A stretch of 64,000 nt of DNA from contig JAAXKQ010000004.1 of NCBI GenBank assembly GCA_025612245.1, positions 62,001 to 126,000 of the forward strand, given 5' to 3'. The notes under the pieces were generated by a model, which saw only the letters and a list, made by a program, of their open reading frames with translations, ran no database searches and had not been told where the DNA came from. Below, in pieces: positions 1 to 64,000 of the stretch. This DNA is from Ignavibacteria bacterium. Its GTDB lineage: Bacteria > Bacteroidota > Ignavibacteria > Ignavibacteriales > SURF-24. The translations under genes were made by a program, and so were the position numbers. How positions within the stretch are numbered: position 1 is the stretch's first letter; every line of letters begins with the position of its first letter.

Positions 1-195
1 AAGGTGCTGGAGGCAGTGCTGCTGATGGAAGGGGAAAACATTGATGCCTTAAATGACCTATCGGTTGTTGAAATTCTGGAGAAGAATTATTCCAAAGCGG
101 CAGAACTTTTAGAAAGGGTAATCAGCAAGGACCCATTAAATGAAGTTGCAACAGAAAATGTTCTTGCGCTTCAAAGAGAACTGGATAACCTCTAA
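1..195 (+). CDS. TPR protein, C-terminal fragment (5' end outside window)
   Basis: The reading frame is open from base 1 and ends in TAA at 193-195, so only the last 64 residues are visible. They read as one and a half tetratricopeptide repeats (ALNDLSVVEILEKNYSKAAELLERVISKDPLNEVA), the helix-turn-helix pattern with a conserved Pro after the second helix. The two genes downstream also carry TPRs, two of the next three with glycosyltransferase domains, so this may be another TPR-glycosyltransferase of the same cluster. That cannot be settled without the missing part. Confidence 0.7.
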   Translation, partial: KVLEAVLLMEGENIDALNDLSVVEILEKNYSKAAELLERVISKDPLNEVATENVLALQRELDNL

Positions 196-222
196 AATAA
201 TTACTCGGCCGGAAAAAATTCA

Positions 223-254
223 GGAGCCCTTGACAGCTTGAAGTGAAGGGCTCC
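223..254 (+). terminator. Inverted repeat after the first TPR gene
   Basis: GGAGCCCTT (223-231) pairs perfectly with AAGGGCTCC (246-254) across a 14-base loop, 28 bases after the stop of the first gene. There is no T-run behind it, so it may be a weak or factor-dependent terminator or an mRNA 3'-end stabiliser. Confidence 0.45.
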
Positions 255-328
255 AGGCCTTCCGGGTAATCCCATATATTTACAATTGCGCAATATTAGC
301 CACCCGGCGATGTCCATTTACTCATCCA

Positions 329-344
329 TGGCAAAATTTATGCC
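329..344 (+). promoter_or_regulatory. Putative sigma54 promoter of the TPR protein gene
   Basis: TGGCAAAATTTATGCC has the -24 GG (330-331) and -12 GC (342-343) elements separated by exactly 10 bases, as sigma54-RNA polymerase requires, and keeps the TGGCA core; the -12 box is ATGC rather than TTGC. It lies about 90 bases before the ATG at 434. An NtrC-family activator gene with the sigma54-contacting GAFTGA loop is in the same window (12064-13452). Confidence 0.6.
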
Positions 345-433
345 CAAAACACAACTAATTGTCACCAGAGCAGTGGCACAGCTATTGTTATAAGTTACCT
401 GACAAATATCACAAAACTTTAAAAGGTCTAGAA

Positions 434-1273
434 ATGAACCAACTGGAGACATTGTTCGGACAGGCTTACAAATTCTTTGAGCAGAAGGACTTTAACCGTG
501 CTCTTGAGACACTGGACAGTGCGGAAAACTTACTGGCGCCAGAAGACGTTGAAAACACGGCTAGTCTGCTGAACTTTAAGGGTTTCAACTATCTCGGTAT
601 GGACTCCCTCGAAAAAGCCCGTGAATGTTTTGAAAAATCTCTGAGCCTTAACCCTGCCTCCTCGCAGGCATGCGCAGGTCTGGGCGAAGTGTTCTTTTTA
701 TGCGAATACGATTATGAGGCAAAGGCCATGTATGAATGGGCCCTGGACTATAATTATGAGAACATGTTTGCCGCAAAAGGCCTGGCAAAGGTAAACATGA
801 GCCTCGGTCTGCCGGAAGATCACAACACGCTCAACCTTGAAACACTTGACTCTAAAAAGGAAAATTTCTATCACCTTATCGGTGAAGCCTACAGGCTTTT
901 TTCCGAGAGAAAATACCAGGACGTGCTCAACAAGCTTACGGAAGCAGAACTGTATTTTAACCGTAAAACTTTTAGCAGGGACTCTTCACAGAAAATATCC
1001 ACGCTTGAAAATTTCAAAGGATTTAATTACCTGGCTCTTCAGCAGCTTGAAAATGCAAAGGCTTCTTTTGAGAACTCGCTTAACCTGAATCCCAATTCCT
1101 CGCAGGCTTGTGCCGGACTTGGGGAGGTATTCTTCCTTCAGGAAATGGAAAAGGAATCCAAGACAATGTTTGAGTGGGCTGTAAAATACAACCCGTCAAA
1201 TGTATTTGCCGTCAAGGGTCTTGCAAAGGTAAATTCGGCCTTGGGATATCCTGAAACACATACAACATTATAA
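434..1273 (+). CDS. TPR protein with internal tandem duplication
   Basis: About 279 residues, all tetratricopeptide repeat. The protein consists of two units of roughly 135 residues that repeat each other: each has FKGFNYL, then SSQACAGLGEVFFL, then a GLAKVN-S-LG-PE ending. No signal peptide, membrane segment or catalytic motif is visible. I chose the ATG at 434 with AAAGG 8 bases before it; a TTG at 359 is in frame but adds 25 unrelated-looking residues. The gene sits between a sigma54-type promoter and a TPR-glycosyltransferase gene, upstream of flagellin. A protein-binding platform for flagellin or the transferases is a guess from position only. Confidence 0.8.
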   Translation: MNQLETLFGQAYKFFEQKDFNRALETLDSAENLLAPEDVENTASLLNFKGFNYLGMDSLEKARECFEKSLSLNPASSQACAGLGEVFFLCEYDYEAKAMYEWALDYNYENMFAAKGLAKVNMSLGLPEDHNTLNLETLDSKKENFYHLIGEAYRLFSERKYQDVLNKLTEAELYFNRKTFSRDSSQKISTLENFKGFNYLALQQLENAKASFENSLNLNPNSSQACAGLGEVFFLQEMEKESKTMFEWAVKYNPSNVFAVKGLAKVNSALGYPETHTTL

Positions 1274-1366
1274 GAATTACGGATGTGGTCTATGCAAAAG
1301 CTGAGGCTGAAGAAAATTGTTTAGGCCACACTTGAGTCTAATATCAAATATTTCCGGATGTAACTG

Positions 1367-4300
1367 ATGAACGACAGGTACCAGCTCGCTGTTTCATTTT
1401 TTAACGAGGGCCGATATGAGAAGGCTCAGTCTATACTGAATGAACTTCTGAAATCCAAAAGGGATAGGCAGTCTGCACTGTTTTTTCTTTCGGTTATTGA
1501 AGCCAGGACCGGAAACTTTCAGGCATCAATTGACCTGCTTAAAGAGCTCTTAAGAGCCGAGCCCCTGCATAAAGAAGCCCTTTATAACCTTGCTTTGAAC
1601 TATCAAAACCTGGAGGACTATGCCTCAGCACTCGACTGTTTCCTGAAGATGGCGGATACTTACCCGGATTTTATGCCGGCGCAGCTGAAGGCGGCACTTT
1701 TACTGCGCCAGCTTGGAAAGGCTGAGGCGGCAAAATCCCACTTCGACACGGTAATAAAAAACGACCCACTCCTGCTCAAGGAATACCTGGAAAAATTCGA
1801 TCAGCACGTTAAAGTTGAAAGCCAGCTTTTGCTCGAAAATGCAGTAAGCTTCTATGAGAATAAGGAATATCAGAAAGCCAAGGGCATTCTTTTGACTATT
1901 CTCGAAGCTGACACGAGCAACCTGCACGCGCTAAGCCTTATGGGAAGCGTCTGCTTCAGGCTGAAGGAATTTAATGAGGCCTTAGATGCCTATAACAGGC
2001 TTTTTGAGCAAAATATAAGGACGGATAACATACTCTTTAATGCAGGCCTGTGCTATCAGAGCCTTAAGAACAGTCAAAAGGCGGCCGAGCTTTACAAGTC
2101 GGCGCTGGAGGTGAATCCCAATTGCCTGGAGGCCTTAAATAACCTTGCACTCCTCTCATCATCCATCGGAAAGCACGCCGAAGCTAAGGCGCTGCTTGAA
2201 AAGGCAATAGGGGTGGATGAAAATTACCTGAATGCCAGAATCAACTTGTGCACTGTAAACGCCGATCTGAATTTATTTGAAATTACGATAAGTGACTGTG
2301 AGAGCATACTGAAAAGTGCCGAAGCAAAGGAAGACAGTTCCATAAGGGCGCTGGCCTACGGGAATGCGGGCTATGCATATTTCAGGAGCGGGAATAATAA
2401 AGAGGCAATAAAATATTTCGACCTTGCAATTGCAGAGAACCCTTTGCACCAGAATGCTCACTTCAATAAGGGGCTTGCCTTAATGCTGCAGGGTGACCTG
2501 AAGGAAGGGCTTGAAGAATACGAGTGGAGAAAACTAAGGGAAGAATGGGCAGTCAATAGAAGGGTCTTAAAGCCACTTAAAAAGGGCGTCAATCTGGAAG
2601 GAAAGACGGTGCTTGTCTTCGGGGAGCAGGGCTTAGGCGACGTGATACAGTTTTCCAGGTTTATCCCTCAGTTAAAGAAAATGAATTGCAGGATCATACT
2701 TGAGTGCGAAAAACCGCTCTGGAAAATACTGAGGCATGTTGAAGGAATTGACCAGTTTGTGGAAAGGAATTTCAGTTCTCCACCCGGGGTTCCATACGAC
2801 TATGAAGTATTCCTGATCAGTCTTCTTCTTTACCTGGATACAAGGCTGGAGGAGATTCCGGCGCCCTCTAAAATAAGCATCAGCCCGGAATACAGAGCCA
2901 GATGGTCAGATGTAATAGAAAAATTCAAGGGGCTGAAGGTTGGAATTGTATGGGCCGGTAACCCGAAGCATAACAACGACAGGAACAGGTCCTGCAGGCT
3001 GAAGGATTTTGAAGAGCTTTTTAAGCTTGAAGGAGTCACTTTCTTCAGCCTTCAGAAGGAGGACCGTAAAGGTGAGCTGCCTGAATTTAAGAGCAGTGTA
3101 GTTGACCTGAACCAGTATGGATTAAATGATTTTGAAGATACGGCAGCCGTGATAAGCTGTCTGGATCTGGTAATAACGGTAGATACGGCCGTAGCTCACC
3201 TGGCGGGCTCACTGGGAAAAGCCGTATGGATACTGGTTACATACGTTCCCGACTGGCGCTGGATGTTTGATCGAAGTGATTCCCCCTGGTATCCATCGGC
3301 CAGAATATTCAGGCAAAAGTCCATCGGCAACTGGAAGAGTGCATTTGAGGAAGTCCGTCGTGCATTGGCGGAGGGGCTTCGAAGGGAAGACAATAAAACA
3401 GAAAGTCCTGAAACAAAGAAAAAGGCATCAGAGAAAATGAATTCGAAACCATTATTCCTTTCACTTGCAACGGGTGAAAATTTCGGCTGGGGCGTGGTCA
3501 GCAGCAACCTGAGAAAAGAACTCGGGAAGATGATTGCATTTGAAGACATAAAAGGTGGCGGCACGGGCACTCTGCCGGGAAAAGTACTGCACATATTAAG
3601 GAACCATGACTTTAGCACCTCGAACGGCTACTGGGGAGAAAACAATTACGGCATGGCCGTCTTTGAAACCGAGCTTCCGAAGGAGGCAATTAAAAAAGCG
3701 CCGGACTACGACCTTGTAATTACGGCCTCAAGTTGGAACGAGGAAAAGTTAAAATCTTACGGGGTATTTAACTGTGCAACAGCCATTCAGGGGATCGACC
3801 CCGGAATGTTCTATCCTGAAGTTCAACAAAAGAAAAACGATGACCTTTTTGTGATTTTCTCCGGGGGAAAGTTCGAGCTTAGAAAAGGGCAGGATATTGT
3901 AATTGAGACTGTCAGGATACTGCAGCAGAAATACCCGGATATCATACTAATTGATGCCTGGTATAACATGTGGGCTCAAAGCATAATACCGATGAGCAAC
4001 TCAAGGCACATAAAATTTGAATGGGCAGATGGCGACTGGCCCGAGTTTATTTCTCACCTGTTAAAAATAAACGGCCTTGATATGAACAGGGTATTTTCAC
4101 TGCCGCTGGTTCCAAATGAAAAGCTGCGCGAGATTTATCTTAAGACAGATATAGGCTTATTTCCTAACAGGTGCGAGGGCGGAACCAACCTGGTGATGAT
4201 GGAATACATGGCCTGTGGCAAGCCTGTTGTTGCGTCTTATACTTCCGGGCATAAGGATGTACTGACCGAAGAATCTTCATATCCTTTAAAAGCACTTGCG

Positions 4301-4498
4301 GAGTATAAAATACTCGAACAGGCAAACGGGCTGCTAACCGTCTGGGAGGAACCTTCTCTTGATGAGGTCATAGCAGCAGTTGAATACGCCTACCATCACA
4401 GGGATGAAATACGGCAAAGAGGAATGCGCGCTGCAGAGCTTATGAAGGCTTTTACATGGAAGCATACGGCTGAGAAAATTGTACAGCTGTTAAAATAA
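1367..4498 (+). CDS. TPR protein fused to two glycosyltransferase domains
   Basis: 1043 residues in three parts. Residues about 1-390 are tetratricopeptide repeats. Residues about 410-660 form a GT-B domain of the TPR-associated GT9/heptosyltransferase-like type: FGEQGLGDVIQFSRF, then GIVWAGNPKHNNDRNRSC, then TVDTAVAHLAGSLG. Residues about 690-1043 form a second, GT4-like transferase with KFELRKGQDIVIETV and the donor-binding EGGTNLVMMEYMACGKPVV segment. There is no signal peptide, so it should act in the cytoplasm. The TPR-GT layout resembles Caulobacter FlmG, which glycosylates flagellin; being upstream of two flagellin genes, it is a good candidate for flagellin modification. The sugar and acceptor are not visible. 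The linker between the transferases (about 665-690) is Lys/Glu rich. Confidence 0.85.
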   Translation: MNDRYQLAVSFFNEGRYEKAQSILNELLKSKRDRQSALFFLSVIEARTGNFQASIDLLKELLRAEPLHKEALYNLALNYQNLEDYASALDCFLKMADTYPDFMPAQLKAALLLRQLGKAEAAKSHFDTVIKNDPLLLKEYLEKFDQHVKVESQLLLENAVSFYENKEYQKAKGILLTILEADTSNLHALSLMGSVCFRLKEFNEALDAYNRLFEQNIRTDNILFNAGLCYQSLKNSQKAAELYKSALEVNPNCLEALNNLALLSSSIGKHAEAKALLEKAIGVDENYLNARINLCTVNADLNLFEITISDCESILKSAEAKEDSSIRALAYGNAGYAYFRSGNNKEAIKYFDLAIAENPLHQNAHFNKGLALMLQGDLKEGLEEYEWRKLREEWAVNRRVLKPLKKGVNLEGKTVLVFGEQGLGDVIQFSRFIPQLKKMNCRIILECEKPLWKILRHVEGIDQFVERNFSSPPGVPYDYEVFLISLLLYLDTRLEEIPAPSKISISPEYRARWSDVIEKFKGLKVGIVWAGNPKHNNDRNRSCRLKDFEELFKLEGVTFFSLQKEDRKGELPEFKSSVVDLNQYGLNDFEDTAAVISCLDLVITVDTAVAHLAGSLGKAVWILVTYVPDWRWMFDRSDSPWYPSARIFRQKSIGNWKSAFEEVRRALAEGLRREDNKTESPETKKKASEKMNSKPLFLSLATGENFGWGVVSSNLRKELGKMIAFEDIKGGGTGTLPGKVLHILRNHDFSTSNGYWGENNYGMAVFETELPKEAIKKAPDYDLVITASSWNEEKLKSYGVFNCATAIQGIDPGMFYPEVQQKKNDDLFVIFSGGKFELRKGQDIVIETVRILQQKYPDIILIDAWYNMWAQSIIPMSNSRHIKFEWADGDWPEFISHLLKINGLDMNRVFSLPLVPNEKLREIYLKTDIGLFPNRCEGGTNLVMMEYMACGKPVVASYTSGHKDVLTEESSYPLKALAEYKILEQANGLLTVWEEPSLDEVIAAVEYAYHHRDEIRQRGMRAAELMKAFTWKHTAEKIVQLLK

Positions 4499-4606
4499 TT
4501 TTAATTCAAAGTACAGGTACTTACAATTGCGGAATATTGACCAATTCATGGGCTCGAAATTGAATGAGAAAGCGGCAATTTCGCCCCTTAACAGGTATTT
4601 TAATTG

Positions 4607-4622
4607 TGGCATATCACTTGCA
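4607..4622 (+). promoter_or_regulatory. Putative sigma54 promoter of the GT2 gene (and flagellin 1)
   Basis: TGGCATATCACTTGCA matches the sigma54 consensus TGGCAC-N5-TTGCA in both boxes, with GG (4608-4609) and GC (4620-4621) separated by 10 bases. It lies about 35 bases before the TTG start at 4658. No terminator separates the GT2 gene from the first flagellin gene, so it may drive both. Confidence 0.75.
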
Positions 4623-4657
4623 TTGTTTGTACGTGTGGAACTTAGCGGGGAAGAAGT

Positions 4658-6160
4658 TTGCCTGAACTGACATTAAGCATGATAGTAAAAAATGAGGAGA
4701 AGTATCTTCAGGGATGCCTGGATTCAGTCCGGGGGATTGCCGATGAAGTTGTGCTTGTAGATACGGGCTCAACTGACCGCACGCTTGAAATAGCAAGGAA
4801 CTACGGCGCAAAGGTTTTTCACTTTGACTGGTGTAACGACTTTTCTGCTGCAAGGAACTTTGCCCTTAAGAATTCCACCGGGCGCTGGGTACTATACCTT
4901 GATGCCGACGAGAGGCTGACAGAAAAGTCCCGTCCTTTGCTTAAAAAAATTATAAGGCAGAACTTAAAGGCAGGCTACAACTGCATTGTAAACAGCCCCG
5001 ACCGGATGACCGGAACACCGAACTACATGCGGTACCAGAGGCTGTTCTTGAACAGCCCGGATATTGAGTTCAGGGGAACAATCCACGAGCAGATTGTTGA
5101 GTCGCTCGTAGAAAAAAAATATAAAATAATTAATGCGGACATAGAGATACTGCACCTCGGGTACAACATACCGAAAGAGGAGCTGCAAGTAAAAGCCCGC
5201 AGAAACCTTGACTACCTGCTAAAGGAAATCAAGGCGAGGCCTTCTGCTTATAACGCTTTTCAGCTTGCACAGACTTATGCTGTTCTTGAGGAGAAGGAGA
5301 AGGCGGTTGAATACTTTGAGAAGACTCTTGCCTTTAATGAAGCGACTTACTTCATGAAGTCTCATGCCTGCAGGTTTATTGCCTCCTGGCTTTCTGAAGG
5401 CAACAGGCTGAAAGAGGCTCTGGAATATGGGCTTCAGGGACTCCGGTACGACAGCAGGCAGCCTCTTCTTAATATGGTCATTGCAAAAATATGCCTGAAG
5501 ATGGGCGACAGCATAAGTGCACTCAGATTCTGCCGCACTTCACTGGAGGCCAACAGGATGCCCAAGAGCAAAGACTATGAAATTTTTGTGCAGGATAAGC
5601 TGATCATATACCTGGGGCTTAAGGTTTCAGTCATGGCTGACAGCAAGCCGGAATTCAGCTACTACTTCAATGAGTTATGCCGGGTGGATAATAACGAAGC
5701 CGTATACAATGATTTTCTGAACACCGTCAGGATTCTTTTTTTGAGTGAAGGCGTTAGTGATTCCTTCCTTGAGAAGCTTGCCGGTGTTATAGATGAGAAT
5801 AATTTCGAGCTCATAATAGCACTAATAGACAGGTATATGCTGAAGCAAGACAAGTTTCAGCTTCTGGAGGCAATCCCGTCAAAATTAAGGAACAGTTTTC
5901 ACTACCTTAACTCGCTGGGCCTGTGTTATTATGAAAACGGGATGGAAAAAGAAGCGCTGGATGCATACGAGATGTCACTTGCTTACGGATTCAGGGATCC
6001 TGCTTCAGTATTCTACATGATATCGATGTACGTAAATTCAGGGGAATTTCAAAAAACTGCTGAGCTGCTTTCAAGGGCAGAGAATTCCTTCGGTTACCTT
6101 CCGGAGGTTGCAGCAAAACTTGGGATAGTAAGAAAACAAATTCAGGGATTCATAAAATAA
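4658..6160 (+). CDS. Glycosyltransferase family 2 with C-terminal TPRs
   Basis: 500 residues. The first 200 or so are a GT2 (GT-A) domain: SMIVKNEEKYLQGCLDSV, the nucleotide-binding VDTGSTDRTLEIA, NDFSAARNFAL, and the metal-binding acidic motif YLDADERL. The remaining 300 residues are helical and TPR-like (YNAFQLAQTYAVLEEKEKAVEYFEK; LNSLGLCYYENGMEKEALDAYE). This architecture includes protein glycosyltransferases such as the SunS type, so a polypeptide acceptor is plausible. I chose the TTG at 4658, with GGGGAAG before it, because it keeps the first beta strand; ATG 4679 is the alternative. It ends 36 bases before flagellin 1, which supports a role in flagellin glycosylation. Substrate is unknown. 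Confidence 0.85.
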   Translation: MPELTLSMIVKNEEKYLQGCLDSVRGIADEVVLVDTGSTDRTLEIARNYGAKVFHFDWCNDFSAARNFALKNSTGRWVLYLDADERLTEKSRPLLKKIIRQNLKAGYNCIVNSPDRMTGTPNYMRYQRLFLNSPDIEFRGTIHEQIVESLVEKKYKIINADIEILHLGYNIPKEELQVKARRNLDYLLKEIKARPSAYNAFQLAQTYAVLEEKEKAVEYFEKTLAFNEATYFMKSHACRFIASWLSEGNRLKEALEYGLQGLRYDSRQPLLNMVIAKICLKMGDSISALRFCRTSLEANRMPKSKDYEIFVQDKLIIYLGLKVSVMADSKPEFSYYFNELCRVDNNEAVYNDFLNTVRILFLSEGVSDSFLEKLAGVIDENNFELIIALIDRYMLKQDKFQLLEAIPSKLRNSFHYLNSLGLCYYENGMEKEALDAYEMSLAYGFRDPASVFYMISMYVNSGEFQKTAELLSRAENSFGYLPEVAAKLGIVRKQIQGFIK

Positions 6161-6196
6161 TTACTTTGACAGTAAATCAATTACACGGAGGTACTA

Positions 6197-7186
6197 ATGT
6201 CAACTTTTCAGATTAACACTAATATTGGTGCACTGGATGCCTACAATGCGTTGAACAAGGCAAATAGCGAAGGCATGAAGGCTCAGCTTCGCCTGGCATC
6301 AAGAAAAAGAATCAACTCGGTTGCAGACGACGTATCAGGCTACAACGTTGGTAAATCGCTTGATTCAAAAGTTCAGCTCATGAAGTCAGCTCAGAACAAC
6401 ATCGGTGCTGCAAAAAACATGCTCTCCACTGCTGAAAGTGCTCTTCAGCAGGTAAAGGACAAACTGACACAGATCAGAAGCTACGTGGCAGATGCTACTG
6501 ATCCTACAAAAGACAGAACGGCTCTTGCAGACAACATCAAGTCTTTAGGTCAGGAAATTGCAAACATAATGTACTCAACAAAGTTCAACAACACACAGCT
6601 CTTATCGGGTACAGCAGCACTTTCATCGGTAGGTTCGGGCGGCGTTGGCACGAGCGCAAACCTGGGATCACTTGCTAACTCATTTACATTCCAGACCGGT
6701 GCTGACTCTTTTGACAGAATTAACCTTGACTTTGCAAGCGGCCTTGCAAGTACCGGAAGCACTGCAATTACAAACAGCGGATTTTCTTTGTCGGTAACAA
6801 GCGACATTGCAACGGCACTGAACAGCTTCGTTTCTCTTACAACGACTGATGATGCCACTTCAGCTCAGGAAATTGCAAACCTTGCAAGCGTTACAACAAT
6901 GACCTCCGGCCAAGCCGACATATCTTCATCAATCGGAAAATTTGAGAAACTGGTTTCAGACGCATTAGGAAAGATCGGTAACTTCCAGCAGAGACTTGAT
7001 GTAAAGGACGAGTACTTGACATCAGCTATCTCTAATGCACAGTCAAGCGTAAGCCGTTTGTTTGATGCCGATATGGCAATGGAACAGCTGAATGCTACAA
7101 AGGCTCAGATAGGTTCTCAGGTAGCTACATCTATGCTAAGCCAGCTTAACTCTGCTCCTCAGAACATACTTCAGCTCTTTAAGTAA
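6197..7186 (+). CDS. fliC: Flagellin, copy 1
   Basis: 329 residues, the filament subunit. Conserved D0/D1 helices lie at both ends (STFQINTNIGALDAYNAL at the N-terminus; QSSVSRLFDADMAMEQ and SQLNSAPQNILQLFK at the C-terminus), with a short Ser/Thr-rich central domain. It has a strong ribosome site, GGAGG, 7 bases before the ATG. No sigma28-type promoter is visible directly upstream, unlike copy 2, so it is probably transcribed with the GT2 gene. It ends in a hairpin terminator at 7213-7250. It differs from copy 2 by about 30 residues without any gap. Confidence 0.97.
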   Translation: MSTFQINTNIGALDAYNALNKANSEGMKAQLRLASRKRINSVADDVSGYNVGKSLDSKVQLMKSAQNNIGAAKNMLSTAESALQQVKDKLTQIRSYVADATDPTKDRTALADNIKSLGQEIANIMYSTKFNNTQLLSGTAALSSVGSGGVGTSANLGSLANSFTFQTGADSFDRINLDFASGLASTGSTAITNSGFSLSVTSDIATALNSFVSLTTTDDATSAQEIANLASVTTMTSGQADISSSIGKFEKLVSDALGKIGNFQQRLDVKDEYLTSAISNAQSSVSRLFDADMAMEQLNATKAQIGSQVATSMLSQLNSAPQNILQLFK

Positions 7187-7212
7187 TTAGACATTTAAGG
7201 AGTTCTTATTTG

Positions 7213-7250
7213 AGGCACGCCTGCTTGAAAAAAGGCGTGCCTTTGTATTT
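7213..7250 (+). terminator. Rho-independent terminator after flagellin 1
   Basis: AGGCACGCC (7213-7221) pairs with GGCGTGCCT (7234-7242) across a 12-base loop and is followed by a T-rich stretch. It separates the two flagellin genes into different transcripts. Confidence 0.85.
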
Positions 7251-7321
7251 TAAATCCTTGTGTTTATACTCTTTACCGGTCTCTATGAAAAAAATATAAT
7301 TATTAAAAATATTTTTAGTAC

Positions 7322-7348
7322 TAAACTTTTACCCCGGGGTGCCGATAG
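7322..7348 (+). promoter_or_regulatory. Sigma28 (FliA) promoter of flagellin 2
   Basis: TAAACTTT (7322-7329), 11 bases, then GCCGATAG (7341-7348). This is the flagellar sigma28 consensus TAAAGTTT-N11-GCCGATAA with one change in each box and the exact spacing. It implies a leader of about 90 bases before the ATG at 7445. The leader contains a small hairpin, CGGGC (7394-7398) with GCCCG (7405-7409). Confidence 0.85.
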
Positions 7349-7444
7349 TAATATTGAGAATTAGATCTCATTTAATTTAAATTCAAACCAACGCGGGCAC
7401 GGACGCCCGTAAAAGAAAACAGACAAAATACATGGAGGTATTTT

Positions 7445-8434
7445 ATGTCAACTTTTCAGATTAACACTAATATTGGCGCATTAAACGCCTACAATGCTCT
7501 TAACAAAGCAAACGCTGAAACTCAGAACGCTCAGCTTCGTCTTGCAACAAGAAAAAGAATCAACTCGGTTGCAGACGACGTATCAGGCTACAACGTTGGT
7601 AAATCGCTTGATTCAAAAGTTCAGCTCATGAAGTCAGCTCAGAACAACATCGGTGCTGCAAAAAACATGCTCTCCACTGGTGAAAGTGCTCTTCAGCAGG
7701 TAAAGGACAAACTGACACAGATCAGAAGCTATATAGCAGATGCTACTGATCCTACAAAAGACAGAACGGCTCTTGGAGACAACATCAAGTCTTTAGGTCA
7801 GGAAATTGCAAGTATTTTTTATTCTGCGAAGTTCAACAATACCCAGATTTTGTCTGGTACAACGGCTCTTTCATCGGTAGGTTCGGGCGGTGTTGGTTAT
7901 TCAGCAAACCTGGGATCACTTGCTAACTCATTTACATTCCAGACCGGTGCTGACTCTGGCGACAGAATTAACCTTGACTTTGCAAGCGGCCTTGCAAGTG
8001 CTGGTGGTACATCAATTACAAACAGCGGATTCTCGCTTTCAGTTGCTTCCGACATTGCAACGGCACTGAACAGCTTCGCTTCTCTTACAACGACTGATGA
8101 TGCTACCTCAGCTCAGGAAATTGCAAACCTTGCAAGCGTTACTTCGATGACTTCAGGCAAGGCTGATGTGTCTTCGACTTTGGGTAAGTTCGAAAAATTA
8201 GTCACAGACGCATTAGGAAAGATTGGTAACTTCCAGCAGAGACTTGATGTAAAGGACGAGTACTTGACATCAGCTATCTCTAATGCACAGTCAAGCGTAA
8301 GCCGTTTGTTTGATGCCGATATGGCAATGGAACAGCTGAATGCTACAAAGGCTCAGATAGGTTCTCAGGTAGCTACATCTATGCTAAGCCAGCTTAACTC
8401 TGCTCCTCAGAACGTTCTTCAGCTCTTTAGGTAA
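7445..8434 (+). CDS. fliC: Flagellin, copy 2
   Basis: 329 residues, same length and layout as copy 1, with about 91 percent identical residues by eye. The ribosome site is GGAGG, 7 bases before the ATG. Differences cluster in residues 24-30 and in the central Ser/Thr-rich domain (about 120-255), while long stretches of DNA at both ends are identical to copy 1. It has its own sigma28-type promoter and is followed by a perfect 11-bp hairpin. It is therefore probably the late, major filament subunit; copy 1 may be expressed earlier or at lower level. Confidence 0.97.
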   Translation: MSTFQINTNIGALNAYNALNKANAETQNAQLRLATRKRINSVADDVSGYNVGKSLDSKVQLMKSAQNNIGAAKNMLSTGESALQQVKDKLTQIRSYIADATDPTKDRTALGDNIKSLGQEIASIFYSAKFNNTQILSGTTALSSVGSGGVGYSANLGSLANSFTFQTGADSGDRINLDFASGLASAGGTSITNSGFSLSVASDIATALNSFASLTTTDDATSAQEIANLASVTSMTSGKADVSSTLGKFEKLVTDALGKIGNFQQRLDVKDEYLTSAISNAQSSVSRLFDADMAMEQLNATKAQIGSQVATSMLSQLNSAPQNVLQLFR

Positions 8435-8486
8435 TAGTTAAATCAAACTGTTAATCAGCACGATTTAATTCTCACACATTGTCTTT

Positions 8487-8514
8487 GCCCTCCTCATAGA
8501 GTAATGAGGAGGGC
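8487..8514 (+). terminator. Hairpin after flagellin 2
   Basis: GCCCTCCTCAT (8487-8497) and ATGAGGAGGGC (8504-8514) form a perfect 11-bp stem with a 6-base loop. The T-run behind it is poor, so it may only partly stop transcription and mainly protect the flagellin mRNA, letting some reading into fliS. Confidence 0.7.
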
Positions 8515-8547
8515 TATTCTAAAAACATTTTCATCGGGATATTATTT

Positions 8548-8898
8548 ATGTATAGCACAGCTTACGCGCGTCCGGGTTTCAATAAGGCTAACCAGTACCT
8601 GGCTAAGGAAATACTTGAGGCAACGCCACAGCAGCTTTTGATTAAAATTTATGATTTTGCCATTGTAAACTGCCAGAAGCACGATCTGGTCAGGACAAAC
8701 AATGCCATTCAGGAACTCATAAATTCGCTCAGTTTCGAAGGTCCGGATGTAAAAGAAATTTCTACTGGTCTGCTGCGTCTTTACAAGTTTTGCCAGGATC
8801 AGATGAGATCTCAGAATTATGAAATAGTGCAGAAAATTCTCTCCGAGCTCAGGGATACCTGGATCAGTACGTTTGAAAAAGTAAAAATGGTGAAATAA
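8548..8898 (+). CDS. fliS: Flagellar export chaperone FliS
   Basis: 116 residues, the usual FliS size. The N-terminal YARPGFNKANQYLAKEILEATPQQLLIKIYDFAIVNC matches the family pattern (Y-x-x-N/Q-Y, then T-P-x-x-L-x-x-x-L-Y-D-G/F). FliS holds the flagellin C-terminus in the cytoplasm until export. It lies between flagellin and fliD, the standard order. Confidence 0.93.
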   Translation: MYSTAYARPGFNKANQYLAKEILEATPQQLLIKIYDFAIVNCQKHDLVRTNNAIQELINSLSFEGPDVKEISTGLLRLYKFCQDQMRSQNYEIVQKILSELRDTWISTFEKVKMVK

Positions 8899-8937
8899 GG
8901 TTTTCTTCTCATTACTATTTTAGGGTGCAATTAACAT

Positions 8938-10395
8938 ATGGCAGTCGATGCATTAACAAGTTCAGGCATAGATTCTCTGGTAAGCAGTTATACTGCTTCA
9001 GAACAGAGCAGAATGATAACTCCGCTTACCACGAGGAAAAGCAGCTACGAAAGCAAGATTTCGACATACTCAACTTTAAGTTCAAAGCTCGATTCGCTTA
9101 AATCTTTAATAAGCGACCTTAAGGCTACCGGCAGCAGTTCGCTTTTTGTACCGTCGATGACTGCCACGCTATCCAACAGCTCATTTATGTCCGTGTCGGC
9201 TACGTCAAAGGCCACCGCGGGCTCCTATACAATGCGCGTCCAGCAGCTGGCAAAAAACGACATTACAGTCTCAAAGCAGGATGCATCCTCGGCTGCAAAG
9301 CTTGCAAACGGGACTTATAATTTCCAGATAGTGTCCGGGGGGACTACAAAAGACGTAAGTGTGACAATTGACGACACTGTTACGGATTTCAAAGGCTCTC
9401 TGCAGAAAATTAAGGATGCCATTAATTCGCAGGCTTCGGAGGTTGTTTCGGCGGCTGCATTTTCACCCGACAGCAGTACGAGCAGGCTTTCAATGACGGC
9501 AAAAAATATGGGGCAGGATAACCGTATTATTCTTCAGCAGAAGGATTCAACGAGCTCGGAAGTGCTGAGCTATCTCGGCTACTCTCTGAATTCCGGAACG
9601 CCAGCTCAGGTAGAGCGCGACACGACGGTAAGCGACGGATCCTCGGGCTACATATACGACAGCTCCTCGTTAAACGCCAAGTTTAATTTCAACGGGCTCG
9701 ACTTCCAGAGAAATTCAAACACCATCAATGACGTTGTTGACGGGCTTACCTTTACGCTGACCTCGGAGATGAAGGACACTGATGCGAACGTTAATATTTC
9801 AGTTTCAGGCTCTACATCTTCGGTGCGGTCGAAAATTGAAAACTTTGTCACAAAGTTCAACGAAATTTATTACTATCTCAAGACCAACAGCTCAACTACA
9901 ACCACTTCGCGCGGTGCCTTGGCCGGGGACGCTACGACAAATTCACTTTTGCAGAGCATGACGCAGGCGGCTTATACGAGGGTAGACGGCTTGTCTTCTG
10001 ACAAACCCAACAGGCTGGGAGACCTCGGTATATCATTTACAGCCACCGGGGGGCTGAGCATATCGGACAGCGCGAAACTCGACAGCAAGATTGCAAATAA
10101 CTTAGGTGATGTGGAAGCGATATTTAACTCCACAAACGGAATTGCCACAACACTTTACGGTCAGCTCGACCGCTATCTTGGAACCGAGGGATACCTGGCA
10201 AAGGCGAACGAATCCTATTCCAACACAGTAAGCGACCTGGCCTCTAAGATTACAGCCAAGCAGGCAAGTATAGATAAAAGTGCCGAGGTACTAAGGAGCA
10301 AGTATGAAGCGCTCCAGACCCAGCTTGCAAGTTTGCTGACAACTTCCAGCTGGTACAGCGGCAGTTCATCAACAGATACAACGAGCTATTTCTAA
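8938..10395 (+). CDS. fliD: Flagellar hook-associated protein 2 (filament cap)
   Basis: 485 residues. The N-terminal segment (ALTSSGIDSLVSSYTASEQSRMITPLTTRKSSYESKISTYSTLSSKLDSLKS) is the FliD N-domain, and the C-terminal region (about 230-470) is the FliD C-domain ending in a coiled coil (KITAKQASIDKSAEVLRSKYEALQTQLA). The protein caps the growing filament and is secreted by the flagellar export system, so it has no Sec signal peptide. It is Ser/Thr rich as is usual for this family. Confidence 0.95.
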   Translation: MAVDALTSSGIDSLVSSYTASEQSRMITPLTTRKSSYESKISTYSTLSSKLDSLKSLISDLKATGSSSLFVPSMTATLSNSSFMSVSATSKATAGSYTMRVQQLAKNDITVSKQDASSAAKLANGTYNFQIVSGGTTKDVSVTIDDTVTDFKGSLQKIKDAINSQASEVVSAAAFSPDSSTSRLSMTAKNMGQDNRIILQQKDSTSSEVLSYLGYSLNSGTPAQVERDTTVSDGSSGYIYDSSSLNAKFNFNGLDFQRNSNTINDVVDGLTFTLTSEMKDTDANVNISVSGSTSSVRSKIENFVTKFNEIYYYLKTNSSTTTTSRGALAGDATTNSLLQSMTQAAYTRVDGLSSDKPNRLGDLGISFTATGGLSISDSAKLDSKIANNLGDVEAIFNSTNGIATTLYGQLDRYLGTEGYLAKANESYSNTVSDLASKITAKQASIDKSAEVLRSKYEALQTQLASLLTTSSWYSGSSSTDTTSYF

Positions 10396-10397
10396 TT

Positions 10398-10730
10398 ATG
10401 AATCAACTTGGATTAAAGATAAGGGAAATTGCCTTAAGCCTGGAAGCCATTATGGCGGACCTGCAGGGGATAAATGAGGAAAATTTCGAAGCTACAATGG
10501 CAGCCATTAATGAAAAAACGGCAAAAATAAACGCTCTCAAGCTTGAACTTAAGGCGAGCTACGACCGTGAAACACTGAGCAAATATGAACCGGGGCTCAT
10601 TAAATTGACTAAACAATTGTCGAATAAATTCGATAATATTATTAGTAAAGTAAAGACTGAAAAGGATGCCATTGGTCTGGAACTTAGAAATATCCAGAAT
10701 AAAAAGAAATTAGCAAACTATAACAGGTGA
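10398..10730 (+). CDS. Putative FliT/FlgN-type flagellar export chaperone
   Basis: 110 residues, starting 2 bases after the fliD stop, so translationally coupled to it. The sequence is almost wholly helical (QLGLKIREIALSLEAIMADLQ; ALKLELKASYDR; KVKTEKDAIGLELRNIQNKKKLANY), the profile of the small helical FliT and FlgN chaperones. Position directly after fliD favours FliT, the FliD chaperone. I do not see a diagnostic motif, so the name is an inference from size, fold and place. Confidence 0.6.
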   Translation: MNQLGLKIREIALSLEAIMADLQGINEENFEATMAAINEKTAKINALKLELKASYDRETLSKYEPGLIKLTKQLSNKFDNIISKVKTEKDAIGLELRNIQNKKKLANYNR

Positions 10731-10990
10731 AAAAGTTGGAAATAAAAGGGATATCAAACAATTATTTTCCTGTCCAGGAAACAAGGAAAACCCAGGCTGT
10801 CCCGGCTGAAAACATAAAAAAACAGGATAAACTTGAAATCTCCAGCGAGGCCAAAATCTTGCAAGCTAAAAACACAAATATAAAAGACTTGACTCAGATC
10901 AGGCAGAAAATTAAAGATAACTTCTACAATACCCCTGAAGTTCTGAACACGACTGCCTCGGCAATTATGAAGGAATTAAAGGTAAAGTAA
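10727..10990 (+). CDS. flgM: Anti-sigma28 factor FlgM
   Basis: 87 residues. The middle part KQDKLEISSEAKILQ is the FlgM signature (D-K-x-E-I-S-x-E-A), and the C-terminal half (LTQIRQKIKDNFYNTPEVLNTTASAIMKELK) matches the sigma28-binding helices. FlgM holds sigma28 inactive until it is exported through the completed hook. It begins at a GTG that overlaps the TGA of the preceding gene and ends in a strong terminator. Its presence fits the sigma28-type promoters seen elsewhere in the window. Confidence 0.85.
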   Translation: MKKLEIKGISNNYFPVQETRKTQAVPAENIKKQDKLEISSEAKILQAKNTNIKDLTQIRQKIKDNFYNTPEVLNTTASAIMKELKVK

Positions 10991-10995
10991 TACAG

Positions 10996-11044
10996 AAATT
11001 TATCTAAAGGGGATCGAAAGTCCTCCTTTAGATAAATTTTCCTC
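10996..11044 (+). terminator. Terminator after flgM
   Basis: AAATTTATCTAAAGG (10996-11010) pairs without mismatch with CCTTTAGATAAATTT (11025-11039) across a 14-base loop; T residues follow. It closes the fliS-fliD-fliT-flgM unit. Confidence 0.85.
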
Positions 11045-11353
11045 TATTATCCCGCAAAAAATCCGCAAATATTCATATTATTACCCTCATAGAGCAAAAC
11101 AACAGAGTTGCATATTATTATTAATTTGGCTAATATTAGAACCATTGTTTTAGAAATGATTAATATTAACCATTTTTTACAAACTGAAAAGAGGGCTTTG
11201 TAACTCATAATGGTGGTTTCTGCAAAATAATGTCAATTTAATGCTCATCTACTGTGTGGGCTTATGCATTAGTGTGTAAAATTGAGCAGAATACTCCGGT
11301 CTTTCAGGAAAATCAACCTTATAGCTTTAAGTTAGCGTTTCACGAGTGGTGCA
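11045..11353. promoter_or_regulatory. AT-rich upstream region of the sensor kinase gene
   Basis: No gene is visible in these 309 bases. Two related elements stand out: TAATATTAGAACCATT (11131-11146) and TAATATTAACCATT (11161-11174), 30 bases apart. Similar AATATT-CCA elements occur upstream of the sigma54 promoters at 329 and 4607. No convincing sigma54, sigma28 or housekeeping promoter could be picked out. Confidence 0.35.
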
Positions 11354-12067
11354 ATGATGATGATGCATAACGAAATACAGGACAATAAACTTCAGATTTT
11401 AGGTAAATTGGCTGCCAGTCTGGCTCACGAGATCCGAAACCCGCTTTCGGCAATTAAACTTAATCTCGATTTTGTAAGCATGTCCGACATATCTGATGAG
11501 GTAAAGGAATCCATTACGGCATGCATGGAAGCCGCAAAAAGGATCCAGACGATTGTAGAGACCACGCTCGATTTTTCCCGCAGCACGCTCAGCGATTGTT
11601 ATCCGCAGTCGTTAAATGAGGTTATCGGTCTTGCGGTGGAAATAATGAGCGCAAGGGCCAAGATACTGAATATTGAGATTTTAACAGTTCTGGAACAGGG
11701 CCTGCCCACGGTTTACTTTAACAAGAATAAGATACTTCAGGTGGTGTTGAACTTAATGACCAACGCTTTTGAAGCGATTGAAAAAAATGGAACTGTAAGC
11801 ATAAAAACATATCGTGAAACATTGGAAGGGAATAATTTTGTTACGCTGGAGGTTCAGGATACAGGCGGGGGAATCAGCGATGAGAACAAGGAAATGATAT
11901 TTAATGATTTTTATACTAACAAAAAAGAAGGAACCGGCCTGGGCCTGAGCGTATGCCGTTCCATTCTGGACGAATTTGGCGCCACGATCGGTTTCGATTC
12001 GCGACTGGGAGAGGGCAGCCGTTTTTACGTGAGATTTAATCCTAATATAAATGGTGTGATAGAATGA
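11354..12067 (+). CDS. Cytoplasmic sensor histidine kinase without sensor domain (FlgS/FleS-like)
   Basis: 237 residues. The dimerisation and phosphorylation box ASLAHEIRNPLSAIKL (His25) lies almost at the N-terminus, followed by the N-box NLMTNAFEAIEKNG, G1 DTGGGI and G2 GTGLGLSV. There is no membrane segment or PAS domain. It overlaps the next gene, a sigma54 activator, by 4 bases, so the two form a cognate pair of the FlgSR/FleSR type that switches on flagellar sigma54 genes. The start is a run of ATG codons at 11354; the ribosome site is weak. Confidence 0.88.
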   Translation: MMMMHNEIQDNKLQILGKLAASLAHEIRNPLSAIKLNLDFVSMSDISDEVKESITACMEAAKRIQTIVETTLDFSRSTLSDCYPQSLNEVIGLAVEIMSARAKILNIEILTVLEQGLPTVYFNKNKILQVVLNLMTNAFEAIEKNGTVSIKTYRETLEGNNFVTLEVQDTGGGISDENKEMIFNDFYTNKKEGTGLGLSVCRSILDEFGATIGFDSRLGEGSRFYVRFNPNINGVIE

Positions 12068-13452
12068 AGTTAAACGTACTAATTGTTGATGATGATAATT
12101 TAATATGCATGTCGCTGAAGAAGGTTTTGGTTAAGATGGGTTATGAGGTGGAAACCTGCATGGAAGGCGAAAAGGTGCTTGAGACGGTTGCCGATTTTCA
12201 GCCCGACGTGATCCTGCTGGATATCTATCTGACGAGTCATAACGGCCTGGATATACTGAAGCTGCTTCAAAAGGAGTTTTACCAGATACCGGTGGTTATG
12301 ATTACGGGGTATTCCGACGTCAAGATAGCGGTTTCGGCTATGAAAGCCGGCGCCTTTGACTTTCTGCTCAAGCCTATAGACCTCGAGCAGCTGCAGATTG
12401 TTCTTGAAAAATGCACGGAGCACCTCAAACTCAAGTCAGAGGTCGAGAAGCTGCACTCTCTCATAAAGGAAGATGAAATAAGCAGGGAATTTTTCGGAAG
12501 AAGCAAATCGATAGTACGTGTTATTAACTCGGTTGAAAGGCTGGCACAGAGCGGTGATACGACAATACTGCTCGAAGGGGAAAGCGGTACGGGTAAGGAA
12601 GTCTTTGCAAAGTTTATACATCAACAGAGCCCCCGCAAGAATAACGCCTTTATCTCAATAAACTGTGCCGCAATTCCGAAGGAGCTGGCAGAAAGCGAGC
12701 TTTTCGGGCACGAAAAAGGTGCCTTTACGGGAGCGGCGCAGAAGACCAAGCTCGGGAAATTCGAGCTCGCAGACGGCGGTACAATTTTACTCGATGAAAT
12801 CGGCGAGCTGTCGCTGGACCTTCAGGTAAAGCTCCTGAGGGTGCTCCAGGAAAGGACGTTCTACCGTCTTGGAGGCGAGAAGGAAATTTCAGTTAACGTA
12901 AGGGTTGTTGCCGCCACGAACAGGAACCTTGAAGAGGAAATCAGGAAGGGAAACTTCAGGGAGGACCTCTATTACCGTCTTAACGTTGCAAAGGTAGTCA
13001 TTCCGCCGCTGCGTGAAAGGAAGGAGGACATTGCGATACTGGCATACAGTTTCCTGCGCGAATTTGAAGTGAAATTCAACAAGAAAATAAAGGGTATGGA
13101 TGACGACGCGCTGACATTTCTTGAAGACCAGTACTGGAAAGGAAACGTCAGAGAGCTTAGGAACACCATTGAACGCGCCGTACTGATGCTCGACGGAGAT
13201 GAATTAAAAGAGCAGCACTTCAGCTTTCTGTCTTCAGGCAAAAGTCCTGTTGCAGATGACGACAAGTTCATTTTGAAGATCCCCTCCAAGGGGGTAGGCA
13301 TAGACCTTGTGCTGAGGACTCTAATTCTCAAGACTCTCGATATAACAAAAGGCAACCAGGTAAAAGCTGCAAAAATTTTGGGCCTTTCCCGCTCTAAACT
13401 GCGCTACAGGATGGAACAACTGGAAATTGAAGTGACAAAGAAAATTGAGTAG
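12064..13452 (+). CDS. NtrC-family sigma54-dependent response regulator (FlgR/FleR-like)
   Basis: 462 residues with the full three-domain layout. Residues 1-120 are a receiver with acidic pocket VDDD and phospho-acceptor Asp53. Residues about 142-380 are the AAA+ domain with Walker A GESGTGKE (172-179), the sigma54-contacting GAFTGA loop (219-224) and Walker B GGTILLDEIGEL. The C-terminus is a Fis-type helix-turn-helix (KAAKILGLSRSKLRYRMEQ). All residues needed for sigma54 activation are present. Located between flgM and further motility genes, it probably drives the sigma54-type promoters at 329, 4607 and 25989. Confidence 0.92.
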   Translation: MKLNVLIVDDDNLICMSLKKVLVKMGYEVETCMEGEKVLETVADFQPDVILLDIYLTSHNGLDILKLLQKEFYQIPVVMITGYSDVKIAVSAMKAGAFDFLLKPIDLEQLQIVLEKCTEHLKLKSEVEKLHSLIKEDEISREFFGRSKSIVRVINSVERLAQSGDTTILLEGESGTGKEVFAKFIHQQSPRKNNAFISINCAAIPKELAESELFGHEKGAFTGAAQKTKLGKFELADGGTILLDEIGELSLDLQVKLLRVLQERTFYRLGGEKEISVNVRVVAATNRNLEEEIRKGNFREDLYYRLNVAKVVIPPLRERKEDIAILAYSFLREFEVKFNKKIKGMDDDALTFLEDQYWKGNVRELRNTIERAVLMLDGDELKEQHFSFLSSGKSPVADDDKFILKIPSKGVGIDLVLRTLILKTLDITKGNQVKAAKILGLSRSKLRYRMEQLEIEVTKKIE

Positions 13453-13506
13453 TTCCGGCCTTCCCACGGTTAAAGTTTTGTCCGCTGCCTCAGATAAAAT
13501 TATTTC

Positions 13507-13538
13507 CTCCGGGGGAATCTTTCTCCTCCGGAGTTTTT
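13507..13538 (+). terminator. Terminator after the sigma54 activator gene
   Basis: CTCCGGGGGA (13507-13516) pairs with TCCTCCGGAG (13524-13533) with one wobble and is followed by five T residues. Confidence 0.8.
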
Positions 13539-13559
13539 CAAATTCATAATAAATTTTAT

Positions 13560-13586
13560 TTAACTTTGAACGTGCTTTTCCGATAA
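13560..13586 (+). promoter_or_regulatory. Putative sigma28 promoter of the PAS kinase gene
   Basis: TTAACTTT (13560-13567), 11 bases, then TCCGATAA (13579-13586). Each box has one or two changes from TAAAGTTT-N11-GCCGATAA with exact spacing, and the -10 box plus its flank (TTCCGATAATA) is the same as in the che operon promoter at 25773. The leader to the ATG at 13698 would be about 100 bases. Confidence 0.65.
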
Positions 13587-13697
13587 TAAATCGGGAAGAT
13601 AGTCTTTATAGCTTATGTGCCGACTGGTATGTTATTGCTTACGGAATGATGGTGTAAAATTTATTGGTCCATGCTCCACTACTTTTTTTAGAGGACA

Positions 13698-15563
13698 ATG
13701 TTAAGAAAAATTTTACTTGTTGAAAATTATGCCTCTTCCGGTAACGGCCTGCAGCACTTTCTGGAAGAATTAGGATATGAAGTATATCCTGCATTGCTAT
13801 CAGACAAATCCGACATTGAGAAAACGGATAACGATCCCAAAGATCTGATCTTTTCTTGTGTTACCGAGGATTGTCGGCGGGAGTTTGTTGCCTTCAGTGA
13901 AGAGCTGGCAACCCGCCTTGATGTGCCCGTAATTTATTATTACGAAAGGAAAAACGGCAAAGATATCTTCAGCACCACTTCGGTTGAACCTCAGAGAATT
14001 ATTTTAGCGCCCTTGAGGGTAGAGCAACTAAGCAGCACAATTGATAAGGTATGTGCACAGCATAAGAAGACAGGACAAAAAATCCCAGCTCAGTCCGAAA
14101 AGTATGCTGCATTTGACTGCCTTGGCTTTGGCGCAATTGCGACCGATACGGAAGGCCGGGTAATTTTTATCAACTCCGCTGCCTCCCGCATTACAGGTTA
14201 TACACATCAGGAAGCCAATGGCCGACCTCTAAAAGAAATTCTTAAGCTATCATCAATACCCGACAAGGCAAACAGCCTCATTGCTGCCATTCAGGGGCAG
14301 ATATCGTTAAACTCTTCCGGCTATGCCGTAATCACCTCACATGAGGGAGTATTCAAAACTATTGAATACAATTTTGATCCAATCGGCGGCCTTTCTTCGG
14401 GTGCCGTGTTTACATTTAAGGACGTAACCGAAAAGCTAAGAAAAGAGAAGGAAGTAAGCTTAAGATTCGAGTTTGCCATTCAGCATTCACACGACATAAT
14501 CTTTATGACAGGCAGGGATTATGTTATCGGTTATGTTAACCCGCAGTTCGAGAAATTCTACGGCTACTCAAAAAATGAGGTCATTGGCCAGAGCGCCAAC
14601 CTGCTGAGAAGCGGAATGCTGCCTGAAGAGTTCTACAGGAATTTCGAGGAAAATCTCCTTTCCGGGAAGAATATCAATGAGGAGCTGGTAAATAAAACAA
14701 AGTCGGGGGATTTTGTTACAGTTGAGGAAAGTACAAGCCCGATTTACGACTGGGACAATAAAATTGCGGGTTATATTACCATTCAGCGCGACATTACCGA
14801 AAAGAAGCAGAGCGAGGAACTCCTGCGCAGGGCTTATGATAAGGCCGAGGAATCGGACAAACTTAAGACCGCATTCCTGAACCAGATGTCGCACGAAATA
14901 AGAACTCCCTTGAATTCAATCCTGGGCTTTATGTCGCTTATGGAAGAGGAGCTGGTAAACAAGGGCATTGGTGACCTGGTTATGTACTTCAACTCCATAA
15001 ACCGTTCCTCAATGAGGCTGCAGAGGACCATTGAAGACATACTTGCCATGTCGAGCATACAGATTGGGAATTATTATACCTCGCTGACAAAGATCAACCT
15101 GGAGAACGTCTTACAGCTTCTGATGAAGGATTTCAGCTCACTTGCTGCCGAAAAAAAGCTCGGACTGAGTCTGGAGAACAAAGCCCGGGACGCCATTATT
15201 GACGGCGACAGCTATACAATTGTCCAGTCCTTCCAGCACCTGATCGATAATGCGCTGAAGTTTACACAGAAAGGCGAGGTAAAAGTAACTATTTATGAAA
15301 GTGACGGTCTGACCTGTGCTGATATTACGGATACTGGCATAGGCATTTCGAAAGAATACATGGAAAAACTGTTTAAGCCTTTTTCACAGGAAGAAATAGG
15401 ATATAACAGGAGATACGACGGCAATGGGCTCGGGCTTGCCATAACAAAGGAATACCTGAGGATGAACCATGCTGATGTTTACGTGCAGAGTGAAAAAGGA
15501 AAAGGAAGCAAATTTACGGTCGTATTTTTTGGCGCCGGAAGTCTGGAGGAAGAGCCCGGGTAA
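13698..15563 (+). CDS. PAS-domain histidine kinase with degenerate receiver
   Basis: 621 residues, no membrane segment. Residues 1-125 have the receiver fold (KILLVENYASSGNGLQHFLEELGYEV) but lack the acidic pocket and the phospho-acceptor region reads DLIFSCV, so it cannot be phosphorylated normally. Two PAS domains follow (about 135-250 and 258-375; the second ends IAGYITIQRDITEKK), then HisKA with FLNQMSHEIRTPLNSIL and an ATPase domain with QHLIDNALKF, DTGIGI and NGLGLAI. The partner regulator is not adjacent. GAGG precedes the ATG by 3-6 bases. A sigma28-like promoter puts it in the late flagellar set, suggesting a role linked to motility or chemotaxis. Confidence 0.88.
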   Translation: MLRKILLVENYASSGNGLQHFLEELGYEVYPALLSDKSDIEKTDNDPKDLIFSCVTEDCRREFVAFSEELATRLDVPVIYYYERKNGKDIFSTTSVEPQRIILAPLRVEQLSSTIDKVCAQHKKTGQKIPAQSEKYAAFDCLGFGAIATDTEGRVIFINSAASRITGYTHQEANGRPLKEILKLSSIPDKANSLIAAIQGQISLNSSGYAVITSHEGVFKTIEYNFDPIGGLSSGAVFTFKDVTEKLRKEKEVSLRFEFAIQHSHDIIFMTGRDYVIGYVNPQFEKFYGYSKNEVIGQSANLLRSGMLPEEFYRNFEENLLSGKNINEELVNKTKSGDFVTVEESTSPIYDWDNKIAGYITIQRDITEKKQSEELLRRAYDKAEESDKLKTAFLNQMSHEIRTPLNSILGFMSLMEEELVNKGIGDLVMYFNSINRSSMRLQRTIEDILAMSSIQIGNYYTSLTKINLENVLQLLMKDFSSLAAEKKLGLSLENKARDAIIDGDSYTIVQSFQHLIDNALKFTQKGEVKVTIYESDGLTCADITDTGIGISKEYMEKLFKPFSQEEIGYNRRYDGNGLGLAITKEYLRMNHADVYVQSEKGKGSKFTVVFFGAGSLEEEPG

Positions 15564-15748
15564 GAAAAGTCCGGCATAGTAATAGAACAGATATTAATTT
15601 CATTAAAATGAAACGACAGTGCTTTTGCCTGAAGATAAATTAAATATAAGTTTTAATTGGAAAAACGATTAATTTTTCCGAGTTTTCGCGTTAACAATTT
15701 CAATGTTGAAACGGTTATAATTACGGATTAAAATTCAGGGAGTGGAAA

Positions 15749-16198
15749 ATGCTGAAAGGGTACATTTTAAGTTCTACAAAAGTTCTTCATTTAATCTTCG
15801 CAATAATTCTACTGAGTGCTGCAGCACAAAATTCTTTTGCAGCAAAAAACAAAACCAAATCACTTGACTTTCCGGTCAATATTGCCGAGCAGGGCGATCA
15901 GTATCTTGCATTTGCAGAAGTAATGCCCGAGCCCGTAGGAGGCCTTGCGACGGTATATAAAAAGATAGTTTACCCGACCATCGCAAAAAATGCCGGCCTG
16001 GAAGGAAAAGTATACGTCCTGGTTTTTATTGATGAAAAAGGCGGGGTTGATGACGTAAAGATTGTAAAGGGACTCGGGGGCGGCTGCGACGAGGCCGCAA
16101 TTCATGCTATTAAATCTACAAAGTTCACACCCGGGAAGAATAAAGGCGTGCCGGTAAAGGTGAAGCTGTCGCTTCCAATAATATTTAAATTAAAATAA
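15749..16198 (+). CDS. Exported TonB C-terminal-domain protein
   Basis: 149 residues. An N-terminal hydrophobic segment (about 9-32, LIFAIILLSAAAQNSFA) reads as a signal peptide or anchor. Residues about 45-149 form a TonB C-terminal domain: PVGGLATVYKKIVYPTIAKNAGLEGKVYVLVFIDEKGGVDDVKIVKGLGGGCDEAAI-x-A. The Pro-rich linker that lets TonB span the periplasm is absent, so it is not a normal energy transducer. It lies 27 bases before a chemoreceptor gene and may be cotranscribed; a periplasmic partner of that receptor is possible but unproven. Confidence 0.8.
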   Translation: MLKGYILSSTKVLHLIFAIILLSAAAQNSFAAKNKTKSLDFPVNIAEQGDQYLAFAEVMPEPVGGLATVYKKIVYPTIAKNAGLEGKVYVLVFIDEKGGVDDVKIVKGLGGGCDEAAIHAIKSTKFTPGKNKGVPVKVKLSLPIIFKLK

Positions 16199-16225
16199 TT
16201 TATCTAATTCTTATAGGGTGTTGGA

Positions 16226-18319
16226 ATGAGCTGGTTAAAAAACTTAAAGTTTGTTCGTAAAATTCAGGGCGGCTTCTTTGCCATGGCCGCCATCTCTACA
16301 CTTATTGTAATTGTGGGCTATACACAGCTGAGTCAGATGTCTAGCACGAAGGACAGGGTTTTCAGCGAATATGTAGCGCCTCAGCAGAAAATCAACGATA
16401 TATATTCTGACTTTCAGAAAATTCAGTTCATAATGATGCAGTTTTCAATGAAGGAGTTTGCAGGTAGCTTCAACGAGAATGCCAAGGAATATAACAGTTA
16501 TAAGGAACACATCGACAAGTCGCTGGATTCTCTTATCAAGACTGACATCAATAATGAAGAGATTACAAAGGGACTTAAACAGGTTAAGAATGTCTGGAGC
16601 GACTACAAGATGCTCGTTGCAGATGCAATTTTAAGTGCTTCTATTACGCAGAGCTACGAAATGGCTGCCGATATAGCAACGACTTCGGGTGAAGAGGTGG
16701 GGCAGAAACTCATGGCGCACTTCGATCACATGACCAAGCTGCTTAAGGCAAAGTCGGACGATCTGAACAATTCTGCAAACACGACGGCCCGCATAGCCAT
16801 TATACTTACTTTGCTTGGCTCCATAATTGGGACGCTGGTATTCTGCTTCTCCGTGTTTTACCTGGCACCGGCAATTACGAAGCCAATAAATAAGCTGAAA
16901 GACATTGTAAAGGAATTTACACTAGGCAATTACGATATTAAGATCAACAACGAAAGCAAGGACGAGATTGGCGAGCTAACAGACATGCTCATAAACCTTC
17001 AGAGTGCGCAGGTTGAAAAGATCTTTGCCGCAGGGCAGATTGCTGCAGGACAGATACACCGCGTGCAGCCGGCCTCGGACAAGGATGACCTGGCAAAGGC
17101 ATTCAATAAAGAGGTGGACACAATTGAGGCAATTCTTAATGAAGCCAACCTCCTGGTTGAAGCAAACAGCCAGGGTAACCTGGGCCTAAGGGGCGACGTT
17201 ACAAAGTTCTCCGGCGGCTGGGGTAAACTTATTGAAGGCGTTAACTCAATTCTGGACGCAATTGTCGCTCCTTTGCAGGAAGCAGCCTCTGTGCTGTCGA
17301 TAATGGCCAAAGGCGACTTTACGGTAAAAATTACAGGCGACTATAAAGGTGATTATCAGATAATTAAGGACAACCTTAATATTCTTGTCGATTCTCTAAA
17401 TTCCGCTCTTTCGGCTGTGGCCGAAAGCGCATCAGCCGTTGCAAGCTCATCTTCTCAGATTTCCTCGAGCTCAGAGGAGATGGCGGCAGGAGCACAGGAG
17501 CAGACACAGCAGTCGGCTGAGGTTGTTACTTCTGTTGAAGAAATGACTAAAACCATACTGGAAAGCAACAGGCATGCAAGCGCTGCCTCTGAAACTTCAA
17601 AGAAATCCAGCACCAGCGCCCAAAAAGGCGTTGAAAAGGTGGAAGAAACAAAGAAGGGCATCGATAAGATAGCTACTTCGGCAGGACAAACCGGCGTTAT
17701 CATAAATTCGCTTGTAAAGAAAACGGACCAGATTGGCGAAATAGCACAGGTAATTGACGACATAGCAGACCAGACGAACCTTCTGGCACTGAACGCCGCA
17801 ATTGAGGCAGCCCGTGCCGGCGAACAGGGCCGGGGCTTTGCGGTTGTAGCCGACGAGGTAAGAAAGCTTGCCGAGCGTACGACCAAGGCAACAAAGGAAA
17901 TTGCCGATACTATCAAGATGATTCAGAAAGAAGCCAAGGAAGCAGACAAATCGATGGAAGACGCAAACATGGCCGTAAAAGAAGGGATCAAGCTTACAGA
18001 AGAGGTCGATCAGGCCTTAAGGGAAATCCTTTCAGGTGCAGGGGACGTAAATTCCATGGTGGCACAGGTTGCAGATGCCAGTGAAAAGCAGTCTTCTTCG
18101 GCAGAGCTGATAAGCAGAAATATTGAGGCCATAAGCACCGTTACACAGCAGTCTGCCGACGGCATCCAGCAGATAGCCCGTGCGGCCGAGGACCTGAGCA
18201 GGCTTACGGTTAATCTTCAGGAGCTGGTTTCAAAGTTCAAGATCGGGTCGGGCAATACGATTGCAGCCAGGAAACTCCAGCAGCAGCAGAGCTACATGCT
18301 GGAAGAAAAGAAGGCATAA
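16226..18319 (+). CDS. Methyl-accepting chemotaxis protein
   Basis: 697 residues. Membrane helices lie at about 12-34 and 190-213, enclosing a helical four-helix-bundle-type periplasmic sensor. A HAMP domain follows, then a further HAMP-like stretch (about 275-395, including [20 protein letters not shown]), then the signalling domain with the conserved hairpin tip [41 protein letters not shown]. No CheR-tethering pentapeptide is seen at the C-terminus. The ligand is unknown; the upstream TonB-domain protein could take part. It transmits to CheA through a CheW that is not encoded in this window. Confidence 0.95.
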
Positions 18320-18350
18320 AGCCTCATATATTTACTACAGGCTTAAATAA

Positions 18351-18406
18351 AAAAAAGCGCACCTAAAAGGTTTCAGTATCCTGAAACATGGTGCGCTTTT
18401 TCTTTT
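18351..18406. terminator. Bidirectional terminator between the chemoreceptor and che operon
   Basis: AAAAGCGCACC (18353-18363) pairs with GGTGCGCTTTT (18390-18400), with A residues on one side and T residues on the other, so it can stop both the plus-strand receptor transcript and the minus-strand che transcript. A smaller hairpin, GTTTCAG/CTGAAAC, sits inside the loop. Confidence 0.88.
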
Positions 18407-18425
18407 CTAAAGAAGAGAATTTGAA

Positions 18426-18677
18426 TTATTCCGAGTAATCGAGAAGTATCGTTTTTGTTTGTCCGCAGGTGCAGACAAACTTAATTTCTTTGATATTCTC
18501 GTTTTTATCTTTTTTCAGGATGATTTTTACTCCGTCGTGGCTGTCTTCTTCGACGGAGACTTTTACATTTCCTGAAATTTTTGTCTGCCTGCCCTTGATC
18601 AGGTTTCCCGATCTTGAAGGGGCATAAGAAATTTCGTTAAAAACGTAATCTTCAAATTCATCTTTCCTGTTACTCAT
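18426..18677 (-). CDS. Small conserved-looking protein at the end of the che operon
   Basis: 83 residues; I do not recognise the family. The N-terminal half is charged, the C-terminal half reads as beta strands (VKIILKKDKNENIKEIKFVCTCGQTKTILLDY) and ends with a Cys-x-Cys-Gly motif that could bind a metal, possibly as a dimer since only two cysteines are present. It starts 34 bases after the cheB stop, on the same strand and before the shared terminator, so it is the last gene of the che operon. Confidence 0.75.
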   Translation of the reverse strand: MSNRKDEFEDYVFNEISYAPSRSGNLIKGRQTKISGNVKVSVEEDSHDGVKIILKKDKNENIKEIKFVCTCGQTKTILLDYSE

Positions 18678-18711
18678 ATTTTCTCATGTCCTGTTTTTAA
18701 TAGTCGTTTTA

Positions 18712-19803
18712 TCAAACAACGGCTTTGTTTACCACATCGGCAATTTTATCCAGTGGAGCCACCACGTCGGCAAACCCGGCGTCAACGACAGCCTTCGGCA
18801 TGCCATATACAATGCAGCTTTGCTCATCCTGGGCGACGGCATATCCCCCGAGAGATTTCAGTTCTTTTATTGCTTCAAAGCCGTCTTTGCCCATTCCGGT
18901 CATTATAATTCCGAGCGTGCTTTTGCCATAGATTTTTATCACCGAATTCATCATTACATCCACGGAAGGGCGGTGGAGAGTTTCAGTGGGGGTTTCCGAA
19001 ATATCTATTACGACGCTTCCTGTTGAAGCCCTTCTGGCCGTCATGTGAAAGCCTCCGGGAGCCAGGTAAACCGTTCCGTTTTTGACAACCTCATTATGCT
19101 CTGCCTCCTTGACCTCCAAATTGCTCATTGAGTTTAACCTGTCGGCAAGCGACTTTGTAAATTTGGGAGGCATGTGCTGAACAATAAACATGGGGCAGTT
19201 TATGCCTTTTGACAGTTCCGGAATTACTTTTTGAAGCGACATTGGTCCCCCGGTGGAAACGCCAAGTGCAATAGCCCTGTATCCTGTGCGGGGAAGGTAT
19301 TTCAAAGGCATGCTGTGGCTTAAAGCAGGCCTGCTGCCGGCGGTGGTGCTTTCTGTAGTGGAAAAGTTCTGAATTCGCCTTAGCCTCATCTGTACAGACT
19401 TATGTCTTACGATCTCCTTAACCTTTCTAATCAGGTCTTCTTTAATCTTGACAATATTAACGCTTACGTATGAAAGCTCTTTCGGTATAAAATCCACTGC
19501 TCCAAGTTCAAGAGCTTTTAGTGTTGCCTCAGCTCCTTCTGTTGTAATGGAGCTGACCATCAGTACAGAGGTGGGGCATTCTGTCATTATTCTCTTTAAG
19601 GCGGTAAGCCCGTCCATTCTCGGCATTTCAATATCCAGCGTAACAACGTCGGGTCTCTGTGCCTTAATCATGTTCAGTCCGTCCAGTCCGTCACGAGCTG
19701 TTCCGACGACTTCAATGTCGCCATCCGACTCCAGCATAATTGAAAGCGACTTCCGCATGAATGCGGAATCGTCTACTACTACTGCTCTAATTTTATTTAA
19801 CAA
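18712..19803 (-). CDS. cheB: Chemotaxis protein-glutamate methylesterase CheB
   Basis: 363 residues. The N-terminal receiver (IRAVVVDDSAFMRKSLSIML; TLDIEMPRMDGL) is joined to the methylesterase/deamidase domain with the catalytic triad motifs LGVSTGGP (Ser), VQHMPP (His) and TGMGKDG (Asp). It removes methyl groups from chemoreceptor glutamates after CheA phosphorylates it. The start is TTG with GGAAG before it and overlaps the cheA stop by a few bases, which argues for coupled translation. Confidence 0.95.
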   Translation of the reverse strand: MLNKIRAVVVDDSAFMRKSLSIMLESDGDIEVVGTARDGLDGLNMIKAQRPDVVTLDIEMPRMDGLTALKRIMTECPTSVLMVSSITTEGAEATLKALELGAVDFIPKELSYVSVNIVKIKEDLIRKVKEIVRHKSVQMRLRRIQNFSTTESTTAGSRPALSHSMPLKYLPRTGYRAIALGVSTGGPMSLQKVIPELSKGINCPMFIVQHMPPKFTKSLADRLNSMSNLEVKEAEHNEVVKNGTVYLAPGGFHMTARRASTGSVVIDISETPTETLHRPSVDVMMNSVIKIYGKSTLGIIMTGMGKDGFEAIKELKSLGGYAVAQDEQSCIVYGMPKAVVDAGFADVVAPLDKIADVVNKAVV

Positions 19804-21653
19804 TTTTCTTCCGTTAAATTATTAATTAACTCGCCGACGTCCACTATCATTACCACCTTACCGTCTCCCATGATAGTTGAGCCTGCAATGCCCTGTATGT
19901 TTCCAAGGTAATTTCCGAGTGACTTAATTACTACTTCCTTCTGTCCAACAAGCTCATCGACTCTCAGTCCGAAGCGCTTTTCCGCGATGCCGACAATAAC
20001 TACGTACTGCCACCTGTTTTCAGCGGCTGAATTGGAGTTTTCGTAGAGAAGTTTGTCTATTCTAAGAAGAGGAAGCACGCTGTCCCTGATGCGAATTACT
20101 TCATTCTGGTTTATAGATTTGATCTCGTCGTTTGAAACCCTTACGACTTCAACGACAGAGTTAAGTGGAATTACGACGGTTTCCGAATCCACCTTGACCA
20201 GGAGTCCCTGAATGATAGCCAGTGTAAGGGGGAGTTTAATGATTATTTTTGTGCCGTGGTCGACTTCAGATTCAATATTTATGAGGCCACGGAGCTTTGC
20301 AACGTTGGTCTTTACGACGTCCATGCCGACGCCGCGGCCGGAGATATTGGAGACTATTTCGTTTGTTGAGAAACCGGGGATAAATATGAGGTTGTAAGTC
20401 TCCTGGCGTGAAAGCTCGTTTGCCCTTTCCCTGGTAATAAGTCCCTTGCTGATGGCTTTTTCCTTTAAGACCTCGGGATTTATGCCCTTGCCGTCGTCTT
20501 CGACGGTAATAATAATATTATTGCCTTCGTGCTCGGCAGAGAGTGTAACCGTTCCCTTGGGGTCCTTGCCTTTGCGGATTCTGTCCTCAGGAAATTCGAC
20601 GCCGTGATCGACTGCATTTCTTACGAGATGGACCAGCGGGTCGTTTATCTCTTCAATCAGGGTCTTGTCTAATTCTGTCTCTTCGCCGTTAATTACGAGC
20701 TGAATATCTTTTTTAGTTTCTTTTGCCAGATCCCTGACCACGCGCGGGAAGCGGTTAAAGACCTTGCCGATCTTGATCATTCTGGTTTTCATTACTGCAA
20801 GCTGCAGCTCAGTGGTCATAAGGTCAATTTGCTTGGAGGCCTCAGCCATATCTCTTGCAAGCTTAGTTCCCTCGTATTCCATGGCCACTTCGGCATTAAC
20901 CTGAGTCAGGCGGTTTCTGCCCAGAACCAGTTCTGAAACTATGTTAAGCAGTTCATCGAGCCTTTCAACGTCCACTCTGATTGTATTATCCGTCTGCTGA
21001 CGCGATAGAGGAGCTTTTACGGCTCCAGGCTCGGTTGAAGAAGTTTCCTCTTCCCTGGAAGCGTGCTCCTTAGCTGCGGGAGCCTCCTTTTGCTGTGGTG
21101 GTGCCCCGGGAGTAATTACTTCTGCCTTAGTTTCAGATGGCAGTTCAGGCATAGCCGGGCTTTCAGGATCGGGAGTTTTGACTTCCGTGTCTGAAGGCTT
21201 ATTCTTCTGCGAGGGGGTTTTACCTCCTCCTCCTTCGAGCTCTTTATAAAGGATTTCCAGCTGCTGGATTACATCTTCAATTTCAAGATCCTCGTTATGG
21301 TTCGTTTCAATTGTTTCCAGAAGATCTTTCATTTTATCAAATGCCCCCAGGATGCCGTCCATCAGGTCGTCATTCAGTTCGGCTTCGCCTTTTCTGAGTT
21401 TATTCAGAATATCCTCGGCCCTGTGTGTAAGCCTTGTCAGCTTTTCAAGTCCCAGGAAGCCCGAGGTACCTTTAACGGTATGAAAGGACCTGAAGATGGA
21501 GTTCAGGAGCTCCCGGTCGCCTGGTGTCTTTTCAATTTCAACCAGCTCAAGATCCAGTTTTTCAAGGATTTCCCTGGTTTCAACTATGAAACTGTCGAAA
21601 ATCTCCTTCATTTCAGGATCATTCAGCATTGAATAAAGTAAATCTGATTCCAT
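19797..21653 (-). CDS. cheA: Chemotaxis histidine kinase CheA
   Basis: About 618 residues. In order: Hpt domain with the phosphorylated His in FRSFHTVKGTSGFLG (residue 58), a Pro/Glu-rich linker of about 80 residues, dimerisation helices (RVDVERLDELLNIVSELVLGRNRL), the ATPase domain (LVHLVRNAVDHGVEFPEDR; DDGKGI; GRGVGMDVVK) and a CheW-like C-terminal domain. No CheY-binding P2 domain is obvious; the linker takes its place. The ATG at 21653 is my choice; a TTG three codons upstream is also open. Confidence 0.95.
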   Translation of the reverse strand: MESDLLYSMLNDPEMKEIFDSFIVETREILEKLDLELVEIEKTPGDRELLNSIFRSFHTVKGTSGFLGLEKLTRLTHRAEDILNKLRKGEAELNDDLMDGILGAFDKMKDLLETIETNHNEDLEIEDVIQQLEILYKELEGGGGKTPSQKNKPSDTEVKTPDPESPAMPELPSETKAEVITPGAPPQQKEAPAAKEHASREEETSSTEPGAVKAPLSRQQTDNTIRVDVERLDELLNIVSELVLGRNRLTQVNAEVAMEYEGTKLARDMAEASKQIDLMTTELQLAVMKTRMIKIGKVFNRFPRVVRDLAKETKKDIQLVINGEETELDKTLIEEINDPLVHLVRNAVDHGVEFPEDRIRKGKDPKGTVTLSAEHEGNNIIITVEDDGKGINPEVLKEKAISKGLITRERANELSRQETYNLIFIPGFSTNEIVSNISGRGVGMDVVKTNVAKLRGLINIESEVDHGTKIIIKLPLTLAIIQGLLVKVDSETVVIPLNSVVEVVRVSNDEIKSINQNEVIRIRDSVLPLLRIDKLLYENSNSAAENRWQYVVIVGIAEKRFGLRVDELVGQKEVVIKSLGNYLGNIQGIAGSTIMGDGKVVMIVDVGELINNLTEENC

Positions 21654-21759
21654 ACTTTTCAACTTCTTGTGAATTTTTAGTTCAAATTAACGTAAAATAA
21701 AAGGCGAAAACAAATTCGCCTGAGGAGTAATGAACACAAAGAACTGTAAAGAAAAATTA

Positions 21760-22527
21760 TCAGGAAAAGAGCTTGTCTATTTCAGCCTGTGAAGCCTTTT
21801 CCATGTTGATCACGGCGTCTACCATATCCTGCCTGTTATCGGTTTTATTATAGCTTGCATTCGGGTCGAAGGTAGCGCCTTCGGGTGCCTGTATGCCGCT
21901 TTCGTTTTTGTCGGCTTCCGAATGAAACTCGTCAATCTGTGTCTCGTCAATATCCTGAATCAAGGAGGCCAGTCTTTCCTGGACCGAGTCGATCAGGTGA
22001 TCCACAGCAGCCAGCTGCTGGGAAGTAATATCCTGTACCTGAAGAGAAAGAGTGATATTGTAAGAATCGTCCTTGATTCTCGGGAACATCTGAGAGATTT
22101 CTTCGGCGTATTTTGCCGTAATGTCCACAGAGGCATATTCCTCGAGGAGTTTTTCAGCCTCCTGGTTTCCCGAGACGAAGCTTTTAAGTTTCCCCATGAT
22201 TTCAGCTTTTCTGGCCTCAGCGCAGTTGATTTCCTGGAGCCTGTTTTCGATGCTGGAGACGTTGTTTGAGATTGCGTCAACAAGGTCGAGGATCTCAGTA
22301 GTAGCAAGTTCAGTTGCATTTGTAACGTTATTTATCTGATCTGACGCTTTCGGTATCTTAGCCGTACTGTCGGCAATCGAATGATTTATGTTTTCCAGGA
22401 GTGGAACTGTTTCCTGCATGAAATCGACCAGGCTCTGAAGAACAGGAACTACTTTCTGTCCATACTGAAACAAGAGTTTTACGTCGTTAAGTTTGTCAAA
22501 TAACTGTGACATATTTAAGTTTTTCAT
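21760..22527 (-). CDS. cheZ: CheZ-family phospho-CheY phosphatase
   Basis: 255 residues, almost entirely helical. The key segment LSLQVQDITSQQLAAVDHLID corresponds to the CheZ active-site helix (QDLTGQ in enteric CheZ), keeping the Asp and Gln that catalyse removal of phosphate from CheY. The upstream helix (ATTEILDLVDAIS) also matches the family. The C-terminal 20 residues (DAVINMEKASQAEIDKLFS) resemble the CheZ tail that docks on CheY. It sits directly after cheY in the operon, consistent with that partner. Confidence 0.85.
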   Translation of the reverse strand: MKNLNMSQLFDKLNDVKLLFQYGQKVVPVLQSLVDFMQETVPLLENINHSIADSTAKIPKASDQINNVTNATELATTEILDLVDAISNNVSSIENRLQEINCAEARKAEIMGKLKSFVSGNQEAEKLLEEYASVDITAKYAEEISQMFPRIKDDSYNITLSLQVQDITSQQLAAVDHLIDSVQERLASLIQDIDETQIDEFHSEADKNESGIQAPEGATFDPNASYNKTDNRQDMVDAVINMEKASQAEIDKLFS

Positions 22528-22535
22528 AATGAATC

Positions 22536-22916
22536 CTATTGAAGGTTAGCAAGTATTTGATCAATTTTCTCTTTGAGAATCTGGGGTGTAAAAGGCTTAA
22601 TAACATAGTTCGATACCTTAGCCTGCAGGGCTTCAATGATATCTTCTTTTACTCCTCTTGTTGTTACCATAAGAATGGGCAGTTTTGTGTATTTATCGTC
22701 TGCCCTGATTGCCTTGGTAAGCTCGAGTCCGGTCAGTACCGGCATATTCCAGTCAGTAATAACGAAATTTATTTCAGCATCGGCGGCCAGTTTTGCCAGG
22801 GCATCTTTTCCGTCAACAGCTTCGACTATATTCTCATAGCCCAGATTCTTCAGTGAATTTGCAACAATACGGCGCATTGTGACAGAATCGTCGACGACAA
22901 GAAACTTTAAAGACAT
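22536..22916 (-). CDS. cheY: Chemotaxis response regulator CheY
   Basis: 126 residues, a single receiver domain. Acidic pocket Asp9/Asp10, phospho-acceptor Asp55 (VITDWNMP), the switch Thr in MVTTRG and the conserved Lys in VIKPFTP are all present. The DWNMP motif is typical of CheY that binds the flagellar switch. GAGG precedes the ATG at good distance. It lies 8 bases upstream of cheZ. Confidence 0.95.
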   Translation of the reverse strand: MSLKFLVVDDSVTMRRIVANSLKNLGYENIVEAVDGKDALAKLAADAEINFVITDWNMPVLTGLELTKAIRADDKYTKLPILMVTTRGVKEDIIEALQAKVSNYVIKPFTPQILKEKIDQILANLQ

Positions 22917-22926
22917 AATTATACCT

Positions 22927-23292
22927 CTAGTTTAGATATTTGGAAACTTCATAATGAATTCTTTTAGGGTCAAAGGGTTTAACCAAATAGGAACTGGCAC
23001 CATAGCTCATACCCCTTTCGACGTCTTCACTTCCGGAAAGAGAAGAAAGGATGATGATCGGTATGTCCTTATAATCCTCATTGCCCCTGATGGCCTTAAT
23101 GAGCTCAAAGCCATCCATGTTCGGCATATTCAGATCCGTAATAACGAGATCGACCTTATGCGCCGGCAGCTTTTCCATTGCTTCCATGCCGTCGCAGGCC
23201 GAAACCACTTCGAAGCCGTGCATGGTAAGCGAAAACGAAACAAACTTTCTGATTGTGGGAGAATCATCAGCTATTAAAATGACCTTCTTCAT
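22927..23292 (-). CDS. Second CheY-like single-domain response regulator
   Basis: 121 residues from the ATG at 23292 (an open frame upstream overlaps cheR and is not credible). Receiver signature complete: ADD, phospho-acceptor Asp53 (VITDLNMPNMDG), LSSLSG and the Lys in LVKPFDP. It could be a phosphate sink for CheA, a regulator of another output, or the motor regulator. DLNMP rather than DWNMP and its place before cheY-cheZ make the neighbouring gene the likelier motor CheY. Confidence 0.92.
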   Translation of the reverse strand: MKKVILIADDSPTIRKFVSFSLTMHGFEVVSACDGMEAMEKLPAHKVDLVITDLNMPNMDGFELIKAIRGNEDYKDIPIIILSSLSGSEDVERGMSYGASSYLVKPFDPKRIHYEVSKYLN

Positions 23293-23302
23293 TTTATCTT
23301 TA

Positions 23303-24211
23303 TCACTCCTTCTTGTAACCGATTGTTTTTGGATAGCTGACCAGCTTAAAGGCCTTGGAGATGCCGTGCAGCGTCTCGGAATAGCCAATAAACAAGTAGC
23401 CTCCCTTATTCAGGGAGTTAAACAAGTGTGAAACAACCTTTACCTTCGATCTTATATCAAAATAAATAAGTACGTTGGCGCAGTAAATAATGTCAAAATT
23501 AAGCATACCCCTCATGCTCAGATCATCATAAAGATTGAGCAGCCTGAAGGAAACCATATTTTTAATTGCGGGATCAACCTCATAGTTGCTGCCATAAGTC
23601 TTGAAGTATTTCTTCAGGTAATACGGCGGGGTATTTCTGATGGAATAATCCCTGTAACTGCCTTTTTTTGCAGTCTCAATCATCGTCTGATTTATGTCGG
23701 TTCCGACAATTTCAAAATCAAGCATTGGATAGCGAGGCTTTATCAGGTCTGTAAGAGTAATTGCAATTGAATATGCCTCTTCGCCAGAAGAGGAAGCCGC
23801 ACTCCAGATGCGGATCTTGTTGCGTCCGAATTTTTTCTGCGAACTGACCAGATCCGGAATTACAGAAGTTACCAGAACGTCTAGCTGAGGCTGATTTCTA
23901 AAGAAAAAAGTTTCATTAATTGTTATAGCCTCAAAAAGGTATCTTTGTTCCGAGGTGCGGTCCGGATGATACCTGACATAATCCAGGTAGGCGTCAAACG
24001 AATCGAGTCCCAGAAAGCTAATCCTTTTCTGAAGCCTGCTCTCCAGCAGGTACTTTTTGTTATCCTGGAAATAAATGCCGCATAGATCATATATATATTT
24101 TCTCCAGTTTTCAAAGGACTTGTCCGGTAGCAAGATGGTATTCCTGGGGAAAACCAGGTTGCTGTTCTGCTGCAGAGTGTTATTTAAACCTGCATTGGAA
24201 GAATTATTCAT
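23303..24211 (-). CDS. cheR: Chemotaxis protein methyltransferase CheR
   Basis: 302 residues. The all-helical N-domain is followed by the SAM-binding domain with IWSAASSSGEEAYSIAI and GTDINQTMIETAKKGSY, and the C-terminal motif FDIIYCANVLIYFD. It methylates chemoreceptor glutamates, opposing CheB. The N-terminal 25 residues are Asn/Gln rich and probably unstructured. It starts 4 bases after the HEAT-repeat gene. Confidence 0.95.
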   Translation of the reverse strand: MNNSSNAGLNNTLQQNSNLVFPRNTILLPDKSFENWRKYIYDLCGIYFQDNKKYLLESRLQKRISFLGLDSFDAYLDYVRYHPDRTSEQRYLFEAITINETFFFRNQPQLDVLVTSVIPDLVSSQKKFGRNKIRIWSAASSSGEEAYSIAITLTDLIKPRYPMLDFEIVGTDINQTMIETAKKGSYRDYSIRNTPPYYLKKYFKTYGSNYEVDPAIKNMVSFRLLNLYDDLSMRGMLNFDIIYCANVLIYFDIRSKVKVVSHLFNSLNKGGYLFIGYSETLHGISKAFKLVSYPKTIGYKKE

Positions 24212-24215
24212 AAAT

Positions 24216-25619
24216 CTATTCGGTCTTTGTTGTTAAATCAGTTAGTCCCCTTTGCTCCAAAGTCCAGGCGGCACGTTCTCTTATCATCTCTTCCTCATCC
24301 AGTGCCATTTTCTTCAGCGCCTGATTAGTCTCGGGGGTAAAAATATTTTCAATAATCTCCAGAACTTTTAGCCTGTTCCAGATATTATCGTCTTCCACCA
24401 TTGAATCTATAAAGAGCAGTGCATAGTCGACATTCATTAAGAAGAGTAATTCAATTGCAGTTCTTCTTATTTCCTCGTCGGGGTTATTAAGGCAAAGAGC
24501 AACCGTATCGCTGAGGTTGCGCTTGTCCACCTGGCTTAAAAGGTTGAGCGTTTCGGAGTTGTCGAATTCCGTTATGTCCTTGAGCAGCCAGAGGAGTCCA
24601 GAGAGGTTTTTGGGGGTTTTCCTTATTACCTCGGGAAGCTTAGCGTAGAAGAGCTTCGAGTATTTGTAAAAAGCCGGCTTGATGCTTTCGTCAATTTCGC
24701 TATCCTCGCCATAGATGCGGATAAGCGTATCCATTATATCCTTGTCGTCAAAGACTGTTATCAGGCTTGCCGCGGCTTTCTTGTACCTGGGTTCGGCATC
24801 AGTAAGCGTATAGACGATGGAGTTTTTCATGCTTTCATCGAAAGGAAGTTCCAGGTTGAATTTCGCCTTCAATTCATAGAGTGAAGCAATTACTGGCCAT
24901 ACCAGGGGGCCGTTTATTTTATTCAGCTCCGAAAGGAGGAAGTAAAATGTGGTCTCTTCGCCCAAATGCCCCAGGCTCTCGATGATCGAAAACTTTGTAA
25001 GGTCATCTTCAACGGGGTACTTTGAAAAAAGGAAGTCCAGTGCTTCCCTGGAATTCATTTTCCCGAGTGCTTCGGCAATTGTGGGCTTATATAATTCATT
25101 GCCTTCATAGAGTTTTATCAGGGCCGGTATGGATTCGGAAAATCCGATGTTTCCCAGGGCCTCAATGCATGAAAGTATCACGTTGTCGTTGTTGCTTGAG
25201 TAGAGTACCTCCAGTATCCTGGGTACGGGCTTATCGCTGCCGATCAAGCCCATAATGTCGATCAGGAATTTCTGGTCGTCGTCGTTTGCTTTTTCCAGGT
25301 AATCCGTCATTGCCCCAAGGCTCGATTCCTTTATTCTCAGGAGGATTTCTCCTGCCAGGTTTCTCAGCGCAATATCCTCAGAGGATATGTAAGGGACGAC
25401 ATATTTGGGAATTAAAGGATGGGCGTTAAATATTAGTGTAAAGGATGCCGAGTCCCTTACCCCTTTATCCGGGTCAAGGAGCATGCTGCTAAGGAGCTTG
25501 ACTCCTTCCTCGTCGAGCTCCTTACTTAAAAGGTCCTCAACTGCCATCCTTCTTTCTGAAGGGTTCTGTGAGCTCAGCATCCTGAGCTCGTTTTCATTCA
25601 GGTAACTTAAGTTGTTCAT
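24216..25619 (-). CDS. HEAT-repeat protein heading the chemotaxis operon
   Basis: 467 residues made of HEAT-type helical pairs throughout (DPDKGVRDSASFTLI; NVILSCIEALGNIGFSESIPALIKLYE; DEEEMIRERAAWTLEQRGL). No signal peptide, membrane helix or catalytic motif. HEAT repeats give a protein-binding solenoid. It is the first gene of the che operon, under a sigma28-type promoter and 4 bases from cheR, so a chemotaxis scaffold or adaptor is a reasonable inference. I know of no characterised che protein of this build. Confidence 0.88.
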   Translation of the reverse strand: MNNLSYLNENELRMLSSQNPSERRMAVEDLLSKELDEEGVKLLSSMLLDPDKGVRDSASFTLIFNAHPLIPKYVVPYISSEDIALRNLAGEILLRIKESSLGAMTDYLEKANDDDQKFLIDIMGLIGSDKPVPRILEVLYSSNNDNVILSCIEALGNIGFSESIPALIKLYEGNELYKPTIAEALGKMNSREALDFLFSKYPVEDDLTKFSIIESLGHLGEETTFYFLLSELNKINGPLVWPVIASLYELKAKFNLELPFDESMKNSIVYTLTDAEPRYKKAAASLITVFDDKDIMDTLIRIYGEDSEIDESIKPAFYKYSKLFYAKLPEVIRKTPKNLSGLLWLLKDITEFDNSETLNLLSQVDKRNLSDTVALCLNNPDEEIRRTAIELLFLMNVDYALLFIDSMVEDDNIWNRLKVLEIIENIFTPETNQALKKMALDEEEMIRERAAWTLEQRGLTDLTTKTE

Positions 25620-25772
25620 TCTTAGTGTAGCCTTTTCAATAGCAAAGTGATAATAATGACTCTATATTACTGGTCTCTGACCTGATTTTGCCTTTGATGC
25701 CAAAAATACAAATATCACTCACAAGACGAGTTCCCGGCGTCAGCCGGGCTCAAAAAAACTTCTCCGAGTCTA

Positions 25773-25799
25773 TTATCGGAAATTAAGCGGTGAAATTTA
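25773..25799 (-). promoter_or_regulatory. Sigma28 promoter of the chemotaxis operon
   Basis: On the minus strand: TAAA (25799-25796), a 15-base spacer, then TCCGATAA (25780-25773). This fits the flagellar sigma28 consensus TAAA-N15-GCCGATAA with a single change. It would give a leader of about 150 bases before the HEAT-repeat gene. Confidence 0.8.
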
Positions 25800-25988
25800 G
25801 GCAAAATTATGGTTAATATGATAGAAATTAAAAAAATCTGCGGGAGTCATTCATTGCCAGGCAGAAAGAAAACGGCCTACATGAAATGCCGGATAGAAGG
25901 ATAGTGCATAATAATTTGCACTTGTTTATATATAGCCATTTAGTTCGGCCTGCCACCCGAATTTTGGAACAATTGTAAGTTCCTTCTC

Positions 25989-26004
25989 TGGCATTACATT
26001 TGCC
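25989..26004 (+). promoter_or_regulatory. Sigma54 promoter of the flgB operon
   Basis: TGGCATTACATTTGCC has GG (25990-25991) and GC (26002-26003) 10 bases apart, and both boxes (TGGCA, TTGC) match consensus. It is 37 bases before the flgB ATG. The dyad AGTGCA-N8-TGCACT about 70-85 bases upstream is at typical enhancer distance. Confidence 0.8.
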
Positions 26005-26040
26005 TTTTATAACACGGAACAAAAAAGCAAAAGAAAAAAA

Positions 26041-26436
26041 ATGACTGAGCCGGTCCAAAAATCACTAATAAGAATGATGGATTTCTGCACGCAGAAGCAG
26101 AAGGTCCTCAGCAGAAACATTGCCAACATAGGCACGGAGAACTACCAGCGCGAAGACGTCAAGTTTTCAGACATGCTATCGGGCAACGCGTCTTCACTGC
26201 TTAAGACCACGAATCCGAAACATTTTCCAATGCACGATTCCTCGGAAGCCGAAAATAAGTTCGAGATTACAAGGGATGAGAGCAAGGATCTCGCCTCCGG
26301 TGTGAACAATGTTGACATCGACACAGAGATGGCAGAAATGGCTGAAAATACGCTGAAATATAAATTTGCATCAAAAAAGATCGGTGACTACTTCAAACTG
26401 ATGCAGGAAGTAATTAAAAACGGGAGCGGACATTGA
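26041..26436 (+). CDS. flgB: Flagellar basal-body rod protein FlgB
   Basis: 131 residues, typical length. The N-terminal KVLSRNIANIGTENYQREDVKF is the rod-protein signature (SxNIAN-x-x-T-x-x-Y), and NNVDIDTEMAEMAENTLKYKFA matches the C-terminal helix of the family. Proximal rod component. The stretch before the ATG is A-rich with no clear Shine-Dalgarno site. Confidence 0.95.
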   Translation: MTEPVQKSLIRMMDFCTQKQKVLSRNIANIGTENYQREDVKFSDMLSGNASSLLKTTNPKHFPMHDSSEAENKFEITRDESKDLASGVNNVDIDTEMAEMAENTLKYKFASKKIGDYFKLMQEVIKNGSGH

Positions 26437-26939
26437 AAATTAGTGATAACTTTTTCGGCATCAAGATAAGTGCTGCAGGGCTCGGACTGCAAAGAAAAAG
26501 GATGAATCTGATTTCCGAAAATATTGCCAATTCAAACACCACCAAGACACAGGATGGAACGCCATACCAGAGGAAATTCCTCGCGGTTAAGCAGGACAAG
26601 GTTACGCTTGAGAAAAACGCAAACACGGGCCTGCAGGGCGGAATGCTGAGGATGAATACGACCAACCCGGACCATATTGCTTCTGCCGTGCAGCAGGAGT
26701 TTCCGCCTGAGACTTCACCTGAAGGATTGAAGGGCGACGTTGTAAAAGACATGAAAGAGGGCGAAATGGTTTATATGCCGGAGCACCCTGACGCCGATCC
26801 GGAGGGCTATGTGCACATGCCGAACGTAAACATAGTAACCGAAATGGTGGACATGATTGCCGCAACAAGGAGCTATGAATCGAACCTTACGGCTTTGAAT
26901 TCCTCAAAACAAATGGCTAAGGATACCCTGGAGATATAA
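26433..26939 (+). CDS. flgC: Flagellar basal-body rod protein FlgC
   Basis: 168 residues. ISAAGLGLQRKRMNLISENIANSNTTKTQDGTPYQRK is the FlgC N-terminal pattern, and VNIVTEMVDMIAATRSYESNLTALNSSKQMAKDTLEI is the conserved C-terminus. The TTG start overlaps the flgB stop, so the two are translationally coupled. Confidence 0.95.
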   Translation: MKISDNFFGIKISAAGLGLQRKRMNLISENIANSNTTKTQDGTPYQRKFLAVKQDKVTLEKNANTGLQGGMLRMNTTNPDHIASAVQQEFPPETSPEGLKGDVVKDMKEGEMVYMPEHPDADPEGYVHMPNVNIVTEMVDMIAATRSYESNLTALNSSKQMAKDTLEI

Positions 26940-26941
26940 AT

Positions 26942-27211
26942 ATGAGAATTTCTACAAACAATATTGGTAATTACGCCCCGGGCTATACACATGAGGTAAA
27001 GGCAAAGCCCAGGGCCAAAAGCGAGTTTTCACTGAATGCTGCGGGAACGGATGCTCCCGTAAAGAGTGAAAAGATCAATAACGAGGAAAAGAATTTTTTC
27101 ATTAATCTCTATCCCGACAATAAAAAGGAGATTGCCGACTACCATTTCTACCAGAAGTCGGGCAAGATGTCGGGGGTTGCGGTGGGCTCTTTGTTCGATA
27201 GAAGGGGATAA
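26942..27211 (+). CDS. Unknown 89-residue protein between flgC and fliE
   Basis: Starts 2 bases after the flgC stop and ends 2 bases before fliE, so it is certainly part of the transcript. The N-terminal half (RISTNNIGNYAPGYTHEVKAKPRAKSEF) is basic and probably disordered; the C-terminal half (KNFFINLYPDNKKEIADYHFYQ) looks folded and ends in VAVGSLFDRRG. No signal peptide or membrane segment. I do not recognise the family. A gene in this slot is absent from the well-known flgB-flgC-fliE order of Bacillus and enterics. Confidence 0.8.
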   Translation: MRISTNNIGNYAPGYTHEVKAKPRAKSEFSLNAAGTDAPVKSEKINNEEKNFFINLYPDNKKEIADYHFYQKSGKMSGVAVGSLFDRRG

Positions 27212-27213
27212 AA

Positions 27214-27504
27214 ATGAAAATCGGATCGATTCAAAATATATTCAGGGAAATACCCCAGATCGGGGAAACCAAAAAGAAAGAGGACGCCGGTTTCGGCGAT
27301 ATGCTTTCTTCATTTATTAAAGACGTAAACCAGGACCAGGTGACGGCAATGAACAAGGTGCAGGACTTTGCCGACGGAAAGGACATTGAGCTGCACGAGG
27401 TTATGGTTGCCGGGGAAAAGGCAAAGACGAGCCTGGAACTACTCATGGAGTTAAGAAACAAAGCCGTAGACATGTATAAAGAATTAACCAGGATACAAGT
27501 ATAG
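27214..27504 (+). CDS. fliE: Flagellar hook-basal body complex protein FliE
   Basis: 96 residues. The C-terminal half (DQVTAMNKVQDFADGKDIELHEVMVAGEKAKTSLELLMELRNKAVDMYKELTRIQV) is the conserved FliE helix pair, including the family's R-N-K-x-x-x-x-Y-x-E/D-I/L-x-x-x-Q/V ending. FliE links the MS ring to the rod. The stop shares a base with the fliF GTG start. Confidence 0.94.
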   Translation: MKIGSIQNIFREIPQIGETKKKEDAGFGDMLSSFIKDVNQDQVTAMNKVQDFADGKDIELHEVMVAGEKAKTSLELLMELRNKAVDMYKELTRIQV

Positions 27505-29096
27505 TGGATAAGAAAAACTCTGTTCAGGCCTTACTCGGAATATTCAATAAGCTCTCATTACAGCAGCGCCTGATTATTGGGGGAGTTGTTCTGGCTACGG
27601 TTATTCTGCTCGGCTTCATATTATTTGCCTTTAACGAGCCCAGCTATTCTGCACTGTTTACGAACCTGGCACAGGAAGATGCCGCAAAGGTTGTGGAGCA
27701 CCTGAACAGCCAGAAAATACCTTATAAGATTGATGACAATGGCCAGACAATACGGGTCCCAAAGGAAAAAGTTTACGAGACAAGGCTGGCCCTTGCGGGC
27801 AAGGGAATCCCGAGCTCGGGCATAGTGGGCTATGAGATTTTCGATAAGAACACCATGGGAATGTCGGAGTTCATGCAGAAGCTGAACTTCAAGCGGGCAC
27901 TTGAAGGCGAGCTAGCCAGGACCATCATGCAGGTAGACGGGGTAGAAGGCGTCCGCGTTCACATCGTATTTCCGCAGAAATCGGTTTTTAAGGAAGAAGA
28001 AAAGGAGCCCACGGCTTCGGTTGTCCTGAAGCTGAAGAACGCACAGAATATTACAAAGAACAATATAGTTGCCATTTCAAATTTAATTTCCGGAAGCGTT
28101 GAAGGCCTCCGCCCCGGGAAAGTTACCATACTCGATACGCACGGAAGGCTGCTTTCAAAGGAATTGGACGAAAGTCCCCTTGCCGCTTCGAGCAGCAAGC
28201 AGATAGAAATTAAGCAGAACGTTGAAAGCTACCTGGCGCAGAAGGCGCAGAGCCTTCTGGATAACGTTCTTGGCTACGGGAACGCCATCATTCAGGTCAA
28301 TGCAGACCTGGATTTCAACCAGGTTGAAAAGACGATGGAGACCTACGACCCTGAGTCGCAGGTTGCAGTCAGCGAGCAGACCGTAAAGTCGTCCAATAAC
28401 GGCAAGGCTTCGGGTGATTCGACATCGCAGTCAAACGAGAATGCCACCACAAACTATGAAATCAGCAGGACAGTACAGAAGGTAATTGAAGGCACGGGAA
28501 CCATAAAGCGTCTGAGCCTTGCTGCAGTAATCAACGGTACTGCAAAGGAAGTAAAGAAAGGCGAGAACACGGAAGTTGTATATGAGCCACGAAGCGACGA
28601 GCAGATGAAGAAGCTTGAGGAAATTGTAAAGAATTCCATAGGAATCGATTCGACGAGAAAGGACCAGTTTTCAATCGTCTGCATTCCGTTTGAGACAAAG
28701 ATGGGGGACGAGGAGAAGAAGCCTTCCATATTTGACAACATGGACAAATGGACGAACCTGATAATGATAATAATTGCCGTAGGAGCTTCAATGTTTATAC
28801 TTAAAGGGCTTCTGAATAAGATAAAAAACGAAAGGATTATTATCGGCACCGTAGGTGAACCCAATGATGTACAACTGCTGGAGGCGCCGCCTGTAGAAAC
28901 AAAGCAGTCCGGACAGCTTCCGCCGCAGCTAAAGAAGAAAAAATCTCCTCTGGCAATCGGCGACATAGAGGATGAAATTACCGAGGAAGCGGCACAGAAG
29001 CTGGTACAGCAGGAAAAGATAGCCAACTACGTAGCTAAAAACCCGGCCGAAGCTGCAAAACTAATTAATTCCTGGTTACACGAAGATGAGTACTAA
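27504..29096 (+). CDS. fliF: Flagellar MS-ring protein FliF
   Basis: 530 residues. Membrane helices at about 22-43 (LIIGGVVLATVILLGFILFAF) and 413-430. Between them are the YscJ/FliF ring-building domains (SALFTNLAQEDAAKVVEHLNSQKIPYKI; GMSEFMQKLNFKRALEGELARTI) and the central beta-collar. The C-terminal residues (VQQEKIANYVAKNPAEAAKLINSWLHED) form the FliG-binding helix. GTG start, overlapping fliE; overlaps fliG at its end. Confidence 0.96.
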   Translation: MDKKNSVQALLGIFNKLSLQQRLIIGGVVLATVILLGFILFAFNEPSYSALFTNLAQEDAAKVVEHLNSQKIPYKIDDNGQTIRVPKEKVYETRLALAGKGIPSSGIVGYEIFDKNTMGMSEFMQKLNFKRALEGELARTIMQVDGVEGVRVHIVFPQKSVFKEEEKEPTASVVLKLKNAQNITKNNIVAISNLISGSVEGLRPGKVTILDTHGRLLSKELDESPLAASSSKQIEIKQNVESYLAQKAQSLLDNVLGYGNAIIQVNADLDFNQVEKTMETYDPESQVAVSEQTVKSSNNGKASGDSTSQSNENATTNYEISRTVQKVIEGTGTIKRLSLAAVINGTAKEVKKGENTEVVYEPRSDEQMKKLEEIVKNSIGIDSTRKDQFSIVCIPFETKMGDEEKKPSIFDNMDKWTNLIMIIIAVGASMFILKGLLNKIKNERIIIGTVGEPNDVQLLEAPPVETKQSGQLPPQLKKKKSPLAIGDIEDEITEEAAQKLVQQEKIANYVAKNPAEAAKLINSWLHEDEY

Positions 29097-30126
29097 AGAT
29101 ACAGCATTAAAAGAGACTAAAAAGGCGGATATTTCCGGTGCGCAGAAGGCTGCCCTTCTGATGATTGCGCTTAACGTGGAAACAGCTGCCGCTGTCTTTA
29201 AGCATCTTGATCCAACGGAAGTGGAGCTGATATCGGCGGAAATTTCCAAGGTAAAGAATATTGCCTCTAACACTGTCGACAGTGTAATGGAGGAATATTA
29301 CGCAATGATCACTGCGCGCGAGTACGTGCTTGAAGGCGGGATCGATTATGCACAGACAATCCTTGAAAAGTCCTTCGGACTTGCCAAGGCAGTAGAGATC
29401 ATAGAGAAGGTAAGAAACCTGACGACGCTGCGCGGCTTTGATGTTTTGAAAAAAGCCGATTCGGCGCAGCTGGTAAACTTTCTTAACAAGGAGCACCCGC
29501 AGACAATAGCTTTGATTTTATCTCACCTGAACCCTGAGCAGACGGCAAATGCAATTAAGGAGCTGCCCGAGAACATGAGGGCCGACGTGGCATACAGAAT
29601 TGCCACGCTGGGAAAAATATCACCCCAGACCTTAAAGCAGATAGAGAAAGTGGTTGACGAGCTCGCCGGCTTTACGATGAACCAGTCGCTCAGCCGTACG
29701 GGCGGACCCAAGAGCCTTGCAAAAATCCTGAACAGGACCAGCGTCAGTATAAGCAAGGACATTCTTGCAAGCATACAGGAAAAAGACGAGGAAGTGGCTC
29801 ATGAAATTAAAAGGCTAATGTTCCTCTTCGACGACATCATAAACATACAGGACAAGGATATTCAAAGGATACTGCGCGAAGTTGACCGTCGCGACCTGGC
29901 TTTATCGCTCAAGGTGACAGACGACAGGCTCAAGCAGAAGATATTTGCAAACATGTCTGAACGCGCTGCCGACCTGCTGAAAGAAGAGCTCCAGTACATG
30001 GGACCCGTCAGGTTAAAAGAGGTGGAATCCGCGCAGGCAAAAATAGTTGACGTAATTAAAGCCCTTGAGGAAAACGAAGAGATATCTCTCAATTTGAGGG
30101 GCGGAGCCGACGAAGTTTATGTCTGA
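29086..30126 (+). CDS. fliG: Flagellar motor switch protein FliG
   Basis: 346 residues, usual size. SGAQKAALLMIALNVETAAAVFKHLDPTEVELIS is the FliF-binding N-domain; NFLNKEHPQTIALILSHLNPEQTANAIKEL is the middle domain with the EHPQ motif; the C-terminal torque domain carries the charged helix DIQRILREVDRRDLALSLK. It overlaps fliF by 11 bases and fliH by 8. Confidence 0.97.
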   Translation: MSTKDTALKETKKADISGAQKAALLMIALNVETAAAVFKHLDPTEVELISAEISKVKNIASNTVDSVMEEYYAMITAREYVLEGGIDYAQTILEKSFGLAKAVEIIEKVRNLTTLRGFDVLKKADSAQLVNFLNKEHPQTIALILSHLNPEQTANAIKELPENMRADVAYRIATLGKISPQTLKQIEKVVDELAGFTMNQSLSRTGGPKSLAKILNRTSVSISKDILASIQEKDEEVAHEIKRLMFLFDDIINIQDKDIQRILREVDRRDLALSLKVTDDRLKQKIFANMSERAADLLKEELQYMGPVRLKEVESAQAKIVDVIKALEENEEISLNLRGGADEVYV

Positions 30127-30763
30127 TGTCGTCAAACTGAGTCTCAGGGGCAGCGCCGTAAAAGTAAAGTTCAACAGCGATTTTGTTACCGTGCCAGAGG
30201 AAATGGCTGAAGCCGAGCCGGCAAAAGAAGAAGACTATATTCAGCTTCAGTTCCAGAACTATTACGAGAAAGGATTTGCCGATGCGCAAAGGCAAACGAA
30301 GCAGGAGCTGGAAAAAGAGTATACGCAAAGGCTACTGGAAAGGACCGAGGACTTTAACAGGATACTTTCCTCGGTTGAAAACAGCCTTTCGGATTACGAA
30401 GAGTCTTTCGACAGGATTGTTACCAGTGTTGCAATTGCGATAGCTGAAAAAATTGTAAGGCATGAAATCAGCCAGGAAAGCACAATAAGCTCTGCGCTCA
30501 GGGAATCGGTAAAGAAGATACTCGGTGCAAACGAGGTCATGATTAAGCTCAACCCCGGCGATTATTCCCTTCTTCATTCGGAGGAACACGGAATTCTCTT
30601 TGAAGAATCGTTTTCCAAAATCAAATTTGAGCAGGATGACAAAATAGAGCCCGGCGGCTGTGTCGTGGAAACCGACATAGGCAACGTGGATTCCAGGATA
30701 GCCACGCAGCTGTCTGAAATAAAAAAGCATCTTGATAACCACTTCAACAACCAGGTGACCTGA
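30119..30763 (+). CDS. fliH: Flagellar export apparatus protein FliH
   Basis: 214 residues. A helical N-terminal half (QNYYEKGFADAQRQTKQELEKEYTQRLLERT) precedes the FliH/HrpE C-terminal domain (SVAIAIAEKIVRHEIS; EPGGCVVETDIGNVDSRIATQLSEIKKHL). FliH dimers bind and regulate the ATPase FliI, whose gene follows 4 bases on. Confidence 0.93.
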   Translation: MSDVVKLSLRGSAVKVKFNSDFVTVPEEMAEAEPAKEEDYIQLQFQNYYEKGFADAQRQTKQELEKEYTQRLLERTEDFNRILSSVENSLSDYEESFDRIVTSVAIAIAEKIVRHEISQESTISSALRESVKKILGANEVMIKLNPGDYSLLHSEEHGILFEESFSKIKFEQDDKIEPGGCVVETDIGNVDSRIATQLSEIKKHLDNHFNNQVT

Positions 30764-30767
30764 TAGA

Positions 30768-32099
30768 ATGCAGCTCGCTGAGAACTATATTGAAAAGTAC
30801 AAACGAGTAATTGAGCGCATGGATACCATCAAGGTTAACGGCAAGGTTACGGACGTAATCGGGCTTATAATTGTATCCACGGGGCCCAATGTGGCACTCG
30901 GTGAAATTTGCACCATAGTGGACAAGAAAGGCCGGGAGGTCTGTAAGGCCGAGGTGGTGGGTTTCAAGGAAGGCAAGGTGCTTTCAATTGCACTTGGAGA
31001 AGTGGAGAAGATTTCCCCGGCCTGTGAAATTATAGCCTCGGGAAGGAGCTTTGCAATTGGCGTCGGAGAAAATCTCCTTGGGCGTGTCATCGACGGCCTC
31101 GGAAACCCGATTGACGGGAAAGGCGACATCATAGTGCCTGCGTACATGAATATACACCGTGAGCCACCTAACCCACTGACAAGGAAAAGAATTTCAAGAC
31201 CGCTTCAGACGGGGGTCCGTTCCATTGACGGGCTTCTGACGGTGGGAAAAGGGCAGCGAATAGGCATTTTTGCCGGAAGCGGCGTGGGAAAAAGTGTAAC
31301 ACTCGGCATGATTGCAAGGAACACCAATGCCGACGTAAACGTAATTTCGCTCATTGGTGAACGCGGCCGCGAGGTGAGAGAATTTCTGGAAAAGGAACTT
31401 GGAGAGGAAGGCCTGAAAAGGTCCGTCGTTGTCGTTGCAACGAGCGATAAGCCCGCACTCATTCGCATGAAGGGCGCCTACATAGGAACTACAATTGCCG
31501 AATACTTCAGGGACCAGGGAAAAGACGTGGTACTCATGATGGATTCCGTAACCAGGTTTGCACAGGCACAAAGGGAAATAGGACTTACAATCGGCGAGCC
31601 ACCGGCAACAAAGGGCTACACGCCGTCGGTATTTGCCATACTGCCGAAACTCCTTGAAAGAACCGGAACCGGAGCCACAGGATCGATTACGGGAATTTAT
31701 ACGGTCCTTGTAGACGGCGATGATATGACGGAGCCCATAGCCGATGCGGTTCGATCAATACTTGACGGGCACATCGTACTTTCGCGTAAACTCGCAAACA
31801 AGGGGCAGTTTCCGGCTGTCGACCCGCTGCAGAGTGTAAGCCGCGTCATGTCGGACATTGTTACATCCGACCACAGGAAGCGCGCAATACGTTTTAATGA
31901 TATCCTTGCCACATACAAGGAAGCCGAGGATTTGATTAACATAGGAGCTTACGTAAAAGGCAGCAACCCGCAGATTGACCATGCCCTCTCTAAGATCGGC
32001 ATGCTGAAAGCCTTTCTGAAACAGGATATGCTTGAAAAGGCTTCTTATCAGGATACAATTCAGAGACTTAACAACATTATTGAACAACCCCTGGTCTGA
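30768..32099 (+). CDS. fliI: Flagellar export ATPase FliI
   Basis: 443 residues. Walker A IFAGSGVGKSVTLG, the RSIDGLLTVGKGQRIG lead-in, LIGERGREVREF and DVVLMMDSVTRFAQAQREIGL are the signature of the F1-beta-like type III export ATPase. The N-terminal 15 residues form the FliH-binding helix. It powers loading of export substrates in the cytoplasm. Confidence 0.97.
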   Translation: MQLAENYIEKYKRVIERMDTIKVNGKVTDVIGLIIVSTGPNVALGEICTIVDKKGREVCKAEVVGFKEGKVLSIALGEVEKISPACEIIASGRSFAIGVGENLLGRVIDGLGNPIDGKGDIIVPAYMNIHREPPNPLTRKRISRPLQTGVRSIDGLLTVGKGQRIGIFAGSGVGKSVTLGMIARNTNADVNVISLIGERGREVREFLEKELGEEGLKRSVVVVATSDKPALIRMKGAYIGTTIAEYFRDQGKDVVLMMDSVTRFAQAQREIGLTIGEPPATKGYTPSVFAILPKLLERTGTGATGSITGIYTVLVDGDDMTEPIADAVRSILDGHIVLSRKLANKGQFPAVDPLQSVSRVMSDIVTSDHRKRAIRFNDILATYKEAEDLINIGAYVKGSNPQIDHALSKIGMLKAFLKQDMLEKASYQDTIQRLNNIIEQPLV

Positions 32100-32102
32100 T
32101 AA

Positions 32103-32540
32103 ATGGCAAAATTTCATTACAAGTTCGAATCCATAAAGAAAATAAAAGAGACCTTTGAGAAAAAAATCCAGAAGGAAATTTCTTTAATTGATCTGGAAAT
32201 TGAAAAACAGAACGGCTTTCTAGAATCCCTAGCCGACGAGAAGCGCAGAGCACGCAGCTCAGTATCGGGCAAAAATTTTGTCAAAATCTCGGAGCTTCAG
32301 TTCCAAAACGAGGTGCAGTATCTCCTGGGCTTAAAGGAGAAGGAAATACTGGCTGAGATAGCGAACCTGGAAAAGGTAAGGGAAAACAGAATGAGCGAGC
32401 TTGAACAAAGGACAAAGGAGCACAAAATCTTTGAGGCACTCGAGGAGAAGCACCACGAGGATTTCCGGCTGGAGCAGAACCAGATAGAACAGAAAGAAAT
32501 AGATGAGATAGCATCTCAAAAATTCGCTAGAGAGGCATAA
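32103..32540 (+). CDS. fliJ: Flagellar export protein FliJ
   Basis: 145 residues, one long coiled coil from start to end (KFESIKKIKETFEKKIQKEISLIDLEIEKQNGFLESLADEKRRARSS), as expected of FliJ, the stalk-like partner of FliI and export-chaperone escort. Assigned by coiled-coil profile, size and its place directly after fliI. Confidence 0.88.
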   Translation: MAKFHYKFESIKKIKETFEKKIQKEISLIDLEIEKQNGFLESLADEKRRARSSVSGKNFVKISELQFQNEVQYLLGLKEKEILAEIANLEKVRENRMSELEQRTKEHKIFEALEEKHHEDFRLEQNQIEQKEIDEIASQKFAREA

Positions 32541-32542
32541 AA

Positions 32543-33142
32543 GTGCAAGCAAAAATAACATATACCATAATATTTCTTATTGTGTTTGTGTTGACTACGG
32601 CCGGAATGGTCATGATGAATCAGAAGTATGAGAATATTTTTAAGCTCGATTTTTCACCGCGCAGAACGGCGCTTGGCGGAGCCAGCAAAAGCGACTCCCT
32701 GAAAGCCCGCATAGATACAACCAAGCTGAAGGAACAGTGGATAAATAAAGTCAAAAAGGGTGGTGCAGACAGCCTTTCGGTTGTAATGGGTAATCAAAGC
32801 ACACAGGCAATTATTTCCGAGCGCGACAGACAGCTCGACAGCCTGAACAAAATTAAACTTGCAATTGCACAGTACGAGTCAAAGTTAAGAAGCAAGCAGT
32901 CGGAATTCAATAAAACTTCTGTGGTTTCGAAAGCAAAGCAGGACAGTGCGTACGCCAGGTGGAAAAAAGAGATGGTCAAGACTTATGAACTGATGGATCC
33001 TAAGATGGCCGCTAAAATAATTCAAAAATTAAACGATAATTTAGCTAAGGATATTCTGTTTTCAATTAAGCAGAAAAAACGGGCGCAGATACTCTCGGAG
33101 TTCAGCCCGGAAACTGCAGTCAGATTAACAAGGATGCGGTAA
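32543..33142 (+). CDS. MotE/YlxF-like membrane protein
   Basis: 199 residues. One N-terminal membrane helix (about 6-27), a coiled coil (SERDRQLDSLNKIKLAIAQYESKLRSKQSEF) and a C-terminal MgtE-N-like domain (YELMDPKMAAKIIQKLNDNLAKDILFSIKQKKRAQILSEFSPETAVRLT). This is the layout of MotE/YlxF, found between fliJ and fliK in Bacillus as here. MotE-type proteins act as chaperones for periplasmic motor proteins in some bacteria; the role here is inferred. GTG start. Confidence 0.85.
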   Translation: MQAKITYTIIFLIVFVLTTAGMVMMNQKYENIFKLDFSPRRTALGGASKSDSLKARIDTTKLKEQWINKVKKGGADSLSVVMGNQSTQAIISERDRQLDSLNKIKLAIAQYESKLRSKQSEFNKTSVVSKAKQDSAYARWKKEMVKTYELMDPKMAAKIIQKLNDNLAKDILFSIKQKKRAQILSEFSPETAVRLTRMR

Positions 33143-35617
33143 ATGGTTTTCAACCCTCTTTTTTTGCAAGTAGTAAATAATCAGGATACACAATTACTAA
33201 GTAAATCCCAGAAGCTAACCGGGCCTTCATATTTATTTTCGGATATCATTAAGGTTCAGCTGGATAAAACGGATGCAACTTCTTTTGCTCCGGGGCAGAT
33301 CGTACAGAAAGGAATTGATCTTCCTGTGGAAAGTAACCTGCTGGGCGGTATAGTTTCAGTTCTCTCGGGCGAAGGCAAGGAGTCTTCTGTAGCCCAATTG
33401 AATTCATTCCAGCTTCAGAATGCCGGAATGGTTTTTACAAATCCGGGTTTTCATACCGGTTCATCGAAGAAAGCTTTACTGCCGGATACATGGCAGAGTG
33501 ACCTTGTTGCGGCGGGCAGTTCAGAGACTGATGATGCCGCACAGGATGATCCGGGTTCCCTCCTTGTTGGAAATACAGAGCTGTATAATTTTATCAGCGG
33601 CCTGCTTAATAACCAGCAGTTTAACGGAAAGATCAGCATAGTAAATTCCGAAGGATCAAATGAGGAAGGTTCAGAGGGCGGAAAAAGTTCAGGTATCACC
33701 ACGTTGCCTGTAGAAAGCCTTAATGCCGGTGAAATACTGGAACTGTTGAAAAAGGGAAATACCCTTGCCGTGGAAAATTCTGCCTCACAGAGCAATAAGG
33801 GCCTTCTTATAACGCTGGTTGAAGTATCCAAAGAAGCCGCAAAAAAGGACGCCGAAGGTATGGCGCAGGGCGTGGCCGGAACGGATAGCACTATGGCTAA
33901 TTCCGGGGGAGACGTCGCTTCGTCACTAATGCTAACAGACTTAATTGCCACCCATAATGAAGGTGCTGAAACCGGAAGCACAGGGTTATCTGAACCGGTT
34001 TACAAATTAAAGTTTTCGCTTTTAAGCAATCTCGTAAGCACTCAGGATACTATGGCGCCGGTATCGGATACTCAGACGCCCATAATTAAACTGCCTTTTG
34101 GCAACGTGCCGGGCCTTAACGGCAATCCTTTTAAGTATGCCGGGGAAATGCCCGCGGCGGATAAAAATTTGTCTTCAACACAAACTGCCGGTCAGAGCGG
34201 TACGGGTAATACAAACGCTGTACAGTCAGAAACCGGTGTATCAAAAAACAGTGTCATTGAGGCGCCCGCAGGTGTGAATGTAAAGCCCGACGTGCAGGCG
34301 GCACCCCCGTCGCAGACGGGAGCTCCTACATCCGGAGCTAGTGATGAAATCCTGAATGGAAGTGCGGCAGTTGAGAGCCTCACAAAAGAAAGTGCTTCTC
34401 AGGAAGCAGGAACTTCCACACAGGATAACGGGCTGAATGCATCAGGTAACTCTTCCCCCGTGAATAAAGCTGCAATAGATGGAGCCGGCATAAATGACAA
34501 TGGCGTTACAGCAAATACGGTCCAAGAAAATGAGAGTCCGGCAAAAGAGGATTCCCAGGCAGAAAGTACGCTTAAAGGAAATGCCGGCAATGGCAAAGCT
34601 GCAGGAGAAGATTCAGTAAAAGACAATTCTGAAAGCCGGGATGCCTTAAAACATAATGTCTCCAAAGGCAATGAACCCAAAGCGGGCGCATTCAGCAATA
34701 TCGAAAGGGTCAAGACCGATTCATCAATCCAGTCAAAAGAGACGCAAGCTTCGGAGCTGAGTGAAAAGGATATGCAGAAAAAAGACGTACAGGATCCGGA
34801 AGCGCCCAACCCAGTAGAAAAGAAAGATTTACCGGTTGCTGGAACAAAACAAACGGACCCCAAAGAAACGCTTAAGACAGATAGCAGCACAACTGCCGCA
34901 GCTACGTCGCAGAAGGAAAAGGAATTGAAGCTATTCTCCACTCAGGACAAGCAGGAGACCCAAGGAAGCCTTCAGACCGACAAGACTGAAGTTAAGGATG
35001 CTCCCAAAAGCGAAATGAACAGCTCGGCCCAGGAACAGGGCAGTAAGAGCACAGAGCAGCAGAATGCGGAACATCAAAATGCAGAACACACTGAAGTAAA
35101 AGGAAAGCAGCAGGAGGATCATCAGTTTAGCATCGGCAGCCAGCAGACGAAACCAAATGATATCTCTCCTACCGTAAAGCGGACAAGTGAGAATGTCATG
35201 ACCACTCAGGCCGAAAGGACGGTAAAAGCAGCCGAGGTGATGAAGGAGATTTCGAAATTTATTCAGCAGGGTGACAGGAGTTCAATCGTGCTTAAGATTG
35301 ACCCTGAAAATCTGGGGACCGTGAAAATTGCACTGGACATAGCAGACAAAGTTGTTCATGCGAACATTGAGGTTGAAAACGAGGCTGCGCGAAAGATGAT
35401 GGAGAACAATCTGAACCAGCTTTACAGTTCAATGAACCAGAGCGGTGTGCAGCTAAGCTCGGTAAACATATCCCTTGCAAATTCCGATCAGAGGCATTCC
35501 AAACTGCAGAACCCGAAGCGCCGCATGTTTACGGGCGAAGGGGATAAGGATTCAGATGAAATTGACGGTCTTCGTCAAAAACAAATGGGCTACAACACTT
35601 ACGATTACTTAATTTAG
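33143..35617 (+). CDS. fliK: Flagellar hook-length control protein FliK
   Basis: 824 residues, long for the family. The C-terminal 130 residues hold the conserved hook-length domain (IVLKIDPENLGTVKIALDIADKVVHANIEVENEAARKMMENNLNQLYSSMNQSGVQLSSVNISL). The preceding 600 residues are rich in Ser, Ala, Lys, Glu and Gln with little predicted structure, the ruler part. FliK is exported and switches the export gate from hook to filament substrates. Starts directly after the previous stop. Confidence 0.92.
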   Translation: MVFNPLFLQVVNNQDTQLLSKSQKLTGPSYLFSDIIKVQLDKTDATSFAPGQIVQKGIDLPVESNLLGGIVSVLSGEGKESSVAQLNSFQLQNAGMVFTNPGFHTGSSKKALLPDTWQSDLVAAGSSETDDAAQDDPGSLLVGNTELYNFISGLLNNQQFNGKISIVNSEGSNEEGSEGGKSSGITTLPVESLNAGEILELLKKGNTLAVENSASQSNKGLLITLVEVSKEAAKKDAEGMAQGVAGTDSTMANSGGDVASSLMLTDLIATHNEGAETGSTGLSEPVYKLKFSLLSNLVSTQDTMAPVSDTQTPIIKLPFGNVPGLNGNPFKYAGEMPAADKNLSSTQTAGQSGTGNTNAVQSETGVSKNSVIEAPAGVNVKPDVQAAPPSQTGAPTSGASDEILNGSAAVESLTKESASQEAGTSTQDNGLNASGNSSPVNKAAIDGAGINDNGVTANTVQENESPAKEDSQAESTLKGNAGNGKAAGEDSVKDNSESRDALKHNVSKGNEPKAGAFSNIERVKTDSSIQSKETQASELSEKDMQKKDVQDPEAPNPVEKKDLPVAGTKQTDPKETLKTDSSTTAAATSQKEKELKLFSTQDKQETQGSLQTDKTEVKDAPKSEMNSSAQEQGSKSTEQQNAEHQNAEHTEVKGKQQEDHQFSIGSQQTKPNDISPTVKRTSENVMTTQAERTVKAAEVMKEISKFIQQGDRSSIVLKIDPENLGTVKIALDIADKVVHANIEVENEAARKMMENNLNQLYSSMNQSGVQLSSVNISLANSDQRHSKLQNPKRRMFTGEGDKDSDEIDGLRQKQMGYNTYDYLI

Positions 35618-35625
35618 GAGCAAAT

Positions 35626-36321
35626 ATGGCTGGAGAAACAAATGGCGTTACAAATACTGCATCCGGTTCTGGCACTACAGCACCGATGACCGGCACCAGC
35701 AAGAGCGTCCTGGGAAAAGATGATTTCATGAAGCTCATGATTTCACAGTTAAAGTATCAGGACCCGCTTAATCCGATGGACGGCACGCAGTTTTCCGCAC
35801 AGCTTGCGCAGTTCTCTTCACTTGAACAGTTGACTAACATGAACGATTCACTGAAGGAGAGCATTAATGCAAACTACCTTTTAACACAGTCTGTCAACAA
35901 TACTATGTCTGCGAACTTAATCGGCAAGGATATTAAACTAAGCGGCGGCGGAATTACGCTGGACGGGCAGGATGATATCTCCCTGGGCTACAGCCTGGCC
36001 GCAGACGCAAAGACGGTTACGGTTAACGTTTATGATGAAAACGGGAAGCTGGTAAAAACTTTTGAAAATGAAAAAAGTTCTTCCGGAGACCATAAACTTT
36101 TGTGGAACTTTACCGATAATAATGGTAATAAATTACCTGATGGAAAATATACCTTTGAAGTGAAAGCAAAGGGAAATGACGGTCAGGATGTGAGTGCCGA
36201 GCTGTTTAAGTATGCAACGGTTGAGTCGGTGAAGTTTACAGAACAGGGTACAAAGATAATGTCGGAAGGAATTGAGTATAACCTATCAGACATACTCGAG
36301 GTTTTTGGTAACAACAGTTAG
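35626..36321 (+). CDS. flgD: Flagellar hook capping protein FlgD
   Basis: 231 residues. LGKDDFMKLMISQLKYQDPLNPMDGTQFSAQLAQFSSLEQLTNMN is the highly conserved FlgD N-terminus. The rest is the FlgD Ig-like/tudor region (VTVNVYDENGKLVKTFENEKSSSGDHKLLWNFTDNNGNKLPDGKYTFEV). It caps the growing hook. GGAG precedes the ATG. Confidence 0.96.
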   Translation: MAGETNGVTNTASGSGTTAPMTGTSKSVLGKDDFMKLMISQLKYQDPLNPMDGTQFSAQLAQFSSLEQLTNMNDSLKESINANYLLTQSVNNTMSANLIGKDIKLSGGGITLDGQDDISLGYSLAADAKTVTVNVYDENGKLVKTFENEKSSSGDHKLLWNFTDNNGNKLPDGKYTFEVKAKGNDGQDVSAELFKYATVESVKFTEQGTKIMSEGIEYNLSDILEVFGNNS

Positions 36322-36333
36322 GAGATAGACTTA

Positions 36334-36708
36334 ATGGCCGAAATTAACGGTGTAAAAGTTCCTTTTATACCGATAGTTCAGACTGATGAGATTCAGAAGA
36401 ACAGGATCAGAACCGGTCCGGCCGGTTTCGACTCGATCTTCAAAGAGGAACTTGAGAAAATTAAATTCTCCAGTCATGCCACAAAAAGGCTGGAGGCAAG
36501 AAACATACAGTTATCTGAAACAGAGTTGAACAAGTTGCAGGATGCGGTTGAAAAGGCAGAAATGAAAGGGGCCAAGGATTCACTGGTGATGATGGATAAA
36601 ACAGCTTTCATTGTGAACGTCCCCAACAAGACCGTAGTAACTGCGATGCAGCTGGGTGATAACGACAATATATTTACAAACATAGACAGCGTAGTCTTTA
36701 CGCAGTAA
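36334..36708 (+). CDS. Flagellar operon protein, TIGR02530 type
   Basis: 124 residues. The core FSSHATKRLEARNIQLSETELNKLQDAVEKAEMKGAKDSLVMMDKTAFIVNVPNKTVVTAM matches the small flagellar operon protein family TIGR02530, found between flgD and flgE in many bacteria. Function not established. No signal peptide. GGAG lies 9 bases before the ATG. Confidence 0.85.
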   Translation: MAEINGVKVPFIPIVQTDEIQKNRIRTGPAGFDSIFKEELEKIKFSSHATKRLEARNIQLSETELNKLQDAVEKAEMKGAKDSLVMMDKTAFIVNVPNKTVVTAMQLGDNDNIFTNIDSVVFTQ

Positions 36709-36723
36709 GAATTAAGCAATTAA

Positions 36724-36800
36724 ATAATAAAAAGAGCGGGACCTTTTGAGGACGCTCAGGATTCAACCGACTGACTGACGTTGAATCAAAAATACAAAAT
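36724..36800 (+). repeat. Two hairpins before flgE
   Basis: GAGCG and CGCTC flank a 13-base loop, and a second hairpin ATTCAAC...GTTGAAT follows. No T-run is present and the operon continues, so these are more likely mRNA processing or stabilising elements raising flgE expression than terminators. Confidence 0.4.
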
Positions 36801-36816
36801 CCCTTAGGAGGTTATA

Positions 36817-38478
36817 ATGTCACTTCTTAATTCCCTTTTTTCGGGCGTGTCCGGTTTACGTAATCACCAGTCGATGATGGATGTCATTGGCAACAACATT
36901 TCCAATGTAAACACAATAGGCTATAAAGGCTCACGCGTGACTTTCAGCGATACCTTCAGCCAGTTCGTAAAGGCGGGTACAAATCCTACTGCCACCTCAG
37001 GCGGCACAAACTCATTCCAGATCGGTCTTGGCGCAAAACTAAACTCCATAGATAAAAACTGGAACCAGGGTACCTTTGAAAGAACCGGAATTGTTACTGA
37101 TCTGGCTTTGCAGGGACCGGGATTATTCATCCTGAAGAGCAACGGCACGGATTACTATTCACGCGCCGGATCCTTTACATTCGATGCAAACGGAAACCTC
37201 GTAAACCCGCAGAACGGCGCTATCGTACAGGGCAAGCTTGCCAACGGCGGACAGATCCCTTCGGGAACGACAATTACTGACATTAAAATAGATACGAGCC
37301 AGAGAATTCCGGCCGTAAAGACCACCGATACAAGATGGGGCGGAAACCTCAGCAGCTCTTCGCCGACACTGAAGACAGATATAGTTCAGGAAATAGGAAA
37401 CCTTAATTCCACCGGCACCGGAGCTGCAACAGCCGAGCCAACGACGGGTAAGACAATCTACGATTCGAACGGAACCGCATACCAGCTGCGTACATGGTAT
37501 ACCTCTACGGGCAGCCCGGCATCCTGGACAATGAACTATCATGTTGTCAACAGCGACGGTAGTGAAGTCGGCGCCGGTATAAACGGCACTCAGGCACTTA
37601 CATTTGATGCAAGCGGTAAGCTTACAGGCGTTACCTCGCTGCCGGTTACAATCGGTGCCTCGCAGTTCTCGCTGGACCTTTCGGCACTTACCTCAACAGG
37701 AAATGCCACTTCGGTAGATTCGAAGTTAGACCGCGGCGAAGAAACAGCTCCTGTAAACAGCGCTGTAACTATTTTCGATTCACTTGGTAATACACATACA
37801 CTTACAATTACATATACGCACCTGGATACCAACACCTGGAAGTGGGATGTATCGCTGCCGGCTACATCGGGCACCTTTACCGGTGCAGGCGGAACAAGTG
37901 CAACCAGCGGTGTAGTTACATTTAACGGAAGCGACGGTACAATTAAGTCAATTACACAGGGAGGGAACCCTGTTACCGATTTCCCAAAAATTACTTTTAC
38001 TCCTTCAAGCGGTGCTGAAGTTCAGGACATCGACCTCAATTTCGGTGCCGACACCAGCGGTATTACACAGACAAACCTGCCTTCACAGGTTACTTCATTA
38101 AGCCAGAATGGCGCTGCTTCTGCCAGCCTGACAAACATGAACATAGACCAGTACGGCAAGGTTGTAGGCATATTCTCAAACGGTACCTCAAGAACGCTGG
38201 CACAGGTAATGGTTGCTACGTTTGCAAACCTGAACGGCCTTACGAGCATAGGCGATAACATGTATACGATCGCTTCAAACTCAGGCGATCCGAGGATATC
38301 CGAACCAGGTGAAAACTCGGCAACTACAATACAGTCGGGTGCGCTTGAACAGTCGAATGTGGATCTTTCAGAAGAATTCACAAGAATGATCGTTTCACAA
38401 AGAGGCTTCCAGGCAAACGCCAGGGTTATTACAACTTCAGACACACTGCTGCAGGAAATAACCAACCTGGTAAGATAA
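36817..38478 (+). CDS. flgE: Flagellar hook protein FlgE
   Basis: 553 residues. N-terminal SGVSGLRNHQSMMDVIGNNISNVNTIGYKGSRVTFSDTF and C-terminal SNVDLSEEFTRMIVSQRGFQANARVITTSDTLLQEITNLVR are the conserved rod/hook helices. The central FlgE domains are Thr/Ser/Gly rich. A strong ribosome site, TAGGAGG, precedes the ATG by 6 bases, fitting the high copy number of hook subunit. It is the last gene of the operon. Confidence 0.97.
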   Translation: MSLLNSLFSGVSGLRNHQSMMDVIGNNISNVNTIGYKGSRVTFSDTFSQFVKAGTNPTATSGGTNSFQIGLGAKLNSIDKNWNQGTFERTGIVTDLALQGPGLFILKSNGTDYYSRAGSFTFDANGNLVNPQNGAIVQGKLANGGQIPSGTTITDIKIDTSQRIPAVKTTDTRWGGNLSSSSPTLKTDIVQEIGNLNSTGTGAATAEPTTGKTIYDSNGTAYQLRTWYTSTGSPASWTMNYHVVNSDGSEVGAGINGTQALTFDASGKLTGVTSLPVTIGASQFSLDLSALTSTGNATSVDSKLDRGEETAPVNSAVTIFDSLGNTHTLTITYTHLDTNTWKWDVSLPATSGTFTGAGGTSATSGVVTFNGSDGTIKSITQGGNPVTDFPKITFTPSSGAEVQDIDLNFGADTSGITQTNLPSQVTSLSQNGAASASLTNMNIDQYGKVVGIFSNGTSRTLAQVMVATFANLNGLTSIGDNMYTIASNSGDPRISEPGENSATTIQSGALEQSNVDLSEEFTRMIVSQRGFQANARVITTSDTLLQEITNLVR

Positions 38479-38510
38479 TAGCGCTTATAAACTGACAGTC
38501 TAGAAATTAG

Positions 38511-38567
38511 AAAGCCGCAGGCACGTGGGTATAAGACTCACACAATGTTCCTGCGGCTTTTTTTTTG
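38511..38567 (+). terminator. Terminator of the flgB-flgE operon
   Basis: AAAGCCGCAGG (38511-38521) pairs with CCTGCGGCTTT (38550-38560), followed by a run of T residues; a smaller hairpin (GTGGGT/ACTCAC) sits in the loop. The A-rich left side may also stop the minus-strand GNAT transcript. Confidence 0.9.
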
Positions 38568-38587
38568 CAAAAAATGAGGGGCAACTA

Positions 38588-39100
38588 TTACTTTTCCATT
38601 TTTATTTCCGCCAGCTTCTTCAGGCCTTCGCCATCTATTCTGAATACAGTCCATTCATCCATGGGCCTTGCACCGAGGCTTCTGTAGAACTTGATTGCAG
38701 GCTCATTCCAGTCCAGGACGGACCACTCGAACCTGCCGCATTTTTTATTGACTGCAATTCCTGCCAGATGAACAAGAAGTGCCTTGCCGATTCCTTTTCC
38801 CCTGAGTTCGGGACTGACAAATAAATCCTCCAGGTAAAGGCCCGGGCGCCCGAGGAAGGTTGAAAAGTTAAAGAAGTAAATTGCAAAGCCCGCAGGCGCG
38901 CTGCCACAATAGGCAAGAACGACTTCTGCCGATGGATATTCCCCGAACAAAACTTCCTCCAGCAGTTCTTGTGTTGCAACAACCTCGCCCGACATTTTTT
39001 CATATTCAGCAAGCTGCCTGATGAAAGAAAGGATTAAAGGTGTGTCGCTTTTGCAGGCTTTCCTTATTGAAATTCCTGTTTTTGTGTTACTTTCCGGCAT
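38588..39100 (-). CDS. GNAT-family N-acetyltransferase
   Basis: 170 residues. The acetyl-CoA-binding core LYLEDLFVSPELRGKGIGKALLVHLAGIAV has the R-G-x-G-I-G motif A; the pattern YLEDLFV and WNEPAIKFYRSLGARPMDEWTVFR match the diamine (spermidine) acetyltransferase-like subgroup. Substrate unknown. Its ATG overlaps the stop of the methyltransferase gene, so they share a transcript. Confidence 0.85.
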   Translation of the reverse strand: MPESNTKTGISIRKACKSDTPLILSFIRQLAEYEKMSGEVVATQELLEEVLFGEYPSAEVVLAYCGSAPAGFAIYFFNFSTFLGRPGLYLEDLFVSPELRGKGIGKALLVHLAGIAVNKKCGRFEWSVLDWNEPAIKFYRSLGARPMDEWTVFRIDGEGLKKLAEIKMEK

Positions 39101-40335
39101 TATTCTCCTCTATAGATGTTTTGTGCTTTTTTACAGAATATTACGACCGGTTTTCCGGAGTTGTTCTTTGTAAAGAAAAGGTAATCATCTCCTCCGTCTT
39201 TAAGGTTCAGGATTTTCCTGATCTTTTCGGGGGAGTCCGGGAAATCGCGCCTCGAAAGGTTTGCCGAAACAATTCCTTCTTTAAGGAGGTAACGTTTTAT
39301 TTCCTTTGCCTTGTAGGGGAGCACATTTTTCACCTCGAAAGCCCGCCCCGGAAAATCACTCTTCAGCTGATTTGAAGTAAGGTAATCTATGTTCCGGTTC
39401 ACAAAAAAAAGAGAATACTCTTCTGCAATACTTTTTGTCAGTCGGGCCTTAATGAGTGAGCCTTCAGGCTCATAAAGGAAATGAAGTATCTCCGGGGATA
39501 CCTTCCTTTCGTCCTTTAAGCTACTTTTCCCGGAATAGATCCTGACACTTCCCGTGGCGGAATCCAAAAGGACGGATTTAATTATGGGCTCACCTTCAGG
39601 TGCGGCGGCATCTTTTTCTAAGAAAAGGAGCACCTCTTTGCATTCATTGTCGAGCGATACGACAGTGAATTCCTTCAGGCACGGGCCGAACTGCTTTTTT
39701 ACCTCTTCAATTTCAATTGCAGGGGAAGCTTTAATTAAAACCCTTTGCGACTTTTCTAGCATCAGGGGCAAAATCTCCACCACGTCAGGAGAACAGCTCT
39801 TAAGTCCAATGAACCTTCGGCTTTCATCCCTTCTGGCAGGATCGGCATAAATCAAGTCGAAATAGCCTTTAGGAAAGGATTTCAGCATTTCAGTGCTGTC
39901 GCCCTCGTTTATCCGGATGTTCCCGATTCCGAGGCGGGCAAGATTATGCCTGAAAATATCGACAAGTATGCTGTTTTTTTCGCAGTAGAATACTTCCCTG
40001 AAGCTTCCGGAAAAGAAAATGTCATCAATGCCGAGTCCGCCTGTAAGGTCAATTATTCTGTCTCCTTTGCAGAGGCCAGCCTTATATCTGGCTGTAAATT
40101 CGGAAGACGCCTGCTCCAGGGAAGTCTTTTCATAAAGAAGCCCGTATTTTGAAAGCTCCGGCAGCTTGACTGCTGCTTTTTTCATGCATCGGATCTCTTC
40201 AGCAATAGCCCTTACGGGCAGTAAGCCATTGCCGCGGAACTTCAATGCCAGGAGGTCCGGGTCCTCGTGGGCATGCAGGCGGATAAAATCCTTTGCCCCG
40301 TCTTTAAGTAGTTCCTCTAATTCTTCCTGTGTCAT
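39100..40335 (-). CDS. Class I SAM-dependent methyltransferase (PG1098/THUMP-like type)
   Basis: 411 residues. The SAM motif I is DLTGGLGIDDIFFSG, with IRINEGDSTEML and the catalytic-loop-like DLIYADPARRD further on. The DPARR motif and the C-terminal THUMP-like region (LTSNQLKSDFPGRAFEVKNVLPYKAKEIKRYL) are shared with Bacteroidota proteins of the PG1098 group, likely RNA methyltransferases. The target is unknown. Overlaps its upstream gene by 4 bases. Confidence 0.85.
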   Translation of the reverse strand: MTQEELEELLKDGAKDFIRLHAHEDPDLLALKFRGNGLLPVRAIAEEIRCMKKAAVKLPELSKYGLLYEKTSLEQASSEFTARYKAGLCKGDRIIDLTGGLGIDDIFFSGSFREVFYCEKNSILVDIFRHNLARLGIGNIRINEGDSTEMLKSFPKGYFDLIYADPARRDESRRFIGLKSCSPDVVEILPLMLEKSQRVLIKASPAIEIEEVKKQFGPCLKEFTVVSLDNECKEVLLFLEKDAAAPEGEPIIKSVLLDSATGSVRIYSGKSSLKDERKVSPEILHFLYEPEGSLIKARLTKSIAEEYSLFFVNRNIDYLTSNQLKSDFPGRAFEVKNVLPYKAKEIKRYLLKEGIVSANLSRRDFPDSPEKIRKILNLKDGGDDYLFFTKNNSGKPVVIFCKKAQNIYRGE

Positions 40336-42803
40336 TGCGTGCGCGAATTTTTCAGCGCAAGCGACTGCTTCAGGATTTCCTCCTGCGCCAGCGTGGTAAT
40401 GGTATCATAATCCATTCCTGCCGGGTAGATCGGCTTCAGGAATTTGAGCTTAATTTTGCCGGGTTTCGGGAATTTGCTCCCGATTGAGAATTTTTCGTAA
40501 GCTCCCTCAATTACGACCGGAACGACCGGTACGTTGAGTTCCTTGCTAATTATTGCAAATGACTTCTTAAAATTCATTACGCGGCCGTCGCGGCTTCTGG
40601 CGCCTTCGGGGAAAATTACCATGTTGTTACCCTTCTTAAGAATGGCCGCAATTTTCTGCAGAGTCAGCTTAAGATCCCGGTTAATGTTAAGTACAAGAAT
40701 GTTGCTGTTCCGGGCAAAGAAACGGGCAAGTGAGGATTTGATGTTTTTTTCCTTTGCGAAGAAGTAAGTTTTGTTCAAGGTCTTGTTCTTCAGGAAATTT
40801 GCTATCAAAAGCCCGTCAATAAAGCTTTGATGGTTGGGTGTAATGATTACAGGCGCGGGTGGAATATTCTCCACGCCCTCGGCTTCAAGCTGTATATAAA
40901 ACTTAAAGAGCGGCTTAAAGGCCAGTTTAAGAAATTTCAGCATGAAGGTGCTATGCGGGACATCATAGTCTATTTCCTCCTTCAGCACCTTGCCCCACTG
41001 CATTACCTCGTTCTCAATTTTTGTTCTCTTGTCCTTTATATATGCAGCAAGCTTTCTTACGGTTGAATGCGTTGAGAGGTCCTCGTTAGACATGGAAATG
41101 CCGAACGTCTTCTCCAGGTGCACCTGAAGTTCGATTTTGTCGAGTGAATCCAGGCCGAGGTCGAGCTCCACGTGCTCGTCGGGCAGCACTTCTTTTTTTA
41201 CGACTCCCCGAAGGTATTCCTCGAGGAGCTTGTATTCCTGGTAGTCGGGCACTTCGGCTTTTCTGAATGCCTTCTTCTCTTTTTGAAGCATCTGTGCCAG
41301 GGAGTAGCGCTTAATTTTTCCTAGACGCGTTCTGGGGAGTTCACCGTGGACAATAGCGAAATTAAAAATCTTTTTATAAGGTGCGGTCGACAAGTTGTAT
41401 TTGTCAATGATGTTCCATTTTATGGTTTCCTGAATATTGACGACGTTATCTTCCTGCATAAGGGCAAAATCAGGGTATATTACTGCAAAAAGCTGGCCAT
41501 CTTTCTGGAAAACCCCCACTTCTTTGATATAAGGGTAGGAAAGGAGCTTATTCTCGATTTCCTCCGGGTTCAGGTTTTTCCCGTTTGGGAGCACGATAAT
41601 TTCTTTTTTTCTTCCCGTAATAAAAATATATCCGTCTTTATCCACGTAGCCCAGGTCGCCTGTATAGATCCATCCGTCTTTTAATATTTCCTGCGTGTCG
41701 GAAGGTTTGTTGTAATAGCCTTTCATGACGTTCGGTCCGGTGATAATAATCTCGTCATCAACTACCTTCAGTGTAATTGCGTCAAATGCCTTTCCAACCG
41801 ATCCGATTTTAATTTTTTCAGGCGGGTTGAAGGAGATCAAAGGGGACATTTCCGTCATCCCGTAGCCTTCAAGTATCTTAAAACCCATGGCTTTATAGTC
41901 GCGGGCTACAATGGGATCGAGCTTTGCTCCGCCGGAGATGAAATAATTAATGTGTCCGCCAAAGGTAGTCTGAACTTTCTTAAAAATGATCTTGCCCAAG
42001 GCATAGCTATTGGCCATTCTGGAGAACTTAAGGAGCATTCGGGCAAAAAAGTTAGAGTTGATTTTACCCGTAACGGCCGCATGAAAAAGGTTAAAGAGCC
42101 TTGGCACGCCCAGGATAAATGTCACCTTATATTTCTGCAGTGTCTTTAAGATTTCATCCGAGGACATCTGGTTGAGGAATATTACCGTTCCTCCGGCATG
42201 CAGTGGCATGAGCATAGTGCCCTGGAGCGGGAAAGCGTGGTGAAGGGGAAGCAGTGCTATCAGCCTGTCGTTATGTCCAATAATATCCAGTCCCGTAATA
42301 CATTCAACATTGGAGTAAAGGTTTTCATAAGAAAGCATGACGCCTTTTGGGCTTCCCGTAGTTCCGGAGGTATAAATTATCAGTGCAACAGAATCCTTAT
42401 CCTCAGCCTCAAGCAAAGGCTGAGAAGAAGCCTTCTCGGGAAGAGAGGCCTCGTCAAAAACAATTATTTCGGGTTTCTTCAGGCACTCTGCAACAGCTTT
42501 TTCGAGAACTTCGCGGGTATTGCGTGAGGCAAAGACGGCAGCAGGACCGCAGTCATTGAGAATATATGCCACTTCTTCGGCAGTGGACATAAAGTCAATT
42601 GGAACGTTAATTCCCCTTTTGTCCCATACAGCAAAAAATGCATAGACCCATTCGGGGCGGTTTTCCGAGAATATGGCTACTTTTTCGCCTTTCTCAAGAT
42701 TCAGTAGAGAAGAGTACCGGCTTATATTTTCTAAAAGTTCCCTGTAGCTGATTTCTTTGTCGTTATGGATGAGGGCTGTCTTAGGATAATCCTTTGTAAA
42801 CAT
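40332..42803 (-). CDS. Acyl-activating enzyme, acyl carrier and PlsC acyltransferase fusion
   Basis: 823 residues. Residues about 1-530 are an AMP-forming acyl-CoA/ACP synthetase (IIYTSGTTGSPKGVMLSYEN; GYGMTEMSPL; YTGDLGYVDKDGYIFITGRKKEIIV). Residues about 535-605 are an acyl carrier domain with the phosphopantetheine Ser in LGLDSLDKIEL. Residues about 630-823 are a PlsC-type acyltransferase with NHQSFID and FPEGARSRDG. It resembles Aas but with a built-in carrier, suggesting that fatty acids are activated, held on the carrier and passed to a lysophospholipid or glycerolipid at the membrane. First gene of a three-gene operon. Confidence 0.9.
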   Translation of the reverse strand: MFTKDYPKTALIHNDKEISYRELLENISRYSSLLNLEKGEKVAIFSENRPEWVYAFFAVWDKRGINVPIDFMSTAEEVAYILNDCGPAAVFASRNTREVLEKAVAECLKKPEIIVFDEASLPEKASSQPLLEAEDKDSVALIIYTSGTTGSPKGVMLSYENLYSNVECITGLDIIGHNDRLIALLPLHHAFPLQGTMLMPLHAGGTVIFLNQMSSDEILKTLQKYKVTFILGVPRLFNLFHAAVTGKINSNFFARMLLKFSRMANSYALGKIIFKKVQTTFGGHINYFISGGAKLDPIVARDYKAMGFKILEGYGMTEMSPLISFNPPEKIKIGSVGKAFDAITLKVVDDEIIITGPNVMKGYYNKPSDTQEILKDGWIYTGDLGYVDKDGYIFITGRKKEIIVLPNGKNLNPEEIENKLLSYPYIKEVGVFQKDGQLFAVIYPDFALMQEDNVVNIQETIKWNIIDKYNLSTAPYKKIFNFAIVHGELPRTRLGKIKRYSLAQMLQKEKKAFRKAEVPDYQEYKLLEEYLRGVVKKEVLPDEHVELDLGLDSLDKIELQVHLEKTFGISMSNEDLSTHSTVRKLAAYIKDKRTKIENEVMQWGKVLKEEIDYDVPHSTFMLKFLKLAFKPLFKFYIQLEAEGVENIPPAPVIITPNHQSFIDGLLIANFLKNKTLNKTYFFAKEKNIKSSLARFFARNSNILVLNINRDLKLTLQKIAAILKKGNNMVIFPEGARSRDGRVMNFKKSFAIISKELNVPVVPVVIEGAYEKFSIGSKFPKPGKIKLKFLKPIYPAGMDYDTITTLAQEEILKQSLALKNSRTQ

Positions 42804-43189
42804 TACATTCCTGATTAATAAAATAAGTCTTGTATATTATAATAAGATACAAAACACAAAAATAAAGCAAGCTGATGACTTAAAAAAGATTAATCTGTAA
42901 AGCTTAAAAAACAGAACGGGAATTTTCTTTTTTTTGCCAAAGGTCCAGGGGGCTGTGGCCTTCAGGAAAACCTGCATGTTTTAAGCAAGAGGCTTTCAGA
43001 AGAATCTGTTTCTTACACCTGAACCAGGGAAGCAGCAGCCAGATACCCTAAAACAAACCGGGGAGACAAAGGGAGTGGAGTCAGGAAAGCTGCTGCCGGC
43101 GTAATTCCGGGGCAAAAGCCTGGCGTGGCTCATTTACCCGCTACTTTGAGCCTCTCTTAAGAAAAGGGTTTATCCCTCCTTCCAGGGCC
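42804..43189. other. Gene-less stretch with a promoter for the acyl-activating fusion
   Basis: I see no convincing gene in these 386 bases; frames here are short and lack ribosome sites. The minus strand carries TTG (42870-42868), 18 bases, TATCTTAT (42849-42842), a candidate housekeeping promoter for the gene ending at 40332. The part from about 42940 to 43190 has no recognisable content. Confidence 0.45.
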
Positions 43190-43576
43190 TCAGAGTTGTG
43201 GCGGGCTTTCAATGGGAGCGTTCTCAAAAAGAGCGCGGTGCTGGCGGCAGTAGCCCGATTCATCTGCCATGTGCTGGCATCTGGTTCCTTTCTTTGTAAT
43301 AGCCTTACACTGCAGGTGTTCACCAGCCGAAGACAATCCCTCGGGTTTAATTTTCCGGGACGTCATGTTTTCCGGTAAAAAAGCGCCTTCCGGGGCTCCT
43401 TCACCTTCCTTCAGGCTACCTTCATTACCCGAATCTTCCGTACTTTTCCTGTTTTTGGGGGCAAAAGCCGTTGTCCAGACCAGGATAGCAGAAGCTGCCA
43501 AGAGGCTCAAAAAGGGAATTACCACTCTTTTGTTTTCCAGCAGGCCTTCCAAGGACCTGAAAAATCTCTTTTTCAT
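43190..43576 (-). CDS. Small membrane-anchored protein with a Cys3His motif
   Basis: 128 residues. One membrane helix at about 18-38 (RVVIPFLSLLAASAILVWTTAF), a charged linker, then a compact C-terminal motif: CKAITKKGTRCQHMADESGYCRQH with Cys90, Cys100, Cys110 and His113. That spacing matches the short putative zinc-binding motif (DUF5763-like) seen at the ends of many bacterial and phage proteins. AGAGGA lies 8 bases before the ATG. It is divergent from the KAP NTPase gene across 181 bases. Function unknown. Confidence 0.75.
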   Translation of the reverse strand: MKKRFFRSLEGLLENKRVVIPFLSLLAASAILVWTTAFAPKNRKSTEDSGNEGSLKEGEGAPEGAFLPENMTSRKIKPEGLSSAGEHLQCKAITKKGTRCQHMADESGYCRQHRALFENAPIESPPQL

Positions 43577-43737
43577 CTTCCGGTTCCTCTTTTGAATTCA
43601 ATCTATTCAGAAAAGAAACAAAATTCAATCCTGAGAGTAAATTAAGGGCAGTTAAGGCAACTTTGGGACGTCTCAGTTCCCGGCAAAACCAGCTTAGAGC
43701 CATTTCCATAAAATATTATCGGCAGTGTAAATAAAAT

Positions 43738-43768
43738 TTGCCCCGGAGCCGGCGGCTTTGTATCTTAA
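43738..43768 (+). promoter_or_regulatory. Candidate housekeeping promoter at the KAP NTPase gene
   Basis: TTG (43738-43740), 20 bases, TATCTTAA (43761-43768) fits the Bacteroidota-type pattern TTG-N19-TAnnTTTG. It overlaps the TTG start chosen for the KAP gene; if it is used, translation must begin further on, for example at TTG 43818. Confidence 0.4.
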
Positions 43769-46163
43769 AGATCAAATTCAGAAGAGTTCTAACAAGAGAA
43801 ACCGTTCAGAGAAAGTCTTGAGTAACTTCGAAATAATTACAAATTTAAGGACAAACGAGTCGGGTGAAGAGGACCTGTCATTCGAATGGATGAAAGAGCA
43901 GCCACTTCAGCCATCTGCCGACTATAGCCCGCTGGCTGATATATCTCTGGATCAGCTGGATCGTTTTTCTTTTGCAAAAAAAGTTGCTCAGGCCATAGAA
44001 AAGCGCAAAAATGAGGGAAGCATAACAATGGGGCTATACGGGCGGCCCGGGGAAGGAAAAACCACCGTCCTGAATTTCCTGAGCTATGAGCTTTCAAAGC
44101 TTCCCCTTGTTATTTCCTTAAGGTTTAACCCTTCGAAGCAGACGAGCAGCCCGGATCTTGTAAAAAACTTCTTTGAAACCCTTTCCGACGCCATCGGGTA
44201 TTCGGATGAAATTCCCTCTTCGTTAAGAAAAAAAGTTGTACGCCTTTTAGATGAGTATTCCTCTTTCCTGGCGCCCGGAAGCGTGGAAGACCCGGTGCAG
44301 AGGAGGCGCAGGATTTTTTCGAAATCCCCGGATGAAATTAAAAATAACCTGGAGATATTATTCCGGAGGCTGGAAAGAAAAATTGTATTTCTTGTTGATG
44401 ACCTGGATAAGACTGAGCTTAACGAGGTCAGGTCGTTCTTCCGTCTGATCAGGCTCTCGGCAAATTTCCCTAACACGGTTTTTGTGCTTTTCTTTGACGA
44501 GGCAACTTTGTCCTTAGAGCTGGGAGGAAGGAATAAAAAGGAGAGCCAGAGCCTTGGGCGGAAGGTGCTGGAGAAAGTTGTGCACCTTGCGCTGCGCATT
44601 CCGCCTGCCGGTAAAAACAGGCTCCTTGAGATGTGCTTTAACGGGATTTCGGGGATATTAAAAGATCCTGAGCCACAGGCCGAAGTCTTCAGGATGGAGA
44701 GTTTTAAGGAAAAATTCACAGCGGCTTTCTCTTCTGCACTTAAGACTCCGCGCGACTGCAGCATTTATCTCGGGACGCTTTCAGACTCCCTGCCTAAGCG
44801 GGCAGAAGGCCTGGACAGACTGAACTTTATGCTAATTGAGGCGCTGAGGGTTTTTTATCCCCGGGTTTATGAGGTAATAAGAAACAATCCCGACACCTTT
44901 ATTGGTGTTGAAATAAACAAGGCACAGAGAGCCGAGCTTGAAGAAAATATAAGTCTTTTTGCCGTAAACAAGGCGCTGGAAAGTGTTCCGGAAGAGGAAA
45001 AAAAGGCTCTAAGGGCGCTCCTGGCGTACTTTTTCCCGTGCCTTTCCGGAATTACGGGTTTTCCAGAAGGGCTTTACCCCGTGCAAAACCCGTGGATTGA
45101 GGAAAAACCCGTAGCCTCAAAACAGTACTTCTCGCGTTACTTTTTGCTTAACACCTCGGGAACCGACGACTTCCAGAGGGAGGTGGACAGGCTTCTTCTC
45201 AGGAGCTCTTCGGGAGAGATTAACGAACTTGCGCTTTCAGTAAGAAAGCTTGTGCGTCAGGCAGGAGCCGATGCCTTTATTACGGGCGTTGAAAACCGTA
45301 TTTATGAAATGTCCCCTGTTGCCTCGGGCAATCTTATCAGGGCATTTGCGCAGACCGGGGGAAGCTTCCTTAACCCGGATACATTGTTCTCCTTCTCGAC
45401 CGTCTATGCGCATCCGGCCATATTGATAAGGAAACTCTTACTTAATATTCCAGAGGGGCAGGAGAGGCTTAGCGTTGCCGGGTTTTTGATGAAAGAGTCT
45501 GAACCCGTATCCTTTGCATTTGAGTGCTTAAGGTGGATGCGGGCTGATGAGACAGAGGATAGGATATTCTCTCCTGAAACAGAAGATGAATTGAGCGCAA
45601 TTCTAAGCGAAAGAATTAAAAGCCTGGCCTACAGGTACCCCGTATATTTAACCACGCCACAGGAAGCGCCGCTCTTACTGTCGGTCTGGTCATTTCTGGG
45701 TTCGAAGGAAGAGACTACGCGGTACCTTGAAAGCACATTCCGCAAGGAGCCGGGCAACGTAATGCAATTTCTGAAATGCTACATGCCGGAGGAGTGGCTT
45801 GAAGACCAGGAAAATGAGCTTAATGGAAGTTTCCTCCTGAACCTGAAGTGCTCTGTCTCAGGCGTTATCGATTCAAAGCTCGTCTATAACCAGCTGGAAA
45901 AGGCTGCGACTTCCCTGGATGCGCTTCCACAGGCGGGGAAAAGCCTTCAAAGACGTCTGCTTAAAGAGCTGGCGCCCATTTCTTCTGAAGGCCATAGTGT
46001 AAACCACAGGCAGCTCATGGTCTTTAATATCAACGACTACGAGAAAGAGAACAGAAAGAATAATTCCGAAGCCGGCACCGCGGCGGCAGAAAGCGCAAAA
46101 AGAAGCACACTGACGCAGGTAAGTAAAGGCCTTTACCGCCCGCTTATCGACCTTTTTAACTGA
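43758..46163 (+). CDS. KAP-family-like P-loop NTPase
   Basis: Up to 801 residues. Walker A GRPGEGKT (95-102), Walker B VFLVDDLDK (210-218) and the following FVLFFDEATLSLELG match KAP/STAND-type NTPases. The membrane helices that many KAP proteins insert between these motifs are not seen, so this one is probably soluble. Residues from about 400 on are helical without recognised motifs. Start uncertain: TTG 43758 has GGAG before it, TTG 43818 is the alternative. No housekeeping role is evident; KAP proteins are often found in accessory and defence regions, but no defence partner is proven here. Confidence 0.75.
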   Translation: MYLKDQIQKSSNKRNRSEKVLSNFEIITNLRTNESGEEDLSFEWMKEQPLQPSADYSPLADISLDQLDRFSFAKKVAQAIEKRKNEGSITMGLYGRPGEGKTTVLNFLSYELSKLPLVISLRFNPSKQTSSPDLVKNFFETLSDAIGYSDEIPSSLRKKVVRLLDEYSSFLAPGSVEDPVQRRRRIFSKSPDEIKNNLEILFRRLERKIVFLVDDLDKTELNEVRSFFRLIRLSANFPNTVFVLFFDEATLSLELGGRNKKESQSLGRKVLEKVVHLALRIPPAGKNRLLEMCFNGISGILKDPEPQAEVFRMESFKEKFTAAFSSALKTPRDCSIYLGTLSDSLPKRAEGLDRLNFMLIEALRVFYPRVYEVIRNNPDTFIGVEINKAQRAELEENISLFAVNKALESVPEEEKKALRALLAYFFPCLSGITGFPEGLYPVQNPWIEEKPVASKQYFSRYFLLNTSGTDDFQREVDRLLLRSSSGEINELALSVRKLVRQAGADAFITGVENRIYEMSPVASGNLIRAFAQTGGSFLNPDTLFSFSTVYAHPAILIRKLLLNIPEGQERLSVAGFLMKESEPVSFAFECLRWMRADETEDRIFSPETEDELSAILSERIKSLAYRYPVYLTTPQEAPLLLSVWSFLGSKEETTRYLESTFRKEPGNVMQFLKCYMPEEWLEDQENELNGSFLLNLKCSVSGVIDSKLVYNQLEKAATSLDALPQAGKSLQRRLLKELAPISSEGHSVNHRQLMVFNINDYEKENRKNNSEAGTAAAESAKRSTLTQVSKGLYRPLIDLFN

Positions 46164-46375
46164 TAGCCTTTGCGCCTCTATCCCGGCTTAGCGAGGAACC
46201 AATTCATTTACCGAAGAGAGCAAAGAAACCAATCCTCCGGCTGATAAAAAGACTGCCAAAAATATTCTAAAATAATTCTTCTTGTCATTTTCCTAATAAA
46301 TGCATATTTAATGAGTGATTAATATTCATACATCTAATTTTTAGCAAATTAAGTCAAATTATTAGGGTTAAAATA
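46164..46375. promoter_or_regulatory. Upstream region of nagA
   Basis: AT-rich spacer of 212 bases. A possible promoter is TTG (46282-46284), 20 bases, TATTTAAT (46305-46312). No operator or hairpin is obvious. Confidence 0.3.
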
Positions 46376-47530
46376 ATGGGAAAATTGCTGTTAAAGAATT
46401 GTCTTCTGTACGATTCGCTCATTGAAAATGAGTATGCGGACATTCTGATCGAAGGAAAAACAATTCTCCAGGTTGAAAAGAATATCCGTCCTGAAGAGGG
46501 GATGGAGGTTATTGATGCCGGCGGACGCCTTACGGCTCCGGGCTTTATTGACGTACACATACAGGGAGCCGGCGGCGCCGATATTCTGGATGGCAGCGTC
46601 GAGTCGTTGGAAAGAATGTCCAAAACACTGGCCTCACTTGGTACAACAGGATACCTTGGAACTACGGTTGCCAATCCGCAGGAAGGTAACAAGCACATAA
46701 AAGTTGCAAAACAGTATGTAAACAAGGATATGGGAGGCGCAACGCTTCTTGGCTTCCACTTTGAAGGCCCTTTCATAAACTTCAAGAAAAAAGGGGGGCT
46801 CAACCCTTCGGGAATTTATGAGCCTTCGATTGAAAAGCTCAATGAGATACTTGAGCTTACAGACGGTACGCTGAAGATGATGACAATAGCGCCGGAACTT
46901 CCCGGCAGCCTTGAGCTCATTAAAGCTCTGGTTAAAAACAACGTTATTGCCTCATTTGCGCATTCGGATGCATCATATGAAGATGCAAAAAAGGGCTTTG
47001 CAGCCGGCATTAACCACGTAACCCATATCTTTAATGCAATGCCCCCAATAAACCACAGGTCTCCGGGGCCGCTGGCTGCAATTTTTGAAAACGACAGCCT
47101 GACGGCACAGATAATCAGCGACGGGCACCACATTCATCCGGCAATAGTAAACCTTGTCTACAGAATTATGGGTCCTGAAAGGTGCATCTGCATTACGGAC
47201 GGCATGCAGGCCATGGGGCTTCCTGAAGGCAGTTATCTTTATAACGGAAGGGAATATGAATCAAAAGCCGGGGCTGCGCGCTACCTGGATGGCACGCTAA
47301 TAGGTTCAACAATGAGCCTGGGCAATATTGCCTTTAAGTTCAAGGAGTTTACCGGCTGCACACTTGAAGAAGCTATCAACACGATAACAAAAAATCCTGC
47401 AAAGCTTCTTGGAATAGACTCTAAAAAAGGGTCAATTGAGGCGGGCAAGGATGCCGACATTGCAATTTTCGATTTCGACAAGTCCATATTCAGGACACTC
47501 GTAAACGGAAACGTAGTGTTTGCAAAGTAA
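46376..47530 (+). CDS. nagA: N-acetylglucosamine-6-phosphate deacetylase
   Basis: 384 residues, usual size. APGFIDVHIQGAGGADILDG, GFHFEGPFIN (metal-binding Glu), SFAHSDASYEDAKKG and THIFNAMPPINHRSPG (His), and CITDGMQAMGLPEG (catalytic Asp) are the NagA motifs of the amidohydrolase superfamily. It converts GlcNAc-6-phosphate to glucosamine-6-phosphate in the cytoplasm. Lies next to a sugar transporter and a ROK kinase, together making an amino-sugar uptake and use module. Confidence 0.94.
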   Translation: MGKLLLKNCLLYDSLIENEYADILIEGKTILQVEKNIRPEEGMEVIDAGGRLTAPGFIDVHIQGAGGADILDGSVESLERMSKTLASLGTTGYLGTTVANPQEGNKHIKVAKQYVNKDMGGATLLGFHFEGPFINFKKKGGLNPSGIYEPSIEKLNEILELTDGTLKMMTIAPELPGSLELIKALVKNNVIASFAHSDASYEDAKKGFAAGINHVTHIFNAMPPINHRSPGPLAAIFENDSLTAQIISDGHHIHPAIVNLVYRIMGPERCICITDGMQAMGLPEGSYLYNGREYESKAGAARYLDGTLIGSTMSLGNIAFKFKEFTGCTLEEAINTITKNPAKLLGIDSKKGSIEAGKDADIAIFDFDKSIFRTLVNGNVVFAK

Positions 47531-47541
47531 GTTAAATAAAA

Positions 47542-47593
47542 AAAGGGGCGAATTAAAATCCGCCCCTTTGAAAAGCCGGCACGCAGTGCCGGC
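47542..47593. terminator. Bidirectional terminator between nagA and the MFS gene
   Basis: AAAGGGGCG (47542-47550) pairs with CGCCCCTTT (47561-47569), with A residues before and T residues after. A second perfect hairpin, GCCGGCAC-GCA-GTGCCGGC (47575-47593), follows at once. Confidence 0.8.
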
Positions 47594-47612
47594 AAACTAT
47601 TTTCAGAAAAAA

Positions 47613-48773
47613 TTAAATTTTCGTTTTTGAAGATATTTTTCTTATTACAACCGTAAAGACAAGTGCCATCATAATAAAGCTAATCAGTAGCACAACCGGG
47701 AACTTTGCAATTCCGTAAGAGTTTGAAATCACACCTACAATGTAATTAAGGAGCGTGTTGCCGATAAGTGCAATTACAATTGCTATGCTGAAGGCTGTGC
47801 CCGAGAGCTTGGAATAAATGTTCCCGACGTATCCGAGCACGACAGGGAATGTTGCTGCAAATCCCACGCCCAGGAAAGCCAGTCCTACGATTGCCATTGC
47901 CATGTCTGAAGCCGTAAGGAGCAAAATGCTTCCCAAAGTTCCTGCTCCCATGCAGATATAAAGAACAATGTAGGAAGGGAGCTTCTTTAAGAGGAAGCCC
48001 AGAATGAGTCTTGTAATTGTAAGTGCCACAACCTGAGCCGAGAGCGTGTAGAGGGCATTTTCAACGCTAAGGCCGACGGACTCGTTCAGGTATTTGGCCG
48101 TCCAGTTGCCAACTATGCCTTCGACGCCGCTTTCAAAGAACAGCACAAATCCCATCAGAAGCAGTGCCGATTCCTTTATGAGTGTCAAGCTCTGCTTGAT
48201 TGGGAATCCCTGTGAAACCTTGGGGGAAGGGAAGCCGACTGCAATAAAAAATATCAAAGGCAGCAGAATAAAGAGTCCAATGCCGGAAATTACGCTTTCA
48301 TAGGAATAAGTTTTTGTAAGTGAGCCCAGCACCACAGGCATTCCCAGGGCACCGATTCCGAAGAAGACCCCGAGGAGGCTGAGGTTAGCGCCTTTTTCCT
48401 CCGTGCTGATGTCTGAGACAAGTGCGTTTGTTCCTCCGTTAATAGCTCCGCCTCCAAAGCCGATGAGGAAGAAGGAGAACTGAAGTATCGTAAAAGTGCC
48501 TGCAAATGCAATTCCTTCGAAGGCAACAAGTATGCATATTGAGCAGACGATCAAAAGAATTTTGTAGCCGAAGCGGTCCACAACAGGGCCGAAGACCACC
48601 GAGCCGGCGAGTATGCCGATAGGGAGCAGCGATGCCAGTGAGGCCGCTGTCAGCTCGCTAACGCCATACTTTGAAGTAATGAATGTAAAGACTGTGCCCA
48701 GGGAAAGAAACACCATGCCGAAGAGCAGCATTCCAAGGCAGGCAGCTGCAAAAACCAGATTCTTTTTATACAT
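47613..48773 (-). CDS. MFS transporter, probably for (amino) sugars
   Basis: 386 residues with about 12 membrane helices. The loop between helices 2 and 3 reads FGPVVDRFGYKILL, the MFS D-R-x-G-R/Y-K signature, and FGGGAINGGTNALVSDI resembles the FucP-like sugar:H+ symporters. Substrate inferred as GlcNAc or a related sugar from its position between nagA and a ROK kinase gene, with which it shares a strand and a 68-base gap. Confidence 0.85.
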   Translation of the reverse strand: MYKKNLVFAAACLGMLLFGMVFLSLGTVFTFITSKYGVSELTAASLASLLPIGILAGSVVFGPVVDRFGYKILLIVCSICILVAFEGIAFAGTFTILQFSFFLIGFGGGAINGGTNALVSDISTEEKGANLSLLGVFFGIGALGMPVVLGSLTKTYSYESVISGIGLFILLPLIFFIAVGFPSPKVSQGFPIKQSLTLIKESALLLMGFVLFFESGVEGIVGNWTAKYLNESVGLSVENALYTLSAQVVALTITRLILGFLLKKLPSYIVLYICMGAGTLGSILLLTASDMAMAIVGLAFLGVGFAATFPVVLGYVGNIYSKLSGTAFSIAIVIALIGNTLLNYIVGVISNSYGIAKFPVVLLISFIMMALVFTVVIRKISSKTKI

Positions 48774-48841
48774 TAAAAACTCCTTATGAGAGAATTATTT
48801 TATTCCAATAACTTTTAGCTGAATTAAAACTAAATATTTAC

Positions 48842-49795
48842 TTATATGCTCCTTAAGGCCAGGTATCCGGCGCCAATCAGTCCGGCGTCCCCTCCTACCT
48901 GTGAAGCTTCAAGCGTGACCTGGTTAATACTGATCGGCTGAGCCCACTTGCGAGCCTCCAGCATAATGTCTTCCAGGAACTCTACAGCCGGGCCGAATAC
49001 GCCGCCACCGAAGATGATCTTTTCCGGGTTAAAGAGGCTTACCAGGTTTGCCACCGTCATGCCCCAGAATTCCACGGCCTGTTTCAAGGTTTTTACAGCA
49101 ATAGGGTCGTTCGTCTTATATGCCGAAAATACATCGTAAGCCGTTACAGCGTTAATGTCTTTTTCCCTTAAGATTCCCTGGTAGTCTTTTTCGAGGTAAA
49201 GCAATTCCTTTGCCACCTTGGCAATTCCTTCGCCGGAGGCGTGGTATTCAAAGCATCCGCAGGAAACGTATTTCTGCTGGTAAGGCCTGTCCAGGGCCAG
49301 CCAGCCAATTGCGCCTGCAATGTCGTTTGAGCCCCTGAGTACTTTGCCGTCAATCATTATGCCGGCGCCGATGCCAGTGCCTACTGCCAGAAATATTGCG
49401 TCTTTCACGCCCTTTGCGGCGCCGGACCAGGCCTCGCCAAGTATATAACAGGCGCGGTCGCTGTCGATGTCAACTTTAATGTTCCTGTTGGGAAGAACCG
49501 AAGTGATCTCTTCCTTCAGGGGGTAGTCGTCCCAGCCCGGAATATTCGGTGCCCAGACCTTCCCTGTCTTAGACCAGCTTATTCCCGGTATGCAGGCTCC
49601 GACGGCTTCAATTTGTATATTCTCCTGCTCTGCCTTTGAAAAAAAATCTTTCAGTAAGCCCTTAATAAGTTCGCCCACCTCATTTCCACGCCTTTTTTCA
49701 AGAGGGCGCACCTCTTTATGAATTATCTTACCATCGTTGCTGAAAATAGCGCCTGCAAGTTTTGTCCCGCCAAGATCTAATCCTATTACAGCCAT
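48842..49795 (-). CDS. ROK-family sugar kinase
   Basis: 317 residues. VIGLDLGGTKLAGAIF is the N-terminal phosphate-binding motif and VGTGIGAGIMIDGKVLRGSNDIAGAIG the central ROK segment. The usual zinc site (His followed by CxCGxxGCxE) is partly lost: the His position reads Trp (GAIGW) and the Cys cluster is reduced to SCGCFEYHASG. Such changes occur in some glucokinases. Probably phosphorylates glucose or GlcNAc for NagA. Promoter side faces the gene at 50148. Confidence 0.88.
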   Translation of the reverse strand: MAVIGLDLGGTKLAGAIFSNDGKIIHKEVRPLEKRRGNEVGELIKGLLKDFFSKAEQENIQIEAVGACIPGISWSKTGKVWAPNIPGWDDYPLKEEITSVLPNRNIKVDIDSDRACYILGEAWSGAAKGVKDAIFLAVGTGIGAGIMIDGKVLRGSNDIAGAIGWLALDRPYQQKYVSCGCFEYHASGEGIAKVAKELLYLEKDYQGILREKDINAVTAYDVFSAYKTNDPIAVKTLKQAVEFWGMTVANLVSLFNPEKIIFGGGVFGPAVEFLEDIMLEARKWAQPISINQVTLEASQVGGDAGLIGAGYLALRSI

Positions 49796-50147
49796 TTTGT
49801 TTCCCTCAGTTTTAAGGTTAAAATCCCCGCTTGCATACGGGGAAAAAGTGTTAAATTTCCATTTTCCAAACGTATCGGAACCTAAACTAATGAAAGTGAA
49901 AAGTCAAGTTCTTCTAAGTGGAAATTATTGAAAATAATCTGCTTGAAAGTTAGAGGATTTTTTGTATCTTTACGCCATCTTCAATCATTACGGCCTTTAA
50001 GGCAACTTCCTATGTGGCTCACTGAAAGAACATGACAGGTATAAATGCAAAACTGACATAAAAAGGTGGTATAAAATAATAGATGAAAAATTAGGAGGGA
50101 AATGCATATTAATATATTATAGATGATTACAACCCTAAGGAGCTAAT
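49796..50147. promoter_or_regulatory. Divergent spacer between the ROK kinase and outer-membrane protein genes
   Basis: No gene in 352 bases. A candidate plus-strand promoter is TTG (49943-49945), 19 bases, TATCTTTA (49965-49972), which would give a leader of about 170 bases for the gene at 50148. GGAG precedes that gene's ATG. Confidence 0.45.
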
Positions 50148-51248
50148 ATGTTTATTTTCATTAAAAATAAATTGCAGTCCCTTCTTCCTTCAGTTCTTCT
50201 GTCCATTACACTTTCAGCCCTAACATTAAAAGCACAGGACCTAAACAGCACGCTTCAGCTTCTCTCAGATCAGGCGGCAAAGGCATACCTCAAGCCTGCC
50301 AGCAACGGTTTCGGAGCCGATTTAAATAGCGGCTGGTTTTCAAGTGCACCAAAGCCAAAGCAGTTGGGATTTGACATATCTCTTGGCGTTGTTGCCATGG
50401 GGGCATTTCTTCCCTCGGATAACAAGAGGTTTTCAATAGACGGCGTTTTCCGCTTTACAGAGCAGCAGGCCGAGATTCTGACACAGTCGGTATTAAACCG
50501 CTACGGTCCTGAAGCGCAAAGGAGCCTGATCGACCAGCTGACTTCGAGAGATTTTAACGTTGGAATTTCGGGTCCAACCGTAATTGGGAGCAGCGATGAA
50601 TACCTGAAGGTAAATTTCAGGGGGGCAATCCTGAACTACCAGGCCCAGAGCGGGGGAGCTGAACAGCAGATCTACGTGCCGCCGCAGGAAATTGCCCTGG
50701 AGGACATAAAAGGGGTGCTGGATAACCTGCCGATACTTCCTTTTGCCGCTCCGCAGCTTACACTCGGTACGCTCTACGGCACACAGATGATACTGCGTTA
50801 CCTGCCCCCGACAAAAATCAGTGAGGACTTGGGAAAGGCGGACTATTTCGGAATCGGCCTGCAGCACAATATAGGCGTCTGGATGGCTCTGCCCTTAGAC
50901 ATAACGCTCGGTTATTTTACGCAGTGGCTTAAGGTTGGCGATGCCCTTAAATCCAGGGCAGAAGAGTACGGAATTTATGCCAGCAAGACTTTAGAACCCG
51001 GGATACTGAGCCTTACTCCTTATGCCGGTTTTTCAGTGCAGAATTCCACCATGGACGTCTCCTATGATTATCTTTACCAGTCGGGCGGCATTGAGGTGCC
51101 GACAGATGTTTCTTTTCAGCTAAAGGGGGAGAACTCGGCAAAGCTTGCCCTTGGCCTGGCACTCAGGCTTTCAGTTGTAAGCCTAAACTTCGACTACAAC
51201 ATAGCCAAGTTCAGCTCAATTAGCGGCGGGCTTTCCTTCCTGTTTTAA
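50148..51248 (+). CDS. Putative outer-membrane beta-barrel protein (DUF6588-like)
   Basis: 366 residues. Signal peptide about 1-29 (LLPSVLLSITLSALTLKAQ). The segment FGADLNSGWFSSAPKPKQLGFDISLGVVAMGAF resembles DUF6588 proteins of Bacteroidota. The C-terminal half shows alternating amphipathic strands (YFGIGLQHNIGVWMALPLDITLGYFTQWLKVG; LALGLALRLSVVSLNFDYN) and ends in Phe, as outer-membrane barrels do. Function unknown. It has its own terminator, so it is a single-gene unit. Confidence 0.75.
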   Translation: MFIFIKNKLQSLLPSVLLSITLSALTLKAQDLNSTLQLLSDQAAKAYLKPASNGFGADLNSGWFSSAPKPKQLGFDISLGVVAMGAFLPSDNKRFSIDGVFRFTEQQAEILTQSVLNRYGPEAQRSLIDQLTSRDFNVGISGPTVIGSSDEYLKVNFRGAILNYQAQSGGAEQQIYVPPQEIALEDIKGVLDNLPILPFAAPQLTLGTLYGTQMILRYLPPTKISEDLGKADYFGIGLQHNIGVWMALPLDITLGYFTQWLKVGDALKSRAEEYGIYASKTLEPGILSLTPYAGFSVQNSTMDVSYDYLYQSGGIEVPTDVSFQLKGENSAKLALGLALRLSVVSLNFDYNIAKFSSISGGLSFLF

Positions 51249-51312
51249 CGGATCCGCTCCTGAAGACGGATAAATATTTTCTTTCCGCAGCCTCAGAGAC
51301 ACCGGGGCTGCA

Positions 51313-51344
51313 GGAAGGAATAATTATCTTCCTTCCCGTTTTTT
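51313..51344 (+). terminator. Terminator after the outer-membrane protein gene
   Basis: GGAAGGAA (51313-51320) pairs with TTCCTTCC (51329-51336) across 8 bases, followed by CG and six T residues. Confidence 0.85.
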
Positions 51345-51413
51345 CTATTAATAATGCCTTAATTCCTGTATTTTACAGGCCTCCAATTTTTACAGGATTA
51401 CAGGCTGCCAATT

Positions 51414-52805
51414 ATGAAAAAATTATACTTCTTAGCTGCAATTTGTGTCTTTTTTACTTTTTGCGGAAAGCTCTCTGCCCAGGAAACACTTAAAAGCAAG
51501 ATCGGGCAGATGCTTATGGTAGGCTATCTGGGCACTTCCATGCCGGACAGCAATTATTCCGAGACCGATACACTGAAGGCCGATATAGCGGAAAGAAATC
51601 TGGGAGGGGTAATTGAATTTGCATACAACCTTAAAAACCCCGCGCAGATGAAACTTCTTTCCGGCAATCTGAAGGCTCTGGCTAAAACACCGCTTTTCAT
51701 TTCGACTGACCAGGAAGGGGGAAAAGTTGCAAGACTTAACGGCTCAAACGGCTTTAAGGCAAGCAGTACGGCTTACACCATAGGTACGGTTTATGATAAA
51801 GCGGATAGTACACGCCTCTGGGCCTCAACCATGGCCGGCTGGCTGGAACAGACGGGTATAAACGTGGATTTTGCTCCCGATGCCGACGTGATTGTAAATG
51901 CCCAAAATCCGGTTATTGCAAAGCTGTACAGGAGCTTTAACAAAAATCCTCTTAAGGTTGCCGAGCATGCTGCTTATTTTATTGAAGAGCTCCATAAGAA
52001 AAATATCATTTCCACGCTGAAGCATTTTCCCGGACACGGCAGCTCTTCACAGGATTCGCACCTTGGCATTACAGATATTACAAATACCTGGGCCGACTCG
52101 GAGCTCGTGCCTTTTCGTGAACTCATCTTAAGTGGGCAGGCCGACATTATAATGACGGGACACCTTTATAATGCAAAGATCGACACGCTTCCGGCTACGC
52201 TTTCGAGAAAGACGGTGCAGGGAATCTTAAGGGATCAGCTCGGCTTCAACGGAGTTGTCATAAGCGATGAACTTTCCATGGGAGCCATTTCAAACTATTA
52301 TGGACTTTTCGAAGCCGCTGCCATGGCCGTAAATGCGGGCATAGATATTCTGCTTTATAAAAGCAACCTGCTTTCCGACAGCACTTCACTGGTTAGAAAG
52401 CTTGAGGATTATCTGGAACAGAAAGTGTTGGACGGAACTATTCCCATGAGCAGAATTGACGAGTCTTATGCAAGGATAATGGAGCTGAAAAACAAGTACT
52501 TTGCCCCTTCCGGGCTTGGAAGCCTTTCTGCCTCACTAAGGCCTGAGAAGTTTGAGCTTAAGGGCTACCCGAATCCTTTTAACGGTATGATAAAGTTTCA
52601 GGTGAAAATTCCGTCTTCTTCTGCGTCGTCACTAAAGATTTATGATATGCTCGGGCGCCAGGTGGCTTCCATTATGGATGAGAATAAAACCTCAGGCACC
52701 TACTATTACAGCTGGAATGCCCCGGAGTTATCGAGCGGAATTTACATTGCGGTCCTCCATTCCGGAGCCTTTACTCAGGCTTCAAAAATTATGCTCCTAA
52801 AGTAA
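51414..52805 (+). CDS. Secreted glycoside hydrolase family 3 protein with T9SS sorting domain
   Basis: 463 residues. Signal peptide about 1-23. The GH3 barrel (about 25-365) has LFISTDQEGGKVARL, the NagZ-type catalytic loop KHFPGHGSSSQDSH (Asp-His pair) and the nucleophile region VVISDELSMGAI, pointing to beta-N-acetylhexosaminidase. Residues about 375-463 are a T9SS C-terminal sorting domain: GYPNPFNGMIKFQV, LKIYDMLGRQVASI, then SGIYIAVLHSGAFTQASKIMLLK. So the enzyme should be exported to the cell surface or medium. It would release GlcNAc for the nearby transporter, kinase and NagA. Confidence 0.92.
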   Translation: MKKLYFLAAICVFFTFCGKLSAQETLKSKIGQMLMVGYLGTSMPDSNYSETDTLKADIAERNLGGVIEFAYNLKNPAQMKLLSGNLKALAKTPLFISTDQEGGKVARLNGSNGFKASSTAYTIGTVYDKADSTRLWASTMAGWLEQTGINVDFAPDADVIVNAQNPVIAKLYRSFNKNPLKVAEHAAYFIEELHKKNIISTLKHFPGHGSSSQDSHLGITDITNTWADSELVPFRELILSGQADIIMTGHLYNAKIDTLPATLSRKTVQGILRDQLGFNGVVISDELSMGAISNYYGLFEAAAMAVNAGIDILLYKSNLLSDSTSLVRKLEDYLEQKVLDGTIPMSRIDESYARIMELKNKYFAPSGLGSLSASLRPEKFELKGYPNPFNGMIKFQVKIPSSSASSLKIYDMLGRQVASIMDENKTSGTYYYSWNAPELSSGIYIAVLHSGAFTQASKIMLLK

Positions 52806-52918
52806 AAGCCGGAGAGCCACTGAGCAGCAGGTCTGTTTGCTAAGATTTAGAGGAAGAAAGGGGAAGCATGACGGGGAGTATTGCCATTCGGGGCTATGCC
52901 GCTCAAAGCTTTTAAGAT

Positions 52919-52955
52919 AGGGAGGCTTTTTTTTACTCAAAAAAATAGCCTCCCT
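52919..52955. terminator. Bidirectional terminator between GH3 and C1 peptidase genes
   Basis: GGGAGGC (52920-52926) followed by T residues pairs with A residues and GCCTCCC (52948-52954). The stem works for both converging transcripts. Confidence 0.85.
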
Positions 52956-52981
52956 TAAAGTTATTTACTTTCCCTTAAAAA

Positions 52982-54214
52982 TTATTTTTCGGCAAATTTT
53001 TTCAACAGGTCTTTTGCCATATCCTTATGGACCATAAAATCCACCATCTTAAGCTTTACGTAATCTTCATGGAAGAAAACGTAACCCGGATTCGGGGAAG
53101 CATATGAGCCTGCCCCGGAGTCTTTAATTAGGAACCAGTCCTTCCCGTTCTTTTCAGTGTAACCAACGATGTGAATTCCGTGGTCGTCGGTAGTAGTCTG
53201 GTTGCTGAACCTCATCTGGCGGGCATTCTCGTCTATATATTCAGAAGGAATGTCAAAGCTTGGCACCATTGCTATTTCAGACTGTGAGCTGCATCCTGGT
53301 TCAGAGACGTCACCGCCGATTGCAATTGTGTAGCCCTTTCTAACGGCATTTTTTACGGTGTTCATGAATTCATCAAGGGGAACATTGTAGTAGTCCTTGT
53401 CGTGCCACCAGTTATCCGATACCTCGTATTCCATCTGCTGGTAGTAGGGGGATTCCATTAAAGAAATTATGTCTACGTAGTCATCCATATTAAGTCTTAC
53501 AACTTTCTGGAAATATTCCTGCGGTGTAAGTTCACCGGCCTCAGTCATAACCTTTACGGGAGGCTTGCCGAGGTAATGATCCATAATTGATTTAATGGTG
53601 GAAACGACCTTCTCTTCATCCCAGTCGTTATTGGACTTAACGGTCTGAAGATAGCTATTCATCTCGGCATACATTTTACTGTGGTCGTGGTGTTTCTGTC
53701 CTGGCAGCATGCCTGAATAGGCTTCTTCGGGAACGATGCCGTATTTTTTCCAGATTCTTCTAACGGCGTTGCTTTCGGAGCCTTCGCCGAAGACAGAGTT
53801 ACCCCTTTCCTCCACAAAGCGGCGGGCTTTTTCGACGTACTCCCAGTAAACGGTATAGATTTCGGAGAGCTTTATCTGGCGTTTTGTCTGGCGGTAGATT
53901 TCGGATTCAAAGAATGAAGTTGTTGAAAAGCACCAGCAAGTTCCGGTCAGCCCCTGGTTGATCGGGGTGTTGTGCCACTGTTTTGTGAATTCCGAAGGGG
54001 CCTTTGGTACATCCAGGCCCGTAAAGTCCATCTTGAAATATTTCTTTGCTGGGGTTTCTTTTTTGTTGAAGTTGTCTATGTCCTTCTCCAGCATTTCCCA
54101 GTAAGGGTTCTTGGTATCTGAAAATACGGCTTTGTTTGTCTGTTTCTTCTGTGCAAAGATAAAAGCAGGAGACAGCAGTGCCAAAGCTAGCAGGCAGATA
54201 AGTTTCTTTTTCAT
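52982..54214 (-). CDS. Exported C1-family (bleomycin hydrolase-like) peptidase
   Basis: 410 residues. Signal peptide about 1-22 (LICLLALALLSPAFIFAQ), so periplasmic or secreted, unlike cytoplasmic PepC. The catalytic Cys is residue 93 in NQGLTGTCWCFS; the His lies in DDHGIHIVGY. The third active-site position, normally Asn in N-S-W-G, reads Asp in LIKDSGAGS. ALSEIYTVYW-like and FMVHKDMAKDLL segments match the C1B family. Probably an aminopeptidase or oligopeptidase; activity with the Asp variant is not certain. Confidence 0.88.
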   Translation of the reverse strand: MKKKLICLLALALLSPAFIFAQKKQTNKAVFSDTKNPYWEMLEKDIDNFNKKETPAKKYFKMDFTGLDVPKAPSEFTKQWHNTPINQGLTGTCWCFSTTSFFESEIYRQTKRQIKLSEIYTVYWEYVEKARRFVEERGNSVFGEGSESNAVRRIWKKYGIVPEEAYSGMLPGQKHHDHSKMYAEMNSYLQTVKSNNDWDEEKVVSTIKSIMDHYLGKPPVKVMTEAGELTPQEYFQKVVRLNMDDYVDIISLMESPYYQQMEYEVSDNWWHDKDYYNVPLDEFMNTVKNAVRKGYTIAIGGDVSEPGCSSQSEIAMVPSFDIPSEYIDENARQMRFSNQTTTDDHGIHIVGYTEKNGKDWFLIKDSGAGSYASPNPGYVFFHEDYVKLKMVDFMVHKDMAKDLLKKFAEK

Positions 54215-54440
54215 ATTAGTTTTCCTGGCTTTGTTTTAAGTACTTAGTTTATTAAATATTCCGGCAAGGCAGTGCGTGCGAAATTAAAAATATTCATGCC
54301 GGGAAATTAAAGGAAGACCTGATGAAAAGCAATGCCGCTCGTGTAAAATGGTGGGTTTAGAGTCCATAGCTTATGATTCCATGCCGGTTATCATTTCCGT
54401 ATTTTTCTCCCCCAGAGCAGGTGAGTGAGGGACTAGCGGG

Positions 54441-54500
54441 AGAAAACGGGTGCAGAGGGTGGGGCAGGAACTTTCTGCTTCTCTGCACACGCCATTTTCT
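54441..54500 (-). terminator. Terminator of the 115-residue protein gene
   Basis: On the minus strand CTCTGCAC (54457-54450 side) and GTGCAGAG (54488-54481 side) form the core of a long stem extended by AGAAAA/TTTTCT pairing, ending in TTTTCT. It lies directly after the stop at 54502. Confidence 0.65.
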
Positions 54501-54501
54501 G

Positions 54502-54849
54502 TTAAATGTTACTGTCCTCTCTTTTTACCTTCTTCAGGAATTCCATGAGGTCAATTCCGTCGTAGGACGAGTAAGCCCCGTAGGCATCCACGAAAAGGCC
54601 CTTTGTTCCGCCGTCGGATTTCATGAGGTAGATGACCGACATATCGTCCGGGTTAGATTCGCCCTCGAAGCGGTATACTCTTTCAATTGTGAGTTCTTCA
54701 GGCTTAAAAACCTCCTGAGTTTCCCTGCAGGCCATCCCCAGATCGGTCATCTTAAAATCGTTGGTGTAGCCCTTATCCCTGAGGTGATTTATGGTTTCAG
54801 ACAAAGTGTACATATGTTCCTGAGCGTTTTCCTGATCAGATGTTGGCAT
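54502..54849 (-). CDS. Small conserved Bacteroidota protein
   Basis: 115 residues. The pattern TLSETINHLRDKGYTNDF, FKPEELTIERVYRFEGESNPDDMSVIYLM, GLFVDAYGAYS matches a family common in Bacteroidota that is often labelled phosphoribosylpyrophosphate synthetase without biochemical support. No signal peptide, no catalytic motif that I can name. AGGAG lies 9 bases before the ATG. An open frame on the other strand (54373-54885) is a shadow. Confidence 0.75.
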   Translation of the reverse strand: MPTSDQENAQEHMYTLSETINHLRDKGYTNDFKMTDLGMACRETQEVFKPEELTIERVYRFEGESNPDDMSVIYLMKSDGGTKGLFVDAYGAYSSYDGIDLMEFLKKVKREDSNI

Positions 54850-55165
54850 AATCCTTTGCTCCTTTTTTATTTCAATATCATTTAAGTCCGGGTTTTTGCG
54901 ACTGCTTTTAATAATATAGTGGAAAAGACATCAAAAACAATTCTAATTGACTCCTCTTTTCAGGTCTGCCGGGGAAGGCAGTTTGTGTATTGAACTTTTG
55001 TGTTGAAAAGGAGGTTTAACATAATAAACGCGGGGAAACTCACTTAAAAGCGTGGTTTACCTCTTAAAACGGCCGCAAATCTTTTTTATTAAATGACTTG
55101 CTAATTCATGGAAATAATGTTAGTTTAATGAATCAGATTCGCCCCTTTGAGGGCGATTTTCATTT
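54850..55165. promoter_or_regulatory. Upstream region of the rimP operon
   Basis: No gene in 316 bases. Candidate promoter: TTG (55098-55100), 20 bases, TAGTTTAA (55121-55128). A perfect hairpin TCGCCC-CTTTGA-GGGCGA with TTTT behind it (55139-55160) stands just before the rimP ATG. Confidence 0.5.
55139..55160 (+). promoter_or_regulatory. Terminator-like hairpin in the rimP leader
   Basis: TCGCCC (55139-55144) and GGGCGA (55151-55156) with a 6-base loop and four T residues, ending 6 bases before the rimP start. If the promoter at 55098 is right the transcript starts about 5 bases before the hairpin, so it may act as an attenuator or 5' stabiliser of the nusA operon. Confidence 0.5.
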
Positions 55166-55669
55166 ATGAACTATCTACAGAAAAATATCATCCAAATAGC
55201 AGAGCAGGCGGCCGAAAAACTCGGGTTTCTGCTTGTTGAAGTGTCACTTAAAGGAGATAACCGCAATCGTATTGTCGAGGTCTTTATTGACAGCCGGAAT
55301 GGTGTATCAGTTGACGATTGTGCCGAAATGAGCCGTGAAATGGCATCTGTCCTGGATTCTACAGACCTGATTACCTCAAAGTACCGTTTGGACGTCTCTT
55401 CTCCCGGTGTAGACAGGCCGCTGAAATTTCTTGACCAGTACATTAAGCACGTGGAAAGGAAGTTTGAGGTCGTTTATGTCCCTTCTTTAAGGAGTGATGC
55501 TGCGCCGCAGGGTGTCCAGGAGGACAATAAAGCCCAGGAGGAAGAAAAAAAGATAAGCGGCAAACTGGTGAGGATTGAGGGTGACACGTTGACATTCAAA
55601 GTAAATAACGAGGAAGTTCCTGTAAATTTTAATACAATTAAAACAGCTAAAGTTTTAATCAGCTTTTGA
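55166..55669 (+). CDS. rimP: Ribosome maturation factor RimP
   Basis: 167 residues. AAEKLGFLLVEVSLKGDNRNRIVEVFIDSRNGVSVDDCAEMSREMASVLD and YRLDVSSPGVDRPLK are the RimP signatures. It carries a Glu/Gln/Lys-rich insertion (about 110-130) before the C-terminal SH3-like domain. Helps assemble the 30S subunit. First gene of the operon, as in most bacteria. Confidence 0.95.
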   Translation: MNYLQKNIIQIAEQAAEKLGFLLVEVSLKGDNRNRIVEVFIDSRNGVSVDDCAEMSREMASVLDSTDLITSKYRLDVSSPGVDRPLKFLDQYIKHVERKFEVVYVPSLRSDAAPQGVQEDNKAQEEEKKISGKLVRIEGDTLTFKVNNEEVPVNFNTIKTAKVLISF

Positions 55670-55687
55670 TTACGGAGGAAAAACAGT

Positions 55688-56935
55688 ATGAATACTGAAA
55701 TAGTTGAATCTTTTTCACAGATGGTAAGGGAAAAGAGCATTGACAAGGATGTGCTTGCCGGTATAATCGAGGAGATTTTCGGCATTATGGTGAAGAAGAA
55801 ATACGGAAATGATGCTAATTTCAGTGTTGTCGTTAACATGGATAAAGGCGATATAGAGATATTCCTCGAACGCCTGATTGTTGACGAGGTTCACGATCCG
55901 GGTCTCGAAATCTCTATTGACGAGGTTGAAGCCAAAGGAAATGACGATGAGCTGGAAGTTGGCGAGCCATATCCGGAAAGACTGGAACTCCACACCTTCG
56001 GCCGCCGTCTTATAAACCTGGCAAGGCAGAGCCTTAACCAGAAGATACGCGAACTCGAGAAAGATATCGTATTTAATGAATATAACGATATGGTTGGCGA
56101 AATTGTCGTTGGCGACATCTACCAGGTCAGGAAAAATGACATCCTCGTAAATCATAACAAAAATGAACTCCTTCTGCCAAGGCTCGAACAGCTGCCTAGA
56201 GAAAAATACAGAAAAGGGGAGACCATCCGCGCAATCGTCAAGGAGGTCAGGAAAACCCCCAACGGCCCCCAGGTTATTATTTCCCGTGCCGATAACGTTT
56301 TCTTAAGACGCTTATTTGAAATTGAGATTCCCGAAATATATGACGGTGTTATAGATATTAAAGGCATCGCCCGCGAACCCGGCGAAAGAGCCAAGGTTGC
56401 CGTTGAAAGCCAGGATACAAGGATTGATGCCGTTGGCGCATGCGTGGGTATGAAAGGCGTAAGAATTCACGCCATCGTCCGCGAGCTCAGCAATGAAAAC
56501 ATAGACGTGATCAACTATTCAGACGATCCGGATATCTACATACAGAGAGCCCTTTCGCCTGCAAAGCTGAAATCCATCGACGTGGATACAAAGGCAAAGA
56601 AGGCAACAGTTGTTGCCGACAGCGATCAGGTTTCAATGATTGTAGGCCGTAACGGCGTTAATATCCGCCTTGCTATGAAGCTTACGGGTTATGATATTGA
56701 AGTCCTCAGGGAGGAAAAACCCTATGAGGAATATGAAGAAGACATCGAGCTGATAGATATAAAAGAGGAACTTGGGGCTGACGTATACGAAATACTAATC
56801 AACCACCGCTATGATACGGCACTTGAAGTGCTGACGGCAGGCCCTGAAAAGCTGAAGGAAATTGAAGAATTCAGCGATGAAAAGATTGCCGAGATTATTA
56901 ATATAATCAAGGGCCAGTTTGAAGAGGAAGAATAG
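55688..56935 (+). CDS. nusA: Transcription termination/antitermination factor NusA
   Basis: 415 residues. N-terminal RNA polymerase-binding domain, S1 domain (VVGDIYQVRKNDILVNHNKNELLLPRLEQLP), then two KH domains (CVGMKGVRIHAIVRELSNENIDVI; IVGRNGVNIRLAMKLTGYDIEVL). The C-terminal acidic repeats of enteric NusA are replaced by a short helix-hairpin-helix-like tail (ALEVLTAGPEKLKEIEEFSDEKIAEII). GGAGG precedes the ATG. Confidence 0.96.
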   Translation: MNTEIVESFSQMVREKSIDKDVLAGIIEEIFGIMVKKKYGNDANFSVVVNMDKGDIEIFLERLIVDEVHDPGLEISIDEVEAKGNDDELEVGEPYPERLELHTFGRRLINLARQSLNQKIRELEKDIVFNEYNDMVGEIVVGDIYQVRKNDILVNHNKNELLLPRLEQLPREKYRKGETIRAIVKEVRKTPNGPQVIISRADNVFLRRLFEIEIPEIYDGVIDIKGIAREPGERAKVAVESQDTRIDAVGACVGMKGVRIHAIVRELSNENIDVINYSDDPDIYIQRALSPAKLKSIDVDTKAKKATVVADSDQVSMIVGRNGVNIRLAMKLTGYDIEVLREEKPYEEYEEDIELIDIKEELGADVYEILINHRYDTALEVLTAGPEKLKEIEEFSDEKIAEIINIIKGQFEEEE

Positions 56936-56960
56936 AACTTAATAACAGGTGTCCAAATAT

Positions 56961-59900
56961 ATGACCGAAGACGTAAAATCTAAAAAACTAAGAATTTATA
57001 AATTTGCAGCGGAGTACAACCTGTCTGCCGATATGCTCGTGGAATTTCTGCAGAAAAGGGGCTACGAGGTCAAAAGCCACATGTCGCCTCTTACTGACGA
57101 AATGATGGCCGATATCGCAAATCACTACAAGAAGGATATCGAAAAAGCCGAAAAGCATTACAGGAAGATCTCCGAATTCAACAAGAAGAGGGCTGAAAAG
57201 ACCGAAGAGTCAGCTCAGAAAGAGGAAGTTCAGGAGGATATTCCTTTTGCCGAAGAACCTTATCCGGCAGAAGAGCAACCCGAAGTTCCCTCCTCAGGGC
57301 AGAGCGTTGAAACTCCTGCTGTAGAAGAGGCACCTGCTGCGGTTAGTGAAGAAACTGCTCCGGCTCCAGAGGCTGCAAAGGAGGAATTGCCTGCAGAAGC
57401 TCCTGCTGAAATTCCGGAAGCAAAGGAAGTTCAGGTTCCTCAAAAAGAAACTCAAGCCGAAGAGACTCGTGAGGCTGAAGCTCCGGCTCAGCCGGAAGAA
57501 AAGGCTCCAAAGCCACAGCCTCAGGCACCTGCTGCAGAAGAAGAAACTCCTGCCGAGAAAGTTCCCGCTGAAAGAGCTGTTTCTGAGAAAGCTCCCGATG
57601 AAAAGCCGGTTCAGGAAAAACCTATTGCAGAAAAACCCTCGACTGAAAAACCAACTGCCGAAAAGCCGGTTACACCACCGGCGGCACCTGTCAAACCGGC
57701 TGCTGAAGAGAAGCCTGTAGTTGAGAAGCCAGTGGCTGAAAAGCCGGCAGGTACTCCGGCACCTGCAGCTGAAAAGACTCGCCAGCAAACTCCTGAAGTA
57801 AAGGTATTCAAAACCCAGTCCGAACGCGAGCTTGCCAGGAACAAGGGGCTTACGATTGTAGGAAAGATTGATCTTGAGCGTGAAAAGAGGGAAAGGCAGG
57901 AAAGGCAGAGAGCAGCAGCTGAAAGGGCAAAATCGGGAAAGAAAGAAGAAGACAGGCCGCAGAGGTCTGAAAGACCCGAAAGAAGGGAAAGACCTGCACA
58001 GCAGCAGTTCCACGCAAAAGGCCCGTTACAGCAGCAGCAGCAGGCAAACGCAGCCGTTCCATTGGCCAAGAATGCCTCGTCGCAGCAGGAAGCCGACCAG
58101 GCCAAGAAGAAGAAGAAAAAGCCAAAGACAAAGAAGAAAGTTGGTAAAGAAGGGCAGCCGGAAGAATCCTCTGCTCTTAATAAAAAGAAGAAATTCAAGC
58201 GCGTTGAGGTCGATAAAAAAGACGTCGATGCTGCAATTAAAAGGACGCTTTTAAGCTTCGACGACTCTTCGGTTGCCGGGCGTGCAAGCGTAAGGAAAAA
58301 GAAGAAGAAAGAAAAGCTCGAAGAGCAGGAGAGGCTGCAGGAAGAGCGGGAGCTTTCAGAGTCGACAAAAATTAAGGTAACAGAGTTTATTGCGGTTAAT
58401 GAACTGGCAAACCTCATGAATGTTTCCGTCAGCGACGTAATTGCAAAATGCATCGGCCTTGGCATAATGGTTTCCATTAACCAGCGGCTGGATGTTGAAA
58501 CCATCACACTCGTTGCAGATGAGTTTGGCTACGAGGTTGAATTTGAGGAAGAATATACCTCCGAAGAGCTGGAGGATATTCAGGACGACCCCGAAACGCT
58601 AAAGTCGCGTCCCCCGGTTGTTACGATCATGGGACACGTTGATCACGGTAAAACCTCGCTGCTCGACCGCATACGTTCATCGAATGTTGTAGCCGGTGAG
58701 TCCGGCGGCATTACGCAGCACATAGGTGCCTACCAGGTGGAAGTGGCAAGCGGTAAGTTCATCACGTTTCTTGATACCCCTGGCCATGAGGCTTTTACGG
58801 CCATGAGAGCCAGAGGCGCCAAGGTAACAGACATAGTTGTACTGATTGTAGCTGCCGACGACGCCGTAATGCCACAGACAGTTGAGGCCATTAACCATGC
58901 CCAGGCTGCCGGCGTACCGATTATTATTGCAATTAACAAGATCGACAAGCCCGGCGCGAACCCGGACAAGATACGCCAGCAACTGGCAGACAGAAACATA
59001 CTTGTTGAGGACTGGGGCGGACGTTACCAGTGCGTGGAAATTTCTGCCAAGGCTAACATTAATATTGAAGAGCTCCTTGAGAAGATTTTACTTGAATCTG
59101 AACTGCTTGAACTTAAGGCTAACCCGGACCGCCAGGCACGCGGTACGGTAATTGAATCGCAGCTGGATAAAGGCCGCGGTATTACCGGCACCATACTGGT
59201 ACAGAAAGGCACGCTTAAGGTTGGCGACCCGTTCGTCTCAGGCGTTTACTACGGGCGCGTTCGTGCAATGTTCGACGAGAGGAACAGAAAAATTGACACT
59301 GCTCCTCCTTCGACGCCGGTACTTGTGCTCGGTTTTGAAGGCGCACCGCAGGCAGGAGATACTTTCGTTGTAGTTAACTCCGAAAGGGATGCCAGGGAAA
59401 TAAGCCTGAAACGCCAGCAGTTAAAGCGCGAACAGGATCAGCGCCAGATTCACCATATTACGCTCGATGAAATTGCTCGCCAGATCTCAATTGGCGGCGT
59501 AAAGGAACTTCCTCTTATAGTTAAAGGTGACGTTGACGGTTCTGTAGAGGCACTCTCAGACTCACTTATGAAGCTTTCAAACGAAGAGGTTCTGGTACAA
59601 GTTATACACAAGGGTGTGGGAGGTATTTCCGAGGGTGACGTGCTTCTGGCCGCGGCCTCAGGCGCAATTATTATCGGCTTCCACGTAAGGCCTAACCTTA
59701 ATGCCCGCAAGCTGGCAGAAAACGAAAAGGTCGATATCCGTCTTTACAACGTTATTTATGATGCAATAAATGAAGTGAAATCTGCACTCGAAGGCCTGCT
59801 CTCACCTGTAATTTCCGAAGAGGTTGTGGCTACAATCGAGGTAAGAGATACCTTCAAGGTGCCGAAAGTCGGTACGGTTGCAGGCTGCTATGTACAGGAA

Positions 59901-60116
59901 GGCAAGGTCATGAGGACGAACAAGATCCGCCTTATCAGGCAGGGTATTGTTGTTCACGACGGTGAACTGGCTTCCTTAAGGCGCTTTAAGGATGACGTTA
60001 AGGAAGTTGATGCTGGCTACGAATGCGGCCTTAACATCAATAACTTCAACGACATAAAAGTAGGCGATATAATAGAAGCTTACAAAATTGTTGAAACAAA
60101 GAAGAAATTAGCCTGA
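56961..60116 (+). CDS. infB: Translation initiation factor IF-2
   Basis: About 1051 residues. An N-terminal domain ([26 protein letters not shown]), then about 300 residues of Pro/Ala/Glu/Lys-rich linker with EKPVAEKP-like repeats, a Lys/Arg-rich part, and the core: GTPase motifs [29 protein letters not shown] and [12 protein letters not shown], then domains II-IV. It brings initiator tRNA to the ribosome. I prefer ATG 56961, 9 bases after AGGTG; GTG 56949 is in frame but overlaps that ribosome site. Confidence 0.95.
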
Positions 60117-60119
60117 CTT

Positions 60120-60190
60120 TCATAATGCCGAAAAGGCCGTGAATGCACTGAAAACAGGAGCATTCAGGGCCCTTTTCAGTATTTTAACAT
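60120..60190 (+). repeat. Hairpin between infB and rbfA
   Basis: AAAAGGCC, then GAATGC, pair with GCATTC and GGCCCTTTT around a 13-base loop, with one bulge. T residues follow. It could act as a partial terminator separating infB from the downstream genes or as a processing site. Confidence 0.5.
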
Positions 60191-60219
60191 GTGTCATACT
60201 AAAGAGAAAGTGAACAAAA

Positions 60220-60594
60220 ATGGCGTACCGGAAAGACAAACTATCGCAGTTGATTAAAGAGGAAGTAAGCTGGATTTTTTTATACAAGCTTAAAGACGCT
60301 TCCTTTGGACTAGTTACAGTGACAAACGTCAGGATGAGTCCCGACCTTAAAATTGCCAAGATATATATATCGGTTTTTGAGAAGCAGCAGCGTCAGGCCG
60401 TTCTTAACAGGCTTAACGAGGCAAAAGGGCTGATCAGGGCAGAACTGGCTCATAAAATTCAGGTGAAATTCATACCGGAACTGGACTTCTATATTGATGA
60501 TACGACTGACTATGTGGAAAGAATAGAGGACCTGTTTAAGAAAATCCATAAAGATGATGACAAAAACGGCAGTAATAACCAGGCAAACGGCTGA
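60220..60594 (+). CDS. rbfA: Ribosome-binding factor A
   Basis: 124 residues. YRKDKLSQLIKEEVSWIF, VTVTNVRMSPDLKIAKIYISVFE and RAELAHKIQVKFIPELDFYIDDT are the RbfA KH-like fold motifs. It matures the 16S rRNA 5' end in 30S assembly. Its last 41 bases overlap truB. Confidence 0.95.
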   Translation: MAYRKDKLSQLIKEEVSWIFLYKLKDASFGLVTVTNVRMSPDLKIAKIYISVFEKQQRQAVLNRLNEAKGLIRAELAHKIQVKFIPELDFYIDDTTDYVERIEDLFKKIHKDDDKNGSNNQANG

Positions 60595-61300
60595 TCTTAA
60601 GAGTGCGGACTTTCATAGTGGCGAGGTAATCCTCATCGATAAGCCGCTGCATAAGTCCTCTTTTCACGTGATCTATAAGATACGCAAGGCTACGGGCGTC
60701 AAAAAGGCAGGACACGCCGGAACGCTGGACCCGAGGGCTACGGGATTATTGATCATTTGTACGGGGAAGAAGACCAAGGAGATCAGTCTTTACCAGGACT
60801 GCACCAAGACTTATACAGGCACGATTACTTTAGGCAAGACTACTCTTTCCATGGATTCCGAGACGGAATTTGTAGAGGAAAAGGGTACAACTGGGGTTTC
60901 CGAAGACGATGTCCTTTTGGCACGGGATTCATTTTTGGGTGAAATCTACCAGACCCCGCCAATGTATTCAGCAGTTAAGTTTAAGGGAAAATCGCTCTAC
61001 AAGTATGCCCGGAAGGGAATTGACCTGAAGCGGGAGCCCCGGAAGGTAACGGTTTCCGAGTTCAACATTACAAAGATTGATTTGCCTGAGGTGCATTTTG
61101 AGATTAGCTGTTCAAAAGGCACATATATCAGGGTTATTGCCCACGATTTAGGCCAGAAACTGGGCTGCGGGGGCTACCTGAGTTCTCTGAGGAGAACCAG
61201 AATCGGGGAATTTAACGTCGAAGACGCATTTCCCGTCGATGAATTTGTTTCCCTGTGGCACAGCAGGGAATCCCTGGGAGCAGGAGAGCTTCCGGACTGA
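60554..61300 (+). CDS. truB: tRNA pseudouridine-55 synthase TruB
   Basis: 248 residues. GEVILIDKPLHKSSFHV, the catalytic-Asp motif GHAGTLDPRATGLLIICTG, and YQTPPMYSAVKFKGKSLYKYARKG are the TruB motifs. The C-terminal part is short and the PUA domain of E. coli TruB is missing. The start at 60554 lies inside rbfA; a start further on would still keep all motifs up to about residue 20. Confidence 0.94.
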   Translation: MMTKTAVITRQTADLKSADFHSGEVILIDKPLHKSSFHVIYKIRKATGVKKAGHAGTLDPRATGLLIICTGKKTKEISLYQDCTKTYTGTITLGKTTLSMDSETEFVEEKGTTGVSEDDVLLARDSFLGEIYQTPPMYSAVKFKGKSLYKYARKGIDLKREPRKVTVSEFNITKIDLPEVHFEISCSKGTYIRVIAHDLGQKLGCGGYLSSLRRTRIGEFNVEDAFPVDEFVSLWHSRESLGAGELPD

Positions 61301-61390
61301 GAGAGCCCAAAGGCAGGGGGCGGCGTCTCCGGTTTATTTTGTGCCGGAAAAAACGTATATTTATTTACTTTTGTTTAGAACTCTGTTTTA

Positions 61391-62326
61391 ATGAATATAT
61401 TTACAGATATTAGTCAGGTTAATAAAGACAACAATACGGTAGTTACAATCGGGACCTTCGACGGTTTTCACCTGGGTCACAAGGAAATTGTAAATCGTGC
61501 TCTTTTAAGCGCTTCGAAGTCAGGCGGGAGAAATTTTCTCGTAACCTTTGAGCCGCACCCGAGGAGCGTTGTTTCGAAGGATTTTGAGCTGAAGCTCCTG
61601 ACAACTCTGGACGAGAAGCTTGAGCTTCTGGAAGCTTCGGGAGTTGAGAACGTTCTGGTGATAAATTTTACGCCGGAACTCTCAAAACTGACTTCGGATG
61701 AGTTTTTTGAAAGATATATTACACAAATAGGCCTTCGTGAGCTGGTCATAGGCTACGATCACCGCCTGGGCAGGAACAGGGACGGAGATGAAAACAAGCT
61801 CAGGCAGATAGGCGGGCAGAATTCTTTTGACGTTACCATCGTTCAGGCCGTTTCAATTGACGGCGATACGGTAAGCAGCACAAAGATCAGGCAGGCCATT
61901 TTGGATGGTGACATAGAAAAAGCAAGTAAGTATCTGGGAAGAAACTATTCCTTTAAGGGAACGGTTGTTAAAGGTGCAATGAGAGGGCGGACATTAGGCT
62001 TCCCCACGGCAAATATAGCTTCTGCTGGTAAAGAAAAGCTCCTTCCCGCAAGAGGAGTTTATGTGGTTGAAATAGTTGTCTCAGGCAGTCCTAAACACGG
62101 CGTTATGAACATCGGAATGCGTCCCACCTTTGGCGATACCCCTGAACTTATTACTGAAATTAATATCTTTAACATGAGTGAGGATATCTACGGTGAAAGT
62201 GTAGAGGTAAGTGTGCTGCAGAAGCTGCGCCCGGAGAGGAAATTTTCATCCAGGGAAGAGCTCATAAGGCAGATTGAGGAGGATAAAAAAACAGCTTTGA
62301 ATTTTATAAATAACTTAAATAATTAA
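61391..62326 (+). CDS. ribF: Bifunctional riboflavin kinase/FAD synthase
   Basis: 311 residues. The N-terminal FAD synthetase domain has GTFDGFHLGHKEIV, LVTFEPHPRSVV and STKIRQAILDGDIEKASKYLGRNY; the C-terminal flavokinase domain has KGAMRGRTLGFPTANI and YGVYVVEI-like strands. Makes FMN and FAD from riboflavin. Placed in the translation operon, as is common. Confidence 0.95.
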   Translation: MNIFTDISQVNKDNNTVVTIGTFDGFHLGHKEIVNRALLSASKSGGRNFLVTFEPHPRSVVSKDFELKLLTTLDEKLELLEASGVENVLVINFTPELSKLTSDEFFERYITQIGLRELVIGYDHRLGRNRDGDENKLRQIGGQNSFDVTIVQAVSIDGDTVSSTKIRQAILDGDIEKASKYLGRNYSFKGTVVKGAMRGRTLGFPTANIASAGKEKLLPARGVYVVEIVVSGSPKHGVMNIGMRPTFGDTPELITEINIFNMSEDIYGESVEVSVLQKLRPERKFSSREELIRQIEEDKKTALNFINNLNN

Positions 62327-62374
62327 CCCTGGTCACCTCTGGGGTTACATCGTACAACATAATGGAGAAATGTA

Positions 62375-62644
62375 ATGGCAATTACAAACGCAGAAAAACT
62401 TGAACTTATCAAGAAATATGGTAAAAATGAAAAAGACAGCGGTACAGCCGAAGTCCAGATTGCGATCCTGACAAAAAGGATCAATGATTTGACAGGCCAC
62501 TTCAGTGAGCACAAAAAAGATCATCACTCAAGACGCGGCCTGATGATGCTCGTCGGCAAAAGACGCAGATTACTGGACTATCTTGCCGCTAAAGACATCA
62601 ATAGGTACAGAACTATAATCAAAGAATTAAATATCAGAAAGTAA
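62375..62644 (+). CDS. rpsO: 30S ribosomal protein S15
   Basis: 89 residues, exact family size. [48 protein letters not shown] is the S15 signature. GGAG lies 9 bases before the ATG. The leader has a short stem AACCC/GGGTT (62325-62346) that could be part of the usual S15 autoregulatory structure, but this is weak. Confidence 0.97.
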
Positions 62645-62652
62645 GGTTTTGA

Positions 62653-64000
62653 ATGATTTACAAAAAAGAAGTTGAAATTGGTGGAAAAGTTCTCTCTTTA
62701 GAAACCGGCAGGTTTGCTAAGCAGGCCAATGGTGCCATAATGGCCCGCCTGGGTGATACAATGGTGCTAGTTACGGCAGTTGCTGCCGAAGAAGCCAAAG
62801 ACGACCAGGACTTTTTCCCTCTTTCGGTGGAATACAGGGAAAAATCTTCAGCTGCAGGAAAGATTCCTGGCGGATTTTTTAAGAGAGAGGGCAAACCTTC
62901 AGAAAAAGAGATCTTAAGCTCACGACTTATCGACAGGCCAATTCGCCCATTGTTCGCAAAAAGCTTTAAGAATGAGACTCAGGTAATTGCTTTTGTCTAT
63001 TCATTTGACGGCGAGAACGATCCTGATGTTCTGGCAGCTATTGCTGCCTCGGCAGCGCTGACTATCTCGGATATTCCTTTCCTGGAGCCAATTGGTGAGG
63101 TAAGGGTAGGAAGAATCAACGGTGAACTCATCATCAATCCCACGCTTCAGCAGACAGCACAGAGCGAGCTGGAAATAGTTGTTGCCGGTACGGCAGACTC
63201 AATTATGATGGTTGAAGGCGAGGCAAACGAGATCAGTGAAGCTGAACTGCTGGACGCATTACGCTTTGCTCATGAGCACATAAAGGCAATCGTCAAGATG
63301 CAGAATGAGCTTCGTGAGGAAGCCGGAAAGCCGAAGAAAGTCTTCGAAGAGAAGGCAGTAGATGAAAACCTGCTTAAGGACGTAAAGGATCTGGCTTATG
63401 AGAGATATGCTACAATAGTGGCAACCGTTCTTAAGAAAGAAGAGCGCTCAGCACAGAACAAGGCTCTCAATGAAGAGGTTGTTGAAGCCCTGAAGGAAAA
63501 ATATCCAGAACAGGAGAAAGCCATCAGGGAAATCCTTCATGACATCGAAAAAGAGCTCATGCGCAAGAGGATAATTGAAGAAGGCCTCCGCCTCGATGGC
63601 AGAAACACGACACAGGTTAGACCAATTACGATCGAACTTGGTGTTTTGCCCAGGACGCACGGCTCGGCTCTATTTACGCGTGGTGAAACACAGAGTCTTA
63701 CGACGCTGACGCTCGGGACAAAGAATGATGAACAGACCATTGATGGCCTTCAGGAAGAATATACAAAGAAATTCCTGCTCCATTATAATTTCCCTCCCTT
63801 CTCGGTTGGTGAAGTCGGCAGAATGTCCGGCGTTGGAAGAAGGGAAGTAGGTCACGGTCATCTGGCAGAAAGAGCCTTAAAGAAGGTTGTGCCTTCAGAA
63901 ACCACATTTCCATACACCATTCGCCTTAATTCAGACATACTGGAGTCCAACGGATCTTCTTCCATGGCTACGGTTTGTGCCGGATCTCTGGCGCTAATGG
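62653..64000 (+). CDS. pnp: Polyribonucleotide nucleotidyltransferase (PNPase), 5' part
   Basis: The frame stays open from the ATG at 62653 to the window end, 449 codons. It covers the first RNase PH domain (LETGRFAKQANGAIMARLGDTMVLVTA; KIPGGFFKREGKPSEKEILSSRLIDRPIRPLF), the helical linker and the start of the second RNase PH domain (VLPRTHGSALFTRGETQSL; SVGEVGRMSGVGRREVGHGHLAERAL). The KH and S1 domains lie beyond the window. It degrades RNA 3' to 5'. The gene order rpsO-pnp is standard. Confidence 0.96.
   Translation, partial: MIYKKEVEIGGKVLSLETGRFAKQANGAIMARLGDTMVLVTAVAAEEAKDDQDFFPLSVEYREKSSAAGKIPGGFFKREGKPSEKEILSSRLIDRPIRPLFAKSFKNETQVIAFVYSFDGENDPDVLAAIAASAALTISDIPFLEPIGEVRVGRINGELIINPTLQQTAQSELEIVVAGTADSIMMVEGEANEISEAELLDALRFAHEHIKAIVKMQNELREEAGKPKKVFEEKAVDENLLKDVKDLAYERYATIVATVLKKEERSAQNKALNEEVVEALKEKYPEQEKAIREILHDIEKELMRKRIIEEGLRLDGRNTTQVRPITIELGVLPRTHGSALFTRGETQSLTTLTLGTKNDEQTIDGLQEEYTKKFLLHYNFPPFSVGEVGRMSGVGRREVGHGHLAERALKKVVPSETTFPYTIRLNSDILESNGSSSMATVCAGSLALM

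Follow-up and report, generated by a model that had tools for sequence, protein, structure and literature searches.

A block of TPR proteins and glycosyltransferases upstream of flagellin in Ignavibacteria: very likely the flagellin-proximal end of a flagellin O-glycosylation island

The window analyzed in this study was a stretch of 64,000 nucleotides of genome G000 (contig C36, 62001–126000). Its first 195 bases are the final codons of a 2162-aa protein encoded at L005:12708–19196, so the window begins in the middle of a gene island. The features of the flagellin-proximal part were as follows:

1..195, forward strand: C-terminal TPR end of the 2162-aa protein with GT4, five GT2 and TPR (ORFs, Pfam, module HMMs); the protein starts at L005:12708, 6294 bases before the window
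280..302, forward strand: first copy of a 23-bp element, TTACAATTGCGCAATATTAGCCA, candidate activator site
374..389, forward strand: sigma-54-like −24/−12 site ahead of the TPR gene, TGGCACAGCTATTGTT, with partial conservation in the sister species
434..1273, forward strand: TPR protein, 279 aa (Pfam); most islands of the order encode relatives, frequently in more than one copy
1367..4498, forward strand: TPR, GT9-like and GT4 protein, 1043 aa (ORF, Pfam, model)
2522..3382, forward strand: GT9-like GT-B domain of this protein, with the invariant GD motif and a D-T-x(3)-H motif
4521..4543, forward strand: second copy of the 23-bp element, TTACAATTGCGGAATATTGACCA, candidate activator site
4607..4622, forward strand: sigma-54-like site ahead of the GT2-TPR gene, TGGCATATCACTTGCA, also conserved in the sister species
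4658..6160, forward strand: GT2 and TPR protein, GmaR-like, 500 aa (ORF, Pfam, PDB sequence match)
6197..7186, forward strand: flagellin 1, 329 aa, with both flagellin domains (Pfam), starting 36 bases after the GT2-TPR gene
7322..7348, forward strand: sigma-28-like promoter of flagellin 2, TAAACTTT-N11-GCCGATAG, with conservation in the sister species
7445..8434, forward strand: flagellin 2, 329 aa, with both flagellin domains (Pfam)
8548..8898, forward strand: fliS, flagellin export chaperone (Pfam)
8938..10395, forward strand: fliD, filament cap (Pfam)
11354..13452, forward strand: putative histidine kinase and NtrC-family regulator, assigned from sequence and retained downstream of fliD across the order

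For the 279-aa TPR protein, the ATG at 434 was a likelier start than the TTG at 359, because the sister-species orthologue starts at the same ATG. The positions of the ORFs and Pfam matches confirmed what the preliminary description had claimed, namely a run of TPR genes, two of them with glycosyltransferase (GT) domains, leading into two flagellin genes, and no unrelated gene was found between 434 and the flagellin genes. The middle region of the flagellins contained 24–47% Ser/Thr versus 15–22% elsewhere, in a comparison that includes no unglycosylated flagellin, and such a Ser/Thr-rich region would be compatible with O-glycosylation.

Within the window, the 23-bp element TTACAATTGCGSAATATTRRCCA occurred only in the two copies above when up to three mismatches were allowed (0 expected). 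Its 17-base core had exactly two perfect matches on the contigs of G000 (contig C7 left out) and two matches in the sister species, at equivalent places. Each copy lies 60–75 bases ahead of a sigma-54-like site, before the two TPR/GT operons. The site at 4607–4622 was nearly identical in the sister species amid diverged DNA, and that at 374–389 was partly so. Since matches to the sigma-54 consensus in the whole window were not above chance, the weight of the two sites comes only from their position, their conservation and the shared 23-bp element. The kinase/NtrC pair at 11354–13452 is the obvious candidate for the activator of these putative promoters.

The 500-aa protein encoded at 4658–6160 possessed a GT2 domain (PF00535, 89 bits) followed by TPRs. 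Its best PDB match by sequence was GmaR (22ao; phmmer E 1.4e-32, profile E 1.4e-53), followed by SunS (E 1.7e-24) and ThuS (7msk), and the profile matched the GmaR TPR structure 7x9r more weakly (E 2.5e-20). For the predicted model (pLDDT 90), SunS and ThuS were the closest full structural matches (Z 25.5–23.5, rmsd 2.6–2.9, about 275 residues). These two enzymes likewise combine GT2 with TPR, but they catalyze cysteine S-glycosylation of bacteriocin peptides, whereas the neighbours here are flagellin genes. Moreover, the protein scored 91.3 bits against the SunS model TIGR04195, far below the cut-off of 350. With an intact N-terminal GT2 domain, TPRs behind it and GmaR as the closest relative, the protein was of the GmaR type, and it is probably the priming flagellin glycosyltransferase. 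GmaR of Listeria monocytogenes transfers GlcNAc to flagellin, its characterised acceptor, and flagellin recognition has been proposed for its TPR domain (PMC9638930). GT2-TPR proteins of Clostridium have also been proposed as flagellin transferases (PMC13317340). In contrast, GmaR has 637 aa, 137 more than the protein described here, which furthermore belongs to a large multi-GT island.

GmaR is bifunctional, being both the flagellin O-GlcNAc transferase and the MogR antirepressor (PMC9638930). By analogy with its antirepressor half, the GmaR-like and TPR proteins might chiefly regulate flagellar transcription, with transferase activity secondary. However, the motifs DTGS-D, DADE and HEQ were invariant across 15 GT2-TPR relatives, and the islands of the order carried 3–15 GT modules each, well beyond regulatory need; a mainly regulatory role is extremely improbable.

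The 1043-aa protein encoded at 1367–4498 consisted of TPRs (residues 1–385), the GT9-like domain (386–672) and a GT4 domain (690–1043, PF00534). The isolated GT9-like domain scored 24.0 bits with PF01075 (cut-off 22) and had the GT9 fold, as expected of a GT9 member. The fold was predicted, because phmmer against the PDB gave nothing useful for this domain. Among 19 copies of the domain, the GD motif was invariant and DT-x(3)-H nearly invariant. The model of residues 131–680 had a pLDDT of 90.9, and the best structural match of the domain was 3tov (Z 19.3, rmsd 3.2, 252 aligned), followed by WaaF (Z 17.9), WaaC (17.6) and TibC (17.4), with rmsd values of 3.1–3.8 over 241–252 residues for the four. 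GT9 heptosyltransferases and TibC thus share the fold and both motifs with it, and TibC puts heptose on a protein (an autotransporter). However, the domain here is fused to TPRs and GT4, and heptose-type genes occur in the G000 island but not in that of the sister species. In a Foldseek search with the whole model, SPINDLY and OGT were among the best matches, together with designed TPR proteins. Both combine a TPR superhelix with GT-B, although the catalytic domain here was closest to GT9 and no Pfam GT41 was among the matches listed. FlmG of Caulobacter is similar by architecture, as a soluble TPR and GT-B protein with a proposed action on flagellin (PMC7591256), but it uses nonulosonic (pseudaminic) acid, and the GT4 domain is an addition of the present protein. 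SunS and FlmG had been suggested as analogues in the preliminary description; better analogues are GmaR for the GT2-TPR protein and GT9 enzymes, TibC, SPINDLY and OGT for the TPR-GT-B protein. The copy number of the TPR-GT9 unit varied, and G036 encoded a three-unit protein (L049:6808–11916) and a two-unit protein (L050:250–3171).

Upstream of the window, the gene run continued. In the order on L005, a fused nucleotidyltransferase/PfkB kinase (HldE-like, with the domain order reversed) was followed by an SIS-domain GmhA-like isomerase. Next came a B12-type radical SAM protein, a GT2 and another radical SAM protein, then a 438-aa protein that matched no Pfam family and an asparagine synthetase. 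A 951-aa fusion of GT and TylF-methyltransferase preceded the 2162-aa protein. The B12-type and the ordinary radical SAM proteins flank the GT2 inside the flagellin island (L005:2981–6612). The divergent fused kinase and the GmhA-like isomerase (L005:848–2988) are additional to a canonical rfaE on contig C18, and similar fused nucleotidyltransferase/PfkB ORFs were observed in G007 and G019. The earlier statement that the window has no sugar-nucleotide genes holds, but the HldE-like and GmhA-like genes belong to the same gene run, about 18 kb further upstream. According to module HMMs, the whole G000 island contained 12 GT modules, an approximate count because one domain match in two pieces may count twice. 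The largest protein noted in a flagellin island was one of 4710 aa in G037 (L037:638–14770). In Pfam it matched GT2 seven times and GT4 and a GT9-type family once each, and it also had methyltransferase and TPR domains.

In the sister species (G001), both flanks and the flagellin-proximal genes were kept, whereas the upstream part was different; it encoded proteins of 1106, 1266, 2260 and 919 aa and did not contain the heptose-type pair. Kept flanks and a differing upstream part are the pattern of a variable glycosylation island, and the locus accordingly presents what defines a flagellin glycosylation island: a variable GT/sugar block joined to flagellin between conserved flanks. A version of the locus 75% identical to that of the window was present on contig C7 of the G000 assembly (C7:1–18426, L007). 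It was rejected as a second copy in the same genome, since it was 96–99% identical to the single locus of G001, and C7 is most likely a mis-binned contig of the sister species.

Polysaccharide loci typically contain such genes as those for GT9, GT4 and GT2 enzymes, methyltransferases and the HldE-like/GmhA-like pair, and a canonical rfaE domain II gene, for ordinary heptose synthesis, was present elsewhere in the genome in 39/39 genomes of the order. Such features would suit genes that make a cell-surface polysaccharide (LPS core, O-antigen or exopolysaccharide) and adjoin flagellin by chance or through shared regulation. However, Pfam matched no polyprenyl-phosphate transferase, flippase, polymerase or transporter among the G000 island proteins scanned. 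In addition, a simple hydropathy scan, at the threshold applied, predicted no transmembrane segment in the GT-bearing island ORFs, while FliR/FliP-type controls gave 6 and 5. GT ORFs without predicted membrane helices and an island without matches to lipid-carrier genes favour direct protein glycosylation in the cytoplasm before export. Direct glycosylation of the protein before export is also the mode of the Maf, FlmG and GmaR systems.

As for the sugar, heptose was considered as the general one and was not supported, because the HldE-like/GmhA-like pair of G000 was absent from the sister island and canonical rfaE was found in all 39 genomes. A Maf-family gene (PF01973) was found in 0/39 order genomes, by a search in which the matched control genomes were archaeal, so that its sensitivity to bacterial Maf is uncertain. 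A NeuB-family gene (308 bits) was located at G000:C12:53975–54691, unlinked to the island; G000 may possibly synthesize nonulosonic acid, perhaps as a donor.

The linkage to flagellin was studied in the order sample of 39 genomes, 29 with flagellin and 10 without. The order-wide gene order was multi-module GTs, TPR, GT2-TPR and TPR-GT9 (in either order), flagellin, fliD, kinase and NtrC-type regulator. The GmaR-like gene was found in 28/29 flagellin genomes versus 0/10 others (Fisher p 1.7e-8, relatedness ignored), within 5 kb of flagellin in 21/28 and within 20 kb in 25/28, which gives this GmaR-type gene a genetic linkage to flagellin. It was most often directly upstream of flagellin, with the GT2 domain about 0.9–1.1 kb away. 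A strong relative of the TPR-GT9-GT4 protein (150 bits or more) was present in 13/39 genomes, and all 13 kept a TPR-GT9 copy, represented in G004 by its GT4 part, no more than 4.5 kb from flagellin. The gene occurred in 13/29 flagellin genomes versus 0/10 flagellin-less ones (p 0.016, relatedness ignored). In G014 (C44, L044) and G005 (C39, L045), the islands were split: the sole GmaR-like gene and giant GTs were on flagellin-less contigs, and another TPR-GT9 gene remained beside flagellin. Homologues that normally lie away from flagellar genes and beside polysaccharide genes had been named beforehand as the finding that would count against a flagellin role, and within the order this was seen for neither gene.

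Furthermore, in a phylum sample of 198 genomes, the GmaR-like gene was detected in 27/49 flagellin genomes versus 0/149 others (p 3e-20, relatedness ignored). All 27 belonged to the class, where 27/30 flagellin genomes were positive and the gene was not found in the other three. The adjacency in 13/13 genomes and the absence of the GmaR-like gene from every flagellin-less genome sampled do not fit genes for a surface polysaccharide, and we regard that explanation as very improbable. Outside the class, the TPR-GT9 family was widespread and common in flagellum-less bacteria, including cyanobacteria, usually away from flagellin; in a wide scan, flagellin was present at 8 of 79 named TPR-GT9 loci, among them those of Ignavibacteriaceae, Melioribacter, Scalindua (Planctomycetes) and Geobacteraceae. 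A TPR-GT9 gene alone is therefore not diagnostic of flagellin glycosylation, judging from these genomes. This distribution, the split islands of G014 and G005 and the three class genomes with flagellin in which no GmaR-like gene was found speak against the flagellin reading. In another phylum, the locus of Candidatus Scalindua (L059) repeated this arrangement, with a TPR-GT9 gene, then two GmaR-like genes, then flagellin.

The acceptor might be a different exported protein of the flagellum, such as FliD, a hook protein or a hook-associated one, instead of or besides flagellin, as fliD is likewise kept beside the island. However, the GmaR-like gene is mostly directly upstream of flagellin and its characterised relative GmaR modifies flagellin (PMC9638930), so such an acceptor is likewise very improbable. 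We infer flagellin as the acceptor, and likewise the order of the enzymes, the sugars and the role of the TPRs. Taken as a whole, the window very likely holds that end of a flagellin O-glycosylation island which adjoins the flagellin genes. Since the same genes adjoin flagellin throughout the relatives, the filament is very probably glycosylated, inside the cell before export. The proposal of the preliminary description that the gene set glycosylates flagellin gained strong support from this comparison, through the GmaR match and the linkage to flagellin.

In the proposed mechanism, the GmaR-like GT2-TPR enzyme would bind newly made flagellin in the cytoplasm and add the first sugar, perhaps N-acetylglucosamine, to its Ser/Thr residues. 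The TPR-GT9-like-GT4 protein, the upstream multi-module GT4/GT2/TPR proteins and the methyltransferase fusion would then extend or decorate the glycan, while the TPRs may bind the acceptor or link the enzymes to one another. FliS would carry the glycosylated flagellin to the export gate. A more far-reaching version is a soluble assembly line, in which tandem GT modules on TPR proteins (up to 4710 aa) and TPR-GT9 proteins carrying the catalytic unit one to three times would build a long oligosaccharide on flagellin without a lipid carrier, and the number and order of modules would predict the length and sequence of the glycan. This version is doubtful, and we put it forward tentatively.

In the flagellin islands known from Clostridium, Geobacillus, C. 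difficile type B and Aeromonas, flagellin similarly adjoins a block of variable content, made up of GT, methyltransferase and sugar genes. The present islands differ from them in multi-module GT proteins of 2000–4700 aa with TPRs and in the lack of a Maf-family match in the order. Multi-domain flagellin GT proteins also have a precedent, namely a single enzyme of C. difficile type B that adds two rhamnoses and bioinformatically has a methyltransferase domain (PMC5207246). The literature search returned nothing relevant, either for Ignavibacteria and the glycosylation of their flagellin or for flagellin glycosyltransferases with several domains.

The kind of system is therefore already known, and what is new is the near-universal link to flagellin in the class, the TPR-GT9-GT4 fusions and the giant multi-module GT proteins. 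The result adds to the range of GmaR-type flagellin glycosylation a whole class of environmental bacteria, for which none was described in the literature searched and in which the gene of the GmaR-like transferase is almost as universal as flagellin. Moreover, the multi-module enzymes make it possible to test whether the genomic order of GT modules reveals the glycan of a protein, and they may yield soluble tools with which glycans can be assembled on proteins.
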